In this document: one piece after another, positions 1 to 52,640 of the stretch | Layout: the number at the start of each line of letters is the position of its first letter | Numbering within the stretch: position 1 is the first letter of the stretch | NCBI GenBank assembly: GCA_903859715.1 | Contig: CAIONS010000039.1 | Coordinates: forward strand, 1 to 52,640 | Direction: 5' to 3' | DNA: 52,640 bases | From: an uncultured Opitutia bacterium | GTDB lineage: Bacteria; Verrucomicrobiota; Verrucomicrobiia; Opitutales; Opitutaceae | Notes under the pieces: model-generated | What the model was told of the DNA's origin: nothing | What the model saw: the letters and a program-made list of their open reading frames with translations, nothing else | Database searches by the model: none | Program-made: the position numbers and the translations under genes

Positions 1-6
1 CTGCAG

Positions 7-231
7 GCTGGAGAAAGGAGAAGGGAGAAGGGATGAGCAGAGTTTGAAATGTTGGTGGGGCGCTTTCACTCCGCTTCGAAAGGTAGGGCGAGTTGTCCCC
101 AACGAGCCGCCACGGTCACGGCTCATCCGGAGGATTCGCCCTACCAGTGGATGAACGCGGGGTCTGGGCACCCCGCCCACATTTACGGCTCTACGAATCC
201 CTGCTCCTTTCTCCCTGCTCCCTTCTCCAGC
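7..231. repeat. Inverted repeat (GGAGAAGG family), outer element
   Basis: A purine-rich left arm (7-42, containing GGAGAAAGGAGAAGGGAGAA) is matched by a pyrimidine-rich right arm (199-231, containing CCTTTCTCCCTGCTCCCTTC). A second, unrelated inverted repeat (82-145) lies between the arms. Together with the hairpin at 233-266 this accounts for the gene-free stretch in front of argH. I see no promoter that stands out. Confidence 0.7.
82..145. repeat. Inverted repeat, GTAGGGCG family (nested)
   Basis: Ends read GGTAGGGCGA (82-91) and TCGCCCTACC (136-145), perfectly complementary. This family recurs at 6767-6846, 26703-26765, 39670-39733 and, as a half element, 49711-49736. Here it sits inside the 7-231 element. 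Confidence 0.75.
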
Positions 232-232
232 A

Positions 233-266
233 CCGTCCCGCTTCGCGCTTGCGCGCAGCGGGACGG
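233..266. repeat. Short hairpin before argH
   Basis: A perfect 10-bp stem CCGTCCCGCT / AGCGGGACGG encloses a GC-rich loop containing GCGCTTGCGCGC. It ends 20 nt before the argH ATG, so it could affect argH translation. No T-run follows, so it is not a typical terminator. The loop core resembles the hairpin after pyrD at 52412-52431. Confidence 0.6.
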
Positions 267-286
267 CGCCGTCTGCTCCCGGTGTC

Positions 287-1687
287 ATGGCCAAAGCCTC
301 CCAAGCGACCTGGGGCGGCCGCTTCACCGCGGGTCCCGCCGAATTAATGCTGCAGTTCAGCGAGTCCGTCTCGTTCGACCGCCGCCTGGCGCCGTTCGAC
401 ATCGTGGGCAGCAAGGCCCACTCGGCCATGCTCGCGCACGTCGGCCTCATCACCGCCAAGGAATGCGACGCCATCCACGCCGGGCTCGATGCCATCCTGG
501 CCGAGATCGCGGCGGGCAAGTTTGCCTGGGACACCAAGCTCGAGGACGTTCACATGAACATCGAGCAGGCGCTGACGAAACGCGTGGCCGCCGCGGCCAA
601 GCTGCACACGGCGCGGAGCCGGAATGACCAGATCGCGACCGACATGCGGCTGTGGTTCAAATTTGCCTGCGGCGTCCTCGCCGAAAAAATCGCCGGCGCC
701 GAGTGCGCGCTGCTGACTGTGGCCGGCGCGAACCGCGACATTCTCATCCCCGGTTACACGCACCTGCAGCGGGCGCAGCCGGTGTACCTGGCGCATCATC
801 TGTTCGCGTGGCTCGAGATGCTCGACCGCGACCGCGCGCGCTTCGCCGGCGTGGCGGCGCATGCCAACTGGTGCCCGCTCGGCTCCGGGGCGATTGCCGG
901 CACCACGCTGCCGATCGACCGCGAGTTTACGGCTGTGGCGCTGGGCTTCACCGACGCCAAGGGCCGGCCGCAGGTCACGCAGAACTCCATGGACACCGTC
1001 GCCGACCGCGATGTCTTCATCGAGTTCGCGACGGCATGCGCGTTGTTTGGCGTGCACTTGTCGCGCATCGCCGAGGACCTGATCCTGTGGAGCAGCGCGG
1101 AATTCAAATTCGTGGAGTTGTCCGACGCCTTCTGCACCGGCTCGTCGCTGATGCCGCAGAAGAAGAATCCCGACGCGTGCGAACTGCTGCGGGGCAAGTC
1201 CGCGCGGCTGCAGGGCAACCTGCACACGCTGCTCACGCTCACGAAGGGCCTGCCGCTGACCTACAACCGCGACCTGCAGGAGGACAAGCCGCCGGTCTTC
1301 GACAGCTTTGACCAGACTGCGCTGTGCGCCGATGTGCTGGCGGGCGTGCTGGGCGGGATGACGTTTTACCGGGAGCGCTGCGCCGCCGCGGTGGCCGACC
1401 CGGCGCTGCTAGCGACGGACCTGGCGGATTATCTCGTGCTCAAGGGCGTGCCCTTCCGCGAGGCGCATCATGCCGTGGGCGCGGTGGTGCGGCTGGCCGA
1501 GAAAAATACGATCCGCCTCGACCAGATTCCGACCGAGGAAGTGCAGAAAGTGCACGCCGCCTTCGGCCCGGACTGGGTGCAGGTCTTTGATCCGTTGCGC
1601 GCGCTGGCGAAGCGTACCGGCACCGGCATGCCCGGGCCGGCGCAGCTGACGAAACAGTTCAATCGCTGGAAGCGGCTGCTGAAGTAG
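287..1687 (+). CDS. argH: Argininosuccinate lyase
   Basis: Cytosolic enzyme that splits argininosuccinate into arginine and fumarate, the last step of arginine synthesis. The protein has 466 residues, the usual length. The fumarase/aspartase-superfamily signature [12 protein letters not shown] is at about residues 285-296 and contains the flexible-loop catalytic serine region. HTARSRNDQ near residue 107 and [10 protein letters not shown] near 156 are further ASL blocks. The ATG at 287 gives [13 protein letters not shown], matching the conserved WGGRF opening of the family. There is no Shine-Dalgarno sequence. No other arginine genes are adjacent. The next gene is separated by a repeat arm rather than being in an obvious operon. 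Confidence 0.97.
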
Positions 1688-1695
1688 GATTTTTT

Positions 1696-2143
1696 ATCGC
1701 GGAAGCGCGGAGAAGCGGAAGCGCGGATTCGATCCCATGGAATTGATTGAGGCGGAGCTCTCAGGCCGGATTATCGGCTGCTGTATGCGGGTGCATCAGG
1801 TGCTCGGGCCCGGATTTCTGGAGAAAGTCTATGAGGAGGCGCAGGCCATTGAATTGGCCAAGACGGGTCTGGCCTTTGAACGGCAGAAGACCGTGGTACT
1901 TTTGTATGACGGGAAGCCGGTGAGGGAGCACCGGTTGGATTATTTGATCAGTGCGCGTGTCGTCCTCGAACTGAAAGCCTGCAAAGAAATCGAGGATATC
2001 CATCTGGCGACGGCGCGCTCTTATTTGAAGGCCACGAATTTGCCGCTGGCGCTGGTCGTGAATTTCGCCAAACCGACACTCGAAATCCGGCGGATTGTCC
2101 TCTCGCATTGATTCCGCGCTTCCTCCCTTCCGCGTTTCCGCGA
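1696..2143. repeat. Inverted-repeat unit enclosing the GxxExxY gene
   Basis: The left arm 1696-1726 begins ATCGCGGAAGCGCGG. The right arm 2113-2143 ends CGCGTTTCCGCGAT. By eye the 31-nt arms are complementary at 26 of 31 positions. They tightly frame the GxxExxY gene: the left arm ends 10 nt before its ATG and the right arm begins 1 nt after its stop. A gene-free relative at 23972-24059 has a left arm identical to the inverted right arm here at 29 of 31 positions. Confidence 0.8.
1737..2111 (+). CDS. GxxExxY protein, PD-(D/E)XK nuclease-like
   Basis: A 124-residue protein of the GxxExxY family, which is placed in the PD-(D/E)XK nuclease superfamily. The name-giving motif is G26-F-L-E29-K-V-Y32, within HQVLGPGFLEKVYEEA. 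The probable nuclease core is D68 (RLDYLI) followed by E78-x-K80 (LELKA), the spacing expected for PD-(D/E)XK folds. An amphipathic stretch (ATARSYLKATNLPLALVVNF) follows and matches the expected C-terminal helix/strand. The biological role of the family is not established as far as I know. The start ATG has no Shine-Dalgarno sequence but follows ATCCC. The gene is flanked by 31-nt inverted repeats and appears to be part of that repeat unit rather than of an operon with argH or mutL. Catalytic activity is inferred only. Confidence 0.88.
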   Translation: MELIEAELSGRIIGCCMRVHQVLGPGFLEKVYEEAQAIELAKTGLAFERQKTVVLLYDGKPVREHRLDYLISARVVLELKACKEIEDIHLATARSYLKATNLPLALVVNFAKPTLEIRRIVLSH

Positions 2144-2159
2144 TCCTTCCGAAGCCTTC

Positions 2160-4010
2160 ATGTCCAAAGTCCGCATTCTCACTGACCGGGTTGCCAACCA
2201 GATTGCCGCGGGCGAGGTGATCGAGCGCCCGGCTGCGGTGGTGAAGGAACTCGTGGAGAACGCCCTCGACGCCGGCGCCACCCGCATCGAGGTCGAGTTC
2301 CGCCATGGCGGCCGCTCGCTTATGCGGGTCGAGGACAACGGTTCCGGCATGGCGCGGGATGACGCACTGCTCGCCCTCGAGCGCCACGCTACCAGCAAGA
2401 TCGCCGAGGCGTCCGATCTCGACCGGCTGGCCAGCTACGGGTTTCGCGGCGAGGCGCTGCCGTCGATCGCGAGCGTGTCGCGCTTTGAGCTGCAGACGCG
2501 CGAAGCGGCCAGCGACGCGGGCACGGAGATCCTGGTCAACGGCGGCAAATTCGTCCACGTGCGCGACTGCGGCCGGCCGGTCGGCACGCGCATCGAGGTC
2601 ACGCACCTGTTCAACTCGGTCCCGGCGCGCCGGAAATTCCTGAAGACGGACCAGACCGAGGCGGCGCATATCATCCAGTGCGTGCGGCTTTACGCGCTGG
2701 CCTGCCCGCAGACGGCCTTCACCCTGGTTGAGGACGGCCGCGTGATTTTCCGCTCGCCCGAGTGTGCGACCCTGCTCGAGCGCGTCGCGGAGATCTTTGG
2801 CCGGCAGACCGCCGAGGCACTGGTGCCGCTGGAAGCGGGCGAGACGGGCGTGCGGTTGAGCGGGCTGATCGGCCGGCCGGGCGTCGGCCGGGCGACGCGG
2901 CACGAGATGATCGTGTTCGTGAACCAGCGGCCGGTGGACAGCCGCACGCTGAACTACGCATTGATCGAGAGCTACCACGAGTCGCTGCCGAAGGGCCGCT
3001 ACCCGCTCGCGTTCGTGTTCTTCGAATGCGACCCGGCGGCCGTCGATGTGAACGTGCACCCGGCCAAGCGCGAAGTCCGCTTCCGCAGCGAGCCGGCCGT
3101 GCGCGCGTTTGTGATCCGCAGCGTGCTGCAGAGACTGCGGGAGATTTCGGATTCCCACCTTCGCCAAGGCTTCGGCGGGCAAGCCGGAAACAGGAAACCG
3201 GACGGAGCGATTGCGGATTTCGGATACCGGAAACCGGAGAGTAATTTGTCCGCACCGGTGGCGCCATTGCAGGGTGGGACTGCGCCGCGACTGGCCGGGC
3301 AGGTTGGGCCGATTCCGTTTGTTGCGCCTGCCATGCCCCTCCAGCGCGTTGAAGGCAACGCGCTCCACCCGCAACCCGTCGCGGCGCCGACGCCTGCGTC
3401 CGGACCCAATCCGGTCTCCGGTCTCCGCAATCCGCAATTGGGCTGGCGTTTCATTGGGCTGGCCCACGGGAATTACGTTTTGTTTGAGACGGCCGTGGGC
3501 GTCGTGCTGCTGGACCGCCGGGCGGCCCATGAACGCGTGTGGTTTGAGCGGCTGCAGGAGCAGTTCCGGGCGGGTGCGGTGCCGAGCCAGCGATTGTTGC
3601 TGCCGGTGCCCATGGAGCTGGACCCGATCATGACGGCGCTGCTGCTCGACCGGCTCGCGTTTCTCAATGCCCACGGCTTTGAGATTGGGGAGTTCGGCCG
3701 GAATTTCTTCCGCGTCGAGTCGGTGCCCACTTGGATGGAGCCGGCGGACGCCGAGCCTTTCCTGCGGGACCTGCTGGGCGCCTTCCGCGAGGGCCGGGTG
3801 CCGGATAAGAACACGGATCTGGCCCGCGAGGACCTGGCGCGTCTTGCCGCCGCCAAGGCCATCCGGCTGCCAGCCACAGCGACCGAAACGGAGCTGCAGG
3901 CCCTGGTCGCCCAGCTGTTCGCGACCCGCACGCCGCTCACGAACCCGGCCGGCCGGCCGACCTACATCGAGTTACAGCATGGTGAGCTCGCGCGGCGGTT
4001 TCAGAGGTAG
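2160..4010 (+). CDS. mutL: DNA mismatch repair protein MutL
   Basis: MutL links mismatch recognition by MutS to downstream repair. The N-terminal GHKL ATPase is intact: NQIAAGEVIERPAAVVKEL (about residues 13-31), ENALDAGA with the catalytic Glu, DNGSGM, GFRGEALPSI and the FNSVPARRKFLK region. A transducer domain follows to about residue 320. The linker (about 325-430) has unusual composition and contains sequence shared with intergenic repeats elsewhere in the window. The C-terminal dimerization domain is present, but the endonuclease motifs are lost: DQHAxxExxxxE appears as DRRAAHERVWFE (from D452), the ACHGAI block as AAAKAI, and CPHGRP as NPAGRP. The protein is therefore probably not a nicking MutL. 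At 616 residues its length is normal. Confidence 0.96.
   Translation: MSKVRILTDRVANQIAAGEVIERPAAVVKELVENALDAGATRIEVEFRHGGRSLMRVEDNGSGMARDDALLALERHATSKIAEASDLDRLASYGFRGEALPSIASVSRFELQTREAASDAGTEILVNGGKFVHVRDCGRPVGTRIEVTHLFNSVPARRKFLKTDQTEAAHIIQCVRLYALACPQTAFTLVEDGRVIFRSPECATLLERVAEIFGRQTAEALVPLEAGETGVRLSGLIGRPGVGRATRHEMIVFVNQRPVDSRTLNYALIESYHESLPKGRYPLAFVFFECDPAAVDVNVHPAKREVRFRSEPAVRAFVIRSVLQRLREISDSHLRQGFGGQAGNRKPDGAIADFGYRKPESNLSAPVAPLQGGTAPRLAGQVGPIPFVAPAMPLQRVEGNALHPQPVAAPTPASGPNPVSGLRNPQLGWRFIGLAHGNYVLFETAVGVVLLDRRAAHERVWFERLQEQFRAGAVPSQRLLLPVPMELDPIMTALLLDRLAFLNAHGFEIGEFGRNFFRVESVPTWMEPADAEPFLRDLLGAFREGRVPDKNTDLAREDLARLAAAKAIRLPATATETELQALVAQLFATRTPLTNPAGRPTYIELQHGELARRFQR
3142..3438. 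repeat. Repeat-derived sequence within the mutL linker
   Basis: Positions 3207-3230 match 46800-46823 (just upstream of thrS) exactly over 24 nt. Positions 3209-3240 and 3411-3438 form an inverted repeat built from CCGGA/GCGGATT units. Positions 3343-3369, read in reverse, match the intergenic repeat at 12801-12827 at 24 of 27 positions. CTTCGCCAAGGCTTCGGCGG (3160-3179) also looks repeat-like. The reading frame stays open through the whole block, so the repeats have become mutL linker codons. Confidence 0.75.
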
Positions 4011-4013
4011 TTA

Positions 4014-4124
4014 GGCAATGAGCTTAAAGCGGTAGGCTTTAGGCTGTAAGCGATAGGCGAAGTAACCGGTTTGTTGCTGGCGGTGGATTGCCGCCTAAAG
4101 CTTAAAGCCTACAGCCTATTGCCC
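4014..4124. repeat. Inverted repeat (CTTAAAGCCTACAGCC family)
   Basis: The left arm (4014-4060) contains GCTTAAAGC and TAGGCTTTAGGCTGTA. The right arm (4091-4124) contains GCTTAAAGCCTACAGCCTAT. It fills most of the mutL-glgP gap and begins 3 nt after the mutL stop. The remaining ~70 nt before glgP show no recognizable signal. Confidence 0.65.
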
Positions 4125-4194
4125 ACCGCCAAAAAATAGACGTGCCTAGCGCCGGTGCTGGCACGAATCTTGGTTCCCTTCCCGTACCTTTCCC

Positions 4195-6708
<2,514 letters not shown>

Positions 6709-6737
6709 GCCCGGATTAAACGCGAAGGGGCAAAGGC

Positions 6738-6879
6738 GGTAGCAGCCGACGTAAGGAGGCTGGGGTGGTAGGGCGGCGTCTTTGACCCGCCCTCTTGCAC
6801 GTCGCGCCGGAATCGAACCGGAAGGCAGGTCGAAGACCTGCCCTACTTTCAAACCCAGCCTCCTTACGTCGGCTGCTAC
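6738..6879. repeat. Inverted repeat, GTAGCAGCCGACGT family, outer element
   Basis: Left arm GGTAGCAGCCGACGTAAGGA… (6738-6764) and right arm …CCTTACGTCGGCTGCTAC (6854-6879) are nearly perfectly complementary. A GTAGGGCG-family element (6767-6846) is nested inside. It lies in the convergent gap between glgP and the efflux operon. Other copies are at 23286-23357, 35011-35265 and, as a half copy, 33043-33067. Confidence 0.85.
6767..6846. repeat. Inverted repeat, GTAGGGCG family (nested)
   Basis: Begins GGTAGGGCGGCGTC and ends GACCTGCCCTAC, with internal GACCCGCCCT and GGCAGGTC. It is inserted between the arms of the GTAGCAG element at 6738-6879. Confidence 0.75.
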
Positions 6880-6894
6880 TGGCGGGACCAACGC

Positions 6895-8325
6895 TTATTT
6901 CGGCCCGGCCCAGGCGGCGGTGTCCTTCAGGTTCCAGCCGCCGCCGAGTGCCTGGTAGAGTTGGACGATCACCGTGAGTTCGTCGCGGCGGGTTTGGGCC
7001 AGCGACACCTCGGCCGGAAACAGCTGCTGCTGGGCTTGCAGCACCTCGTAATAGCCGGCTTTGCCGGCGGTGTAGCGCTGGGTCGCCACCTTGAGGGCAT
7101 CCTCGTACGCATACACGGCGCGCTCCTGCTGCACCCGCACCTCGGCGAGCTTCTGGCGGGAGACGAGGGCATCGGCGACTTCGGCAAACGCATTCAGGGC
7201 GGTCTGCTGGTACTGCAGTTTCGCCTGCTCCCACGCCGCCTTCGCCTGGTCGTACTGACCATGCAGTCCGCCGCCTTGGAAAAGCGGGCCGGTGGCCGAG
7301 GCGCCCACTGACCAAAGGCCGGCCTGCCGGGAAGTAAGATTGTCCAGCTGGGGACTCACAGCCCCGAGGATCGCGCTCAGGCCGATCTTGGGCAGAAATC
7401 CACCCACCGTGACACCGATGCCGGCATTGGCCGCCTGAGCGGCGGCCTCCGCCTGACGCACGTCAGGGCGACGCTCAAGGAGTTCGGAGGGCAGGCCGGC
7501 GGGTACGTCGGGCGGGAGTGCCTGGTCCAGCAGATGCGGGCCCCGGATGATCGCCCCGGGACTGCGGCCGAGCAGGACACTGAGCTGATTTTCCTTCATC
7601 GCGATCTGGCGTTCGAGCGCGGGCACCCGCGCGGCGCTCGCGGCCATGGCCGCCTCGGCGCTGGCGGTCTCGAGCCGCGAGGCGACGCCGCCTTCCAGCC
7701 GCTGGTTAAACAGTTTCAGGCTGTCGCCGAAGGATTCGGTGGCGTGTTGCGCAATCTGCAGTTCCTCGTCGAGCTCCTGGAGCTGGAAGTAGCCCGTGGC
7801 AACCTGGCTCACGAGGCTGAGCAGGACTCCGCGCCGGGCCTCTTCCGAGGCGAGATACTGGGCGCGGGCCGCTTCATCGAGCCGGCGGACGCGACCCCAC
7901 AGGTCGAGTTCCCACGCGGCGGCCAGATAGCCGTCGAAGCCGTCGGCTGTCGCACCATTCCCCTGCGTGTAGGCATTGCCGAGCTGGGCGTTGCGGCCGC
8001 GGTCCGCGTTGGCGGCGTAACCGAGCCCGGGAAAGCGCTGCCCGTGGATCTGCGCGGCGATGGCCTGGGCCTGCTCGACCCGCGCGGCCGCGATGCGTGC
8101 GTCAAATCCGTCGGCCAGGGCCACCCGGATCAAATTCTTCAGCTTCTCATCCTGGTAGATGTCCCACCACGCGGCATCGGCGAACGAGCGATCCGTGGCA
8201 GGTGCGGGTTCGATGCGGAACGCCGGCGGTGCATCCACGGCGGGACGCTTGTAATCGGGCCCGATCGCGCAGCCGGCCAGCAACAGGAAAGCCGGAACCG
8301 CACCGATTTTCGTCCAAGGATTCAT
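6895..8325 (-). CDS. Efflux RND outer-membrane lipoprotein (OprM/NodT family)
   Basis: Trimeric outer-membrane channel that completes a tripartite RND pump. With the ATG at 8325 the protein has 476 residues. A short signal peptide ends in the lipobox LLAGC, followed by AIGPDYKRPAVDAP, the classic N-terminus of OprM-type channels. Two internally repeated TolC-like halves with long Ala/Gln-rich helices follow (AARVEQAQAIAAQIHGQR; ELLERRPDVRQAEAAAQAAN). A TTG codon at 8337 overlapping the pump stop would give four more residues; the ATG gives the cleaner signal peptide. It is the third gene of the minus-strand operon, 8 nt after the pump gene. Substrate unknown. Confidence 0.93.
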   Translation of the reverse strand: MNPWTKIGAVPAFLLLAGCAIGPDYKRPAVDAPPAFRIEPAPATDRSFADAAWWDIYQDEKLKNLIRVALADGFDARIAAARVEQAQAIAAQIHGQRFPGLGYAANADRGRNAQLGNAYTQGNGATADGFDGYLAAAWELDLWGRVRRLDEAARAQYLASEEARRGVLLSLVSQVATGYFQLQELDEELQIAQHATESFGDSLKLFNQRLEGGVASRLETASAEAAMAASAARVPALERQIAMKENQLSVLLGRSPGAIIRGPHLLDQALPPDVPAGLPSELLERRPDVRQAEAAAQAANAGIGVTVGGFLPKIGLSAILGAVSPQLDNLTSRQAGLWSVGASATGPLFQGGGLHGQYDQAKAAWEQAKLQYQQTALNAFAEVADALVSRQKLAEVRVQQERAVYAYEDALKVATQRYTAGKAGYYEVLQAQQQLFPAEVSLAQTRRDELTVIVQLYQALGGGWNLKDTAAWAGPK

Positions 8326-8333
8326 GACGGGTT

Positions 8334-11300
8334 TCAATGGCCGGGCGGCGCCGGGGGAGCGTCGGAAGGAGTGGCGCCGCGGTCAGCGACTGGATGGAGG
8401 GTGCTCTTGTGCGCGCTGTGCGGCTGACCCTTGGTCGCCCACATCTCGATGACGAAGAACGTGACGGGAATCAGGAAGATCGCCAGCGCGCTGGCCGCGA
8501 ACATGCCGCCGATCACGGCGGTGCCCATCACGCGGCGCGCCACGGAGCCCGAGCCGTCCGCCAGCCAGAGGGGAATGCAGCCGAAGATGAAGGCGAGGGA
8601 CGTCATCAGGATGGGCCGCAACCGGATCTTGGCGCCCTCGAGCGCGGCTTCCAGCAGCGGGACGCCGTGTTCATAGCGGGTGCGCGCAAACTCGACGATC
8701 AGGATGGCGTTCTTGGCCGACAACCCGATCAGCATGACGAGGCCGATCTGGGCGAAGACATTGTTCTCCATGTGCCGGGCGAGGAGGGTCGCATAGGCGC
8801 CGAACACCGCGACCGGTACGCCGAGCAGGACGCTGAACGGCAGCGACCAGCTTTCGTAAAGCGCGGCGAGAATCAGAAAGACGAAGAGCAGGGAGAGCCC
8901 GAAGATCGCGGCGGGCGGCACGCCCTCCTGCGCCTTCTTTTCCTGGAACGACATGCCGATGTAATCGAAGCCCATCTCGCGCGGCATCGTCTGGGCGAAC
9001 ACCTCCTCGAGGGCTTGGTTCGCCTGGTTGGAGCTGTAGCCGGGCGCCGCCGCGCCGTTGATCTGCGCGCTGCGGTACAGGTTGTAGCGCATGGTGAATT
9101 CCGGCCCGAGGCGGTTCTCGACAGTGGTCAGGGTCGACAGCGGGACCATGGTGCCGGCCCGGTTGCGGACATAATAGCTGCCGAGCTTGTCGGGACTGTT
9201 GCGGTATTCGCCCTCCGCCGCGACGTACACCTGCCACTGGCGGCCGAAGCGGTTGAAGTAATTCACGAACGCCCCGCCCATGAAGGTCTGGAGGGTCTTG
9301 TAGACATCGGCCAGCGCGACGCCCTGCTTCAGGACCTTGTCACGGTCCACATTCACGAAAATCTGTGGCACGGACGGCAGGAATGTCGTCGTAAGCCCGG
9401 CAATCTCCGGCCGTTTGGCCGCCGCGGCCATGAATTTGCTCACATTGCTGGCGAGGAAGGCGACATCGCGGCCGGCCCGGTCCTCGAGCACAAAAGTGAA
9501 ACCGCCGGCGGTGCCGACGCCCGGGATGGACGGTGGCGAGAAGGCGAACGCCCGGCCCTCCGGGATCTTGGACAGCTCCCGGTTCAGGTGGGCCTTGATC
9601 GCATCGAAGTGCTCGGCCTCGCTGGTCCGTTCGGACCACGGCTTGAAGTTCACGAAGAAGAAGGCGCTGTAGGTGTTGTAGACCGTGCTGAGCAGGCTGA
9701 ACCCGATGACCGACGTGCAGTTCTTCACGCCCGGGGTGGCCTTCATGATCTCCTCGACCTTGCGCGCCACCTCGCTGGTGCGCTGGAGGGAGGAGGCGTT
9801 GGGCAGCTGCAGGCCGACGTACACATAGCCCTGGTCCTCCTCCGGCAGGAACGACGTGGGCAGCTTTTTGCCGAACCAGAGCGCGGCGGCCGCGAAGAGG
9901 GCGAGGAGCACAAAGCTGACCGCGCTCTTGCGGATCAGGTGGCGGGAAATGCCGACGTAGCCTTCCTGCACGCGGCCGAAGGCGCGGTTGAACCAGCTGT
10001 AGAATCCGCCCAGCGGCCCGCGGTTCTGGCCCTTGGGCCGGAGCAGCATCGCGGACAGCGCGGGGCTGAGCGACAGGGCGTTGAACGCCGAGATGATCAC
10101 GGAGATGGCGATCGTCAGGGCGAACTGCTGGTAGAGCCGGCCGGTGATGCCGGGGATGAACGCCGTCGGGATGAACACCGCCGCGAGGATGATCGCGATG
10201 GCCACGACCGGGCCGCCGACCTCCTCCATTGCCTTGAGCGTCGCATCGCGCGGCGAGAGGCCTTCCTCGATGTGATGCTCGACCGCCTCGACGACGACGA
10301 TGGCGTCATCGACCACGAGGCCGATGGCCAGGACGAGGCCGAAGAGCGAGAGTGTGTTCACCGAAAAGCCGAACGCGGGAAACAGGATGAACGTACCGAT
10401 CAGCGACACCGGCACGGCCAGCAGCGGGATGAGTGTCGGGCGCCAGCCCTGCAGGAACACGAAGACGACGAGGATGACCAGCAGCAGCGCCTGCCAGAGC
10501 GTGTTGGAGATTTCCTTCACGCCCTCGGACACCGACTGCGTGGTGTCGAGGCCGACCTCATAATCGAGGCCCTGCGGAAACCGCAGCTTGAGCTTCGCCA
10601 TGGCCTGTTTCACGCCGTTGGCGCAGTCGAGGGCGTTGGAGCCCGGGAGCTGGTAGATCGCAATGATCGCGGACGGCTTGCCGTTGAACCGGCCCATCAC
10701 GTTGTACACCTGGGCGCCGAGCTCGACCCGGGCCACGTCGCGCAGGCGGACGGTGGAGCCGTCGGGATTGGCCCGGATGATGATCGCGCCGAATTCCTCG
10801 GGGGAGGTCAGGCGGCCCTGGGCGCGGACCGAGTAGGTGAAGTCCTGGCCCTTGGGCGCGGGCTCGCCGCCGATCGTGCCGGCGGGATTGACCGTGTTCT
10901 GGCTCTGGATGGCCGTGATGATGTCATTGACCGTGAGGTTGAGTTTCGCGAGCTGGTCGGGCTTGACCCAGTAGCGCATCGCGTACTGCCCGGCGCCGAA
11001 CACCGTGGCGCTGGCGATGCCGGGCACGCGGGTGAGCTGGTCGTTGATGTTGATGTAGGCGTAGTTCGCCAGGAACGTGCTGTCGTAGGAATTGGTCGGC
11101 GAATACAGCGCGACGAGCATCAACGGTGCCGTGAGCTGCTTTTGCACGGTCACGCCGAAGTTCGCCACGTCGACCGGCAGCTGCGGGCCGGCCTGGGTCA
11201 CGCGCATCTGGGTGAGGATCAGGTCGGTGTTCGGGTCCGTGTTGACGTCGAAGTTGGCCGACAACCGCAGCGAGCCGTCGCTGCCGTTGATCGAGAACAT

Positions 11301-11531
11301 GTAGTTCAGGTTGTCGACGCCGCTCAGCTGCTGCTCGATGGGCGTGGCGACGGATTGCTCGACGGTCTGCGCGTCGGCGCCGACGTAGGTCGTGGTGATG
11401 CGCGCCTCGGGCGGGACGATCTTCGGGAACTGGGCGATCGGCAGGCTGAGGAAGGCGACCACGCCCACGATCACCGTGATGATCGAGATGACGATCGCGA
11501 CGATCGGGCGGTTGATGAAAAATTTCGACAC
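8334..11531 (-). CDS. RND efflux pump, HAE-1 (AcrB/MexB) family
   Basis: Inner-membrane proton/drug antiporter of 1065 residues, the family's length. The N-terminus MSKFFINRPIVAIVISIITV is typical of AcrB-like pumps. The proton-relay Asp pair lies in GLVVDDAIVVVE at about residues 407-408, the same numbering as AcrB. The porter/funnel regions and the second six-helix bundle (SAKNAILIVEFA) are present. The start codon is GTG at 11531, 7 nt after the adaptor stop. A ~30-residue Pro/His-rich cytoplasmic tail ends the protein. A multidrug role is likely from the HAE-1 type; actual substrates cannot be read from sequence. Confidence 0.96.
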   Translation of the reverse strand: MSKFFINRPIVAIVISIITVIVGVVAFLSLPIAQFPKIVPPEARITTTYVGADAQTVEQSVATPIEQQLSGVDNLNYMFSINGSDGSLRLSANFDVNTDPNTDLILTQMRVTQAGPQLPVDVANFGVTVQKQLTAPLMLVALYSPTNSYDSTFLANYAYININDQLTRVPGIASATVFGAGQYAMRYWVKPDQLAKLNLTVNDIITAIQSQNTVNPAGTIGGEPAPKGQDFTYSVRAQGRLTSPEEFGAIIIRANPDGSTVRLRDVARVELGAQVYNVMGRFNGKPSAIIAIYQLPGSNALDCANGVKQAMAKLKLRFPQGLDYEVGLDTTQSVSEGVKEISNTLWQALLLVILVVFVFLQGWRPTLIPLLAVPVSLIGTFILFPAFGFSVNTLSLFGLVLAIGLVVDDAIVVVEAVEHHIEEGLSPRDATLKAMEEVGGPVVAIAIILAAVFIPTAFIPGITGRLYQQFALTIAISVIISAFNALSLSPALSAMLLRPKGQNRGPLGGFYSWFNRAFGRVQEGYVGISRHLIRKSAVSFVLLALFAAAALWFGKKLPTSFLPEEDQGYVYVGLQLPNASSLQRTSEVARKVEEIMKATPGVKNCTSVIGFSLLSTVYNTYSAFFFVNFKPWSERTSEAEHFDAIKAHLNRELSKIPEGRAFAFSPPSIPGVGTAGGFTFVLEDRAGRDVAFLASNVSKFMAAAAKRPEIAGLTTTFLPSVPQIFVNVDRDKVLKQGVALADVYKTLQTFMGGAFVNYFNRFGRQWQVYVAAEGEYRNSPDKLGSYYVRNRAGTMVPLSTLTTVENRLGPEFTMRYNLYRSAQINGAAAPGYSSNQANQALEEVFAQTMPREMGFDYIGMSFQEKKAQEGVPPAAIFGLSLLFVFLILAALYESWSLPFSVLLGVPVAVFGAYATLLARHMENNVFAQIGLVMLIGLSAKNAILIVEFARTRYEHGVPLLEAALEGAKIRLRPILMTSLAFIFGCIPLWLADGSGSVARRVMGTAVIGGMFAASALAIFLIPVTFFVIEMWATKGQPHSAHKSTLHPVADRGATPSDAPPAPPGH

Positions 11532-11538
11532 GGCGCGG

Positions 11539-12678
11539 TTATTTGGCGGGCGCGGTGGCGGAGTAGGGCAGGGGATTCACCACCGCATCCTCCTTCACCT
11601 TCTGGGTACCCTCCACGACGACGCGGTCGCCGGGGTGGATCCCCTCGACGACGCTCAGCGCGCCGGAGGATTCGCCCACCTTGACCGTGACGAGGTGGGC
11701 ATGATTCGCCGCATCGATGGTGATCAGCTGGTAGCTGCCCTGCAGTTCGGTCAGCGCGCGGGTCGGGACGAGCAGTGCGCCCTTCACCACGTTCACGACC
11801 GCCCGCACCCGGGCGAACTGGCCGGGCCGGAGGAGTCCCTTCGGATTGGGAAACAAGGCCGCCACGCGCAGCGTCCCGGTGTTATTGTCCACCTGGCGGT
11901 CGATGGCGAAAAATTCGCCGGCGGCCGGATAGAGCGTGCCATCGGAGAGCACCAGCTGGAATTGCGTTCCTTTCGGAATGCTCGGCGCGTCGGGCTCGCG
12001 CCGCCGGAACTCGAGGTAGGCCTGCTCGCTGATCGGGAAATAAGCCTTGATCGGGTCGACGGTGGAAACCGTGGTGAGGACGCCGGTGGCGGGGCCGACG
12101 AGGTCGCCGATCTGCGCCTGCACCAGTCCGGCGATGCCGTCGATGGGTGACACGATGTGCGTAAAGGCGAGGTTGAGCTTGGCCTGGTCGACCGCGGCCT
12201 GCGCCGACGCCACCTGGGCTTTGCCCGCGAGTCCGGCTTGGACGGCGTCATCCAGTTCTTCCTCGCTGATCGCCTTGCTCTGGGCGAGCGGCGTGTAGCG
12301 CTTCACGTCCAGTTCGGCCTTGTCAGCCTGCGCCTGGGCCTGGGCCAGCTGGCCGTTGGCCTGGGCGAGGGCCGATTCAAACGGCCGGGTGTCGATCTCG
12401 AAGAGGGGATCGCCCTTGGCGACGACGGAGCCCTCCTGATAATTCTGCTTGATGAGGTAGCCGGTGACCTGGGCGCGGATCTGCGCGTTCACGGAGCCGT
12501 CGAGGCTGCCGACCCATTCGCGGGTGACCGGTACATCCCGCTGTTCCACTGTGACGACCTGGACATCCACGGGAGGAGGGGCTTGGACGGCGGACTTTCC
12601 GCAGCCACCGATGAAGCCCGTCACTAACATCCCGGCAAAAATCACCCCAACTTTCCTGCCACGCTTAAGATCAACCAT
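11539..12678 (-). CDS. RND efflux periplasmic adaptor (membrane fusion) lipoprotein
   Basis: Adaptor that bridges the RND pump and the outer-membrane channel. It has 379 residues. The signal peptide ends in the lipobox FIGGC, so it is probably a lipid-anchored AcrA-like adaptor. In order: lipoyl half-motif (VNAQIRAQVTGYLIKQNYQE), a coiled-coil hairpin rich in Ala/Gln (ANGQLAQAQAQADKAELDV and DQAKLNLAFTHI), second lipoyl half (SPIDGIAGLVQAQIGDLVG), then beta-barrel and membrane-proximal domains. It is the first gene of the operon; ATG 12678 is preceded by ACCTCCC. No regulator gene is adjacent. Confidence 0.95.
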   Translation of the reverse strand: MVDLKRGRKVGVIFAGMLVTGFIGGCGKSAVQAPPPVDVQVVTVEQRDVPVTREWVGSLDGSVNAQIRAQVTGYLIKQNYQEGSVVAKGDPLFEIDTRPFESALAQANGQLAQAQAQADKAELDVKRYTPLAQSKAISEEELDDAVQAGLAGKAQVASAQAAVDQAKLNLAFTHIVSPIDGIAGLVQAQIGDLVGPATGVLTTVSTVDPIKAYFPISEQAYLEFRRREPDAPSIPKGTQFQLVLSDGTLYPAAGEFFAIDRQVDNNTGTLRVAALFPNPKGLLRPGQFARVRAVVNVVKGALLVPTRALTELQGSYQLITIDAANHAHLVTVKVGESSGALSVVEGIHPGDRVVVEGTQKVKEDAVVNPLPYSATAPAK

Positions 12679-12724
12679 GGGAGGTCAGTTAGGTCAGTCT
12701 TTGCTCAAGTTCAAACGGGATTCT

Positions 12725-12751
12725 AAAATTTCCTTGGCCTACCTAAATTTT
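12725..12751. promoter_or_regulatory. Possible operator in the efflux/BMP divergent region
   Basis: AAAATTT (12725-12731) and AAATTTT (12745-12751) form a small AT-rich dyad about 50-70 bp upstream of the efflux adaptor gene. It stands out in GC-rich surroundings and lies in a divergent intergenic region of 380 bp. It could be a promoter or repressor site; there is no further support. Confidence 0.25.
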
Positions 12752-12800
12752 GCGGGAGGCCGCTGGAGGTTGGTTCGGCAGTAGAAAAAGCCGGTTGAAA

Positions 12801-12889
12801 GGTGGAGCGAGTTGTCTTCAACGCGGTTTTCGTGGAGATGCGGCGCCCTCGCCGCGTTGACCGTGTCCAGTCCGCGGCGAGGGCGCCGC
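12801..12889. repeat. Repeat (GTGGAGATGCGGCGCC family)
   Basis: It starts GGTGGAGCGAGTTGTCTTCA and continues into GTGGAGATGCGGCGCCC. It ends with a perfect 17-bp inverted repeat, 12840-12856 against 12873-12889 (GCGGCGCCCTCGCCGCG). A reverse-orientation copy is at about 15748-15803 and a fragment is inside mutL. The rest of the 12679-13058 gap contains no recognized gene; it must hold promoters for both directions. Confidence 0.8.
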
Positions 12890-13058
12890 GGCTCCGACTG
12901 CGGATCAATGCATTTGGGCAATGTGTTCAATCTTTCAATGACACGGGTATTCTGCCGCGTGCCCGCCCACTTTGTTTCAGGCCTGATATCCGGGCAACCG
13001 GATGGGCATTGATTCGTGCCCGGCTTTTTCGCAGGGTCGCGGGCAGCATTTATCACCG

Positions 13059-14042
13059 ATGATTTCTTCCCGTCTTTTGGCCGTCCTGCTGGTCTCGCTG
13101 AGCGCGGTCACCCTCACACCGGCGGCGGATTTCAAACCGGCCATCGTCTACGACTTCGGCGGCAAGTTTGACCGCTCCTTCAACCAGTCCGCCAGCGTGG
13201 GGGCGGAGAAGTTCAAAAAGGACACCGGCATTCCGTTCCGCGAGTTCGAGATCACCAACGCCGCCCAGCGCGAGCAGATCATGGCGCAGCTGGCCAAGCG
13301 GGGCTCCAGCATCATCGTGGCGGTTGGCTTCACCCAGGCCTCGGCCGTGGAACGGGTCGCCCGGCAGTTTCCCGAGGTGAAGTTCACCATCATCGATGCG
13401 GTCGTCGACCTGCCGAACGTCCAGTCGATCAATTTTCGCGAGCAGGAGTCGTCGTTTCTCTGCGGCATGGCCGCCGCGCTCGCATCGAAGACGGGCAAGG
13501 TGGGCTTTATCGGCGGCATGGACATCCCGCTCATCCGCAAATTTGCCCTCGGTTACGTGGAGGGGGCGAAGTACGTGAACCCGAATGTGGAAGTGTTTCA
13601 AAACATGACCGGCACCACGCCGGCGGCCTGGGGCGATCCGACGAAGGGCGCCGAACTCGCGAAGAGCCAGTTCGGCCGCGGTGCGGACGTCGTCTTCCAT
13701 GCGGCCGGAGCTACCGGCATCGGCGTGATGCAGGCCGCGCAGGATGCGGGTCTCCTCAGCATCGGCTGCGACAGCAACCAGGATTATCTCCATCCCGGCA
13801 GCGTGCTGACCTCCGCGGTGAAGCGCGTCGATGTCGCCGTCTACAAGGCTTTCCAGGACGCGAAGGCGGGCACGTGGAAGAGCGGCCAGCTCGTGCTGGG
13901 GCTGGCGGAAGACGGCGTGGATTACTCCTACGACGAGTATAACCGCACCGTGCTGACCCCGGCGATGAAGCGGCGCCTCGACCAGGCCCGGGCCGACATC
14001 GTCAGCGGCAAGCTCAAGGTGTCGGAATATAAGGCGCAGTAG
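13059..14042 (+). CDS. BMP-family ABC transporter substrate-binding protein
   Basis: Periplasmic binding protein of the BMP/PnrA (Med) type, which in characterized members binds purine nucleosides. With ATG 13059 the protein has 327 residues. It has a signal peptide (RLLAVLLVSLSAVTLTPAAD) and then FKPAIVYDFGGKFDRSFNQS, the family's D-x-x-F-N-x-S ligand-binding opening. GFIGGMDIPLIRKFALGYVEGA and IGCDSNQDYLHPGSVLTS are further family blocks. No lipobox cysteine is visible, unlike many bacterial PnrA lipoproteins. An upstream in-frame start at 13002 would place non-signal sequence in front and was not chosen. It leads the importer cluster with the ATPase and two permeases downstream. Confidence 0.93.
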   Translation: MISSRLLAVLLVSLSAVTLTPAADFKPAIVYDFGGKFDRSFNQSASVGAEKFKKDTGIPFREFEITNAAQREQIMAQLAKRGSSIIVAVGFTQASAVERVARQFPEVKFTIIDAVVDLPNVQSINFREQESSFLCGMAAALASKTGKVGFIGGMDIPLIRKFALGYVEGAKYVNPNVEVFQNMTGTTPAAWGDPTKGAELAKSQFGRGADVVFHAAGATGIGVMQAAQDAGLLSIGCDSNQDYLHPGSVLTSAVKRVDVAVYKAFQDAKAGTWKSGQLVLGLAEDGVDYSYDEYNRTVLTPAMKRRLDQARADIVSGKLKVSEYKAQ

Positions 14043-14148
14043 GGTGCGGGCCGCACCCGGTGAAAGTTGAAAGATGAACGTTGAAAGAACGGATCGCCCG
14101 GCTCTTTCACCCTTGGGGCTTTCAACTTTCTCGCTTCAACTTTCAACC
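14042..14148. repeat. Inverted repeats after the BMP gene
   Basis: A tight palindrome GGGTGCGGGCCGCACCC (14042-14058) begins at the last base of the BMP stop codon. It is followed by an inverted repeat with arms 14059-14087 (GGTGAAAGTTGAAAGATGAA…) and 14119-14148 (CTTTCAACTTTC…TTTCAACC). It ends just before the ATPase ATG. It could attenuate transcription between the binding-protein and ATPase genes. Confidence 0.7.
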
Positions 14149-14150
14149 CG

Positions 14151-15692
14151 ATGACATCGGCTTCCCTTCCGCCTGCGCTCGAGCTGCGCGGCATCGACAA
14201 GCGCTTCGGCGCGGTGCACGCGAACCGGGCCCTCTCGTTTGCCGTGGCGCCCGGCACCATCCACGGCGTCATCGGCGAAAACGGCGCGGGCAAGTCCACG
14301 CTGATGAATATCATCTATGGCTTTCATCGCGCCGACTCGGGTGAAATCCGGGTGCACGGCCGGCCAGTCGAGATCGGTTCGCCGCAGGACGCCATCGCGG
14401 CGGGCATCGGCATGGTGCACCAGCACTTCATGCTCGTGGGAAATTTCACGGTGCTGGAAAACATTGTGCTCGGGGTCGAGGGCGGCGCCCGGCTGGCCGG
14501 CGGCATGGCCAAGGCCCGGGCCGGGCTGGAGCAGCTTGCGCGGGATTACGGCCTCGAGGTGCCGCTCGACACCGTCGTCTCCGAATTGCCCGTCGGCCTC
14601 CAGCAGCGCGTGGAGATCCTGAAGGCGCTGCATCGCGGCGCCGACCTGCTCATTCTCGACGAGCCGACGGCCGTACTGACGCCGCAGGAGGCGGATCAGT
14701 TGTTCAAGATGCTCGGCCGCCTGCGGGCGCAGGGCAAAACGGTCATCCTCGTCACGCACAAGCTGCGCGAGATCATGGCCGTGACCGACCGGGTCACTGT
14801 CATGCGGCAGGGAGCGATTGTCGCGGAAGTTGCGACCCAATCCACGTCGTCGCGCGAGCTGGCCGAGAAAATGGTCGGCCGCGCGGTGCTACTCCAGGTG
14901 GAGAAAGGCCCGGCGCATCCCGGCGCGACCCTGCTCACGGTGCGCGACCTCGAAGTGCGCGACCGGCTCGGTGTTCCGCGCGTGAAAGGCGTGAGTTTCA
15001 CCCTGCAGGCGGGCGAGATTGTCGGTCTCGCCGGCGTGGCGGGCAACGGCCAGTCCGAGTTGATGGAGGCGCTGGCGGGCATCCGCGCGCCGAGTCGCGG
15101 CGAGATCGTGCTCGGCGAGCGGGATCTCGTGCGCGAGGGGCTTGACTCACTGGAACGCCGCCATCTCGGGCTGGCGCATGTGCCGGAGGACCGGCTGCGG
15201 ATGGGCGTGGTCACGGGGTTTTCCGCGCAGGACAACGCCATTCTCGGCTATCATGATTTGCCCGTCTATCAGCGCGGAGCACTGTTGAACCGCGCGGCCA
15301 TCCTCGGGGGCTGCGAGCAGAAGATGGCCGCTTACGATGTGCGCCCGCCGAATCCGAATCTGCGCATCTCGGCCTTTTCCGGCGGCAACCAGCAGAAGCT
15401 CGTGCTCGCGCGCGAGATCGATTCCGACCCGCGCGTGCTGCTGGTCGGCCAGCCGACGCGTGGCGTGGACATCGGCGCGATCGAGTTCATCCACAAGAAA
15501 CTGGTCGCGCTGCGGGATGCCGGGAAGGCCTTGCTGCTGGTCTCGGTGGAACTCGACGAGATCCTCGGGCTCGCCGACCGGATCCTCGTGATGAACGCGG
15601 GCGAAATCGTCGGCGAGGTTGCGCGCGCTGACGCGACCGAGGAAAAGCTCGGGCTCATGATGGCCGGGGTGAAAGGGGAGGGGCGGGCATGA
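14151..15692 (+). CDS. BMP-type (nucleoside) ABC importer, double ATPase subunit
   Basis: Cytoplasmic ATPase of 513 residues with two ABC domains, as in sugar and nucleoside importers (RbsA/NupO type). First domain: Walker A GENGAGKST near residue 44, signature-like LPVGLQQRVEIL, Walker B LLILDEPTAVLTPQE. Second domain: a degenerate Walker A GVAGNGQSELME lacking the usual GK[ST], signature AFSGGNQQKLVLAREI, and GQPTRGVDIGAIE. Asymmetric NBDs like this are normal for the family. The start ATG 14151 follows TTTCAACCC at the end of a repeat. The stop TGA overlaps an ATG at 15689, which is probably the remnant of the original junction with the permease gene. Confidence 0.95.
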   Translation: MTSASLPPALELRGIDKRFGAVHANRALSFAVAPGTIHGVIGENGAGKSTLMNIIYGFHRADSGEIRVHGRPVEIGSPQDAIAAGIGMVHQHFMLVGNFTVLENIVLGVEGGARLAGGMAKARAGLEQLARDYGLEVPLDTVVSELPVGLQQRVEILKALHRGADLLILDEPTAVLTPQEADQLFKMLGRLRAQGKTVILVTHKLREIMAVTDRVTVMRQGAIVAEVATQSTSSRELAEKMVGRAVLLQVEKGPAHPGATLLTVRDLEVRDRLGVPRVKGVSFTLQAGEIVGLAGVAGNGQSELMEALAGIRAPSRGEIVLGERDLVREGLDSLERRHLGLAHVPEDRLRMGVVTGFSAQDNAILGYHDLPVYQRGALLNRAAILGGCEQKMAAYDVRPPNPNLRISAFSGGNQQKLVLAREIDSDPRVLLVGQPTRGVDIGAIEFIHKKLVALRDAGKALLLVSVELDEILGLADRILVMNAGEIVGEVARADATEEKLGLMMAGVKGEGRA

Positions 15693-15695
15693 GCG

Positions 15696-15803
15696 CGGTT
15701 TGTCATCACGAGGCGAGCGGAGCGCGCCGTGGCCAAGGCGCAAGACGCGGCGGGGGCGCCGCATCTCCACCCAACCAACGTGTTGAGGGCAACGCGTTCC
15801 ACT
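15696..15803. repeat. Repeat insertion between ATPase and permease, with flanking 8-bp direct repeat
   Basis: The 8-mer CATGAGCG occurs at 15688-15695 (containing the ATPase stop TGA) and at 15804-15811 (containing the permease start ATG). Between them, 108 nt include a reverse copy of the 12801-12889 repeat (shared block GTGGAGATGCGGCGCCC). The layout looks like an insertion into an ATGA stop/start overlap with target duplication. Confidence 0.6.
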
Positions 15804-15804
15804 C

Positions 15805-16905
15805 ATGAGCGTGCGAGCTAAACTTCCCCGCTGGGCCGAGCTTGGGTTGCTGCCCGCGATCAATCTGATCGCGGCGTTGCTGCTGTCGGGCGCCATCATC
15901 AAGCTCATCGGTGAGAGTCCATGGGCGGCGCTGAAACTGATGGCCGACGGCGCGTTTGGTTCGCAGGAATCGATCGGCTACACGTTTTACTACGCGACCA
16001 ATTTTATCTTCACCGGTCTCGCCGTGGCCGTCGCGTATCACGCGGGGCTCTTCAACATCGGGGCCGAGGGTCAGGCTTATATCGGCGGACTCGGGACGGG
16101 TCTCGTGTGCCTGTGGCTCGGGGCATGGCCGTTCTGGGCCGTGCTGCCACTCGCGATTCTCGCCGGCGCCCTCTTTGGCGCCGCCTGGGCGTTCATCCCG
16201 GCATGGCTGCAGGCGCGGCGCGGCAGCCACATCGTGATCACGACGATCATGTTCAACTTCATCGCGTCGGCGCTGATGACTTGGCTGCTGGTCAACGTGC
16301 TCATCCGGCCGGGCCAGCAGTCGCCCGAGTCGCGCGAGTTCGCCCCCAACGCCTTCATGCCCGGCCTGCACACGTTGCTCGGCAAGATCGGGATCCCGTT
16401 CACTTCCACGCCGCTGAATCTGGCTTTTCTGCTCGCACTCGCGGCGGCGGCACTCGTGTGGGTGCTGCTCTGGCGGACGCACTGGGGCTATGCGCTGCGC
16501 GTGGCCGGCCAGAATCCCGCCGCGGCGGTCTATGCAGGCATCCTACCGCCGCGCGTCACGCTGTGGGCCATGCTGCTGTCGGGTGCATTGGCGGGCTCGC
16601 TCGGTCTCAACGAGCTCATGGGCTCGCAGCACCGCATCCTGCTGGATTTCCCGGGGGGCGCGGGCTTTGTCGGCATTGCGGTCGCGCTCATGGGGCGCAA
16701 CCACCCGGTGGGAATCTTCCTTGCCGCCGTGTTGTTTGGCGCGCTCGTGCAGGGCGGCTCGCAGCTCTCGTTCGACATGCCGCACGTCAACCGCGACATG
16801 GTCGTGGTGATCCAGGGATTGGTGATCCTTTTCTGCGGCGCGCTGGAGAATGTGTTCCGGGTCCCACTGACGAGGATTCTGACAAGGAAGGAACTGGGCA
16901 GATGA
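15805..16905 (+). CDS. BMP-type ABC importer permease 1
   Basis: Integral membrane permease of the branched-chain/ribose superfamily (NupP/YufP-like), 366 residues. About ten hydrophobic segments are visible, beginning LLPAINLIAALLLSGAIIKL. Family signatures include FNIGAEGQAYIGGLG, the RGSHIVITTIMFNFIAS region, and GFVGIAVALMGRNHPVG near residue 290. It pairs with the permease at 17073 to form the heterodimeric channel for the binding protein and ATPase upstream. A repeat of about 108 nt separates it from the ATPase gene. Confidence 0.94.
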   Translation: MSVRAKLPRWAELGLLPAINLIAALLLSGAIIKLIGESPWAALKLMADGAFGSQESIGYTFYYATNFIFTGLAVAVAYHAGLFNIGAEGQAYIGGLGTGLVCLWLGAWPFWAVLPLAILAGALFGAAWAFIPAWLQARRGSHIVITTIMFNFIASALMTWLLVNVLIRPGQQSPESREFAPNAFMPGLHTLLGKIGIPFTSTPLNLAFLLALAAAALVWVLLWRTHWGYALRVAGQNPAAAVYAGILPPRVTLWAMLLSGALAGSLGLNELMGSQHRILLDFPGGAGFVGIAVALMGRNHPVGIFLAAVLFGALVQGGSQLSFDMPHVNRDMVVVIQGLVILFCGALENVFRVPLTRILTRKELGR

Positions 16906-16937
16906 TGGCCGTGAAATTGAAAACTGACGTGAAAGAC

Positions 16938-17060
16938 CCGAAGCTCGAAACCCGAAATCCGAAATCCGAAGGAAACTCGGATCAAGAAATCAATTTCAAA
17001 GGATCGAAGGCGGAGTCCGGATCATTATTTCGGGTTTCGAGCTTCCTCCTTCGAGCTTCC
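16938..17060. repeat. Inverted repeat (CGAAATCCGAAATCCGAAG family)
   Basis: The left arm from 16938 contains AAGCTCGAAACCCGAAATCC. The right arm 17027-17060 contains TTTCGGGTTTCGAGCTTCCT. It fills the gap between the two permease genes. Relatives are at 19588-19751 and 37151-37247. Confidence 0.75.
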
Positions 17061-17072
17061 TGTTCCTGAACC

Positions 17073-18047
17073 GTGGAAACCTACACCCTCATCATCCTGC
17101 TCCTGGCCGCCACGATCCGCGTCGCGACGCCGCTGTTGCTCGCGGCTCTGGCCGGGATGTTTTCGGAGCGCTCGGGCGTGATCGCGCTCGGGCTGGAGGG
17201 CATGATGCTCGGCGCGGCGTTCGCCTCCGCGGCAGTCGCCGCGGTGAGCGGATCGGCGTGGCTCGGGCTGGGCGCCGGCATCGCAACCGGCATGGCGCTC
17301 GCGCTGCTGCTCGCGTTTGCGTGCGTGACGCACCGGGGCAACCAGGTCGTCGCGGGCATGGCGCTCAACATCATGGTCGCCGGACTCGGCCCGGCGCTCG
17401 CGCTGGCGTGGTTCGACCTCGGCGGCCAGACGCCGCAACTGGAAGGTCACGGCCAGCGGTTTCTGGCGATCACCTGGCCGTGGGCGGCCGCAGCGGACAA
17501 GGTGCCGTTCCCCGGGCGGCTTTATTCGCAGCTGCTGAGTGGGCACAATCTGATCGTTTATCTCGCGGCGGTCCTTGTGCCGCTCAGCGCGTGGGTGCTC
17601 TACCGCACGCGTTTCGGCCTGCGGCTGCGCGCGGTGGGCGAGAATCCGTCGGCCGTGGACACGGCGGGCATCAGCGTGACGCGACTCCGCTATCAGGCGG
17701 TGATGATCTCCGGGGTGCTCTGCGGCGTGGCCGGCACTTATCTATCAACAGCGGCGAGCGCGGGCTTCGTGCGCGACATGACGGCGGGCAAGGGCTACCT
17801 GGCGCTGGCCGCGCTGATCTTCGGCAAATGGAAACCGTATCCCACGCTGGGAGCCTGTTTGCTGTTCGCCTTCACCGATGCGCTTGCGACGCGGCTGCAG
17901 GGCGTGGACCTGCCGCTGGTCGGGGTGATCCCGGTCCAGTTCATCCTCGCGCTGCCGTATGTGCTCACCGTGCTGCTGCTGGCCGGGTTTGTCGGCACCG
18001 CGGTGCCGCCGTCGGCCATCGGTGTGCCGTACGCGAAGGAGAAGTGA
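17073..18047 (+). CDS. BMP-type ABC importer permease 2
   Basis: Second permease (NupQ/YufQ-like), 324 residues, starting at GTG 17073 (VETYTLIILLLAATIRVATP). Signatures: GMFSERSGVIALGLEGMMLG near the N-terminus, NQVVAGMALNIMVAG, LRAVGENPSAVDTAGISVTR near residue 190, and GKGYLALAALIFGKWKP. These match the nucleoside importer subfamily. With the upstream genes it completes a full importer: binding protein, double ATPase and two permeases, all plus strand with repeats in between. Confidence 0.94.
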   Translation: METYTLIILLLAATIRVATPLLLAALAGMFSERSGVIALGLEGMMLGAAFASAAVAAVSGSAWLGLGAGIATGMALALLLAFACVTHRGNQVVAGMALNIMVAGLGPALALAWFDLGGQTPQLEGHGQRFLAITWPWAAAADKVPFPGRLYSQLLSGHNLIVYLAAVLVPLSAWVLYRTRFGLRLRAVGENPSAVDTAGISVTRLRYQAVMISGVLCGVAGTYLSTAASAGFVRDMTAGKGYLALAALIFGKWKPYPTLGACLLFAFTDALATRLQGVDLPLVGVIPVQFILALPYVLTVLLLAGFVGTAVPPSAIGVPYAKEK

Positions 18048-18081
18048 GCGGCCGCGAAAAGAACCGTTTCAAGCTTCGGAT

Positions 18082-18202
18082 GGGTTGGCCACAAAAAGGC
18101 ACAGGGGCGCAGGGGCTCTGGCTCAAATCTCCCGCGCGCCTATAGGCGCGATGGCGACTCCTTCGCAGGACCAATCCCTTTGTGCCTCTTTGTGGCCAAC
18201 CC
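18082..18202. repeat. Long palindromic element, GGCCACAAAAAGGCAC family, copy 1
   Basis: Ends are GGGTTGGCCACAAA and TGTGGCCAACCC. The dyad is at the centre, where GCGCCTATAGGCGC lies at 18136-18149. The left half near the centre has the CTCCCGCGCGCC form; the right half has the GATGGCGACTCCTTCGCAGG form. Four other copies are in the window (24693, 35071, 42179, 49558). Confidence 0.88.
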
Positions 18203-18284
18203 GTTTGGAATGCCTGACTGCGTCTTGGCTCGGCTCAGCGCGAAAATCTTTGCGCCCGGGGCGGGTTTTTGCGGCCATTCGGGC

Positions 18285-18815
18285 ATGACGATTCACGAAC
18301 GCCTCGCCCGCCATTTCACCAAGACGCCGGATACGGCCGGGGCGCTGTTCATCGCGGCCAATGCCACGGTCAATGGCGACGTCGTGCTCGGTCCGCAGAC
18401 GAGTGTCTTCTACGGCGCGGTGCTGCGCGGTGATATCCACGAAATCCGGGTGGGCGAGGGCACGAACATCCAGGACAATGCCATCGTGCATCTGGCCGAC
18501 GACTATGGCGCCTACATCGGCAAATGGTGCACGATCGGCCACGCGGCCATCATCCATGCGTGCACGATCGGCGACGAGTGCCTGATCGGCATGGGCGCGA
18601 CCGTGCTGGATGGCGCCAAGATCGGGGCACAGAGCATCGTGGGCGCGAACTCGCTTGTGCCGCAACATTTCGAGTGTCCGCCGGGCTCGATGGTGTATGG
18701 CTCGCCCGCCAAGGTCATCCGGCCGCTGAAGCCGGAGGAGATCGCCATCTTGCGTCCGTGGGCGGAGAAGTACGTCGCGACCGCGCAGGCGCATGCGGCG
18801 GCGCAGCGGAAGTAA
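18285..18815 (+). CDS. Gamma-carbonic-anhydrase-like hexapeptide-repeat protein
   Basis: A 176-residue left-handed beta-helix protein of the YrdA/PaaY group. Hexapeptide repeats run through most of the protein (INGDVVLGPQTSVFYGAVLR-like turns, IGDECLIGMGATVLDGAKIG). Three histidines placed as in gamma-class carbonic anhydrase ligands are visible: IVHLADD, TIGHAAIIH (both). It may hydrate CO2 or act as an acyltransferase-like protein; many family members lack proven activity. ATG 18285 is chosen because the longer open frame upstream runs through a repeat (18082-18202) and unconserved sequence. Confidence 0.88.
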   Translation: MTIHERLARHFTKTPDTAGALFIAANATVNGDVVLGPQTSVFYGAVLRGDIHEIRVGEGTNIQDNAIVHLADDYGAYIGKWCTIGHAAIIHACTIGDECLIGMGATVLDGAKIGAQSIVGANSLVPQHFECPPGSMVYGSPAKVIRPLKPEEIAILRPWAEKYVATAQAHAAAQRK

Positions 18816-18821
18816 GTCTGA

Positions 18822-19054
18822 TTTTTAACCACGAAGGGCACGAAGCACACGAAGACGGAAGCAGACGCCGGAAGGGTTAACCACAGATTGAGCGGATAAC
18901 ACGGATTCGGAGTTTCTATCTCCAGCCATTTTACAGGAGGCAATGGAGAGAACGGAGGATGAGGTTTTCTCCCTTACCTCGGTTTCTTCCTGTGAAATTG
19001 ATTGGAAGATCGATGCCCGGTCTTCGTGTGCTTCGTGCCCTTTGTGGTAAAAAT
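18822..19054. repeat. Inverted repeat, AACCACGAAGGGCACGAAG family
   Basis: Left arm 18822-18856 (TTTTAACCACGAAGGGCACG…) and right arm 19021-19054 (…TTCGTGCCCTTTGTGGTAAA) are nearly perfectly complementary over about 34 nt. The interior holds further repeat-like text (AACCACAGATTGAGCGGATA). It fills the convergent gap between the carbonic-anhydrase-like gene and folA and may act as a bidirectional terminator. A shorter copy is at 44806-44893. Confidence 0.82.
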
Positions 19055-19581
19055 CAGGGCCGCTCCAGCGTGAAGAACGTATAGCGGTAGTTGGCGTCGG
19101 CGCTTTCGCGGCGGGAGGTCTCGCGCCAGGCGAGATGGCGCCAATCGGGGAAGAACGTGTCGCCGGGCACGTCGGCGTGGACGAGTGTCAGGTGCAGGCG
19201 CATCGGGCGGTCGAGGGCGAGGGTTTCGGCGTAGATGCGCTCACCGCCGCAGATGTGGATTTCGCCGGGGAGCGTTTCCGCGATCGAGAGGGCGGCGGCG
19301 AGGGAAGGAGCGGTCAAGAGGGGCGGACTCCACTTGCTCCCGTTCGTGACTGCGGGAGCCGGCGGATCGGGGAGGCGCGAGGTGATGACAACCGGCTGGC
19401 GGCCGTCCAGCCGGACGCGCGGCCAGGTTTCAAAGCACACGCGGCCGAGGACGACGGTCTGGCCGGCGGTCTGGTCGTGGAAGAACTTCAGGTCCTCCGG
19501 GATGCTCCACGGCAGGCGGCCGTCCCGGCCGATGACGCGGTTCTCGGCGCAGGCGACTTGGAGGTGAAGGAGCTTGGGCAT
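19054..19581 (-). CDS. folA: Dihydrofolate reductase
   Basis: Reduces dihydrofolate to tetrahydrofolate with NADPH; target of trimethoprim. The 175-residue protein begins MPKLLHLQVACAENRVIGRD. Motifs: GRDGRLPWSIPEDLKFF with the acidic catalytic residue at PED, VVLGRVCFETWP (NADPH site), ITSRL, and GEIHICGGERIYAETL. The start ATG at 19581 is chosen over an upstream alternative that adds eight residues. No thyA is adjacent. Confidence 0.93.
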   Translation of the reverse strand: MPKLLHLQVACAENRVIGRDGRLPWSIPEDLKFFHDQTAGQTVVLGRVCFETWPRVRLDGRQPVVITSRLPDPPAPAVTNGSKWSPPLLTAPSLAAALSIAETLPGEIHICGGERIYAETLALDRPMRLHLTLVHADVPGDTFFPDWRHLAWRETSRRESADANYRYTFFTLERP

Positions 19582-19587
19582 GGAAAA

Positions 19588-19751
19588 ATTCGAAGGAGGA
19601 AGCACGAAATCCGAAAGCTACCGGGCTTGATATGAGGCGGGCCCGCAAGGGCAATCGAAGTCATGGATACGCTGATTTCCATTTTTGAAATATTCGCCCA
19701 GGGGTTGGCTGGACTTATTTCGGATTTCGAATTTCTCCCTTCGTGCTTTGC
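19588..19751. repeat. Inverted repeat (CGAAATCCGAAA family), divergent folA/peptidase region
   Basis: Left arm 19588-19617 (…GGAGGAAGCACGAAATCCGAAA) pairs with the right arm 19717-19751 (ATTTCGGATTTCGAATTTCT…). About 100 nt in between hold no gene and may carry the promoters for folA and the plus-strand peptidase gene. Related to 16938-17060 and 37151-37247. Confidence 0.7.
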
Positions 19752-19829
19752 CTCCTTGCCAAGCGCGCGCGACCCGCAAAGCCTCGCCGCCGTCCGACCC
19801 AACGCATGCTTCGCCCCGCTGACTACGCC

Positions 19830-21413
19830 ATGTTTTCCCTCGGCTTTTGTCGGAGACACGGCGCTCTGGCCGTGGTGTTGGTCTGGCTGCTTGGATGTTG
19901 GGCGCCACTGCTGGGCGCGGAGCCGGAAACGGTTCCCGGGGCGGACGACAAATGGCGGCGCTACGAGTCACCGCATTTTGAACTCTTCAGCCATAACAAC
20001 GCCGAGGTCTCCCGCAGGTTACTGCGCAATCTGGAGCTGCTGCGCGCGGCCTTCTTCGACCTCAGGCACGAGAAGGAAAAGCGGTCGGTGGAGGTGACGA
20101 TCTATTATTTTGCCACCATGGACGAATTCCGTCCCTACGTATCCGCCGATTTTCGAAAACTCGACGACCTCGCGGGTTTCTATCTGAGCCGGCCTGATCG
20201 CGCCGTGATTGTCCTGCCGCTCCGCGAAGACGGAAAGCAAGCGCAGCAGGTCATTTTTCACGAGTACGTGCATCATCTCACGGAGGTTTCGGGCCGGAAT
20301 CCGGCGCTTTGGTTTCGGGAGGGGATCGCTGACGTGTTTTCGACGATCGAGGAGGAGCCCGACGGATTGATCGTGGGCAAACCTATCCCGGCCCGGGCCT
20401 TCGAGTACCGGGCCCATCCACCGATGCCCTTGGAGGCGCTCTTTGCCACCGACAGCACCTCCCCGTATTACCACGAAAATGACCGGGTCGGGCTGTTCTA
20501 TGGGGAGTCCTGGTGCCTCGTGCATTATCTGCTCTACGGAGATTCCGGACTGCCGCGCGATCGGATCGACCGCTTTCTGACCTACATCGAGCAGGAGGGG
20601 GAGAAAGGCGACCCGGTCAAGCGCCGTGCGCTTTTCCAGGAGACCATGGGGATGGATTATCCGGCGATGATCAAACGATTGAACAAATACCTGAGTCACG
20701 GAAGATTCAGTGCGGGCAGATATCCGCTGCCCAAGATCGCCCCGTCCGAGAGCTACGCCGTACGGGCGGTTCCGCGCGACGAGATCCGCGGCCAGCTGAC
20801 CGAACTGGACCTCCGCGTTAATCGCTCACCTGCGGCCAAATTGGCGCTCCTGAACCGGCTGGATAAAAATCCCGATGACATTCGCGCGTTGGAGATCCTC
20901 GGCACGGACGCGTTGATCGATGGTGACGAGGCAGCGGCGCAGGAGCATTGGGAACAGGCGGTCAGGGCGGGTACGCGCAATCCTGCGATCCTGCGCGCCG
21001 TGGTGGAGATGGAGGACCGGGCGTTTTTCACCGACGTCGACATGCTCAATTTCCGTCTGCCCGAGGAAAAAGCGCAGTACCTGCGGATGCTGCTGGGACG
21101 TTGCATCGATGCTGAGCCTCAGCAGACCCGGGCTTACGAGGTGCTGGCCTGGGTGGAGGCGACCGCGGAGCAACCGATGGCCTCCAATGTCAGCCTGGTG
21201 CAGGCGCGTTACCCCGCACTGGCCGGGAAATCCCGCGTGATGCTGCCGCTCGCCCTGATCCAACTGCGGTTGAAAGACCGGGCTGGCGCCCTGCGTTTGC
21301 TGGATGAACTGAAGGCCCTTCAACCGCCGCCGGAGATCCTTCAGAATGCGGCGCTCATTCTGGATTACTTGAAAAAGCAGGATGTGGTTGCGCCGGAAGT
21401 TGGCCTGCCCTGA
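19830..21413 (+). CDS. Secreted gluzincin (peptidase MA-like) with TPR-like C-terminus
   Basis: A signal peptide (hydrophobic ALAVVLVWLLGCWAPLLGA) precedes a domain opening with WRRYESPHFELFSHNNAE. The zinc site HEYVH is encoded at 20259-20273 and the third ligand Glu (FREGIAD) at 20319-20321, 20 residues from the first His, as in gluzincins. The C-terminal ~250 residues are helical and TPR-like (AKLALLNRLDKNPDDIRALEILG; DEAAAQEHWEQAVRAGTRNP). It is probably an exported metallopeptidase; substrate unknown. The start could also be ATG 19806. The next gene is a paralogue 8 nt downstream, so the two are probably co-transcribed. Confidence 0.82.
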   Translation: MFSLGFCRRHGALAVVLVWLLGCWAPLLGAEPETVPGADDKWRRYESPHFELFSHNNAEVSRRLLRNLELLRAAFFDLRHEKEKRSVEVTIYYFATMDEFRPYVSADFRKLDDLAGFYLSRPDRAVIVLPLREDGKQAQQVIFHEYVHHLTEVSGRNPALWFREGIADVFSTIEEEPDGLIVGKPIPARAFEYRAHPPMPLEALFATDSTSPYYHENDRVGLFYGESWCLVHYLLYGDSGLPRDRIDRFLTYIEQEGEKGDPVKRRALFQETMGMDYPAMIKRLNKYLSHGRFSAGRYPLPKIAPSESYAVRAVPRDEIRGQLTELDLRVNRSPAAKLALLNRLDKNPDDIRALEILGTDALIDGDEAAAQEHWEQAVRAGTRNPAILRAVVEMEDRAFFTDVDMLNFRLPEEKAQYLRMLLGRCIDAEPQQTRAYEVLAWVEATAEQPMASNVSLVQARYPALAGKSRVMLPLALIQLRLKDRAGALRLLDELKALQPPPEILQNAALILDYLKKQDVVAPEVGLP

Positions 21414-21421
21414 CTCCACCC

Positions 21422-23290
21422 ATGCCGCACCGTACCTGTCCCGCCGGTTCTTTCGTTGACTTGTGCCGGATGGCCGGTCGCCGGGCTGTGGCGCTGGTCT
21501 GGCTGTTTGGCCTCATGATTGCAGCACAGGCATCGGCCCACGCCAAGGATCGCTGGATGAAGGTGAGTACGCCGCACTTCACGATTCTGACGGCCGATTC
21601 GACCGATGACGCGAAGGACTGGGCGGTCGGCCTCGAGGCTTACCGACAGAGCCTTCAAGCCATGGCCGGGACCGATGACCGGATGCTGGATGCCGTGACC
21701 ATCGTGGTGTTCAAAAACGAACGCGCGTACAAGGCCGTGGCCCGGCAGGGCGAGAAGGAGGACTTTTACACGATTTCAAGCAGCCGGTTTGTCAGCCAGG
21801 AAGGACACTTTTTCGGAGCGGTCAATCCGGACGACGCGGAAGCGGCCCGGCACTCGGTCTTTCTCCAGGCCGGCATCTGGCTGACCAGTTCCTACCGCTG
21901 GCCCCTGCCGCTGTGGCTCGTGACGGGCCTGCAGCAGATTTACGAGGACTGTTCCTTGAGCAGCGGCCGGATTTATGTCGGAGGTGCGATCGGTGCCAAC
22001 ACGGAGAGCCTGAAGGGCGGTCTGCACCTGCCGCTCGATCAGATGTTGGGCATGACCACGAGTTCTGACGCCTACCAAAAGCCCGACGGCCATTTCAACG
22101 CCCAGGCGTGGGCGTTTGTGCATTACCTGCTGTTGGGCGACCACGACGCGCACCGGGCCACGCTGGCCGCTTACATGCAGGCCATCCAGCGCGGCGACGA
22201 TGCGGATGCCAGCCAGAAGCTGTTGTATCCGGACGGCCTGCCCGAGCTCAGCCGGCGCTTCACGCGTTTCGTCAACGACGGCGGTTACCGGATGGAAACG
22301 CTGTCGGTCAACGTGGGTGCGATCGTCGCCCAGGTTTCGGTGTCGCCTGCGCCGGAGGCCGAAGTGCAGACCGCGCTGGGCTATCTCCACCTGTATTTCC
22401 AGAGCGTGGGTGCGGCGGCCCCTTACTTTGACCGCGTGGTGGAGCTTGCACCCCAGGACCCGGCCACCCTCGAGGCTGAAGCCGAGCTGGCCAATGCCCG
22501 CGGGGATCAGGTCGAGCGGCAACGTTATTACCAGGAAGCAGTGCAGGCGGGATCGAAATCCTACCTGGCCCATTATTATGCCTTTTATCCGGCGGTGCAG
22601 GCCTTCTACGGCAGCGAGGCGGCGGCGGACGCCACGGACCCCGCGGCGGCCCGCCAGGCCGTCGACGGGATCAAGGACATGCTCCGGCTGCGGCCGGGCT
22701 TTTATGCCGGCTACGAGACACTGGCCGGACTGATGGGGTCTTTGGCCGAGGCGAATCCCGATGACCGGGTCGTGCTGCAGGAGGGACGGAAGTATTTCCC
22801 CGGTGATGCGGTGCTGGAATCGGGGCAGGCGGCCTATGAGATCCTGACCCGGAGCTACGTTTCCGCCAAGAACCGCCTGGACCGGGTGTTGAGCGGTGAC
22901 CTGGCCCACGCGGATCGCATCCGGCACTACGCCGAAAAACTGCGTGCGCGGCTGAATGCGGCCAACCGGTTGTATTGGCTGGAAAAATTCTATGCGGCGC
23001 AGGACTTCGACAATGTGGAAAAACTGCTGCCGGCCCTGGCCAGGGCACCGCTGTTGCCGGTAGAGCGGGAGCGTCTCGCCGCGGTGCGGGCCGGCATGTC
23101 GACCCGCGAGATGCTGGGCATGGTGAAGGAGGCGATTGCCCGGAAGGACTTCACCAGTGCAGACGCCCTGCTGGCCGAGGTGGAGAACACAAACCTGTCG
23201 GTAGAAATGCGGAAGGAAGTATCCGCCCTGCGGGCCTCCATCGCAACGGCGCGGTCTGGGATCGCCAAACAGCCGGCTTCAGCGAGGTAG
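21422..23290 (+). CDS. Secreted peptidase-like paralogue without zinc site
   Basis: A 622-residue exported protein (signal peptide around AGRRAVALVWLFGLMIAAQA) that aligns with its upstream neighbour: WMKVSTPHFTILTADST opens the domain and AWAFVHYLLLGD matches GESWCLVHYLLYGD. At the zinc site the neighbour's HEYVH is replaced by LQAGI (21863-21877), and the third ligand Glu by Thr (21923-21925), with identical 20-residue spacing. It is therefore a predicted pseudo-enzyme. The C-terminal ~350 residues are TPR-like. ATG 21422 follows CCACCC; ATG 21470 would give a shorter signal peptide. The stop TAG lies inside a repeat arm (23286-23357). Confidence 0.78.
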   Translation: MPHRTCPAGSFVDLCRMAGRRAVALVWLFGLMIAAQASAHAKDRWMKVSTPHFTILTADSTDDAKDWAVGLEAYRQSLQAMAGTDDRMLDAVTIVVFKNERAYKAVARQGEKEDFYTISSSRFVSQEGHFFGAVNPDDAEAARHSVFLQAGIWLTSSYRWPLPLWLVTGLQQIYEDCSLSSGRIYVGGAIGANTESLKGGLHLPLDQMLGMTTSSDAYQKPDGHFNAQAWAFVHYLLLGDHDAHRATLAAYMQAIQRGDDADASQKLLYPDGLPELSRRFTRFVNDGGYRMETLSVNVGAIVAQVSVSPAPEAEVQTALGYLHLYFQSVGAAAPYFDRVVELAPQDPATLEAEAELANARGDQVERQRYYQEAVQAGSKSYLAHYYAFYPAVQAFYGSEAAADATDPAAARQAVDGIKDMLRLRPGFYAGYETLAGLMGSLAEANPDDRVVLQEGRKYFPGDAVLESGQAAYEILTRSYVSAKNRLDRVLSGDLAHADRIRHYAEKLRARLNAANRLYWLEKFYAAQDFDNVEKLLPALARAPLLPVERERLAAVRAGMSTREMLGMVKEAIARKDFTSADALLAEVENTNLSVEMRKEVSALRASIATARSGIAKQPASAR

Positions 23291-23357
23291 CAGCTGACGT
23301 GAGGAGGCTGGTTGGCGGGGAACAGCGTCAAACCAGCCTCCTCACGTCGGCTGCTAC
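23286..23357. repeat. Inverted repeat, GTAGCAGCCGACGT family
   Basis: Left arm 23286-23313 and right arm 23331-23357 match at 26 of 27 compared positions. The TAG of the left arm is the stop codon of the upstream gene. It lies in the convergent gap with the cyclophilin gene and could form a strong hairpin in either transcript. Confidence 0.85.
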
Positions 23358-23383
23358 GGGCGGGGCCGGATCGCTGCTGGTGA

Positions 23384-23902
23384 TTACTTCGCCGGGACGA
23401 TGCGGATGCTCTCGACCTCGACGCGTTCGATCGGGGTGCTCTTCTCGCCACCGCCGCCGGAGGACGTCGGCATGGTCGCGATGCGCTCGAGGACGTCGTC
23501 GCCCTTCACGAGTTCACCGAAGGCGGTGTACTGGCCGTCGAGGAACTTGGCCTCGCCGTGGCAGATGAAAAACTGGCTGCCGGCGGAGTCGGGATGGGCC
23601 GAGCGCGCCATGGAAATGACGCCGCGCACGTGGGACTTGGTGTTGAACTCCGCCTTGACCTTGTGGCCCGGGCCGCCGGTGCCGGGCATGCCGGTCTCGC
23701 CCTTCCTGGTGTTGGGGCAGCCGCCCTGGATCATGAAACCCTTGATGATGCGGTGGAAGGCGGTGCCATCATAGAATTTCTCGCTGGCGAGCTTCTTGAA
23801 GTTCTCGACGGTCTTGGGCGCGACGTCGGGCCAGAAGGCGATCGTCATGTCACCGTAGGAGGTCTTGATAATGGCGTGTTCAGCGGCAGCGGGAGTACTC
23901 AT
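23384..23902 (-). CDS. Peptidyl-prolyl cis-trans isomerase, cyclophilin type
   Basis: A 172-residue protein that accelerates proline isomerization in protein folding. Cyclophilin blocks: AFHRIIKGFMIQGGCP with the catalytic Arg in FHRI, GPGHKVKAEFN, RGVISMARSAHPDSAGSQFF, and GQYTAFGELVKGDDVLERI. There is no signal peptide with the ATG at 23902, so it is probably cytosolic. The upstream in-frame extension lacks conservation. The start is preceded by CTCTCCC. Confidence 0.94.
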   Translation of the reverse strand: MSTPAAAEHAIIKTSYGDMTIAFWPDVAPKTVENFKKLASEKFYDGTAFHRIIKGFMIQGGCPNTRKGETGMPGTGGPGHKVKAEFNTKSHVRGVISMARSAHPDSAGSQFFICHGEAKFLDGQYTAFGELVKGDDVLERIATMPTSSGGGGEKSTPIERVEVESIRIVPAK

Positions 23903-23971
23903 GGGAGAGGCAGCGAACCGAACGGATCGCGGTGCGGCAAGACACAAACATCCGTGGAATTCGGGAGAATA

Positions 23972-24059
23972 ATCGCGGAAACGCGAAAGGGCGGAAGCGC
24001 GGAGATCAGGAACCAGAAATCCGATTCCCGGTATTTCCGCTCCTTCGCGTTTCCGCGAT
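23972..24059. repeat. Gene-free inverted repeat related to the GxxExxY-flanking arms
   Basis: The left arm 23972-24002 begins ATCGCGGAAACGCGAAAGGG. The right arm 24032-24059 ends TTCGCGTTTCCGCGAT. The left arm equals the inverted right arm of the GxxExxY unit (2113-2143) at 29 of 31 positions. Only about 29 nt lie between the arms, so it looks like a miniature non-autonomous version. It lies just downstream of gmhA and upstream of the cyclophilin gene. Confidence 0.82.
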
Positions 24060-24064
24060 CATCC

Positions 24065-24622
24065 TCAGGCGAAGGCCTCGTCCACCAACTCACAGAAATG
24101 GTGGATCAGGAAAAGATGCGCCTCCTGGGCGGCCGCACCGCTCTGGCCGGGGATGATCAGTTCGCAGGTGGCGAGGCCCTTCGCCTTGCCGCCGCCGCGG
24201 CCGAGGAAGGCGATGCTTTCCAGGCCGAGTTTTTTCGCCTCGGCGAGGGCGGCGAGGATGTTGCCGGAGTTGCCGCTGGAGGTCAGCACGACGACAAGGT
24301 CGCCGGGCTTTGCGAGCCCGGCCAGCTGGCGGGAAAAAACCTGGTCGTAGCCGTAATCATTGCCGATGCAGGTGAGGAGCGAGCCATCCGCCGACAGCGC
24401 CAGGGCGGGCAGGGCGCGGCGGTTTTTCTGGTAGCGGCCGACCAGCTCGGTCGAAAAATGCCCGGCCTCGGCCGCACTGCCGCCGTTGCCGGCGATCAGG
24501 AGCTTTCCCCCGCGCCGGAGCGTCGCGAGGATCATCTGCCCGGCGCGGTCGATGGCCGGGCGGATCGTGGACAGCGACTGCAGGGTCTGCAGGGATTCGG
24601 CGAGCGAGGCTTCGAAGGTCAT
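24065..24622 (-). CDS. gmhA: D-sedoheptulose-7-phosphate isomerase, SIS domain
   Basis: Converts sedoheptulose-7-phosphate to D-glycero-D-manno-heptose-7-phosphate, the entry to the heptose of the LPS core. The protein has 185 residues, near the usual 190. Signatures: AGNGGSAAEAGHFSTELVGR (phosphate loop and catalytic Glu in TELVGR), VLTSSGNSGNILAALAEA, and HHFCELVDEAF at the C-terminus where GmhA has its catalytic His. ATG 24622 gives MTFEASLAESLQ; the longer open frame upstream runs through a repeat and is not coding. No other heptose genes are close by. Confidence 0.92.
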   Translation of the reverse strand: MTFEASLAESLQTLQSLSTIRPAIDRAGQMILATLRRGGKLLIAGNGGSAAEAGHFSTELVGRYQKNRRALPALALSADGSLLTCIGNDYGYDQVFSRQLAGLAKPGDLVVVLTSSGNSGNILAALAEAKKLGLESIAFLGRGGGKAKGLATCELIIPGQSGAAAQEAHLFLIHHFCELVDEAFA

Positions 24623-24692
24623 GCGGCCACAGGCGTAGCCGAGAGAACCGGCGAGGGAAAGAATTTGTTGCGCACCTGAACCGGCCGGAGGA

Positions 24693-24810
24693 TGGCCACG
24701 AGGAGGCACAAGGATTGCCAAGCCTGCGACATTTCCCTCCCGCGCGCCTATGGGCGCCATGACGCTACATCCGAAGCCACTGAAATTATCGTGCCTTTTT
24801 GTGGCCAACC
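24693..24810. repeat. Long palindromic element, GGCCACAAAAAGGCAC family, copy 2
   Basis: Begins TGGCCACGAGGAGGCACAAG and ends GTGCCTTTTTGTGGCCAACC. The central GCGCCTATGGGCGC is at 24744-24757. It occupies the divergent gap between gmhA and recF, so it must contain or sit beside their promoters. The left half is of the CTCCCGCGCGCC form, as in copies 1 and 3. Confidence 0.86.
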
Positions 24811-24836
24811 CTGCGTGAATCGGATGCATCCGGGTC

Positions 24837-25922
24837 ATGCGCCTGAAAAAAATCACGCTGCGGCATTTTCGAAACGTGGGCTTTGCCACGCTCGAGTTTT
24901 CCGGCCGGCAGCAATTTCTTCTCGGCGCAAATGGCCAGGGCAAAACCAACCTGCTCGAGGCGGCGGGCTTTCTCACGGCGCTGCGGTCGTTCCGGGCGAC
25001 GGACAACAAGCTGCTCATCGGCCACGGCCAGCAGGTGGCGGCCATCGCGGCCGAGCTGGAGCATGAGCGGCAGGGCGACACGAATGTAACCATCAAGCTC
25101 CGGCGCGACGGCAAGGAACTCTGGTGCGACCAGGCGCGGGTGACGCGGCTCGCGGATCACCTGGGGAAGTTTCCGACCGTGGTTTTTTCCTCGCAGGATC
25201 TGCTGCTGGTGCGCGGCTCGCCGGCCGGCCGGCGGCGGTGGATGGACCTCACGTTCGCGGCGATGGACGCCGCCTACCTGCGGGCGCTGCAGACCTACGC
25301 GCGGGCGCTGGCGGAGCGGAATGCCCTGCTGAAGGCCGGCCGGGCGGCCGAGGCACAGCTTGCGGCGTTCGAACAGCTCCTCGCACCGGCCGCGGCCGAG
25401 CTCATCGCGCGCCGCACAGCCGCCCTGCGCGAACTCGGCGCGATTCTGGCGAAGGTTTATGCGCGATTGTGCGACGAGGCCGAGCCGGCGTCGATCGCCT
25501 ATGACCCGAACTTCGCGGAGCCGTCCGCCGAGGCGCTGCTGGCGCGGTTCGAGTCGGGCCGCGCGCGCGATGCGCAGTTCCGCACGACGCTCACCGGGCC
25601 GCACCGCGATGATTTTCATTTCACGGTGCGCGGCACGGCGGCGAAGGACTTCGCGTCCGAGGGCCAGCAGCGCTCGCTGGTGCTCGCGTTGCGGCTGGCA
25701 CAGGCCGCGTGGTTTCACGAAAAAAGCGGCGTGCGGCCGGTGCTGCTGGCGGATGACGTTCTCGGCGAACTCGACCCGGCGCGGCGCCGGCAATTCTGGG
25801 CGGCGGTCGATCCGGCGTCGCAGGTCATCGCCACGGGCACGAGCCTGCCGGACGCGGCGCTGGGCGAGTGGCAGGTGTTTGTCGTCGCCGACGGGATGTT
25901 TACCGGGAATCCTGCGGCCTGA
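24837..25922 (+). CDS. recF: DNA replication and repair protein RecF
   Basis: SMC-like ATPase that helps load RecA at gaps, 361 residues (normal length). Walker A is [13 protein letters not shown] near residue 32, preceded by [14 protein letters not shown]. The signature region is [18 protein letters not shown] and Walker B with the catalytic acid is [13 protein letters not shown]. It is not next to dnaA, dnaN or gyrB, its neighbours in many bacteria. The stop overlaps the next gene's ATG by one base, indicating translational coupling. Confidence 0.96.
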
Positions 25923-26656
25923 TGAACCTTGAACCCTGGCAATGGGTGCTGGCCGTGATCGCAGCGCTGGCGATCGGCCTCGCCAAGACCGGGATCAACG
26001 GGCTCGGCATCTTTGCGGTCGTGATCTTTGCGAACCTGCTGCCGGCGCGGCAGGCGAGCGGGGTCGTCCTGCCGATGCTCATTCTGGCGGACCTCGTGGC
26101 GGTCGCCTCTTACCGGCGGCATGCCCAGTGGAGTTACCTATGGAAACTCTTTCCGTGGACGGCGGCCGGCGTGGTGGTGGGCTATTTTGTGCTGGGCCGG
26201 ATCGACGACCGGCAGGCGAAGGTGCTGATCGGGATCATCATCCTCGCGATGCTGGGCATGAACCTATGGCGGCGGTGGCGCGCGACTGACGAGGAACCGG
26301 AGCACGCCGTATGGTTTGCGCCTCTGATCGGTGTACTGGCTGGATTCGCCACCCTGGTGGCCAATGCGGCGGGGCCGCTGATGGTGATCTACCTGCTCGC
26401 GATGCGGCTGCCCAAGATGGAATACATGGGCACCGGGGCGATCTACTTCCTGTTGATGAATTCATTCAAGGTGCCGTTCATGGTGAATCTCGGGCTGATC
26501 AACGGCCCGAGCCTCTGGCTGAACCTGTGGCTGGCGCCGGCGGTGCTCGCGGGGGCGCTGGTGGGAAAAAGGATCCTGCTCCGGATCAACCAAAAACTGT
26601 TTGAGTATCTTGCGCTTGGCCTCTCGGCGCTCGCGGGGGTAAAGCTGTTGTACTAG
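25922..26656 (+). CDS. TauE/SafE (TSUP) family membrane transporter
   Basis: An integral membrane protein of 244 residues with about eight hydrophobic segments. It opens [20 protein letters not shown] followed by KTGINGLGIFAVVIFANLLP, a typical TSUP half-repeat. The second half carries FATLVANAAGPLMVIYLLAM, the matching repeat. TSUP proteins move sulfite, sulfonates or other small organic anions. The substrate cannot be assigned because no sulfur genes are nearby. It starts on the last base of recF. Confidence 0.88.
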   Translation: MNLEPWQWVLAVIAALAIGLAKTGINGLGIFAVVIFANLLPARQASGVVLPMLILADLVAVASYRRHAQWSYLWKLFPWTAAGVVVGYFVLGRIDDRQAKVLIGIIILAMLGMNLWRRWRATDEEPEHAVWFAPLIGVLAGFATLVANAAGPLMVIYLLAMRLPKMEYMGTGAIYFLLMNSFKVPFMVNLGLINGPSLWLNLWLAPAVLAGALVGKRILLRINQKLFEYLALGLSALAGVKLLY

Positions 26657-26702
26657 AGCGTGCCAGCAAAACCATGAAGTTTACGTTTATGACTGCATCT
26701 GA

Positions 26703-26765
26703 AGTAGGGCGGGTCTTCGACCCGCCTTCAGAGTCGTTGACGGCGGGTCAGAGACCCGCCCTACT
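26703..26765. repeat. Inverted repeat, GTAGGGCG family
   Basis: Left arm 26703-26726 (AGTAGGGCGGGTCTTCGACC…) matches the inverted right arm 26742-26765 at 22 of 24 positions. It fills the gap between the TSUP gene and ruvC. Confidence 0.85.
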
Positions 26766-26789
26766 TTGCCCTGCCATCATTCTCCAGCC

Positions 26790-27371
26790 ATGGCACGCAT
26801 GACGGTCCGGGAAATGTGGAAGGCAAAGCTCGAGGGCCGTGCGGTGCCGGCGAGCGGGCCGGTCGTGCTTTCGCTGCAGCGGCCGCCGTTTGCCGGGCGG
26901 GTGCTGGGCATCGACCCGTCGCTGCGCGGCACCGGGCTGGCGCTGATCGAGTTTGTCCCGGGCCGGTCACCGGTGCTGCTGCACTGCCAGACCGTGCGCG
27001 TGGCGGCGAAGCTGCCGATGGCGGTGGCGCTCGCGGAGATCCACCGGGCGGTGACGTCGCTTGTGGCGGAGACGGACGTGAAGCACGTGGCGCTGGAGCA
27101 GACGATCTACGTACAGAATTTCCAGACGGCGCAGATCCTCGGCGCGGCGCGCGGCGCGGCGATCGCGGCGGTGGCGCTGCATGCGCGGCCGGTCTACGAA
27201 TATGCGCCGCTGCGGGTGAAGCTGGCGGTGGTGGGCGCAGGCCGCGCGAGCAAGGAGCAGCTGGCGCGCACCGTGATGTCACTGCTCGGTCACGGGCGGC
27301 AACTCGCCCCGGACGAGGCCGACGCCGCGGGCGTGGCGCTGTGCCACGCGTTCACGTGGCGCGAAAGTTGA
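26790..27371 (+). CDS. ruvC: Holliday junction endonuclease RuvC
   Basis: Resolves Holliday junctions during recombination. It has 193 residues with a ~35-residue N-terminal extension before the core. The acidic active site is visible: Asp in VLGIDPSLRGTGLAL, Glu in HVALEQTIYVQN, and the Asp pair in LAPDEADAAGVAL, the order and spacing of RuvC. The start could be ATG 26790 or 26799; the more upstream TTG lies in the repeat. No ruvA or ruvB is adjacent. Confidence 0.9.
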   Translation: MARMTVREMWKAKLEGRAVPASGPVVLSLQRPPFAGRVLGIDPSLRGTGLALIEFVPGRSPVLLHCQTVRVAAKLPMAVALAEIHRAVTSLVAETDVKHVALEQTIYVQNFQTAQILGAARGAAIAAVALHARPVYEYAPLRVKLAVVGAGRASKEQLARTVMSLLGHGRQLAPDEADAAGVALCHAFTWRES

Positions 27372-27394
27372 AGGTCAAAAATAAGCGGAAGGGT

Positions 27395-27480
27395 CTCACG
27401 CAGAGGCGCGGAGCACGCCGAGAAAAGCAGCCGACCGATCTGAATCAGAATTCTCCGCGTGCTCCGCGCCTCTGCGTGAG
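27395..27480. repeat. Inverted repeat (CTCACGCAGAGGCGCGGAG family)
   Basis: The 30-nt arms 27395-27424 and 27451-27480 are complementary at 29 of 30 positions. The element ends 2 nt before the sensor kinase stop, in the convergent gap with ruvC, and could serve both transcripts as a terminator-like hairpin. Confidence 0.85.
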
Positions 27481-27482
27481 CC

Positions 27483-30176
27483 TTATCCCGTCACGGTTTT
27501 CAAAACCTTCCCGAGATCCGCCACCCGGTAGGGCTTCGTGAGGTAGCCGCAGAAGCCGAGCTCGAGGAACTTGCGGGCCATGTCGTCGTTGTCGTAGCCG
27601 CTGGACACGATGGCGCGGATGTCGGGGTCGAGTTCGCGCAGGGCCTTGAAGGTTTCCTCGCCGCCCATGCCGCCGACGACGCTGATGTCCATGATGACGG
27701 CGTCGTAGGGCCGGCCGATGTTGAGGTAGCGCTTGTAGAATGTGATCGCCTCCTCGCCGTTCTTCGCGAGGTCGAACTTGTAGTCCAGGCTCTTGAGCAT
27801 CGTGGCCGTGATGGACGTGATCTTCGGGTCGTCGTCCATGAACAGCACGCGGCCGGTGCCGAAGCGGAGGGAGGCGGCGCGGCGGGCCTTGGCCTCGACG
27901 GGCTGGTCGGCGTGCGGCAGGTAGACGGTGAACGCCGTGCCGACGCCGAGCGCGGTATCAAGGCCGATCTGGCCGCCGTGCCGGCGGACAATGGAGAGCA
28001 CGGTCGCGAGGCCGAGGCCGGTGCCGTGCTTCTTGGTGGTAAAGAACGGGTCGAAAATTTTTGCGACGTGCTCGGGCTTGATGCCGCTGCCGTTGTCGCG
28101 TACCTCGAACTCCACGTACTCACCGGCGTGGAGCGGCGAGACCTGGCCCTCGGCCAGCGTGATGTTGTGGGCGGTCAGCTGGAGGCGGGCCTGATGCGGC
28201 GGAGGCGGCATGGCCTGCAGGGCGTTGACGACGAGATTCTGGAAGACCTGCAGCATCTGCGCGCGGTCGACGAGCACGGGCGCTGTGCCCTCCGCCACCT
28301 CGACGGTGACGACGGCGGTCGAGCCCGCGGCGGCGATCTTGATGGTGTCGGCGAGGATTTCCTTCGGCGTCTGCACGATCTGTGTGCCGGAGCCGCCCTT
28401 GGCGAAGGTCAGGAGCTGGCGGGTCAGGCCCTTGGCGGCCATGCAGGCCTGCTCGCTGTCATCGAGCGAGGAGTAGTCGCGCGTGTCCTTGCCGAGCGAG
28501 ATGCCGCCCATGATCGTCGTGAGCAGGTTGTTGAAATCGTGCGCGATGCCGCCGGCGAGCAGGCCGAGCGACTCGAAGCGGTTGGCCTTCACGAGTTCCT
28601 CGGGCGTGAGGTTCATCTCGTTGGGATCGCGGAAAACGATGACGACGCCCATCGGCTTGCCCTCGGGGTTGAACGCTGCGCGGGCGGTCCAGACGATGGG
28701 GGTCGGCGCGATGCCCGCGAGATTGGCGACGAGGGAGTCGCTGTTGATCAGCGGCAGCGGCTGGTCGGCCGTGAGCGCCCGGTCGACAGGATCGTCGCCC
28801 GCCCGACCGCTCTCGCGGTGCACCACGCGAAAAATCTCGCTGGCGGGCTGGCCGCGGACCGAGTCGACGCTGCGGCAGAGCAGGCGCGCGGCGACGGCAT
28901 TCGCGAAGCTGATTTTCCCGTGGCCGTCGGCAATGATGACGCCCTCGGCGAGGGTGTTGAGCGTTTCGCCGACAAGACCCTCGGGCAGGCCGGCGGTGGC
29001 GGACGAGGCGAGCCCGGCGGGGATCGCACAGATGAAGCCGGTCAAGCGGGCGAGGTCACGCTTGCGGGTGAGCGTGCGGTGGGCACCCAGCAGCACGGTC
29101 ACGAGTTTGCCGGTCTTGTCCTGCAGCTGGACGGGAAGGACGAAGGAGGCCTGGCCGGGCGCGTGCTTGAGGAGCCAGACCTCGGGCCCGGAGGCGGCCT
29201 CCTCGGGCGGGAGGGCGGCGGTGAACGTGGCGAGCTCGGCCGCGCGTTCGTCCTCGCCCCAGCCGAGCAGTTTTTTCCACGCCGGCGAGTACCAGAAAAG
29301 TTTGGCGGCGAAATCGATTTCGAACGCGCCGAGCGGGCCGAGGCTGCTGAGTTCCTGGAGGCGCGTGTCGTTGGCGATGCTGATTTCCTCGAGCTCCTTG
29401 CGCTCCGTGATGTCGAGGTGGAGCCCGATGACGCGCTCGAGTTCGCCGCCGGCCCCGACGACCTGCAGGCCGATGCACTGGATCCACACCCAGTGGCCGA
29501 GCCGGTGTTTCATGCGGTACTCGACGCTGAACGGCCGCGCGCTCACGGCCAGTTTCTTGCCGAGCTGAGCGGGGGCGGCGCCGGAATCGTCGGGGTGAAT
29601 GAGCTGGCGCCAGTGGTCGAGCGTGTCGGGCAGCTCGGCGTCCGCGTAGCCGAGGATTTTTTTCCACGCGGGCGAGTAGTGGGCGCGGCCGGTCGCGAGA
29701 TTGAGGTCGAAGAAACCGGCGACGCCCTTTTCGGCGAGGAGCCGGAAGCTGGCATCGTCTCCGCCCGCGGGCGCGGTGGCCGTGACGGGCGGCAGGGCAG
29801 TGGCGAGGTAGCCGGAAGGGGCGCCGAGGGTTTTCTCGAGGCGCAGGAGCACATCGCGCGGGGTGCCGGAGCGGGGCTGGATCGCGAGGCGGGCGCTTTG
29901 GTCGAGCGCGGTCGCGAGGATGATTTCCCAGTTGGACTCGAGCCAGCCGGGTTCATTCGAGACGACGTCAAACTGGATCAGGCTGGCGAAATGTGCGCCG
30001 ACGAGTTCGCCCGGGCCGGCGCGCCAGAGGGCGTGGGCCGAGGCATTGGCGGCGGTGATCAGGCCGGCGTCGTCGAGCAACACGACCGCACAGGCACCCG
30101 GCGGAGCGGGCTGGTCGGGGGAAGTGGTGGACGGCGAGGACGTGGGCTGGCTCAAGGTTGGCCACTCTTTAGCCAA
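27483..30176 (-). CDS. PAS-domain hybrid sensor histidine kinase with C-terminal receiver
   Basis: An 897-residue soluble-looking kinase without clear membrane spans. From the N-terminus: a PAS-like segment (about 25-140), a PAS/PAC (about 145-265, ending GLHLDITERKELEE), another PAS (about 270-380) and a fourth (about 400-515, GVIIADGHGKISFAN). The phospho-acceptor box GGIAHDFNNLLTTIMG has His546. HATPase follows with N-box QNLVVNALQAMP and DNGSGI / GTGLGLATV. The C-terminal receiver has Asp830 (VIMDIS) and Lys881 (LTKPY). No response regulator or phosphotransfer gene is nearby. Its start lies inside the 3' end of hemH (25-nt overlap), suggesting co-expression. Confidence 0.93.
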   Translation of the reverse strand: MAKEWPTLSQPTSSPSTTSPDQPAPPGACAVVLLDDAGLITAANASAHALWRAGPGELVGAHFASLIQFDVVSNEPGWLESNWEIILATALDQSARLAIQPRSGTPRDVLLRLEKTLGAPSGYLATALPPVTATAPAGGDDASFRLLAEKGVAGFFDLNLATGRAHYSPAWKKILGYADAELPDTLDHWRQLIHPDDSGAAPAQLGKKLAVSARPFSVEYRMKHRLGHWVWIQCIGLQVVGAGGELERVIGLHLDITERKELEEISIANDTRLQELSSLGPLGAFEIDFAAKLFWYSPAWKKLLGWGEDERAAELATFTAALPPEEAASGPEVWLLKHAPGQASFVLPVQLQDKTGKLVTVLLGAHRTLTRKRDLARLTGFICAIPAGLASSATAGLPEGLVGETLNTLAEGVIIADGHGKISFANAVAARLLCRSVDSVRGQPASEIFRVVHRESGRAGDDPVDRALTADQPLPLINSDSLVANLAGIAPTPIVWTARAAFNPEGKPMGVVIVFRDPNEMNLTPEELVKANRFESLGLLAGGIAHDFNNLLTTIMGGISLGKDTRDYSSLDDSEQACMAAKGLTRQLLTFAKGGSGTQIVQTPKEILADTIKIAAAGSTAVVTVEVAEGTAPVLVDRAQMLQVFQNLVVNALQAMPPPPHQARLQLTAHNITLAEGQVSPLHAGEYVEFEVRDNGSGIKPEHVAKIFDPFFTTKKHGTGLGLATVLSIVRRHGGQIGLDTALGVGTAFTVYLPHADQPVEAKARRAASLRFGTGRVLFMDDDPKITSITATMLKSLDYKFDLAKNGEEAITFYKRYLNIGRPYDAVIMDISVVGGMGGEETFKALRELDPDIRAIVSSGYDNDDMARKFLELGFCGYLTKPYRVADLGKVLKTVTG

Positions 30177-31186
30177 CCTTGCGTCCGCTTGGCGAGAAAA
30201 TCGATGAAGGCCGGATGATCATTGAGGCAGGGAATCTGTTGGAACGACTCGCCGCCGGCGGCGAGAAACGTGGCGCGACCCTGCTGCTGGATCTCCTCGA
30301 GCGTCTCGAGGCAGTCGGCGGTGAAGGCCGGGCAGAGAACCAGCAGGCGCTTCACCCCGGATTGAGGTAGGCGGGCCAGTTCCAGGTCGGTGAACGGCGT
30401 GAGCCACGGTTCGCCGGCCAGCCGCGACTGGAAGGAGACGGAATGCCGGCCCGGCGCGAGGCCGGCGCGCGCGACGAAGGCGCGCGTGGTGGCGAGACAC
30501 TGCGAGCGGTAGCACGTGGCGTGGGCGGGCGAGCAGGTCGTGCAGCAGTCGGGAACGGTGAGGCAGTGCGCGTGGGACGAGTCGGCCTTGCGCATGTGCC
30601 GCTGCGGCAGCCCATGATAAGAGAACAGGACATGGTCGTGCGGTTGCGCGAGGAACGGTGCGGCCACGGCATGAAGGGCGTCGATGTAAACGGGATCGTT
30701 AAAAAACGGCTGCACGGTGGTCACGCGCAGGGCGGGCGCCTGCTTCGCGACCTCCTCCATCACGCGGACCACGACGGTTTCCCACGAGGACATCGCGTAG
30801 TGCGGGTATTGGGGGAACAGCAGCAGTTCCCCGATGCCGTCGGCGACGATCTGGCCGACGACTGAGGCGACCGAGGGACGGCCGTAGCGCATGGCGAGAT
30901 AGACGGGCGTTTCGGCGCCGAGGGTGGAGGCCAGTTGGTCGCGCACCCGGCCGGAGGTGACGACGAGCGGCGAGCCTTCCTTCGTCCAGACCTGCTCATA
31001 GGCATGGGCGGATTTTTTCGGCCGCGTGCGCAGGATGATGCCCTCGAGCAGGAGCCAGCGGGCGGGCGCGGGCACATCGAGCACGCGCCCGTCGCCCAGG
31101 AATTCGCGCAGATAGCGGCGGACGTCGGGTACGGCCGTGGAGTCAGGCGAACCGAGGTTGACGAGGAGAACGGCGCGTTTGGACAT
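30152..31186 (-). CDS. hemH: Ferrochelatase
   Basis: Inserts ferrous iron into a porphyrin in haem synthesis; 344 residues. Family blocks: AVLLVNLGSPD at the start, YGRPSVASVV, LLLFPQYPHYAMSSWE, the active-site His in SYHGLPQRH, and DCLETLEEI with the catalytic Glu. Between them lies a cysteine-rich stretch (HCLTVPDCCTTC, then CYRSQC), similar to ferrochelatases that carry an internal [2Fe-2S] cluster. Cluster binding is inference. The 3' end overlaps the sensor kinase. hemB is elsewhere in this window (48.5 kb). Confidence 0.95.
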   Translation of the reverse strand: MSKRAVLLVNLGSPDSTAVPDVRRYLREFLGDGRVLDVPAPARWLLLEGIILRTRPKKSAHAYEQVWTKEGSPLVVTSGRVRDQLASTLGAETPVYLAMRYGRPSVASVVGQIVADGIGELLLFPQYPHYAMSSWETVVVRVMEEVAKQAPALRVTTVQPFFNDPVYIDALHAVAAPFLAQPHDHVLFSYHGLPQRHMRKADSSHAHCLTVPDCCTTCSPAHATCYRSQCLATTRAFVARAGLAPGRHSVSFQSRLAGEPWLTPFTDLELARLPQSGVKRLLVLCPAFTADCLETLEEIQQQGRATFLAAGGESFQQIPCLNDHPAFIDFLAKRTQGWLKSGQP

Positions 31187-31252
31187 GCGCCGGAATTGGT
31201 CGGGAGTTTTCCGACGAAGTCAAACGAAGGCCCGGACCAGCGGGTTTGATTG

Positions 31253-31393
31253 GCGGGTAGGATGTGAACGGTCCATTATGAAGGTTCGCGAAACGGTGAA
31301 ATCCGTGTCATGAGTGACCGGCTGTCCGGCGCGGGTGACTTTAGACTTTTATCCGTGGCCATCCCTGTCATCCGTGGTTTTCCTGATTCACAC
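31253..31393. other. Divergent hemH/gpmI intergenic region with repeat-like text
   Basis: The 31187-31393 gap lies between divergent genes and must contain their promoters. Text such as ATCCGTGTCATGAGTGACCG (31300-31319) and CATCCCTGTCATCCGTGGTT (31360-31379) forms loosely repeated ATCCGTG units, but I could not define a clean inverted repeat. No small gene is evident. Confidence 0.35.
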
Positions 31394-32989
31394 ATGAGCA
31401 CACCGCGTCCGCCCGTTCTCCTCGTTATCCGTGATGGCTGGGGCAAGAATCCCGATCCTTCGCAGGACAAATTCAACGCCGTCTTCCTCGCGAAGAAAGC
31501 CTGTGATGACGCCCTGCAGGCGAAGTACCCGCACACGCTGATCGCCGCGAGCGGGCTCGATGTCGGCCTGCCGGACGGGCAGATGGGCAATTCCGAGGTC
31601 GGCCATGAAAACATCGGCGCGGGCCGCATTGTGGATCAGGAGCTGGTGCGGCTGAACAAACTGTTTTCCGAAAAGCAGCTCGCGGTGAATCCGGTCTGGC
31701 ACGCGGTGGTGGCGCGCGTGAAGTCATCGCCGACGGCCAAGCTGCACCTCATGGGCATCGTCTCCGACGGCGGCGTGCACGGCATGCTGGAGCATCTCTA
31801 TGGAATTTTGCGGCAGGCGAAGGAGGACGGCCTTACGTCGAAGCAGGTGTTCATCCACGGATTCACGGACGGGCGTGACACGGCGCCGCAAAGCGGGCTC
31901 GGCTTCATCCAGCAAGTGGAGGCGAAGTGTCGCGAGATCGGTGTCGGCACGATTGCGACGGTGTGCGGCCGGTTCTGGGCGATGGACCGCGACAACCGCT
32001 GGGAGCGCGTGCAGCAGGCCTACGACATGCTGACGGGCCGCAAGGCCGGAGCCACGGCGAAGAGCGCGGAGGCCGCGGTGCAGCATTATTACGAGCATCC
32101 CCTGAGCGAGACGCAGAAGGGCGACGAGTTTGTGCCGGCGACGACGATCACGGGTCCCGACGGCCGGCCGCTCGCGACGATCGGAAACGGTGACGCTGTG
32201 CTGTTCTACAACTACCGCGGCGACCGTCCGCGCGAGATCACGCGGGCGTTCGTGATGGATGATTTCAAGGGCTTCGACCGCGGCCCGAAGCTCGATCTCT
32301 ACTATGCGACGATGACCGAGTACGAGGCCGGCCTGCCGGTGCATGTGATCTCAGGCAAGCCGGAGCAGTTGAAAAACATCCTCGGGCAGGTCGTGAGTGA
32401 CGCGGGCATCGCGCAGTTCCGCTGTGCGGAAACGGAGAAGAACCCGCACGTGACGTTTTTCTTCAATAACTACCGCAGTACGCCGTTTCCGGGCGAGGAA
32501 CGCGCATGTCCGCCGAGCCCGAAGGTGCCGACCTATGACATGCAGCCCGAGATGTCCGCTGCCGAGGTGACGCGGCTGACGAAGGAGGCGATTCTCTCCG
32601 GCAAGTACGGACTGGTCGTTGTGAACTACGCGAACCCTGACATGGTCGGTCATACGGGTTCGCTGCCGGCCGCGATCAAAGCCGTGGAAGCCACGGATCA
32701 CGGAGTGGGGGAGTTGCTTGCCGCGCTCGCTACGAAGGACGGCAAGGCCGTGATCTGCGCCGACCACGGCAACGCCGAGCAGATGTGGGACCCGGTGCAC
32801 AACGTGCCGCACACGTCGCATACGCTGAACCTCGTCGAGGTCTTTGTGGTCGGTGCCGGCCTCGTCGCGGGCAAGACCAGGATGCGCACGGGCGGCCGGC
32901 TGGCGGACATCGCGCCGACGCTGCTGGCGCTGATGGGCCTGCCGAAGCCGGTGGAGATGACCGGGCAGAATCTGGTGCTGCCGGGTTGA
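31394..32989 (+). CDS. gpmI: 2,3-bisphosphoglycerate-independent phosphoglycerate mutase
   Basis: Glycolytic enzyme that interconverts 3- and 2-phosphoglycerate with two metal ions. The protein has 531 residues. Metal ligand Asp14 is in VLLVIRDGWG and the catalytic Ser67 is in GQMGNSEVGHENIGAGR. Further blocks are FTDGRDTAPQSG, TVCGRFWAMDRDNRWER, FFNNYRSTPFPGEER and ICADHGNAEQM, the C-terminal metal site. ATG 31394 gives MSTPRPPVLLVIRDGWG; the in-frame upstream extension is repeat-like. Confidence 0.95.
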   Translation: MSTPRPPVLLVIRDGWGKNPDPSQDKFNAVFLAKKACDDALQAKYPHTLIAASGLDVGLPDGQMGNSEVGHENIGAGRIVDQELVRLNKLFSEKQLAVNPVWHAVVARVKSSPTAKLHLMGIVSDGGVHGMLEHLYGILRQAKEDGLTSKQVFIHGFTDGRDTAPQSGLGFIQQVEAKCREIGVGTIATVCGRFWAMDRDNRWERVQQAYDMLTGRKAGATAKSAEAAVQHYYEHPLSETQKGDEFVPATTITGPDGRPLATIGNGDAVLFYNYRGDRPREITRAFVMDDFKGFDRGPKLDLYYATMTEYEAGLPVHVISGKPEQLKNILGQVVSDAGIAQFRCAETEKNPHVTFFFNNYRSTPFPGEERACPPSPKVPTYDMQPEMSAAEVTRLTKEAILSGKYGLVVVNYANPDMVGHTGSLPAAIKAVEATDHGVGELLAALATKDGKAVICADHGNAEQMWDPVHNVPHTSHTLNLVEVFVVGAGLVAGKTRMRTGGRLADIAPTLLALMGLPKPVEMTGQNLVLPG

Positions 32990-32999
32990 GAGGATGCCC

Positions 33000-33122
33000 G
33001 GGCGAACACCGAACCTTCAACTTTGAACATCGAACTTCGAAGCCAGCTTCCTCACGTCGGCTGCTACTGTCGGCCGCGCGCTGGATGTTCAGTGTTCGAA
33101 GTTGAATGTTCGATGTTCGCCC
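33000..33122. repeat. Inverted repeat (GTTCGATGTTCGCCC family) containing half a GTAGCAG element
   Basis: Outer arms 33000-33041 (GGGCGAACACCGAACC…GAACTTCGAA) and 33088-33122 (…TTCGATGTTCGCCC) are complementary with small gaps. Inside, 33043-33067 (CCAGCTTCCTCACGTCGGCT…) is one arm of the GTAGCAGCCGACGT family without its partner, so this is a nested and partly decayed insertion. Confidence 0.7.
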
Positions 33123-33138
33123 GCCGCCGCGAAGAACC

Positions 33139-33636
33139 ATGAGCCGTCTCCCTGTTCTCCTCGTGATAACCCTGCTCGGCACGCTGCCGGCCGCAGTGCG
33201 GGCGCAGAGCCTCTGGCCGGGCACGGTCGCGGGCATGACCGTCGACCAGGTCCAGCGGGAGTTTCCGGCGGCGCACGTGCCGGAAGCCCCGACCGAATTG
33301 CCCAATGACCGCGGGGTGGAGTTGCTGGAACTCGATGAGGCGGTTGTCGCCGGCCACACGTTCACGGTGAGGTTTTTTTTCAAGGAGCGGCTGCTCTCGC
33401 ATGTGGCGCTGGGCGAGACGGGCGAAATTCCGGCGAAGGAATTTGAGAAATTCCGGATTCTCCTGCGCGGGAAATACGGCCTGGAATACTCCACGCTCAG
33501 CTCGGAGTATATCCAGGTTACGTGGCAGGCGGTCAAAACCGTCATCCGGCTGTCGTGGGCACCGCAGGGGCACGGGGTGGCCACGCTGATCATCAGTTAC
33601 GAAGCCCCGATTCTCAAGGAGACCGACCGACTATGA
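33139..33636 (+). CDS. Small secreted protein of unknown function
   Basis: A 165-residue protein I do not recognize. An N-terminal signal peptide (RLPVLLVITLLGTLPAAVRA, cleavage before QS) indicates export to the periplasm. The mature part contains GMTVDQVQREFPAAHVPEAP, a pattern resembling small periplasmic proteins whose helix-strand units track substrate levels, but this is only an impression. Hydrophobic strands alternate with charged turns to the C-terminus. The last codons overlap the start of the next gene by ATGA. ATG 33139 is chosen for the signal peptide. Confidence 0.72.
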   Translation: MSRLPVLLVITLLGTLPAAVRAQSLWPGTVAGMTVDQVQREFPAAHVPEAPTELPNDRGVELLELDEAVVAGHTFTVRFFFKERLLSHVALGETGEIPAKEFEKFRILLRGKYGLEYSTLSSEYIQVTWQAVKTVIRLSWAPQGHGVATLIISYEAPILKETDRL

Positions 33637-33800
33637 ACTACACGGATGCCAATGGCGACCTGACCCTCGAATGTGATCCGGCGGCGGATGTGATCCGGCT
33701 CAAGGCCGTGGCGACGTTTGACGACCCTATCGAGCTCTCGGCGGACGCCGCGCGTGAACTCGCGCAGCAGCTGCTCCGGTTGGCGGATGAGATCGATTGA
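33633..33800 (+). CDS. Small 55-residue acidic protein, unknown function
   Basis: Encodes MNYTDANGDLTLECDPAADV and ends ELAQQLLRLADEID. It begins with an ATGA overlap on the stop of the preceding secreted-protein gene, which supports a real translated gene. The sequence suggests a short beta-rich part followed by a helix, without signal peptide or membrane segment. I do not recognize a family. The strong coupling suggests a joint role with the upstream gene. Confidence 0.6.
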   Translation: MNYTDANGDLTLECDPAADVIRLKAVATFDDPIELSADAARELAQQLLRLADEID

Positions 33801-33846
33801 ACAGGAGCGGACTGTTTTACCCGCGAATGGCCGCAAATTGACCCGA

Positions 33847-34992
33847 ATGAAAACATATGCCCGGCGGATCTCCTTTCTGGTGCTTTGGCTGGCAGTCTTC
33901 ATCGGCGGCGTGAGTCTGACCGTGGTGCATGGCCAGACTGCTCCGGCGGTTGGCTCGCTGGTGATCCAGTGCCCGATGGCCTGTCGCATTTCCATTCCGG
34001 GTCTGGGCGTGAAGGACGACGCGCCCAAGGATCATCTCCAGCTGGCCAGTGTGCCCGCCGGGACTTACACCGCAACGTTCAGTGCCTTCAACCGGCAGCT
34101 GGCACATACGTTTGTCATCACCGCGGGGCAGGCGACGCGGTTCGTTGTGAACATTGCCCAAGGCAAGGTGAAGGAGCTTGGTCCGGACTCAGTCGCCGCC
34201 GCCCAACCCGCGGGCCCGGCACCGGCATCCCCGGATCTTGGAAAGACCGCCAGCAAGGAATATCCCCTGTCCGCCCCGCGCTACGTCATCCCCGAGATCG
34301 GGATCACGATGATCGCGGTCCCACCTGCGAGTTTCATCATGGGCACGGACCTAGGCAACAAGATCGAGCGGCCGCCCATGAGGGTCACCCTTACCCGCCG
34401 GTACTGGCTGAGCCAAACGGAAGTTACGCAGTCGCAGTGGCTGGCTCTGATGGAAACCAACCCTTCCAAGGAGGCGGTTCCGGACCGGCCGGTGGTGAAC
34501 GTCTCATGGATTGATGCCATGGAGTTCTGTCAGCGTTTGACGAGGCACGAGCGGTCCGTGGGACACCTGCCCGAGGGCTATTTCTATATCCTGCCGTTCG
34601 AGGCGCAGTGGGAATACGCCTGTCTCGCCGGTGGGGAGGGTCGCCTGGAAGATGAGCTCAAGCACATTGGCTGGTATCAGGCGAACAGCGGTGGCCATGA
34701 CCACCCGGTGGGCCAGCTGGCCCCGAATGCCTGGGGCTTCCAGGACATGCGCGGCAACGTGGCCGAATGGTGCTTCGACTGGCTGGGCACCTATCCCGGA
34801 GGCATGACAGCCGATTATGCCGGGCCGGCGACCGGCACGCAACGGGTCATCCGGGGCGGAGCCTACGACATGATCGCCTTCTGCTGCCGGGCTTCCTATC
34901 GCAGCGGTGAGGAGCCGGCGAAAACTCATCCCAATGTCGGCTTTCGTGTCGCCCTGTTTTCGCTGCCGCCGAAAGCGGACAAGGGGAAGTGA
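33847..34992 (+). CDS. Secreted PEGA-like / SUMF1-type (formylglycine-generating enzyme fold) protein
   Basis: A 381-residue exported protein (signal-anchor region RRISFLVLWLAVFIGGVSLT, cleavage near VHGQ). Residues ~35-110 look like a PEGA-type surface domain (GSLVIQCPMACRISIPG, VPAGTYTATFSAF). From ~150 a SUMF1/EgtB-type domain: MIAVPPASFIMGTDLGNK, YWLSQTEVTQSQWLALM, NVSWIDAMEFCQRL, AQWEYACLAGGE, MRGNVAEWCFDWLG, VIRGGAYDMIAFCCRASYRS and NVGFRVAL. The FGE catalytic cysteine pair in the GGSY-Cys context is not conserved, so it is more likely a structural or binding member than a sulfatase-maturing enzyme. ATG 33847 is selected; upstream codons are not conserved-looking. Confidence 0.83.
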   Translation: MKTYARRISFLVLWLAVFIGGVSLTVVHGQTAPAVGSLVIQCPMACRISIPGLGVKDDAPKDHLQLASVPAGTYTATFSAFNRQLAHTFVITAGQATRFVVNIAQGKVKELGPDSVAAAQPAGPAPASPDLGKTASKEYPLSAPRYVIPEIGITMIAVPPASFIMGTDLGNKIERPPMRVTLTRRYWLSQTEVTQSQWLALMETNPSKEAVPDRPVVNVSWIDAMEFCQRLTRHERSVGHLPEGYFYILPFEAQWEYACLAGGEGRLEDELKHIGWYQANSGGHDHPVGQLAPNAWGFQDMRGNVAEWCFDWLGTYPGGMTADYAGPATGTQRVIRGGAYDMIAFCCRASYRSGEEPAKTHPNVGFRVALFSLPPKADKGK

Positions 34993-35010
34993 GGGCGGGC
35001 TCGCGCAGCG

Positions 35011-35265
35011 GGTAGCAACCGAAGTCAGGAGGCTGGTTCAAGCCGCTTCCGAAGTACCGGCCGGAATGTTTTGGCCACAAAGAGGCACAAGGGCTCGAAG
35101 ACTCCGAATCGAATCTCCCGCGCGCCTATAGGCGCAATGGAGACTCATAAGCAGACGCAGATCTCTTGTGCCTTTTTGTGGCATCCCTTCAGGGTGAGGG
35201 CTCGGATATGTTGGGCTCTTCCGTCTTCACCATTCCAAACTCAGCCTCCTGACGTCGGCTGCTAC
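35011..35265. repeat. Inverted repeat, GTAGCAGCCGACGT family, interrupted by another element
   Basis: Left arm 35011-35038 (GGTAGCAACCGAAGTCAGGA…) and right arm 35238-35265 (…CCTGACGTCGGCTGCTAC). Between them lies a complete GGCCACAAAAAGGCAC-family element (35071-35187). The whole 34993-35362 gap is thus repeat material plus ~100 nt in front of aspS in which I see no distinct signal. Confidence 0.85.
35071..35187. repeat. Long palindromic element, GGCCACAAAAAGGCAC family, copy 3 (nested)
   Basis: Begins TTGGCCACAAAGAGGCACAA and ends CTTGTGCCTTTTTGTGGCAT. The central GCGCCTATAGGCGC is at 35122-35135. The left half has CTCCCGCGCGCC and the right half GCGCAATGGAGACTC. It is inserted between the arms of the 35011-35265 element. 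Confidence 0.87.
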
Positions 35266-35362
35266 TGGCTTATGCCCCGGTATGCCGCGGCATGACCGAA
35301 ATTCTATTTGCCCGCGGGGCCGGCGCTCCGCTTAGCTCTCCCGTTCCTCCCGGAACTTTCCC

Positions 35363-37150
35363 ATGAATCGCACCCATCACTGTGCCCAGCTCACCTCCGC
35401 CAACCTCGGCGCCTCCGTCGCGCTCCTTGGCTGGGTGGACTCCATTCGCGACCACGGCGGCATCATCTTCATCGATCTGCGCGATCGCAAAGGCATCACG
35501 CAGGTGAAGTTCGATCCGCAGGATAACGCGGCGCTGGGTATGTCGGCCGCGCACCTGAAGCCCGAGTCGGTGATCGCCATCGCCGGCAAGGTCGTACCGC
35601 GCCCCGCCGGCACCGTGAACGCCACGCTGCCTACGGGCGAGATCGAGGTCGCGGCGAACCACCTCGAGATCCTCAATGTGTCCGAAACACCGCCGTTCCC
35701 GCTCGACGACGCGGGCGGCGACAAGGTCAACGAGGACCTGCGTCTGACCTACCGCTACCTGGACCTGCGCCGGCCGAAGATGCGCAAGAACCTGCAGGTG
35801 CGTCATCGCACGGCCAAGTCCATCCGCGATTATTTTGACTCCCAGGAATTCATCGAGGTGGAGACGCCGGCGCTGTTCAAGAGCACGCCCGAGGGCGCGC
35901 GCGAGTACCTCGTGCCGTCGCGCATCCATCCGGGCCAGTTCTACGCGCTCTCGCAGTCGCCCCAGCAGTTCAAGCAGATCCTGATGGTCGCCGGGGTGGA
36001 GAAATATTTCCAGATCGCCCGCTGCTTCCGCGACGAGGATCTGCGCTCGGACCGCCAGATGGAGTTCACGCAGGTGGACGTCGAGGCGTCGTTCATCGAC
36101 CGCGAGGGCATCTACTCCCTGTTCGAGGGCATGCTGAAGAAGGTCTGGAAGGACGTGCTCGACCACGACCTGCCGACCCCGTTCCCGCGCCTCGCGTTTC
36201 ACGACGCGATGAACCGCTACGGCGTGGACAAGCCCGACGTGCGCTTCGCGATGGAGCTCGTGGATTTTTCGGAGACGTTCCGGAGCTCCGCGTTCAAGGT
36301 GTTCCAATCCACCGTGGCGGGCGGCGGCGTGATCAAGGCGATCAACGCCAAGGGCCTGGCGGACCTCACGCAGGGCGAGATCAAGAGCCTGGAGGAAATC
36401 GCGAAATCACTCGGCGCGAAGGGCCTCGCTTTCATCAAGGTCGAGGGCGGCGAATGGAAGTCGCCGATCGTGAAATTCTTCTCCGACGCCGAGAAGGCCG
36501 AGCTCACGGCGAAGCTCGCCATCGCGGACGGCGACATCGTCTTCTTCGCGGCGGCGCCGTGGGAGAAGGCCTGCGCCATCCTCGGCCGGCTCCGGCTCGA
36601 GGCGGCGGCGCTGCTGCAGAAGCGCGGCAAGCTCGCGCTGCGGCCGGACGATTGGAAATTTCTCTGGGTCGTGGATTTTCCGCTGATGAGTCACGACGAG
36701 GTCGAGAACCGCTATGTGGCCACGCACCATCCGTTCACCGCGCCGGTCGCGGAGGACGCGGCGTTCCTCGACAGCGACCCCAAGCGGGTTCGCGGCCAGC
36801 ATTACGATGTCGTGCTCAACGGCATGGAGCTCGGCGGCGGCTCGATCCGGATCCACCAGCCGGCGCTGCAGAAGAAAGTCTTTGAGGACGTGCTGAAGAT
36901 CCCGGCCGACGTGGTGGAGAGCCGTTTCGGCTACATGCTCAAGGCCTTCACGTTTGGCGCCCCGCCGCACGGCGGCATCGCGTTCGGTCTCGACCGGATG
37001 GTCGCGCTGCTTTGCGGCACGACGAGCATCCGTGACGTCATTGCCTTCCCGAAGACCCAGAAGGGCCAGGACCTCATGGCGCAGAGCCCGACGCCGGTCA
37101 CGGCGAAGCAGCTCAAGGAACTGCACATCCAGGTGGTGATGCCGGAATAA
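35363..37150 (+). CDS. aspS: Aspartyl-tRNA synthetase
   Basis: Class II synthetase of 595 residues, the bacterial type with the GAD insertion domain (region ~300-410). The OB-fold anticodon domain is at the start (VALLGWVDSIRDHGGIIFID). Class II motif 2 is FQIARCFRDEDLRSDRQMEF, followed by TQVDVEASF; motif 3 is GIAFGLDRMVALLCG. The start ATG 35363 follows ACTTTCCC. It may charge tRNA-Asp only or both tRNA-Asp and tRNA-Asn; this cannot be settled here. Confidence 0.97.
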   Translation: MNRTHHCAQLTSANLGASVALLGWVDSIRDHGGIIFIDLRDRKGITQVKFDPQDNAALGMSAAHLKPESVIAIAGKVVPRPAGTVNATLPTGEIEVAANHLEILNVSETPPFPLDDAGGDKVNEDLRLTYRYLDLRRPKMRKNLQVRHRTAKSIRDYFDSQEFIEVETPALFKSTPEGAREYLVPSRIHPGQFYALSQSPQQFKQILMVAGVEKYFQIARCFRDEDLRSDRQMEFTQVDVEASFIDREGIYSLFEGMLKKVWKDVLDHDLPTPFPRLAFHDAMNRYGVDKPDVRFAMELVDFSETFRSSAFKVFQSTVAGGGVIKAINAKGLADLTQGEIKSLEEIAKSLGAKGLAFIKVEGGEWKSPIVKFFSDAEKAELTAKLAIADGDIVFFAAAPWEKACAILGRLRLEAAALLQKRGKLALRPDDWKFLWVVDFPLMSHDEVENRYVATHHPFTAPVAEDAAFLDSDPKRVRGQHYDVVLNGMELGGGSIRIHQPALQKKVFEDVLKIPADVVESRFGYMLKAFTFGAPPHGGIAFGLDRMVALLCGTTSIRDVIAFPKTQKGQDLMAQSPTPVTAKQLKELHIQVVMPE

Positions 37151-37648
<498 letters not shown>

Positions 37649-37671
37649 GTTCTCTTCCAACGACATTTTCC

Positions 37672-37700
37672 GGGCCGGTTCCGTGAGGAACCGGCCCTTT
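37672..37700 (+). terminator. Rho-independent terminator after P-II copy 1
   Basis: An 11-bp perfect stem GGGCCGGTTCC / GGAACCGGCCC (37672-37682 and 37687-37697) with a GTGA loop is followed by TTT. It separates the first P-II gene from amt. Confidence 0.8.
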
Positions 37701-37730
37701 GCTTTGGCGCATGCAGGGCGGTTTGCTGGG

Positions 37731-37746
37731 TGGCATGGGTTATGCT
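37731..37746 (+). promoter_or_regulatory. Candidate sigma-54 (-24/-12) promoter before amt
   Basis: TGGCATGGGTTATGCT matches the sigma-54 consensus TGGCAC[G]-N4-TTGC[A/T] at all but two non-N positions, with correct GG-to-GC spacing of 12. Position and context (nitrogen genes) fit. Transcription would begin near 37757, only 2 nt before the preferred amt ATG, and would exclude the GGAGG at 37748-37752. Either the message is near leaderless, the true start is further downstream, or the match is accidental. Confidence 0.4.
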
Positions 37747-37758
37747 TGGAGGCAGTTG

Positions 37759-39572
<1,814 letters not shown>

Positions 39573-39623
39573 TTAATTCCCTGACTACGCGTCATGCTGA
39601 CCACAACACACCGACAGACAGAG

Positions 39624-39657
39624 AGCCGGCCCCGTGCAAACGGGGCCGGCTTTTTTT
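39624..39657 (+). terminator. Rho-independent terminator after amt-P-II
   Basis: The 11-bp perfect stem AGCCGGCCCCG / CGGGGCCGGCT (39624-39634 and 39641-39651) with loop TGCAAA is followed by a run of T to 39657. It is the clearest intrinsic terminator in the window. Confidence 0.9.
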
Positions 39658-39669
39658 GCTTATGTCCGG

Positions 39670-39733
39670 GGTAGGGCGGGACCGTTGGGCCCGCCGTTCG
39701 GCTCTGAGGCGCGCCCAGCGGTCGCGCCCTACC
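39670..39733. repeat. Inverted repeat, GTAGGGCG family
   Basis: Left arm begins GGTAGGGCGGGACCG; the right arm ends CGGTCGCGCCCTACC. The outer 25 nt are complementary at 22 positions. It lies between the P-II terminator and the hydroxyproline genes. Confidence 0.82.
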
Positions 39734-39793
39734 TTTGATCTCTGCCGGAAAAATCCCGTCGATATCCTCCCAAACCTGCTTTCACTGTCCGTA

Positions 39794-40732
39794 ATGTCCG
39801 GTCCCCACCGCATCCGTTTCATCGATTCCCATACGGGTGGCGAGCCGACGCGGCTCGTGCTGGAAGGCGGCCCTGGTCTCGGCACTGGTCCGCTCAGTGA
39901 GCGCGTGATGCGGTTCCGTGAGAAATTCGATTCCTGGCGCACCGCCATCGTCAACGAGCCGCGTGGCTCGGATACCATCGTGGGTGCGCTCCTGGTGGCG
40001 CCGCATCGGCCAGATTGCCAGTGGGGCGTCATCTTTTTCAACAACGCCGGCCCGCTCGGCATGTGCGGCCACGGTACTATCGGCCTGGTGGCGTCGCTTG
40101 CGCATCTGGGCCGGATTGCCCCGGGTGTGGCCCGGATCGATACGCCCGTGGGCGCCGTCGAGGCTGAGCTGCACCTGGATGGCCAGATCTCGGTCAGCAA
40201 CGTCGCGAGCTACCGCCGGGCGCAGGGCGTCACGATCACGGTGCCCGGCATCGGCGAGGTGCGCGGTGATGTCGCGTGGGGCGGCAACTGGTTTTTCCTC
40301 GTCGAACAGCACGGCCAGCAACTGGACCTCGCGAACCTGGAACACCTCACCGACTATACCTCGCGGGTGCGGCAGGCCGTGAATGCGCAGGGATTTCCCG
40401 AGGTGGACCACGTGGAGCTCTTTGCCTCGTCGCCGCTGGCCGGGGCGCACAGCCGGAATTTTGTCCTCTGCCCGGGCAAGGCTTACGACCGCTCTCCCTG
40501 TGGCACGGGCACCAGCGCGAAGCTGGCCTGCCTCGCGGCCGACGGAAAACTCGCCGAGGGCGCGGCATGGGTGCAAGAGAGCGTGATCGGCAGCACGTTC
40601 ACGGGTCGCTATCGCTGGCTCGACCGCGCCAAGGGTGAGGTGACGCCGGTGATCACGGGCATGGCCTTTATCATGGCCGAGGGCGAGCAGTTGCTCGATC
40701 CCCGAGATCCGTTTTGCTGGGGAATCCGGTGA
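39794..40732 (+). CDS. 4-hydroxyproline 2-epimerase (proline racemase family)
   Basis: A 312-residue two-base racemase with both catalytic cysteines: Cys91 in [12 protein letters not shown] and Cys236 in [13 protein letters not shown]. Having both Cys indicates an epimerase/racemase rather than the Thr-containing dehydratase. Family blocks [14 protein letters not shown] and [12 protein letters not shown] place it with hydroxyproline epimerases. It would turn trans-4-hydroxy-L-proline into cis-4-hydroxy-D-proline. The next three plus-strand genes supply the rest of the catabolic route. ATG 39794 gives [18 protein letters not shown]. Confidence 0.9.
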
Positions 40733-40736
40733 GATG

Positions 40737-40879
40737 AATTTGCCCGCTAATCGACGCGAATGAAGCCAACCCATGACAAGCCCGGTTCTGTTCTGCTGGG
40801 GGGCGGAATCTTTATCGTCCGTGGGTTGGGTTTTGGCTCTGGAGAAATTCGCGTTTATTCGCGTCTATTCGCGGGTTCA
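40737..40879. repeat. Inverted repeat (CCCGC/GCGTCTATTCGCGGG family)
   Basis: The left part (about 40737-40762) contains CCCGCTAATCGACGCGAAT. The right part 40858-40875 is ATTCGCGTCTATTCGCGG. An inner pair CCAACCCATG and CGTGGGTTGG is nested. It separates the epimerase and dehydrogenase genes of the hydroxyproline cluster. Confidence 0.65.
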
Positions 40880-40884
40880 CCTGT

Positions 40885-42153
40885 ATGAGTCCGGCTCAGA
40901 CGAAATCAGTCCTCATCTGCGGCGGCGGCATCGTGGGCCTCAGCTGCGCCTATTACCTGGCCCGGGATGGCTGGGCGGTGACGGTGGTGGAGCGCAATGC
41001 CGAGGGCGCGGATTCCTGCGCGCAGGGGAGTGCGGGCTATATCTCGCCGAGTCATGTCATTCCGCTGGCGGCGCCGGGCATGGTGGCGAAAGGCCTGAAA
41101 TGGATGATGAGTTCGCGCAGCCCGTTCTACATCAAGCCGCGTCTGGATGCCGATCTGCTGCGCTGGGGCTGGCTGTTTGCGCGGTCGTGCACAGCAGAGC
41201 ACACCGTCCGCACAGCTCCCGTGTTGCGCGACCTGTGTCTGGGAGGACGGAAGCTGTTCGTCGAACTGGCCGCGGCGACGGGCGATGCCTTTGAGTTGAA
41301 GCACGAAGGCCTGCTGAACCTCTGTAAAACTCAAGAAACGCTCGATCACGAGACGCACGGCCTCGCCGCGCTCGCCAACGAACTCGGGGTCGAGGCGCGC
41401 GTCCTCGACGCAAAGCAAACGGCTGCACTCGAGCCGGGCACGAAGCTCGATGTCGTCGGTTCGGTCTATTTCCCCATCGATGCGCACCTGACGCCGCGGA
41501 AATTCATGCCGGCGCTGACCGGGCTGTTGCGGCAGATGGGCGTGACTTTCCAGTGGAGCACGAGCGTAAACGGCTGGCGTACGGAGAGCGGGCGGGTGGT
41601 CGCGGCCCAGACGACCGCGGGTGAGCTCAAGGCGGATGAGTTTGTGCTGGCCGGCGGCTCCTGGTCGGCGGCGATGACCGACGGGCTAGACCTCCGTCTT
41701 CCGCTGCAGGCTGGCAAGGGCTACAGCCTTACGATCGAACAGCCGCGTTTTCGGCTCACCAAATCGATGATCCTGACGGAGCGCCGCGTGGCGGTCACTC
41801 CGATGGGGGACAAGCTGCGCTTCGGCGGCACGATGGAAATCGCGGGCCATAGCGACCGCGTGCGGCCCGAGCGGGTGGAGCAGATCATCGCAGCGGCGAA
41901 GTTTTTCCTGCCGGAGTTCACGGACGCGGACTTCGCCGGGATCAAACCGTGGTTCGGCTATCGTCCTGTATCACCCGACGGCCTGCCGTATATCGGCCGC
42001 TTCGGCCGCCATCCTAACCTTACGGCCGCTTGCGGTCACGCGATGCTCGGGGTCACCATGGCACCGATCACCGGCTTGCTGGTCAGCGAGATCCTCGGCG
42101 GCCGGGAGCCGTCGGTGCCGCTCGCAACGCTCAGACCGGATCGGTTTTCCTGA
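40885..42153 (+). CDS. FAD-dependent D-amino-acid dehydrogenase, probably cis-4-hydroxy-D-proline dehydrogenase
   Basis: A 422-residue DadA-type flavoprotein. The Rossmann FAD motif is GGGIVGLSCAYYLARDG at about residues 13-29, followed by the acidic E in VVERNAEG. The C-terminal FAD/substrate region is GYRPVSPDGLPYIGRF and GHAMLGVTMAP. Between an epimerase and a Pyr4H2C-deaminase-like gene, its likely role is oxidation of cis-4-hydroxy-D-proline to 1-pyrroline-4-hydroxy-2-carboxylate, passing electrons to the respiratory chain. General D-amino-acid dehydrogenase activity is the alternative. Confidence 0.87.
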   Translation: MSPAQTKSVLICGGGIVGLSCAYYLARDGWAVTVVERNAEGADSCAQGSAGYISPSHVIPLAAPGMVAKGLKWMMSSRSPFYIKPRLDADLLRWGWLFARSCTAEHTVRTAPVLRDLCLGGRKLFVELAAATGDAFELKHEGLLNLCKTQETLDHETHGLAALANELGVEARVLDAKQTAALEPGTKLDVVGSVYFPIDAHLTPRKFMPALTGLLRQMGVTFQWSTSVNGWRTESGRVVAAQTTAGELKADEFVLAGGSWSAAMTDGLDLRLPLQAGKGYSLTIEQPRFRLTKSMILTERRVAVTPMGDKLRFGGTMEIAGHSDRVRPERVEQIIAAAKFFLPEFTDADFAGIKPWFGYRPVSPDGLPYIGRFGRHPNLTAACGHAMLGVTMAPITGLLVSEILGGREPSVPLATLRPDRFS

Positions 42154-42178
42154 ATGCTCCACCCAATTCAACCGAGTG

Positions 42179-42295
42179 ATGGCCACAAAAAGGCACAAGG
42201 GCGCCGGGGCTGCGAAGGAGCCTCAATTGCGCCTATAGGCGCGCGGAAGATTCGATTCGTAGCCTTGGAACCCTTGTGCCTTTTTATGGCTAACC
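42179..42295. repeat. Long palindromic element, GGCCACAAAAAGGCAC family, copy 4
   Basis: Begins GGCCACAAAAAGGCACAAGG and ends CCCTTGTGCCTTTTTATGGC. The central GCGCCTATAGGCGC is at 42229-42242. Orientation is opposite to copies 1-3: the left half carries GCGAAGGAGCCTCAATT and the right half GCGCGCGGAAGATTC. It interrupts the hydroxyproline gene cluster. Confidence 0.88.
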
Positions 42296-42313
42296 TCTGA
42301 AGCTCCAAATCCC

Positions 42314-43207
42314 ATGAACTGGAAAGGCGTTATTCCGGCCATCACGACCAATTTCCGCACCAACGGGGCGGTCGACCACGCGGCGCTGGCGAAGCACTGC
42401 CGCTGGATGATCGATAGTGGCTGCTCCGGCATCGTCTGCTGCGGCTCACTCGGCGAGGCGGCCACGCTGTCATTCAAGGAAAAGCTCGCCGTGTCGGCGA
42501 CGTGCGTGAAGGCCGTGGGCGACCGGGCTCCCGTCGTGCTGGGCATCGCCTCGCTGTCGACGACCGAGGCGATTGCCCTGGCCAAGGGCGCGGTGCGGGT
42601 GGGCTGCGAGGGGTTGATGGTCCTGCCGCCGTACGTCTACAGCACTGACTGGCGCGAGATGAAGGCGCACGTCAGCGCAGTCATTTCAGCGACGAAACTC
42701 TCCTGCCTGCTTTATAACAATCCGCCGGCCTACAAGACGGACTTTCTCCCCTGGCAGATCGCCGAGCTGGCCGCGGATCATCCGAATCTGCACGCCGTGA
42801 AGGAATCGAGCGGCGACACGCGCCGGGTGACCGCCATCCGGATCGCGTGCGGCCGCCGGCTGGATATCCTTGTCGGGATGGACGACGCCATCGTGGAAGG
42901 CATTTACGCGGGCGCGGTGGGCTGGATCGCCGGGCTGGTGAACGCGTTTCCCGAGGAGTCGGTGGCGCTGTTCGACTATGCGAGCCGCGGGGACAAGGCG
43001 CGGACGGCCGCGCTCTACGCGTGGTTCCTGCCGCTGCTGCGGCTCGATACGGTGCCGAAGTTCGTGCAGCTCATCAAGTGGGTGCAGGCGGAGGTCGGTC
43101 GTGGCAACCCGACCGTCCGGGCACCGCGGCTGGCGCTGGCGGGCGCGGACCTGGCGCATGCGAAGGCGGTGCTCGCCAAGGCCCGGAAGACGCAGCCAAA
43201 ACTGTGA
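42314..43207 (+). CDS. DapA-family lyase, probably 1-pyrroline-4-hydroxy-2-carboxylate deaminase
   Basis: A 297-residue class I aldolase-fold enzyme of the dihydrodipicolinate synthase family. The GSLGEAATLSFKEK block, the Tyr in CLLYNNPPAYKTDF and the Schiff-base Lys in LHAVKESSGDTRR are present. With an upstream hydroxyproline epimerase and dehydrogenase and a downstream ketoglutarate semialdehyde dehydrogenase, the best fit is deamination of 1-pyrroline-4-hydroxy-2-carboxylate to 2-oxoglutarate semialdehyde. DapA itself or a sugar-acid dehydratase is less likely. It starts after AAATCCC; its stop is 1 nt from the next start. Confidence 0.88.
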   Translation: MNWKGVIPAITTNFRTNGAVDHAALAKHCRWMIDSGCSGIVCCGSLGEAATLSFKEKLAVSATCVKAVGDRAPVVLGIASLSTTEAIALAKGAVRVGCEGLMVLPPYVYSTDWREMKAHVSAVISATKLSCLLYNNPPAYKTDFLPWQIAELAADHPNLHAVKESSGDTRRVTAIRIACGRRLDILVGMDDAIVEGIYAGAVGWIAGLVNAFPEESVALFDYASRGDKARTAALYAWFLPLLRLDTVPKFVQLIKWVQAEVGRGNPTVRAPRLALAGADLAHAKAVLAKARKTQPKL

Positions 43208-43208
43208 G

Positions 43209-44795
43209 ATGATTCCTGCCGGCCAGTCGCTCATCGGATTTTCTACGGGTGCGCCGGGTGGCGCAGTGTTCCGGGCGTTTGATCCGGCACGCGCGGCGGA
43301 CCTTGAGCCCGTGTTTCACTCGGTGTCAGTCGTGGAACTTGAGCGGGCCGTACAATTGGCGGCCACCGCCGCGCCGGCGTGGGCGAAACTGACCGGTGCC
43401 GCACGCAACCGCTTCCTTCGCCTGATTGCGGACAAACTCGACCGGCACGCTGCGGTGCTGGCGGAAAAGGCGGTGCAGGAGACCGGCCTGCCGCTGGCGC
43501 GCTGCACCGGCGAAGTGGCCCGCACGTCCGGACAACTGCGGCTCTATGGTGAAGCGGCGGAACGGGGCGACTGGCTCGACGCGCGCATCGAGACGGCGCA
43601 ACCGGACCGCAAGCCGCTGCCGAAGCCCGACCACCGCTCGATGCTGAGGCCGCTTGGGCCGGTGGTGGTGTTCGGCTCCAGCAATTTCCCCTTTGCCTAC
43701 TCGGTGGCGGGTGGGGACACGGCGTCGGCGTTTGCGGCGGGCTGCCCGGTGATCGTGAAGGCACACCCCGCGCATCCCGGCACTGGCGAACTGGTTGGCC
43801 GGCTGGTCGTCGAGGCCGTGAAGGAATGCGGGCTGCCCGAGGGTTCGTTCGCGCTGCTGTTCGATGCGGGATTCGAAGTGGGGCAGGCGCTCGTGCGGCA
43901 TCCGCTCGTGAAAGCAGTCGGTTTTACGGGCTCCTTGAAAGGCGGCCGGGCGCTGGTGGATCTCGCCGCGGCGCGACCCGAGCCGATTCCGGTTTATGCC
44001 GAGATGGGCAGCATCAATCCGTTTTTCATCCTGCCGGGCGCGCTGGCCGAACGGGCGGCGGCGCTGGTCGACGGGCTGCATGCCTCGGCCACGGTCGGGG
44101 TCGGTCAATTCTGCACCAATCCCGGCCTGATCGTCCTGCAGCGCTCGGCTGCGGCCGAAAAGTTCGTGAAGGACCTTGCGGCCAAACTGACAGCCACACC
44201 GGAGGCCGCCATGCTCACGCCCGGTATTCGGAAGGCGTTTGTGGGCAATACGGCGGCCCGGACTCAGCAGCCCGGCGTGACGGTCATCGCTCAGGGAAAA
44301 ACAGCGATGGCGTGCGGCGCCGCACCGGTGTGGTTCGAGACGGAAGCGCGGACGTTCCTGGGCAATCCCGGACTCTCCAGCGAAATTTTTGGTCCCAGTT
44401 CGCTGGTCGTTTGGTGCCGCGATCGCGCGGAGCTGCTGGACGTGGCGCGCCAGCTCGAGGGCAGCCTGACGGCTACGCTGCATGCGGGTGCGTCCGAGGC
44501 GGCGGAGCAGGGAGAGTTGATCGACCTACTGTCGGCGAAGGCCGGGCGGCTGATTCTGAACGGTTATCCAACGGGCCTGGAAGTCAGTCAGGCCATCGTG
44601 CACGCCGGGCCGTATCCCGCGACGAGCGATGGTGGCCGCAGCACCTCCGTCGGTACCCGGGCGCTAGTGCGCTGGACGCGGCTGATCTGCTATCAGGGTT
44701 TCCCTGATGCGCTGCTGCCACCGGAACTGCAGAATGCGAATCCGCTTGGTGCGTTGCGAATGGTGAACGGTCAGTTCACGCGAGCTGCTGTCTGA
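43209..44795 (+). CDS. 2-oxoglutarate semialdehyde dehydrogenase (ALDH superfamily)
   Basis: A 528-residue aldehyde dehydrogenase of the KGSADH type. The nucleophile is Cys302 in VGVGQFCTNPG; the general base Glu265 is in VYAEMGS; Asn159 lies in GSSNFPFA. QFCTNPG is typical of ketoglutarate semialdehyde dehydrogenases. It would yield 2-oxoglutarate, feeding the TCA cycle and completing hydroxyproline breakdown. ATG 43209 begins 1 nt after the DapA-like gene's stop; a longer open frame upstream overlaps that gene and is a shadow. Confidence 0.91.
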   Translation: MIPAGQSLIGFSTGAPGGAVFRAFDPARAADLEPVFHSVSVVELERAVQLAATAAPAWAKLTGAARNRFLRLIADKLDRHAAVLAEKAVQETGLPLARCTGEVARTSGQLRLYGEAAERGDWLDARIETAQPDRKPLPKPDHRSMLRPLGPVVVFGSSNFPFAYSVAGGDTASAFAAGCPVIVKAHPAHPGTGELVGRLVVEAVKECGLPEGSFALLFDAGFEVGQALVRHPLVKAVGFTGSLKGGRALVDLAAARPEPIPVYAEMGSINPFFILPGALAERAAALVDGLHASATVGVGQFCTNPGLIVLQRSAAAEKFVKDLAAKLTATPEAAMLTPGIRKAFVGNTAARTQQPGVTVIAQGKTAMACGAAPVWFETEARTFLGNPGLSSEIFGPSSLVVWCRDRAELLDVARQLEGSLTATLHAGASEAAEQGELIDLLSAKAGRLILNGYPTGLEVSQAIVHAGPYPATSDGGRSTSVGTRALVRWTRLICYQGFPDALLPPELQNANPLGALRMVNGQFTRAAV

Positions 44796-44805
44796 CTTAA
44801 GTCGA

Positions 44806-44893
44806 TTTAACCACGAAGGACACGAAGAGCACGAAGGAAGACCGCCGAGAGTCTGGCTTGGGCTTCGTGGCCTTCGTGCGCTTCGTGGTGAAA
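44806..44893. repeat. Inverted repeat, AACCACGAAGGACACGAAG family
   Basis: Left arm from 44806 (TTTAACCACGAAGGACACGA…) and right arm 44863-44893 (…GCGCTTCGTGGTGAAA). It fills the convergent gap between the ALDH gene and thrS, and so may end both transcripts. Confidence 0.82.
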
Positions 44894-44894
44894 C

Positions 44895-46799
44895 TCAGCT
44901 CTTCTTCGCCGGCAGGGCGCGGGTGGTGACCTCGGCCTTCAGCTTCGCGACGTAGGCGTCGACCGTCATCACGCCCTCATCACCGCGGGCGCGGCTGCGG
45001 ACGGAGACGCTGGCGGCCTCGGCCTCCTTCTGGCCGATCACGAGCGTGTAGGGGACCTTGTCGAGTTCGGCCCGGCGGATCTTGGCGCCGAGTTTGTCGC
45101 TGTGCTCGTCGAGCGACGCGCGCAGGCCTTCACCCTTCAGTCGGGCGAGGACGGTGTGCGCGTAGTCGTTGAGCTTGTCGCTGATCGTGACCAAGCGGAC
45201 CTGCTCGGGCGCGAGCCATGCCGGGAAGTCGCCGCCGAAATGCTCGATGAGCACGCCGCAGAAACGCTCCATCGAGCCAAACGGCGCGCGGTGGATCATC
45301 ACGGGGCGGTGCGGCTGGTTGTCGGCGCCGATGTAGGAGAGGTCGAAGCGCACGGGCAGGTTGTAGTCCACCTGCACGGTGCCGAGCTGCCACTCGCGCC
45401 CGATGACATCCTTGATGACGAAGTCGATCTTTGGGCCGTAGAAGGCGGCTTCGCCGGGTTCCTCGGTGAAGGGAACGCCGAGGGTTTTCGCGGCTTCGCG
45501 GCAGGCGTGTTCGGCCTTGTCCCAGTTGGCGGCGTCGCCGGTGTATTTATTGGAGTCAGGATCGCGGAGACCGACGCGCACGCGGTAGTCGGCCATGCCG
45601 AGCGTGGAGAGCACGATCTTCACGAGCGCGAGACAGCCGAGGACTTCCGCGGCGACCTGCTCCTCGGTGCAGAAGAGATGGGCGTCGTCCTGGGTGAAGC
45701 CGCGGACGCGCGTCATTCCGTTGAGCTCGCCGGACTGTTCCCAGCGGTAAACGGTGCCGAACTCGGCGAGCCGCACGGGCAGGTCGCGGTAGGAGTGCGG
45801 CTGCGAAGCGAAGATCTTGATGTGATGCGGGCAGTTCATCGGCTTCAGCATGAAGCCGTCGAGGAGCTGGTCGTCGGGCTTCACGCGGTCGAGCGTGATG
45901 GTTTCCCGGCCGGTGCGCTGGTTGACCTGCGAGGCGAGGCGCGCGGAGACGGCCTCGAGGCGCGAGAACACCTCGGCGCACGAGCAGCCCTCGTGGATGA
46001 CCTTCGCGAGCGACTCGTTTTCGATGACGGGCGAGAACTGCGACTCCTTGTAATAGGGGAAGTGGCCGGAGGTCTTGTAGAGCTCGAGCTTGCCGATGTG
46101 GGGCGTGAAAACCTGCGAGTAACCCTGCTTGCGCAATTCGCCGCCGATGAAGTCCTGCAACTCCTGGCGGATGATCGAGCCGTTGGGCGTCCAGAGGATC
46201 AGGCCCTGGCCGACGTCCTCGTCGATCACGAACAGCTTGAGGTCCTTGCCGAGCTTGCGGTGGTCGCGGAGCTTCGCCTGTTCCTGCTGCTCGAGGTAGG
46301 CGGCGAGTTCGTCCTTGGTTGGGAAGGCCGTGCCGTAGATGCGCTGGAGCTGCTTGTTCTTCTCGTCGCCACGGTGATACGCGCCGGCGATGGAGAGCAG
46401 CTTGAAGGCCTTCAGCTTGGACGAATAACGCAGGTGGGTGCCGGCGCAGAGATCCATGAACTCGCCGTTCTGGTAGAAGGAAATTTTCTCGCCCTCGGGA
46501 ATATCGGCGAGACGTCCCAGCTTGTAGCGCTCCTGACCGCGGGACTTGATGATCTCGACGGCCTCCTCGCGGGAGACCTCCTTGCGGTAGAACGGCTGGT
46601 TCTCGTCGGCGATCTTCTTCATCTCGGCCTCAAGCTTGAGCAGATCCTCGGCGGTGAATTTATGGTCGAGATCGATGTCGTAGTAGAACCCGGTGTCCGT
46701 CGGCGGGCCGATGTCGAGCTTGGCCTCGGGAAAGAGGCGGAGGACGGCGGTCGCAAGGATGTGCGAGGCCGAGTGGCGGAGTTCTTCGAGGGGAGTCAT
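44895..46799 (-). CDS. thrS: Threonyl-tRNA synthetase lacking the TGS domain
   Basis: A 634-residue class II synthetase. It begins MTPLEELRHSASHILATAV, i.e. directly at the editing domain: His9 and His13 correspond to E. coli His73/His77, so about 64 N-terminal residues (the TGS domain) are absent. The editing Cys is in MDLCAGTHL. Class II blocks: GTVYRWEQSGELNGMTRVRG, QDDAHLFC and APFGSMERFCGVLIEHFGG. Total length is restored by an insertion of about 50 residues before KPMNCPHH (from VIENESLAKVIHEG to DDQLLDG). The start codon abuts a repeat (46800-46836), with no Shine-Dalgarno sequence. Confidence 0.95.
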   Translation of the reverse strand: MTPLEELRHSASHILATAVLRLFPEAKLDIGPPTDTGFYYDIDLDHKFTAEDLLKLEAEMKKIADENQPFYRKEVSREEAVEIIKSRGQERYKLGRLADIPEGEKISFYQNGEFMDLCAGTHLRYSSKLKAFKLLSIAGAYHRGDEKNKQLQRIYGTAFPTKDELAAYLEQQEQAKLRDHRKLGKDLKLFVIDEDVGQGLILWTPNGSIIRQELQDFIGGELRKQGYSQVFTPHIGKLELYKTSGHFPYYKESQFSPVIENESLAKVIHEGCSCAEVFSRLEAVSARLASQVNQRTGRETITLDRVKPDDQLLDGFMLKPMNCPHHIKIFASQPHSYRDLPVRLAEFGTVYRWEQSGELNGMTRVRGFTQDDAHLFCTEEQVAAEVLGCLALVKIVLSTLGMADYRVRVGLRDPDSNKYTGDAANWDKAEHACREAAKTLGVPFTEEPGEAAFYGPKIDFVIKDVIGREWQLGTVQVDYNLPVRFDLSYIGADNQPHRPVMIHRAPFGSMERFCGVLIEHFGGDFPAWLAPEQVRLVTISDKLNDYAHTVLARLKGEGLRASLDEHSDKLGAKIRRAELDKVPYTLVIGQKEAEAASVSVRSRARGDEGVMTVDAYVAKLKAEVTTRALPAKKS

Positions 46800-46836
46800 G
46801 CGATTGCGGATTTCGGATACCGGATTGCGGATTTTA
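46800..46836. repeat. GATTGCGGATTTCGGATACC repeat, shared with mutL
   Basis: The first 24 nt (46800-46823) are identical to 3207-3230 inside mutL. A second partial unit CCGGATTGCGGATTT follows. It touches the thrS start codon. Confidence 0.8.
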
Positions 46837-46839
46837 TTC

Positions 46840-46920
46840 TGTCATTCTGAGCGAAGCGAAGGATCCAGTGCGAGCCGGCTGCGGAATCCAACTGGATCCT
46901 TCGCTTTGCTCAGGATGACA
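46840..46920. repeat. Inverted repeat (TCATCCTGAGCGAAGCGAAG family)
   Basis: The 30-nt arms 46840-46869 and 46891-46920 are complementary at 28 of 30 positions. This sequence type is widespread in bacterial intergenic regions. It lies between cysS and thrS. A second copy is at 52438-52596. Confidence 0.87.
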
Positions 46921-46932
46921 AAAAGGTCGGAG

Positions 46933-48333
<1,401 letters not shown>

Positions 48334-48367
48334 GAAAAGGAAAGGGGAGGGTGGAACGCTGAAGGAA

Positions 48368-48385
48368 ATTCCGCCGCGGCGGAAT
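48368..48385. promoter_or_regulatory. 18-nt perfect palindrome between cysS and hemB
   Basis: ATTCCGCCGCGGCGGAAT is perfectly self-complementary and lies 35 nt upstream of cysS in the divergent cysS/hemB gap. A second hairpin is at 48418-48441 (GCGGTTGT / ACAACCGC). The palindrome could be an operator; its regulator is unknown. Confidence 0.35.
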
Positions 48386-48539
48386 GCTGTTTTTGCGGAC
48401 GGCGCGAACGGGCGCCGGCGGTTGTCGGACTCAACAACCGCAACGCGTCGTTCGCGTCGTAGTGATACGGCGCGAAGCGGTGCAAAAACGTGTGGCGAAC
48501 CGGGACATGGCGTGCTCTAGTCCGCCGAAGAACGCGAAT

Positions 48540-49553
48540 ATGCCTGACAACTTCAAGCTCGATTTAACCCAGCGTCCGCGCCGCCTCCGCCGCACGGCCA
48601 GTCTGCGCGCGCTCACCGAGGAAACGGTGCTGCGCGCGGCGAATTTCATCGCCCCGCTTTTCGTGGTCGAGGGCAAGGGCGCCCCGCAGCCCATCGCCTC
48701 GATGCCGGGTGTGAGCCGCCTGAATATTGCCGATCTCGTCAAGGAATGCCGCGCGCTCGCGAAGCTCGGCGTGCCGGCGGTGGCGTTGTTTCCCAAAATC
48801 GAAGCCCGGCTCAAGGATGACGACGGCACGATTGCGCTGCACGAGGACGGGCTGATTCTTCGGGCGGTCCGCGCAGTGAAGAGATCCGTGCCGGAACTGA
48901 CGGTGATGACCGACGTCGCGCTCGATCCCTACACGACCCACGGCCACGACGGCGTGCTGAATGCCGCGCGCACGGACGTCGAGAATGACCGCACGGTCGG
49001 AATCCTCGTGAAGATGGCCGTGCTGCATGCGCGGGCCGGCGTCGATCTTGTGGCGCCCAGCGACATGATGGACGGCCGTGTGGGCGCGATCCGGAAGGGA
49101 CTGGATGCGGCGGGATTCACGGACACGGGCATCATGGCCTATTCGGCGAAATTTGCCTCGGCGTATTACGGTCCGTTCCGCGACGCAGTCGGCAGCGCGA
49201 AGGCGGCGGGCACGCATTTGCTGAGCAAGGCCACCTACCAGCTGAGCCCGGGCAACCGGCGCGCGGCGCTCATTGAGTCGACGCTCGATGCGGCCGAGGG
49301 GGCGGACATCGTGATGATCAAGCCGGCGGGCCCTTACCTCGACATCATCCGGGAAGTGCGGATGTCGACGCTCAAGCCCGTCGCGGCCTACCAGGTTTCC
49401 GGCGAGTACGCGCAGATCCACGCCGCGGCGAAGCTCGGCTGGCTCGACCTCGCGCGCTGCCGGCACGAATCGCTGGTCGCGATCAAGCGTGCGGGCGCGG
49501 ACATGATCCTGACGTATTTCGCGAAGGAGATGGCGGCGGAATTAGGCCGCTGA
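48540..49553 (+). CDS. hemB: Delta-aminolevulinic acid dehydratase (porphobilinogen synthase)
   Basis: Condenses two 5-aminolevulinate molecules to porphobilinogen in tetrapyrrole synthesis; 337 residues. The Schiff-base lysines are in MAYSAKFASAYYGPFRDA and MIKPAGPYLDIIREV. The metal-loop reads DVALDPYTTHGHDG, with Asp in place of the zinc-binding cysteines, so it is of the magnesium-responsive/zinc-independent type. ATG 48540 gives MPDNFKLDLTQRPRRLRRT; an ATG at 48507 would add 11 residues. Confidence 0.95.
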   Translation: MPDNFKLDLTQRPRRLRRTASLRALTEETVLRAANFIAPLFVVEGKGAPQPIASMPGVSRLNIADLVKECRALAKLGVPAVALFPKIEARLKDDDGTIALHEDGLILRAVRAVKRSVPELTVMTDVALDPYTTHGHDGVLNAARTDVENDRTVGILVKMAVLHARAGVDLVAPSDMMDGRVGAIRKGLDAAGFTDTGIMAYSAKFASAYYGPFRDAVGSAKAAGTHLLSKATYQLSPGNRRAALIESTLDAAEGADIVMIKPAGPYLDIIREVRMSTLKPVAAYQVSGEYAQIHAAAKLGWLDLARCRHESLVAIKRAGADMILTYFAKEMAAELGR

Positions 49554-49557
49554 TTTT

Positions 49558-49671
49558 TAGCCACAAAAAGGCGCAAGGGCATTGAGGCTGCGAAGGAATC
49601 CTCATTGTGCCTATAGGCGCGCGGGAGATTAGAGACGAAGCCTTGGAATTTTTTGCGCCTCTTCGTGGCAA
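49558..49671. repeat. Long palindromic element, GGCCACAAAAAGGCAC family, copy 5
   Basis: Begins TAGCCACAAAAAGGCGCAAG and ends TTGCGCCTCTTCGTGGCA. The centre GTGCCTATAGGCGC is at 49607-49620. It has the same orientation as copy 4 (GCGAAGGAATCCTCATT on the left, GCGCGGGAGATT on the right). It lies just after the hemB stop in a convergent gap. Confidence 0.86.
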
Positions 49672-49710
49672 ATAATCCCGAAGCCTTGCATTCAGCCAGC
49701 TGATCGAACT

Positions 49711-49736
49711 GGCGGGATCAGCGATCCCGCCCTACT
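49711..49736. repeat. Half of a GTAGGGCG-family element
   Basis: GGCGGGATCAGCGATCCCGC followed by CCTAC matches the right arm of the GTAGGGCG family and forms a small hairpin by itself. It lies 3 nt beyond the end of the polysaccharide-export gene. Confidence 0.6.
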
Positions 49737-49739
49737 ACA

Positions 49740-50336
49740 TCAAAACGGCGAGCGCGGGACCTGGACCGAATCGCCGGGCATCAGGTGGATGTCCTGCGCG
49801 GGATTTTTCTGCGCGAGGGTGATGTTGACGTCGTAGGCCTTCTGCTCGCGCATGAGGTTTACCTTCGTCTCCTTGGCGTAGAGGGTGAAGCCGCCGGCGG
49901 ACTGGATGGCCTTGCTCACGGTGAGGTCGGGCGTCCACACGATGCGGCCCGGGCGGGCGACTTCGCCGCCGACATAAACGTAACGCTCGGTGACGCTCAC
50001 CGAGACATCGACGGTGCGGTAGATTTTCTTCGCGAGGTAGGTCTCGCGGATGCGCTGCGCGAGGTCGCCGGGGGTCGTGCCCGCGGTGCTCATGATGCCG
50101 ATATAGGGCAGGGTGATGGTGCCGCGATCATCGATCTGCACCGGATTGATGCTGGGATCGGGCACGCCTTGGAGCGTGACGGTCAGGCTGTCACCGGGGC
50201 GCAGTTGGGCCGAGGCTGTTACAGCGGCGGGAATTTCCGGATTGGTGCCGGTGACGCCGTCGGTCTCGCAGCCCGGAAGAAATGCCAGCAGGGCGGCGGC
50301 AAGGCAGAGCGGCAGGAGGCGGCGGAGAGAAACCAT
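49740..50336 (-). CDS. Polysaccharide biosynthesis/export lipoprotein (Wza-like, SLBB)
   Basis: A 198-residue exported lipoprotein. The signal peptide RRLLPLCLAAALLAFLPGC ends in the lipobox LPGC. Then come a Poly_export domain (LRPGDSLTVTLQGVPDPSIN, IDDRGTITLPYIG) and one SLBB-like domain (YVYVGGEVARPGRIVWTP, AGGFTLYAKETKV). It is shorter than Wza (about 380 residues) and lacks the C-terminal pore helix region, so it is a minimal export-type protein. No glycosyltransferase or Wzc gene is nearby. The start may be ATG 50336 or 50351. Confidence 0.87.
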   Translation of the reverse strand: MVSLRRLLPLCLAAALLAFLPGCETDGVTGTNPEIPAAVTASAQLRPGDSLTVTLQGVPDPSINPVQIDDRGTITLPYIGIMSTAGTTPGDLAQRIRETYLAKKIYRTVDVSVSVTERYVYVGGEVARPGRIVWTPDLTVSKAIQSAGGFTLYAKETKVNLMREQKAYDVNITLAQKNPAQDIHLMPGDSVQVPRSPF

Positions 50337-50377
50337 GGAAGCGGGATGCATGGGCCCGGCCGCCGGAAAACGCAACG

Positions 50378-51163
50378 TTACCGTTTGCCGCGGGAACGGG
50401 CGCGGGGCTTCTCGTCCTCGTCGTCGTTCTTCGCCGGCTTCTCGTCGCCGTCCTCATCCTCGTCGTCCTTGTCCTTATCCTTCTTTTCCCCGTCGTCCTC
50501 GTCCTTGTCCTCGTCCTCATCCCATTTGAGGGAATCGTCGTTCTTGAGTTTCTCCTCCTCGGTCTCGTCGAGCTCGGGCAGGTCATCGTCTTCCTCGGTG
50601 CTCTTGGCGGGTTTCTCGTCGTCGGACTCGTAGCCGGCGGGCATGAAATCGAGGATGGCGGTGATCTCCTCGAAGGAGTGGACGGCCTTGCCCTCGATGA
50701 AGTGGCTGTTCTGCGCCTCGCGGAGCTCATCCTCGACCTCATCGACGGTGAGCTTGGATTCGAATTCGAACAGGTCGTTGAGCATTTTCACGCGGCAGCG
50801 CGTGAGGAGGTCGAGCAGGTCGGCATACGGGCCGTTTTCCTCGTCGAGGATGTCGGGCAGCACGAAAAGTTTTTCCTCGGACTCGAACAGCGACTCCTTG
50901 GTGCGCTTGAGGCGCACCTTGCCGCTGCCAAGATCCTTCTCGATGCGGAAGGGGATGAAGGCCCGCTCCATCACGTCCTGGTCGAAGCCGTAGTCACGCA
51001 GCGGATCGACGAGCTCGATGAGATGGTCGCGCTGGCGCGGATCGATGATGCTGAGGCCGTCGACATCCCAGCGCACGGGATCGCTGGTTTCACTGACCCA
51101 CCAATTGTGATCTTCGCCGAGACGAACAACGCACCAATCGAGAGTAGAAGTAGCTTTGGCCAT
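50378..51163 (-). CDS. Protein of unknown function with long acidic/lysine-rich tail
   Basis: A 261-residue cytosolic-looking protein I do not recognize. The N-terminal ~185 residues look folded (LDWCVVRLGEDHNWWVSETS, DPLRDYGFDQDVMERAFIPF, RVKMLNDLFEFESKLTVDEV). The last ~75 residues are almost only D, E, K and S, ending in a basic RARSRGKR. Such tails occur in nucleic-acid or ribosome-associated proteins, but nothing more specific is seen. It lies 41 nt upstream of the export lipoprotein gene on the same strand and is divergent from pyrD. Confidence 0.75.
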   Translation of the reverse strand: MAKATSTLDWCVVRLGEDHNWWVSETSDPVRWDVDGLSIIDPRQRDHLIELVDPLRDYGFDQDVMERAFIPFRIEKDLGSGKVRLKRTKESLFESEEKLFVLPDILDEENGPYADLLDLLTRCRVKMLNDLFEFESKLTVDEVEDELREAQNSHFIEGKAVHSFEEITAILDFMPAGYESDDEKPAKSTEEDDDLPELDETEEEKLKNDDSLKWDEDEDKDEDDGEKKDKDKDDEDEDGDEKPAKNDDEDEKPRARSRGKR

Positions 51164-51346
51164 AGAAGAGGAGACGGGGAAGATTTTTGGCGCAGCGTGC
51201 GAGGGGGGGATTAAAAAACAAGCACAAAAAGGCCGGCGCCCGCCAGCGGGGAAAAAGGAGCGTCCGCGTGCAAAAATCCTTTGCTTTCGGGTGTTTAGCC
51301 TTGCCGGCCTTGCTTTTTGCCAAGGCGATTTTCACAGTCGCAGGCC
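51164..51346. other. Divergent intergenic region before pyrD
   Basis: This 183-nt gap between divergent genes must contain two promoters. A-rich tracts (AAAAAACAAGCACAAAAAGG at 51213-51232) stand out from the GC-rich background. I see no repeat of the window's families, RNA gene or clear operator here. Confidence 0.4.
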
Positions 51347-52411
51347 ATGGGTCTGTTTTATGAGAAGCTTGTCCGTCCGGCGCTGTTCCAGCTCGACTCC
51401 GAGCACGCGCATGAGCTGGGCGTGGATGCGCTCGCGCTGCTGGGCGCCATGCCGCCGCTCTGCCGGCTGTTGGAGGCCTGGAACCGCCTGCCCAAGGCGG
51501 GCGTCCGCCCAGTCGAGGCCTTTGGGCTGAAATTCCCCAATGCGGTCGGGCTGGCCGCGGGGTTCGACAAGAATGCCCGCGCGTGGCCCGCCGCCGCGGC
51601 GCTGGGGTTCGGCCATGTGGAGATCGGCACGGTCACGGCGCTCCGGCAGCCGGGCAACGACCGTCCTCGCATGTTTCGCTATCCGCGGGAGGAGGCGGTG
51701 ATCAACCGCATGGGCTTTAACAACCAGGGCGCCGAGGCGGTCGCCGCGCGGCTGGCCCGCCGGCCCGGTCCCGGCCACCGGCGCATTCCCCTAGGCATCA
51801 ACCTCGGCAAATCGAAAGTCGCCTCGCTCGACCAGGCCGTCGCCGACTACCTCGCGAGCTTCCGGCTCCTGGCCGGCCATGCGGACTATCTGGTGCTCAA
51901 TGTGAGCAGCCCCAACACGCCGGGGCTGCGCCAGCTGCAGGACGGCGACCGGCTCCGCGAACTGCTCGGCGCCATCACGGCGGCGAATCGCGACCGCGCG
52001 GCGCAACCCGGCCAGACGCGCAAGCCGCTGCTCCTGAAAATCGCGCCCGACCTGAATTTCCGGCAGATTGACGCAGTGCTGGCCGCGATTGCGGAGTTCG
52101 GCCTCGACGGCGTCATCGCCACGAACACGACGCTGGAGCGGCCCGGTGCGCTGGCGGCGGTCGGCGAAGCCGGCGGATTGAGCGGAGCGCCGCTGCGCCG
52201 GCGCTCGACCGAAATCATCAACTACATCTCCCGCGCCACCTCCGGCCGGCTGCCGATCATCGGCGTCGGCGGGATCATGGACACGGCGGCGGCAGGCGAG
52301 AAGTTCGATGCCGGCGCCACGTTGGTGCAGATTTACACCGGCCTGGTTTACCGCGGGCCGTTTTTTGTGAGGGCGCTCGCGCGGGCGCTCGCGGACCGGC
52401 AGCGGACGTAG
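51347..52411 (+). CDS. pyrD: Dihydroorotate dehydrogenase (quinone), class 2
   Basis: Membrane-associated flavoenzyme oxidizing dihydroorotate to orotate in pyrimidine synthesis; 354 residues. The N-terminal amphipathic helices (MGLFYEKLVRPALFQLDSEH) mark class 2. FMN/active-site blocks: VGLAAGFDKNARAWPA, NRMGFNNQGAEAV, LNVSSPNTPGLRQLQ with the catalytic Ser of class 2, GVIATNTTLERPG and GVGGIMDTAAAGEKFDAGAT. ATG 51347 is chosen because MGLFYEKLVRP matches the family's start. Confidence 0.96.
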   Translation: MGLFYEKLVRPALFQLDSEHAHELGVDALALLGAMPPLCRLLEAWNRLPKAGVRPVEAFGLKFPNAVGLAAGFDKNARAWPAAAALGFGHVEIGTVTALRQPGNDRPRMFRYPREEAVINRMGFNNQGAEAVAARLARRPGPGHRRIPLGINLGKSKVASLDQAVADYLASFRLLAGHADYLVLNVSSPNTPGLRQLQDGDRLRELLGAITAANRDRAAQPGQTRKPLLLKIAPDLNFRQIDAVLAAIAEFGLDGVIATNTTLERPGALAAVGEAGGLSGAPLRRRSTEIINYISRATSGRLPIIGVGGIMDTAAAGEKFDAGATLVQIYTGLVYRGPFFVRALARALADRQRT

Positions 52412-52431
52412 GTTGCGCGCTTGCGCGCAAC
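52412..52431. repeat. Hairpin directly after pyrD
   Basis: GTTGCGCGCTTGCGCGCAAC is a perfect hairpin starting 1 nt after the stop codon. No T-run follows. Its core GCGCTTGCGCGC also occurs upstream of argH. Confidence 0.6.
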
Positions 52432-52437
52432 GGTTTC

Positions 52438-52596
52438 CCGTCATCCTGAGCGAAGCCGAAGGATCTCTGGAATCTTTCCGGATGGATCCGCGTCTGATGC
52501 GGACACTCGGGCAGCGTCGCCGGCTGAAGGAGAGATTTCCAGCGCGGTCCGAGGGCGAGACTAACAGAGATCCTTCGGCTTCGCTCAGGATGACGG
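52438..52596. repeat. Inverted repeat (TCATCCTGAGCGAAGCCGAAG family), perfect arms
   Basis: The 31-nt arms 52438-52468 and 52566-52596 are perfectly complementary by inspection, with 97 nt between. The same family is between cysS and thrS. The rest of the window end (52597-52640) shows no feature. Confidence 0.9.
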
Positions 52597-52640
52597 GGGA
52601 GAGAGGCCGGGTACAGCCGCTGCAGATTTCAGGGCTTTAC

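Follow-up and report, generated by a model that had tools for sequence, protein, structure and literature searches.

GxxExxY nuclease genes and the inverted repeats that frame them as a possible selfish element of a kind not yet described

The described systems that come closest to the locus reported here combine a gene with repeats. RAYT enzymes are present as several enzyme/repeat pairs per genome, and co-evolution of repeat and enzyme has been proposed (PMC3116915, PMC3733652). In REPIN/RAYT systems, as in the GxxExxY units described below, the enzyme gene lies beside or between the repeats and many extragenic hairpin copies carry no gene. However, RAYT is an HUH/Y1 transposase working on GTAG-tagged palindromes or terminal inverted repeats, whereas GxxExxY is a PD-(D/E)XK nuclease whose arms, read directly, are built of triple 7-base cores and lack the GTAG tag. 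The 428-nt intervening sequence (IVS) in the 23S rRNA of Coxiella burnetii is bounded by terminal inverted repeats, has tandem heptamers preceding an S23p ORF that lies in the loop, and has been proposed to be a mobile element (PMC4990558). An ORF within inverted arms that contain short tandem repeats is common to this IVS and the GxxExxY unit, but the former lies within 23S rRNA and its product is a four-helix bundle, whereas the latter is intergenic, encodes a protein of another family, and has a core plus spacer of 8-10 nt. Miniature (MITE) and insertion sequence (IS) elements share with the GxxExxY units the terminal inverted repeats and, in the case of locus L256, what looks like a derivative made by internal deletion; unlike them, the unit has neither a known transposase nor a clear target-site duplication. 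Cas4, lambda exonuclease, and RecB-like nucleases share the fold, the D..ExK active site, and a QxxxY-like helix motif with the GxxExxY protein, which differs from them in being a stand-alone, repeat-framed protein of 124 aa.

From these comparisons, the GxxExxY system is best read, by analogy, as working like RAYT/REPIN while being unrelated to it, and gene and repeats together have the appearance of a selfish element that has not been described before. The novelty lies in the enzyme-plus-repeat system, from which the enzyme that defines each of the repeat systems compared is missing. A general plan of enzyme gene, repeats, and gene-free copies is already known from REPtrons and IVSs, and a reader who counts that plan as the kind would see a variant of it. 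Within 5.39 million open-access papers, two name GxxExxY, each once and with repeats unmentioned, and none prints any of six arm strings of 15-17 bases.

The window (i.e., the whole stretch of DNA analysed, 52,640 nucleotides) belongs to a 3.18-Mb assembly labelled G000, which, judging by its gene content and by the named relative locus L272, is probably from an Opitutaceae-like verrucomicrobium. Its gene-bearing unit lies between two ORFs that, from their sequences, we take to be argH-like (287-1687) and mutL-like (2160-4010), and consists of a left arm on the forward strand (1696-1726) with about three copies of a CGCGGAA-type core (ATCGCGGAAgCGCGGAGaAGCGGAA), 10 nt, the GxxExxY ORF on the same strand (1737-2111; 124 aa), 2 nt, and a right arm on the reverse strand (2114-2144) that is the left arm copied inverted. 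An earlier sequence-only reading had placed 31-nt arms around this gene. The arms are real, with 26 of 31 positions paired in register (1696-1726 vs 2114-2144), but the right arm had been set one base off, at 2113-2143. In a repeat search of the window the pair spans 38 nt at 82% complementarity (1696-1733 / 2107-2144), the flanks of the gene have a pairing score of 20, and a single-stranded DNA prediction for the whole unit pairs the arms (z -3.1 vs shuffles). The string CGCGGAARCGCGGA, with up to two mismatches allowed, has 16 matches in the window compared with 4.8 expected, a number reached in 0 of 100 shuffles, and 10 of the 16 fall in this unit and in a gene-free unit near 23.97 kb.

The single ORF of annotated size in the unit encodes a protein that matches TIGR04256 (124.1 bits, cut-off 35) and PF13366 PDDEXK_3 (118.5 bits, cut-off 22). 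Profile searches with it returned these two families only, with no HUH/Y1 transposase and no S23p/four-helix bundle, and no known transposase (DDE, serine, or tyrosine) was found in that ORF. Residues D68, E78, and K80, earlier named as the catalytic core, are indeed conserved across the family: among 231 aligned proteins, position 68 is D in 228, position 78 is E in 209 and D in 20, and position 80 is K in 230. A QxxxY-like helix motif has its Q in 210 and its Y in 215 of these proteins, with T at the Q position in the window protein. The AlphaFold2 model, computed from the window protein and 41 relatives, has a pLDDT of 95.3 and a pTM of 0.88. The closest solved fold is Cas4 SSO0001 (Z 10.2 over 100 residues, rmsd 3.5), Holliday-junction resolvases give Z 6-7, and the best Foldseek match in the PDB is lambda exonuclease at E 0.0022, with no match there at E 0.001 or better. 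Z values of 6-8 on their own may indicate a common arrangement only. Taken together, the fold, the family match, and the catalytic residues make a predicted nuclease a sound reading of the protein. A sequence search of solved structures gave no match to the window protein, the PADLOC anti-phage defence models gave 0 families at E 0.01, and Rfam gave no match in the window at the gathering score.

Inverted arms also surround most of the other genes of this family that were examined. All five GxxExxY genes of G000 have them, with sequences that differ from pair to pair; at one (L005) the right arm is eroded, the score is 12, and a complete gene-free pair comes next. The order-wide set comprised 111 distinct GxxExxY genes from the 30 gene-positive genomes among 38 (121 matching rows less nine fragments or overlaps, the two rows at G003:C188 being treated as one), of which 110 were scored using 200-nt flanks and one was dropped for a short flank. 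Flank pairing reached at least 12 in 97, at least 16 in 79, and at least 18 in 72 of the 110, and the corresponding rates when flanks of different loci were cross-paired were 7.2%, 2.1%, and 1.4%; 13 genes scored below 12. Control ORFs (1195 of at least 80 aa, taken from the window and from eighty 20-kb stretches of eight genomes) reached 16 in 12 cases, and none of 34 window ORFs of at least 120 aa reached 12. The expectation that inverted arms are conserved at the borders of other GxxExxY genes is thus borne out in the order; neither a lack of matching arms at other GxxExxY genes nor an equal frequency of arms around unrelated genes was found. Core-type arms on both sides were present at 66 of 110 genes in the order and 48 of 76 in other phyla vs four of the 1195 control ORFs (250-nt flanks for GxxExxY genes, 200-nt flanks for controls). 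Three of those four ORFs are long (377-1321 aa), at least two of the three adjoining gene-free units, and the fourth is a GNAT gene.

The other-phyla genes come from a scan of the genomes of 84,980 species with the group alignment as query, which gave at least 80 loci; four of the 80 listed were dropped for short flanks, leaving 76. Among the matches listed are loci from Chloroflexota, Acidobacteria, Planctomycetes, Proteobacteria, Bacteroidetes, Cyanobacteria, Omnitrophota, and others, as well as archaeal loci (Methanosarcinales, Methanophagales, and Methanothrix, the last a locus that does not pair). Pairing among the matches listed was at least 12 in 62 of 76 and at least 18 in 43 of 76, with cross-pair rates of 31% and 7%, which are high because the arms there have a core in common. 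A second set of 40 GxxExxY genes, drawn from lower-scoring rows in 41 of the other-phyla genomes and scored with no cross-pair control, paired at 12 or more in 35 and at 18 or more in 23, with core-type arms in 27. Arms of this build frame most of the GxxExxY genes examined, the cores differing by locus, and, judging by the sampled sequences, they are nearly restricted to the GxxExxY gene.

Each arm is built from a 7-base core present in three near-direct copies. The core mostly takes the form CRCNRAN (e.g., CACGAAG, CGCGGAT, CGCTAAT, CGCAGAG) or else CAGGAAA, with spacers of mostly 1-3 nt between the cores and often TTTAAC or a close variant ahead of them. The lengths of core and spacer vary by locus and agree between both arms of one locus (equal spacing at 66 of 83 loci vs about 16% in cross-pairs, the latter figure with reverse-strand loci among L001-L035 left unturned). 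On the protein tree of the order, core and spacing are, by eye, shared within clades, and protein similarity correlates with core similarity (rho 0.187 over 64 loci, 0 of 1000 permutations) after exclusion of 74 same-site pairs by flank similarity, through which diverged orthologous sites may slip. Across phyla, the nearest Opitutales protein predicts 5.95 of 7 core positions vs 4.76 when permuted (best of 2000: 5.70), the agreement at positions 1, 3, and 6 being uninformative because the core grammar fixes them (exceptions: CAGGAAA, plus CCAGGAA in the control-ORF core-type test). The last core base is given by the nearest Opitutales protein in 75 of 80 loci vs 36% by chance, although the uniform last base of the listed set partly reflects the choice of query, since every one of the eight sequences aligned for the query has a G-ending core. 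In the 27 loci of the lower-scoring set alone, the core match is 5.63 vs 4.73 (0 of 2000 permutations), and the last core base agrees in 23 of these 27 core-typed loci. In raw counts that ignore kinship, the last core base covaries with residue 95 (T95 with G in 73 of 74) and residue 99 (L99 with G in 75 of 76), both of which sit in the helix bearing the QxxxY-like motif, and core position 5 covaries with residue 9 (T9 with G in 65 of 66). As far as such comparisons can demonstrate it, protein and core are linked across phyla, a link that could in part mean simply that gene and arms are inherited together as a single unit.

The window also contains gene-free units, listed without a strand. The unit at 23965-24066 has CGCGGAA-type arms like those of the gene-bearing unit (23965-23996 and 24035-24066) and had been taken for its miniature. 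The identity stands, at 29 of 31 positions between its left arm (23972-24002) and the inverted right arm of the gene-bearing unit, but the spacing in the register of the repeat search is 38 nt and not about 29. Two units with the CACGAAG core, which is the core of the resident gene L003 (18823-19053 and 44806-44893), and one with a CGCAGAG/CGCGGAG core (27395-27480; cf. CGCAGAG at the resident gene L004) were found by both repeat search and unit scan, and a unit with a CGCGAAT-like core (40745-40873) by the unit scan. In about 1.65 Mb from eight genome samples there are 61 paired units of the GxxExxY-arm build (60 gene-free units and the window's gene-bearing unit) vs 3 in reversed sequence; gene-free inverted doublets of the resident repeat are a trait of REPtrons, and gene-free copies are more numerous than gene-bearing ones. 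The 57 gene-free units of the eight genomes with at most 250 nt between their arms score 16.5 against the resident arms of their own genome and 13.1 against those of the seven others (1 of 5000 label permutations), and the resident arms of the own genome are the best match for 21 of the 57 (7.6 expected); in two of the eight genomes, G002 and G005, the sampled units are not closer to the resident arms, the difference being slightly opposite. Resident-core triples occur in the samples at 0.54 vs 0.15 per 100 kb (14 of 5000 label permutations). Sequence similarity of this kind indicates that gene-free copies resemble the arms of the resident gene, and that gene-bearing and gene-free units form one family, as had been supposed.

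Whole-genome counts of the cores in 12 congeners were compared according to the presence of the resident clade's gene. CGCGAAT doublets number 51, 53, 89, and 119 with the resident clade vs at most 36 without it (G000 36, G006 34, and G005 22, none with a gene of that clade). The BLAST counts for CACGAAG and for CGCGGAA, the window's own core, take the best 40 or fewer scored candidates per genome and include flanking-gene matches. For CACGAAG they are 57, 44, 57, and 30 with the resident clade vs at most 31 without, where the resident group includes G003 on the strength of a broken gene (L111) and G008 and G010 by virtue of L003-clade genes whose own cores are CGCCAAG and CGCGAAG. CGCTAAT is counted 25, 28, and 1 times with a resident gene vs at most once without, so two of three residents follow, the exception being G007, with eroded arms and 1 doublet. 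CGCAGAG is counted 7, 7, 7, and 3 times with a resident gene vs at most 6 (p 0.008), a signal that is weak because the counts are small, the residents' own arms are included, and the backwards control pattern gives 1-5 in five genomes. For CACGAAG and CGCGAAT, copy number follows the resident clade; for CGCTAAT and CGCAGAG it does so less clearly. For CGCGGAA it does not track the clade's gene in the 12 congeners (34, 38, 17, and 15 with the gene vs 42, 37, 28, 6, and less without; one-sided p 0.14). Matches in genomes without a detected gene of that clade number 42 in G009, 37 in G006, which is 92% complete and without a mutL match, and 28 in G002, which also has a short GxxExxY fragment outside the compared set. 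This result counts against the simplest form of the autonomous/miniature pair. The RAYT-like behaviour suggested by the sequence-only reading fits in gross terms.

The comparison of corresponding sites in related species demonstrates filled, gene-free, and empty states. Between two genes that we take to be nusB and ftsY, G000, G005, and G011 each have a gene-bearing unit with CAGGAAA as the core of its arms. At the same site G012 (L256) has CAGGAAA arms and apparently the start and end of the ORF but not its central part, 134 nt in total, and so looks like a miniature that arose through an internal deletion; a gene-free unit in G009 has the CGCGAAT core and resembles the arms of the gene resident in that genome; a CGCGGAT unit is present in G002 and G004; different hairpin units occupy the site in others; and G015 has just 7 nt. 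Between argH and mutL, the gene unit is present in G000, G005, G010, G004 (with one stop codon), and G013 (L048, where the left arm extends into the end of the upstream ORF and the pairing score is 24.5). Four others (G001, G002, G003, and G012) retain remnants of the right arm there; G009 has a trace at most, and the arms are absent from G008, G011, and G014. The 23.97-kb unit is missing from the corresponding site in G001 and G002, and other hairpin units are present in G005, G008, and G010 (the site could be read through in these five of ten congeners). No clear target-site duplication is seen, at least 6 nt being repeated in 4.3% of 140 gene-bearing units vs 1.8% of cross-pairs; for gene-free units the figures are 6% of 32 vs 1%.

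A further site, that of the window's unit at 44806-44893 (L437-L447), has CACGAAG in G000, CGCGAAG-like cores in G002 and G008, CGCNGAG-like cores in G004 and G006, a AACGCGTT-rich hairpin family in G003, G005, G007, and G009, and nothing in G001. The loops are partly similar in G004, G006, and G011, and different cores combined with partly similar loops appear as if the arms had changed core in concert.

The window's unit is probably a foldback element whose sole gene encodes the GxxExxY nuclease, a protein that would read its own core and cut, with repair spreading the units. The protein would recognise its core in the arms both in cis and in trans, either as duplex or cruciform or as a hairpin once the region is single-stranded, and would cut at the arm cores. 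Repair or re-joining after the cut would spread the unit and also preserve the likeness between its two arms and among the scattered copies, and copies without the gene would persist as non-autonomous units. Binding, cutting, and cut-driven spread by the protein are what we infer, and we know of no excision intermediate or activity for GxxExxY units. A wider reading, held more tentatively and with less confidence, is that GxxExxY proteins are sequence-specific nucleases that read a 7-base core through few residues (candidates 9, 95, and 99) and drive foldback selfish elements, and that cut arms are re-copied, so that the resident protein would hold the units of a genome to one core. If true, this would be a class of mobile element with a PD-(D/E)XK nuclease as its sole enzyme and a readable protein-to-DNA code, found in Bacteria and some Archaea.

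Other explanations would account for parts of these data. The unit could act at the RNA level, with the arms forming a transcript hairpin, the protein or RNase III processing the RNA, and the DNA repeats arising as a by-product, which we consider unlikely. Among 82 loci with both neighbours called, the gene is in sense with its neighbours in 47 of 63 co-directional cases, a preference (47 vs 16) that an RNA-level role also predicts but that leaves 16 of 63 genes antisense. The 23S rRNA IVS is laid out alike, with short tandem repeats and with an ORF in the loop between inverted arms, and is excised by RNase III (PMC4990558); however, the best fold matches of the GxxExxY protein are DNA nucleases, and an RNA stem needs no three-fold core that is common to scattered loci and tied to the protein. 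Sense-strand wobble is favoured among arm mismatches in 30 other-phyla loci (47 vs 25, p 0.013), whereas the Opitutales subset is opposite (45 vs 86, p 0.0004) and the remaining subset has 60 vs 46. Over all sets there is no G-U-compatible excess (152 vs 157), which leans to DNA over RNA. About as improbable is a captured passenger, i.e., GxxExxY genes merely housed inside ordinary miniature repeats spread by some other enzyme. Gene-free copies that outnumber gene-bearing ones, genomes rich in the units of a core without the matching gene, and other hairpin families at identical intergenic sites would all be expected of a passenger, but the core follows the protein subfamily across phyla, archaea included, and copy number follows the resident clade for CACGAAG and CGCGAAT.

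A nuclease with another cellular role, autoregulated or of an immunity type, for which the cores would be operator or self-recognition sites and the gene-free units decoys or targets, is considerably less probable than either of these. Repeated short cores beside a start codon resemble operator sites, and the covariation of residues 95 and 99 of the QxxxY-like helix with the last core base would suit such a role; against it, cores also lie downstream in inverted order, the unit has no partner gene, and PADLOC gave no match. Template-switch correction of quasi-palindromes is a known process that would produce arm-to-arm identity with the protein uninvolved, but as a mutational artefact of this sort the unit would be very hard to credit, since both the core-type arms at 66 of 110 family genes vs 4 of 1195 other ORFs and the protein-core link across phyla would be left unexplained.

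Hairpins of the CACGAAG, CGCGGAA, and CGCGAAT sort are common in the sampled genomes (60 gene-free units in about 1.65 Mb), and linking them to a widespread family without an assigned function provides a testable role for both. The link between protein and core also offers a natural series of nuclease specificities.

Several further observations concern other genes with paired flanks. The GNAT acetyltransferase gene (L198), which lies in a unit-like pair, is the single unrelated small gene so placed and was set aside as chance or passenger. Two control ORFs have high flank pairing, one of 295 aa (L206, 17730-18614; score 45) and one that, from its sequence, is presumably a RAYT-like transposase (L221, 10337-11272; score 20). 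On an IMG/VR contig of 6563 bases, a GxxExxY gene (L271, 1450-1925) has CACAAAG/CACGAAG-like repeats on either side. Four-helix-bundle/23S rRNA IVP genes (TIGR02436; L113-L142) in GxxExxY-bearing genomes also sit in inverted arms: of 30 tested from 138 rows, 21 pair at 12 or more (cross-pairs 6.6%) and 11 at 18 or more (2.6%). By eye, their arms consist mostly of near-tandem units of about 7 nt (e.g., GTAGCGA, AGGAGTC, GATAGGC), resembling the tandem heptamers of the Coxiella 23S IVS, and the presence of these genes in similar arms suggests that the 23S rRNA IVS is one instance of a broader range of genes borne in hairpins.

The window contains other inverted repeats as well. One inverted pair (90%; 3210-3238 / 3410-3438) lies within the coding region of the mutL-like ORF, where a broadly similar unit seems to be part of the reading frame. 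GTAG-headed inverted repeats (GTAGCAGCCGACGTAAGGAGGCTGGG and variants) at 6739-6879, 23287-23357, and 35007-35270 look like the REP/RAYT type and form a family separate from the GxxExxY units, and inverted pairs of the TCATTCTGAGCGAAGCGAAGGATC type at 46837-46923 and 52437-52597 represent another repeat family.
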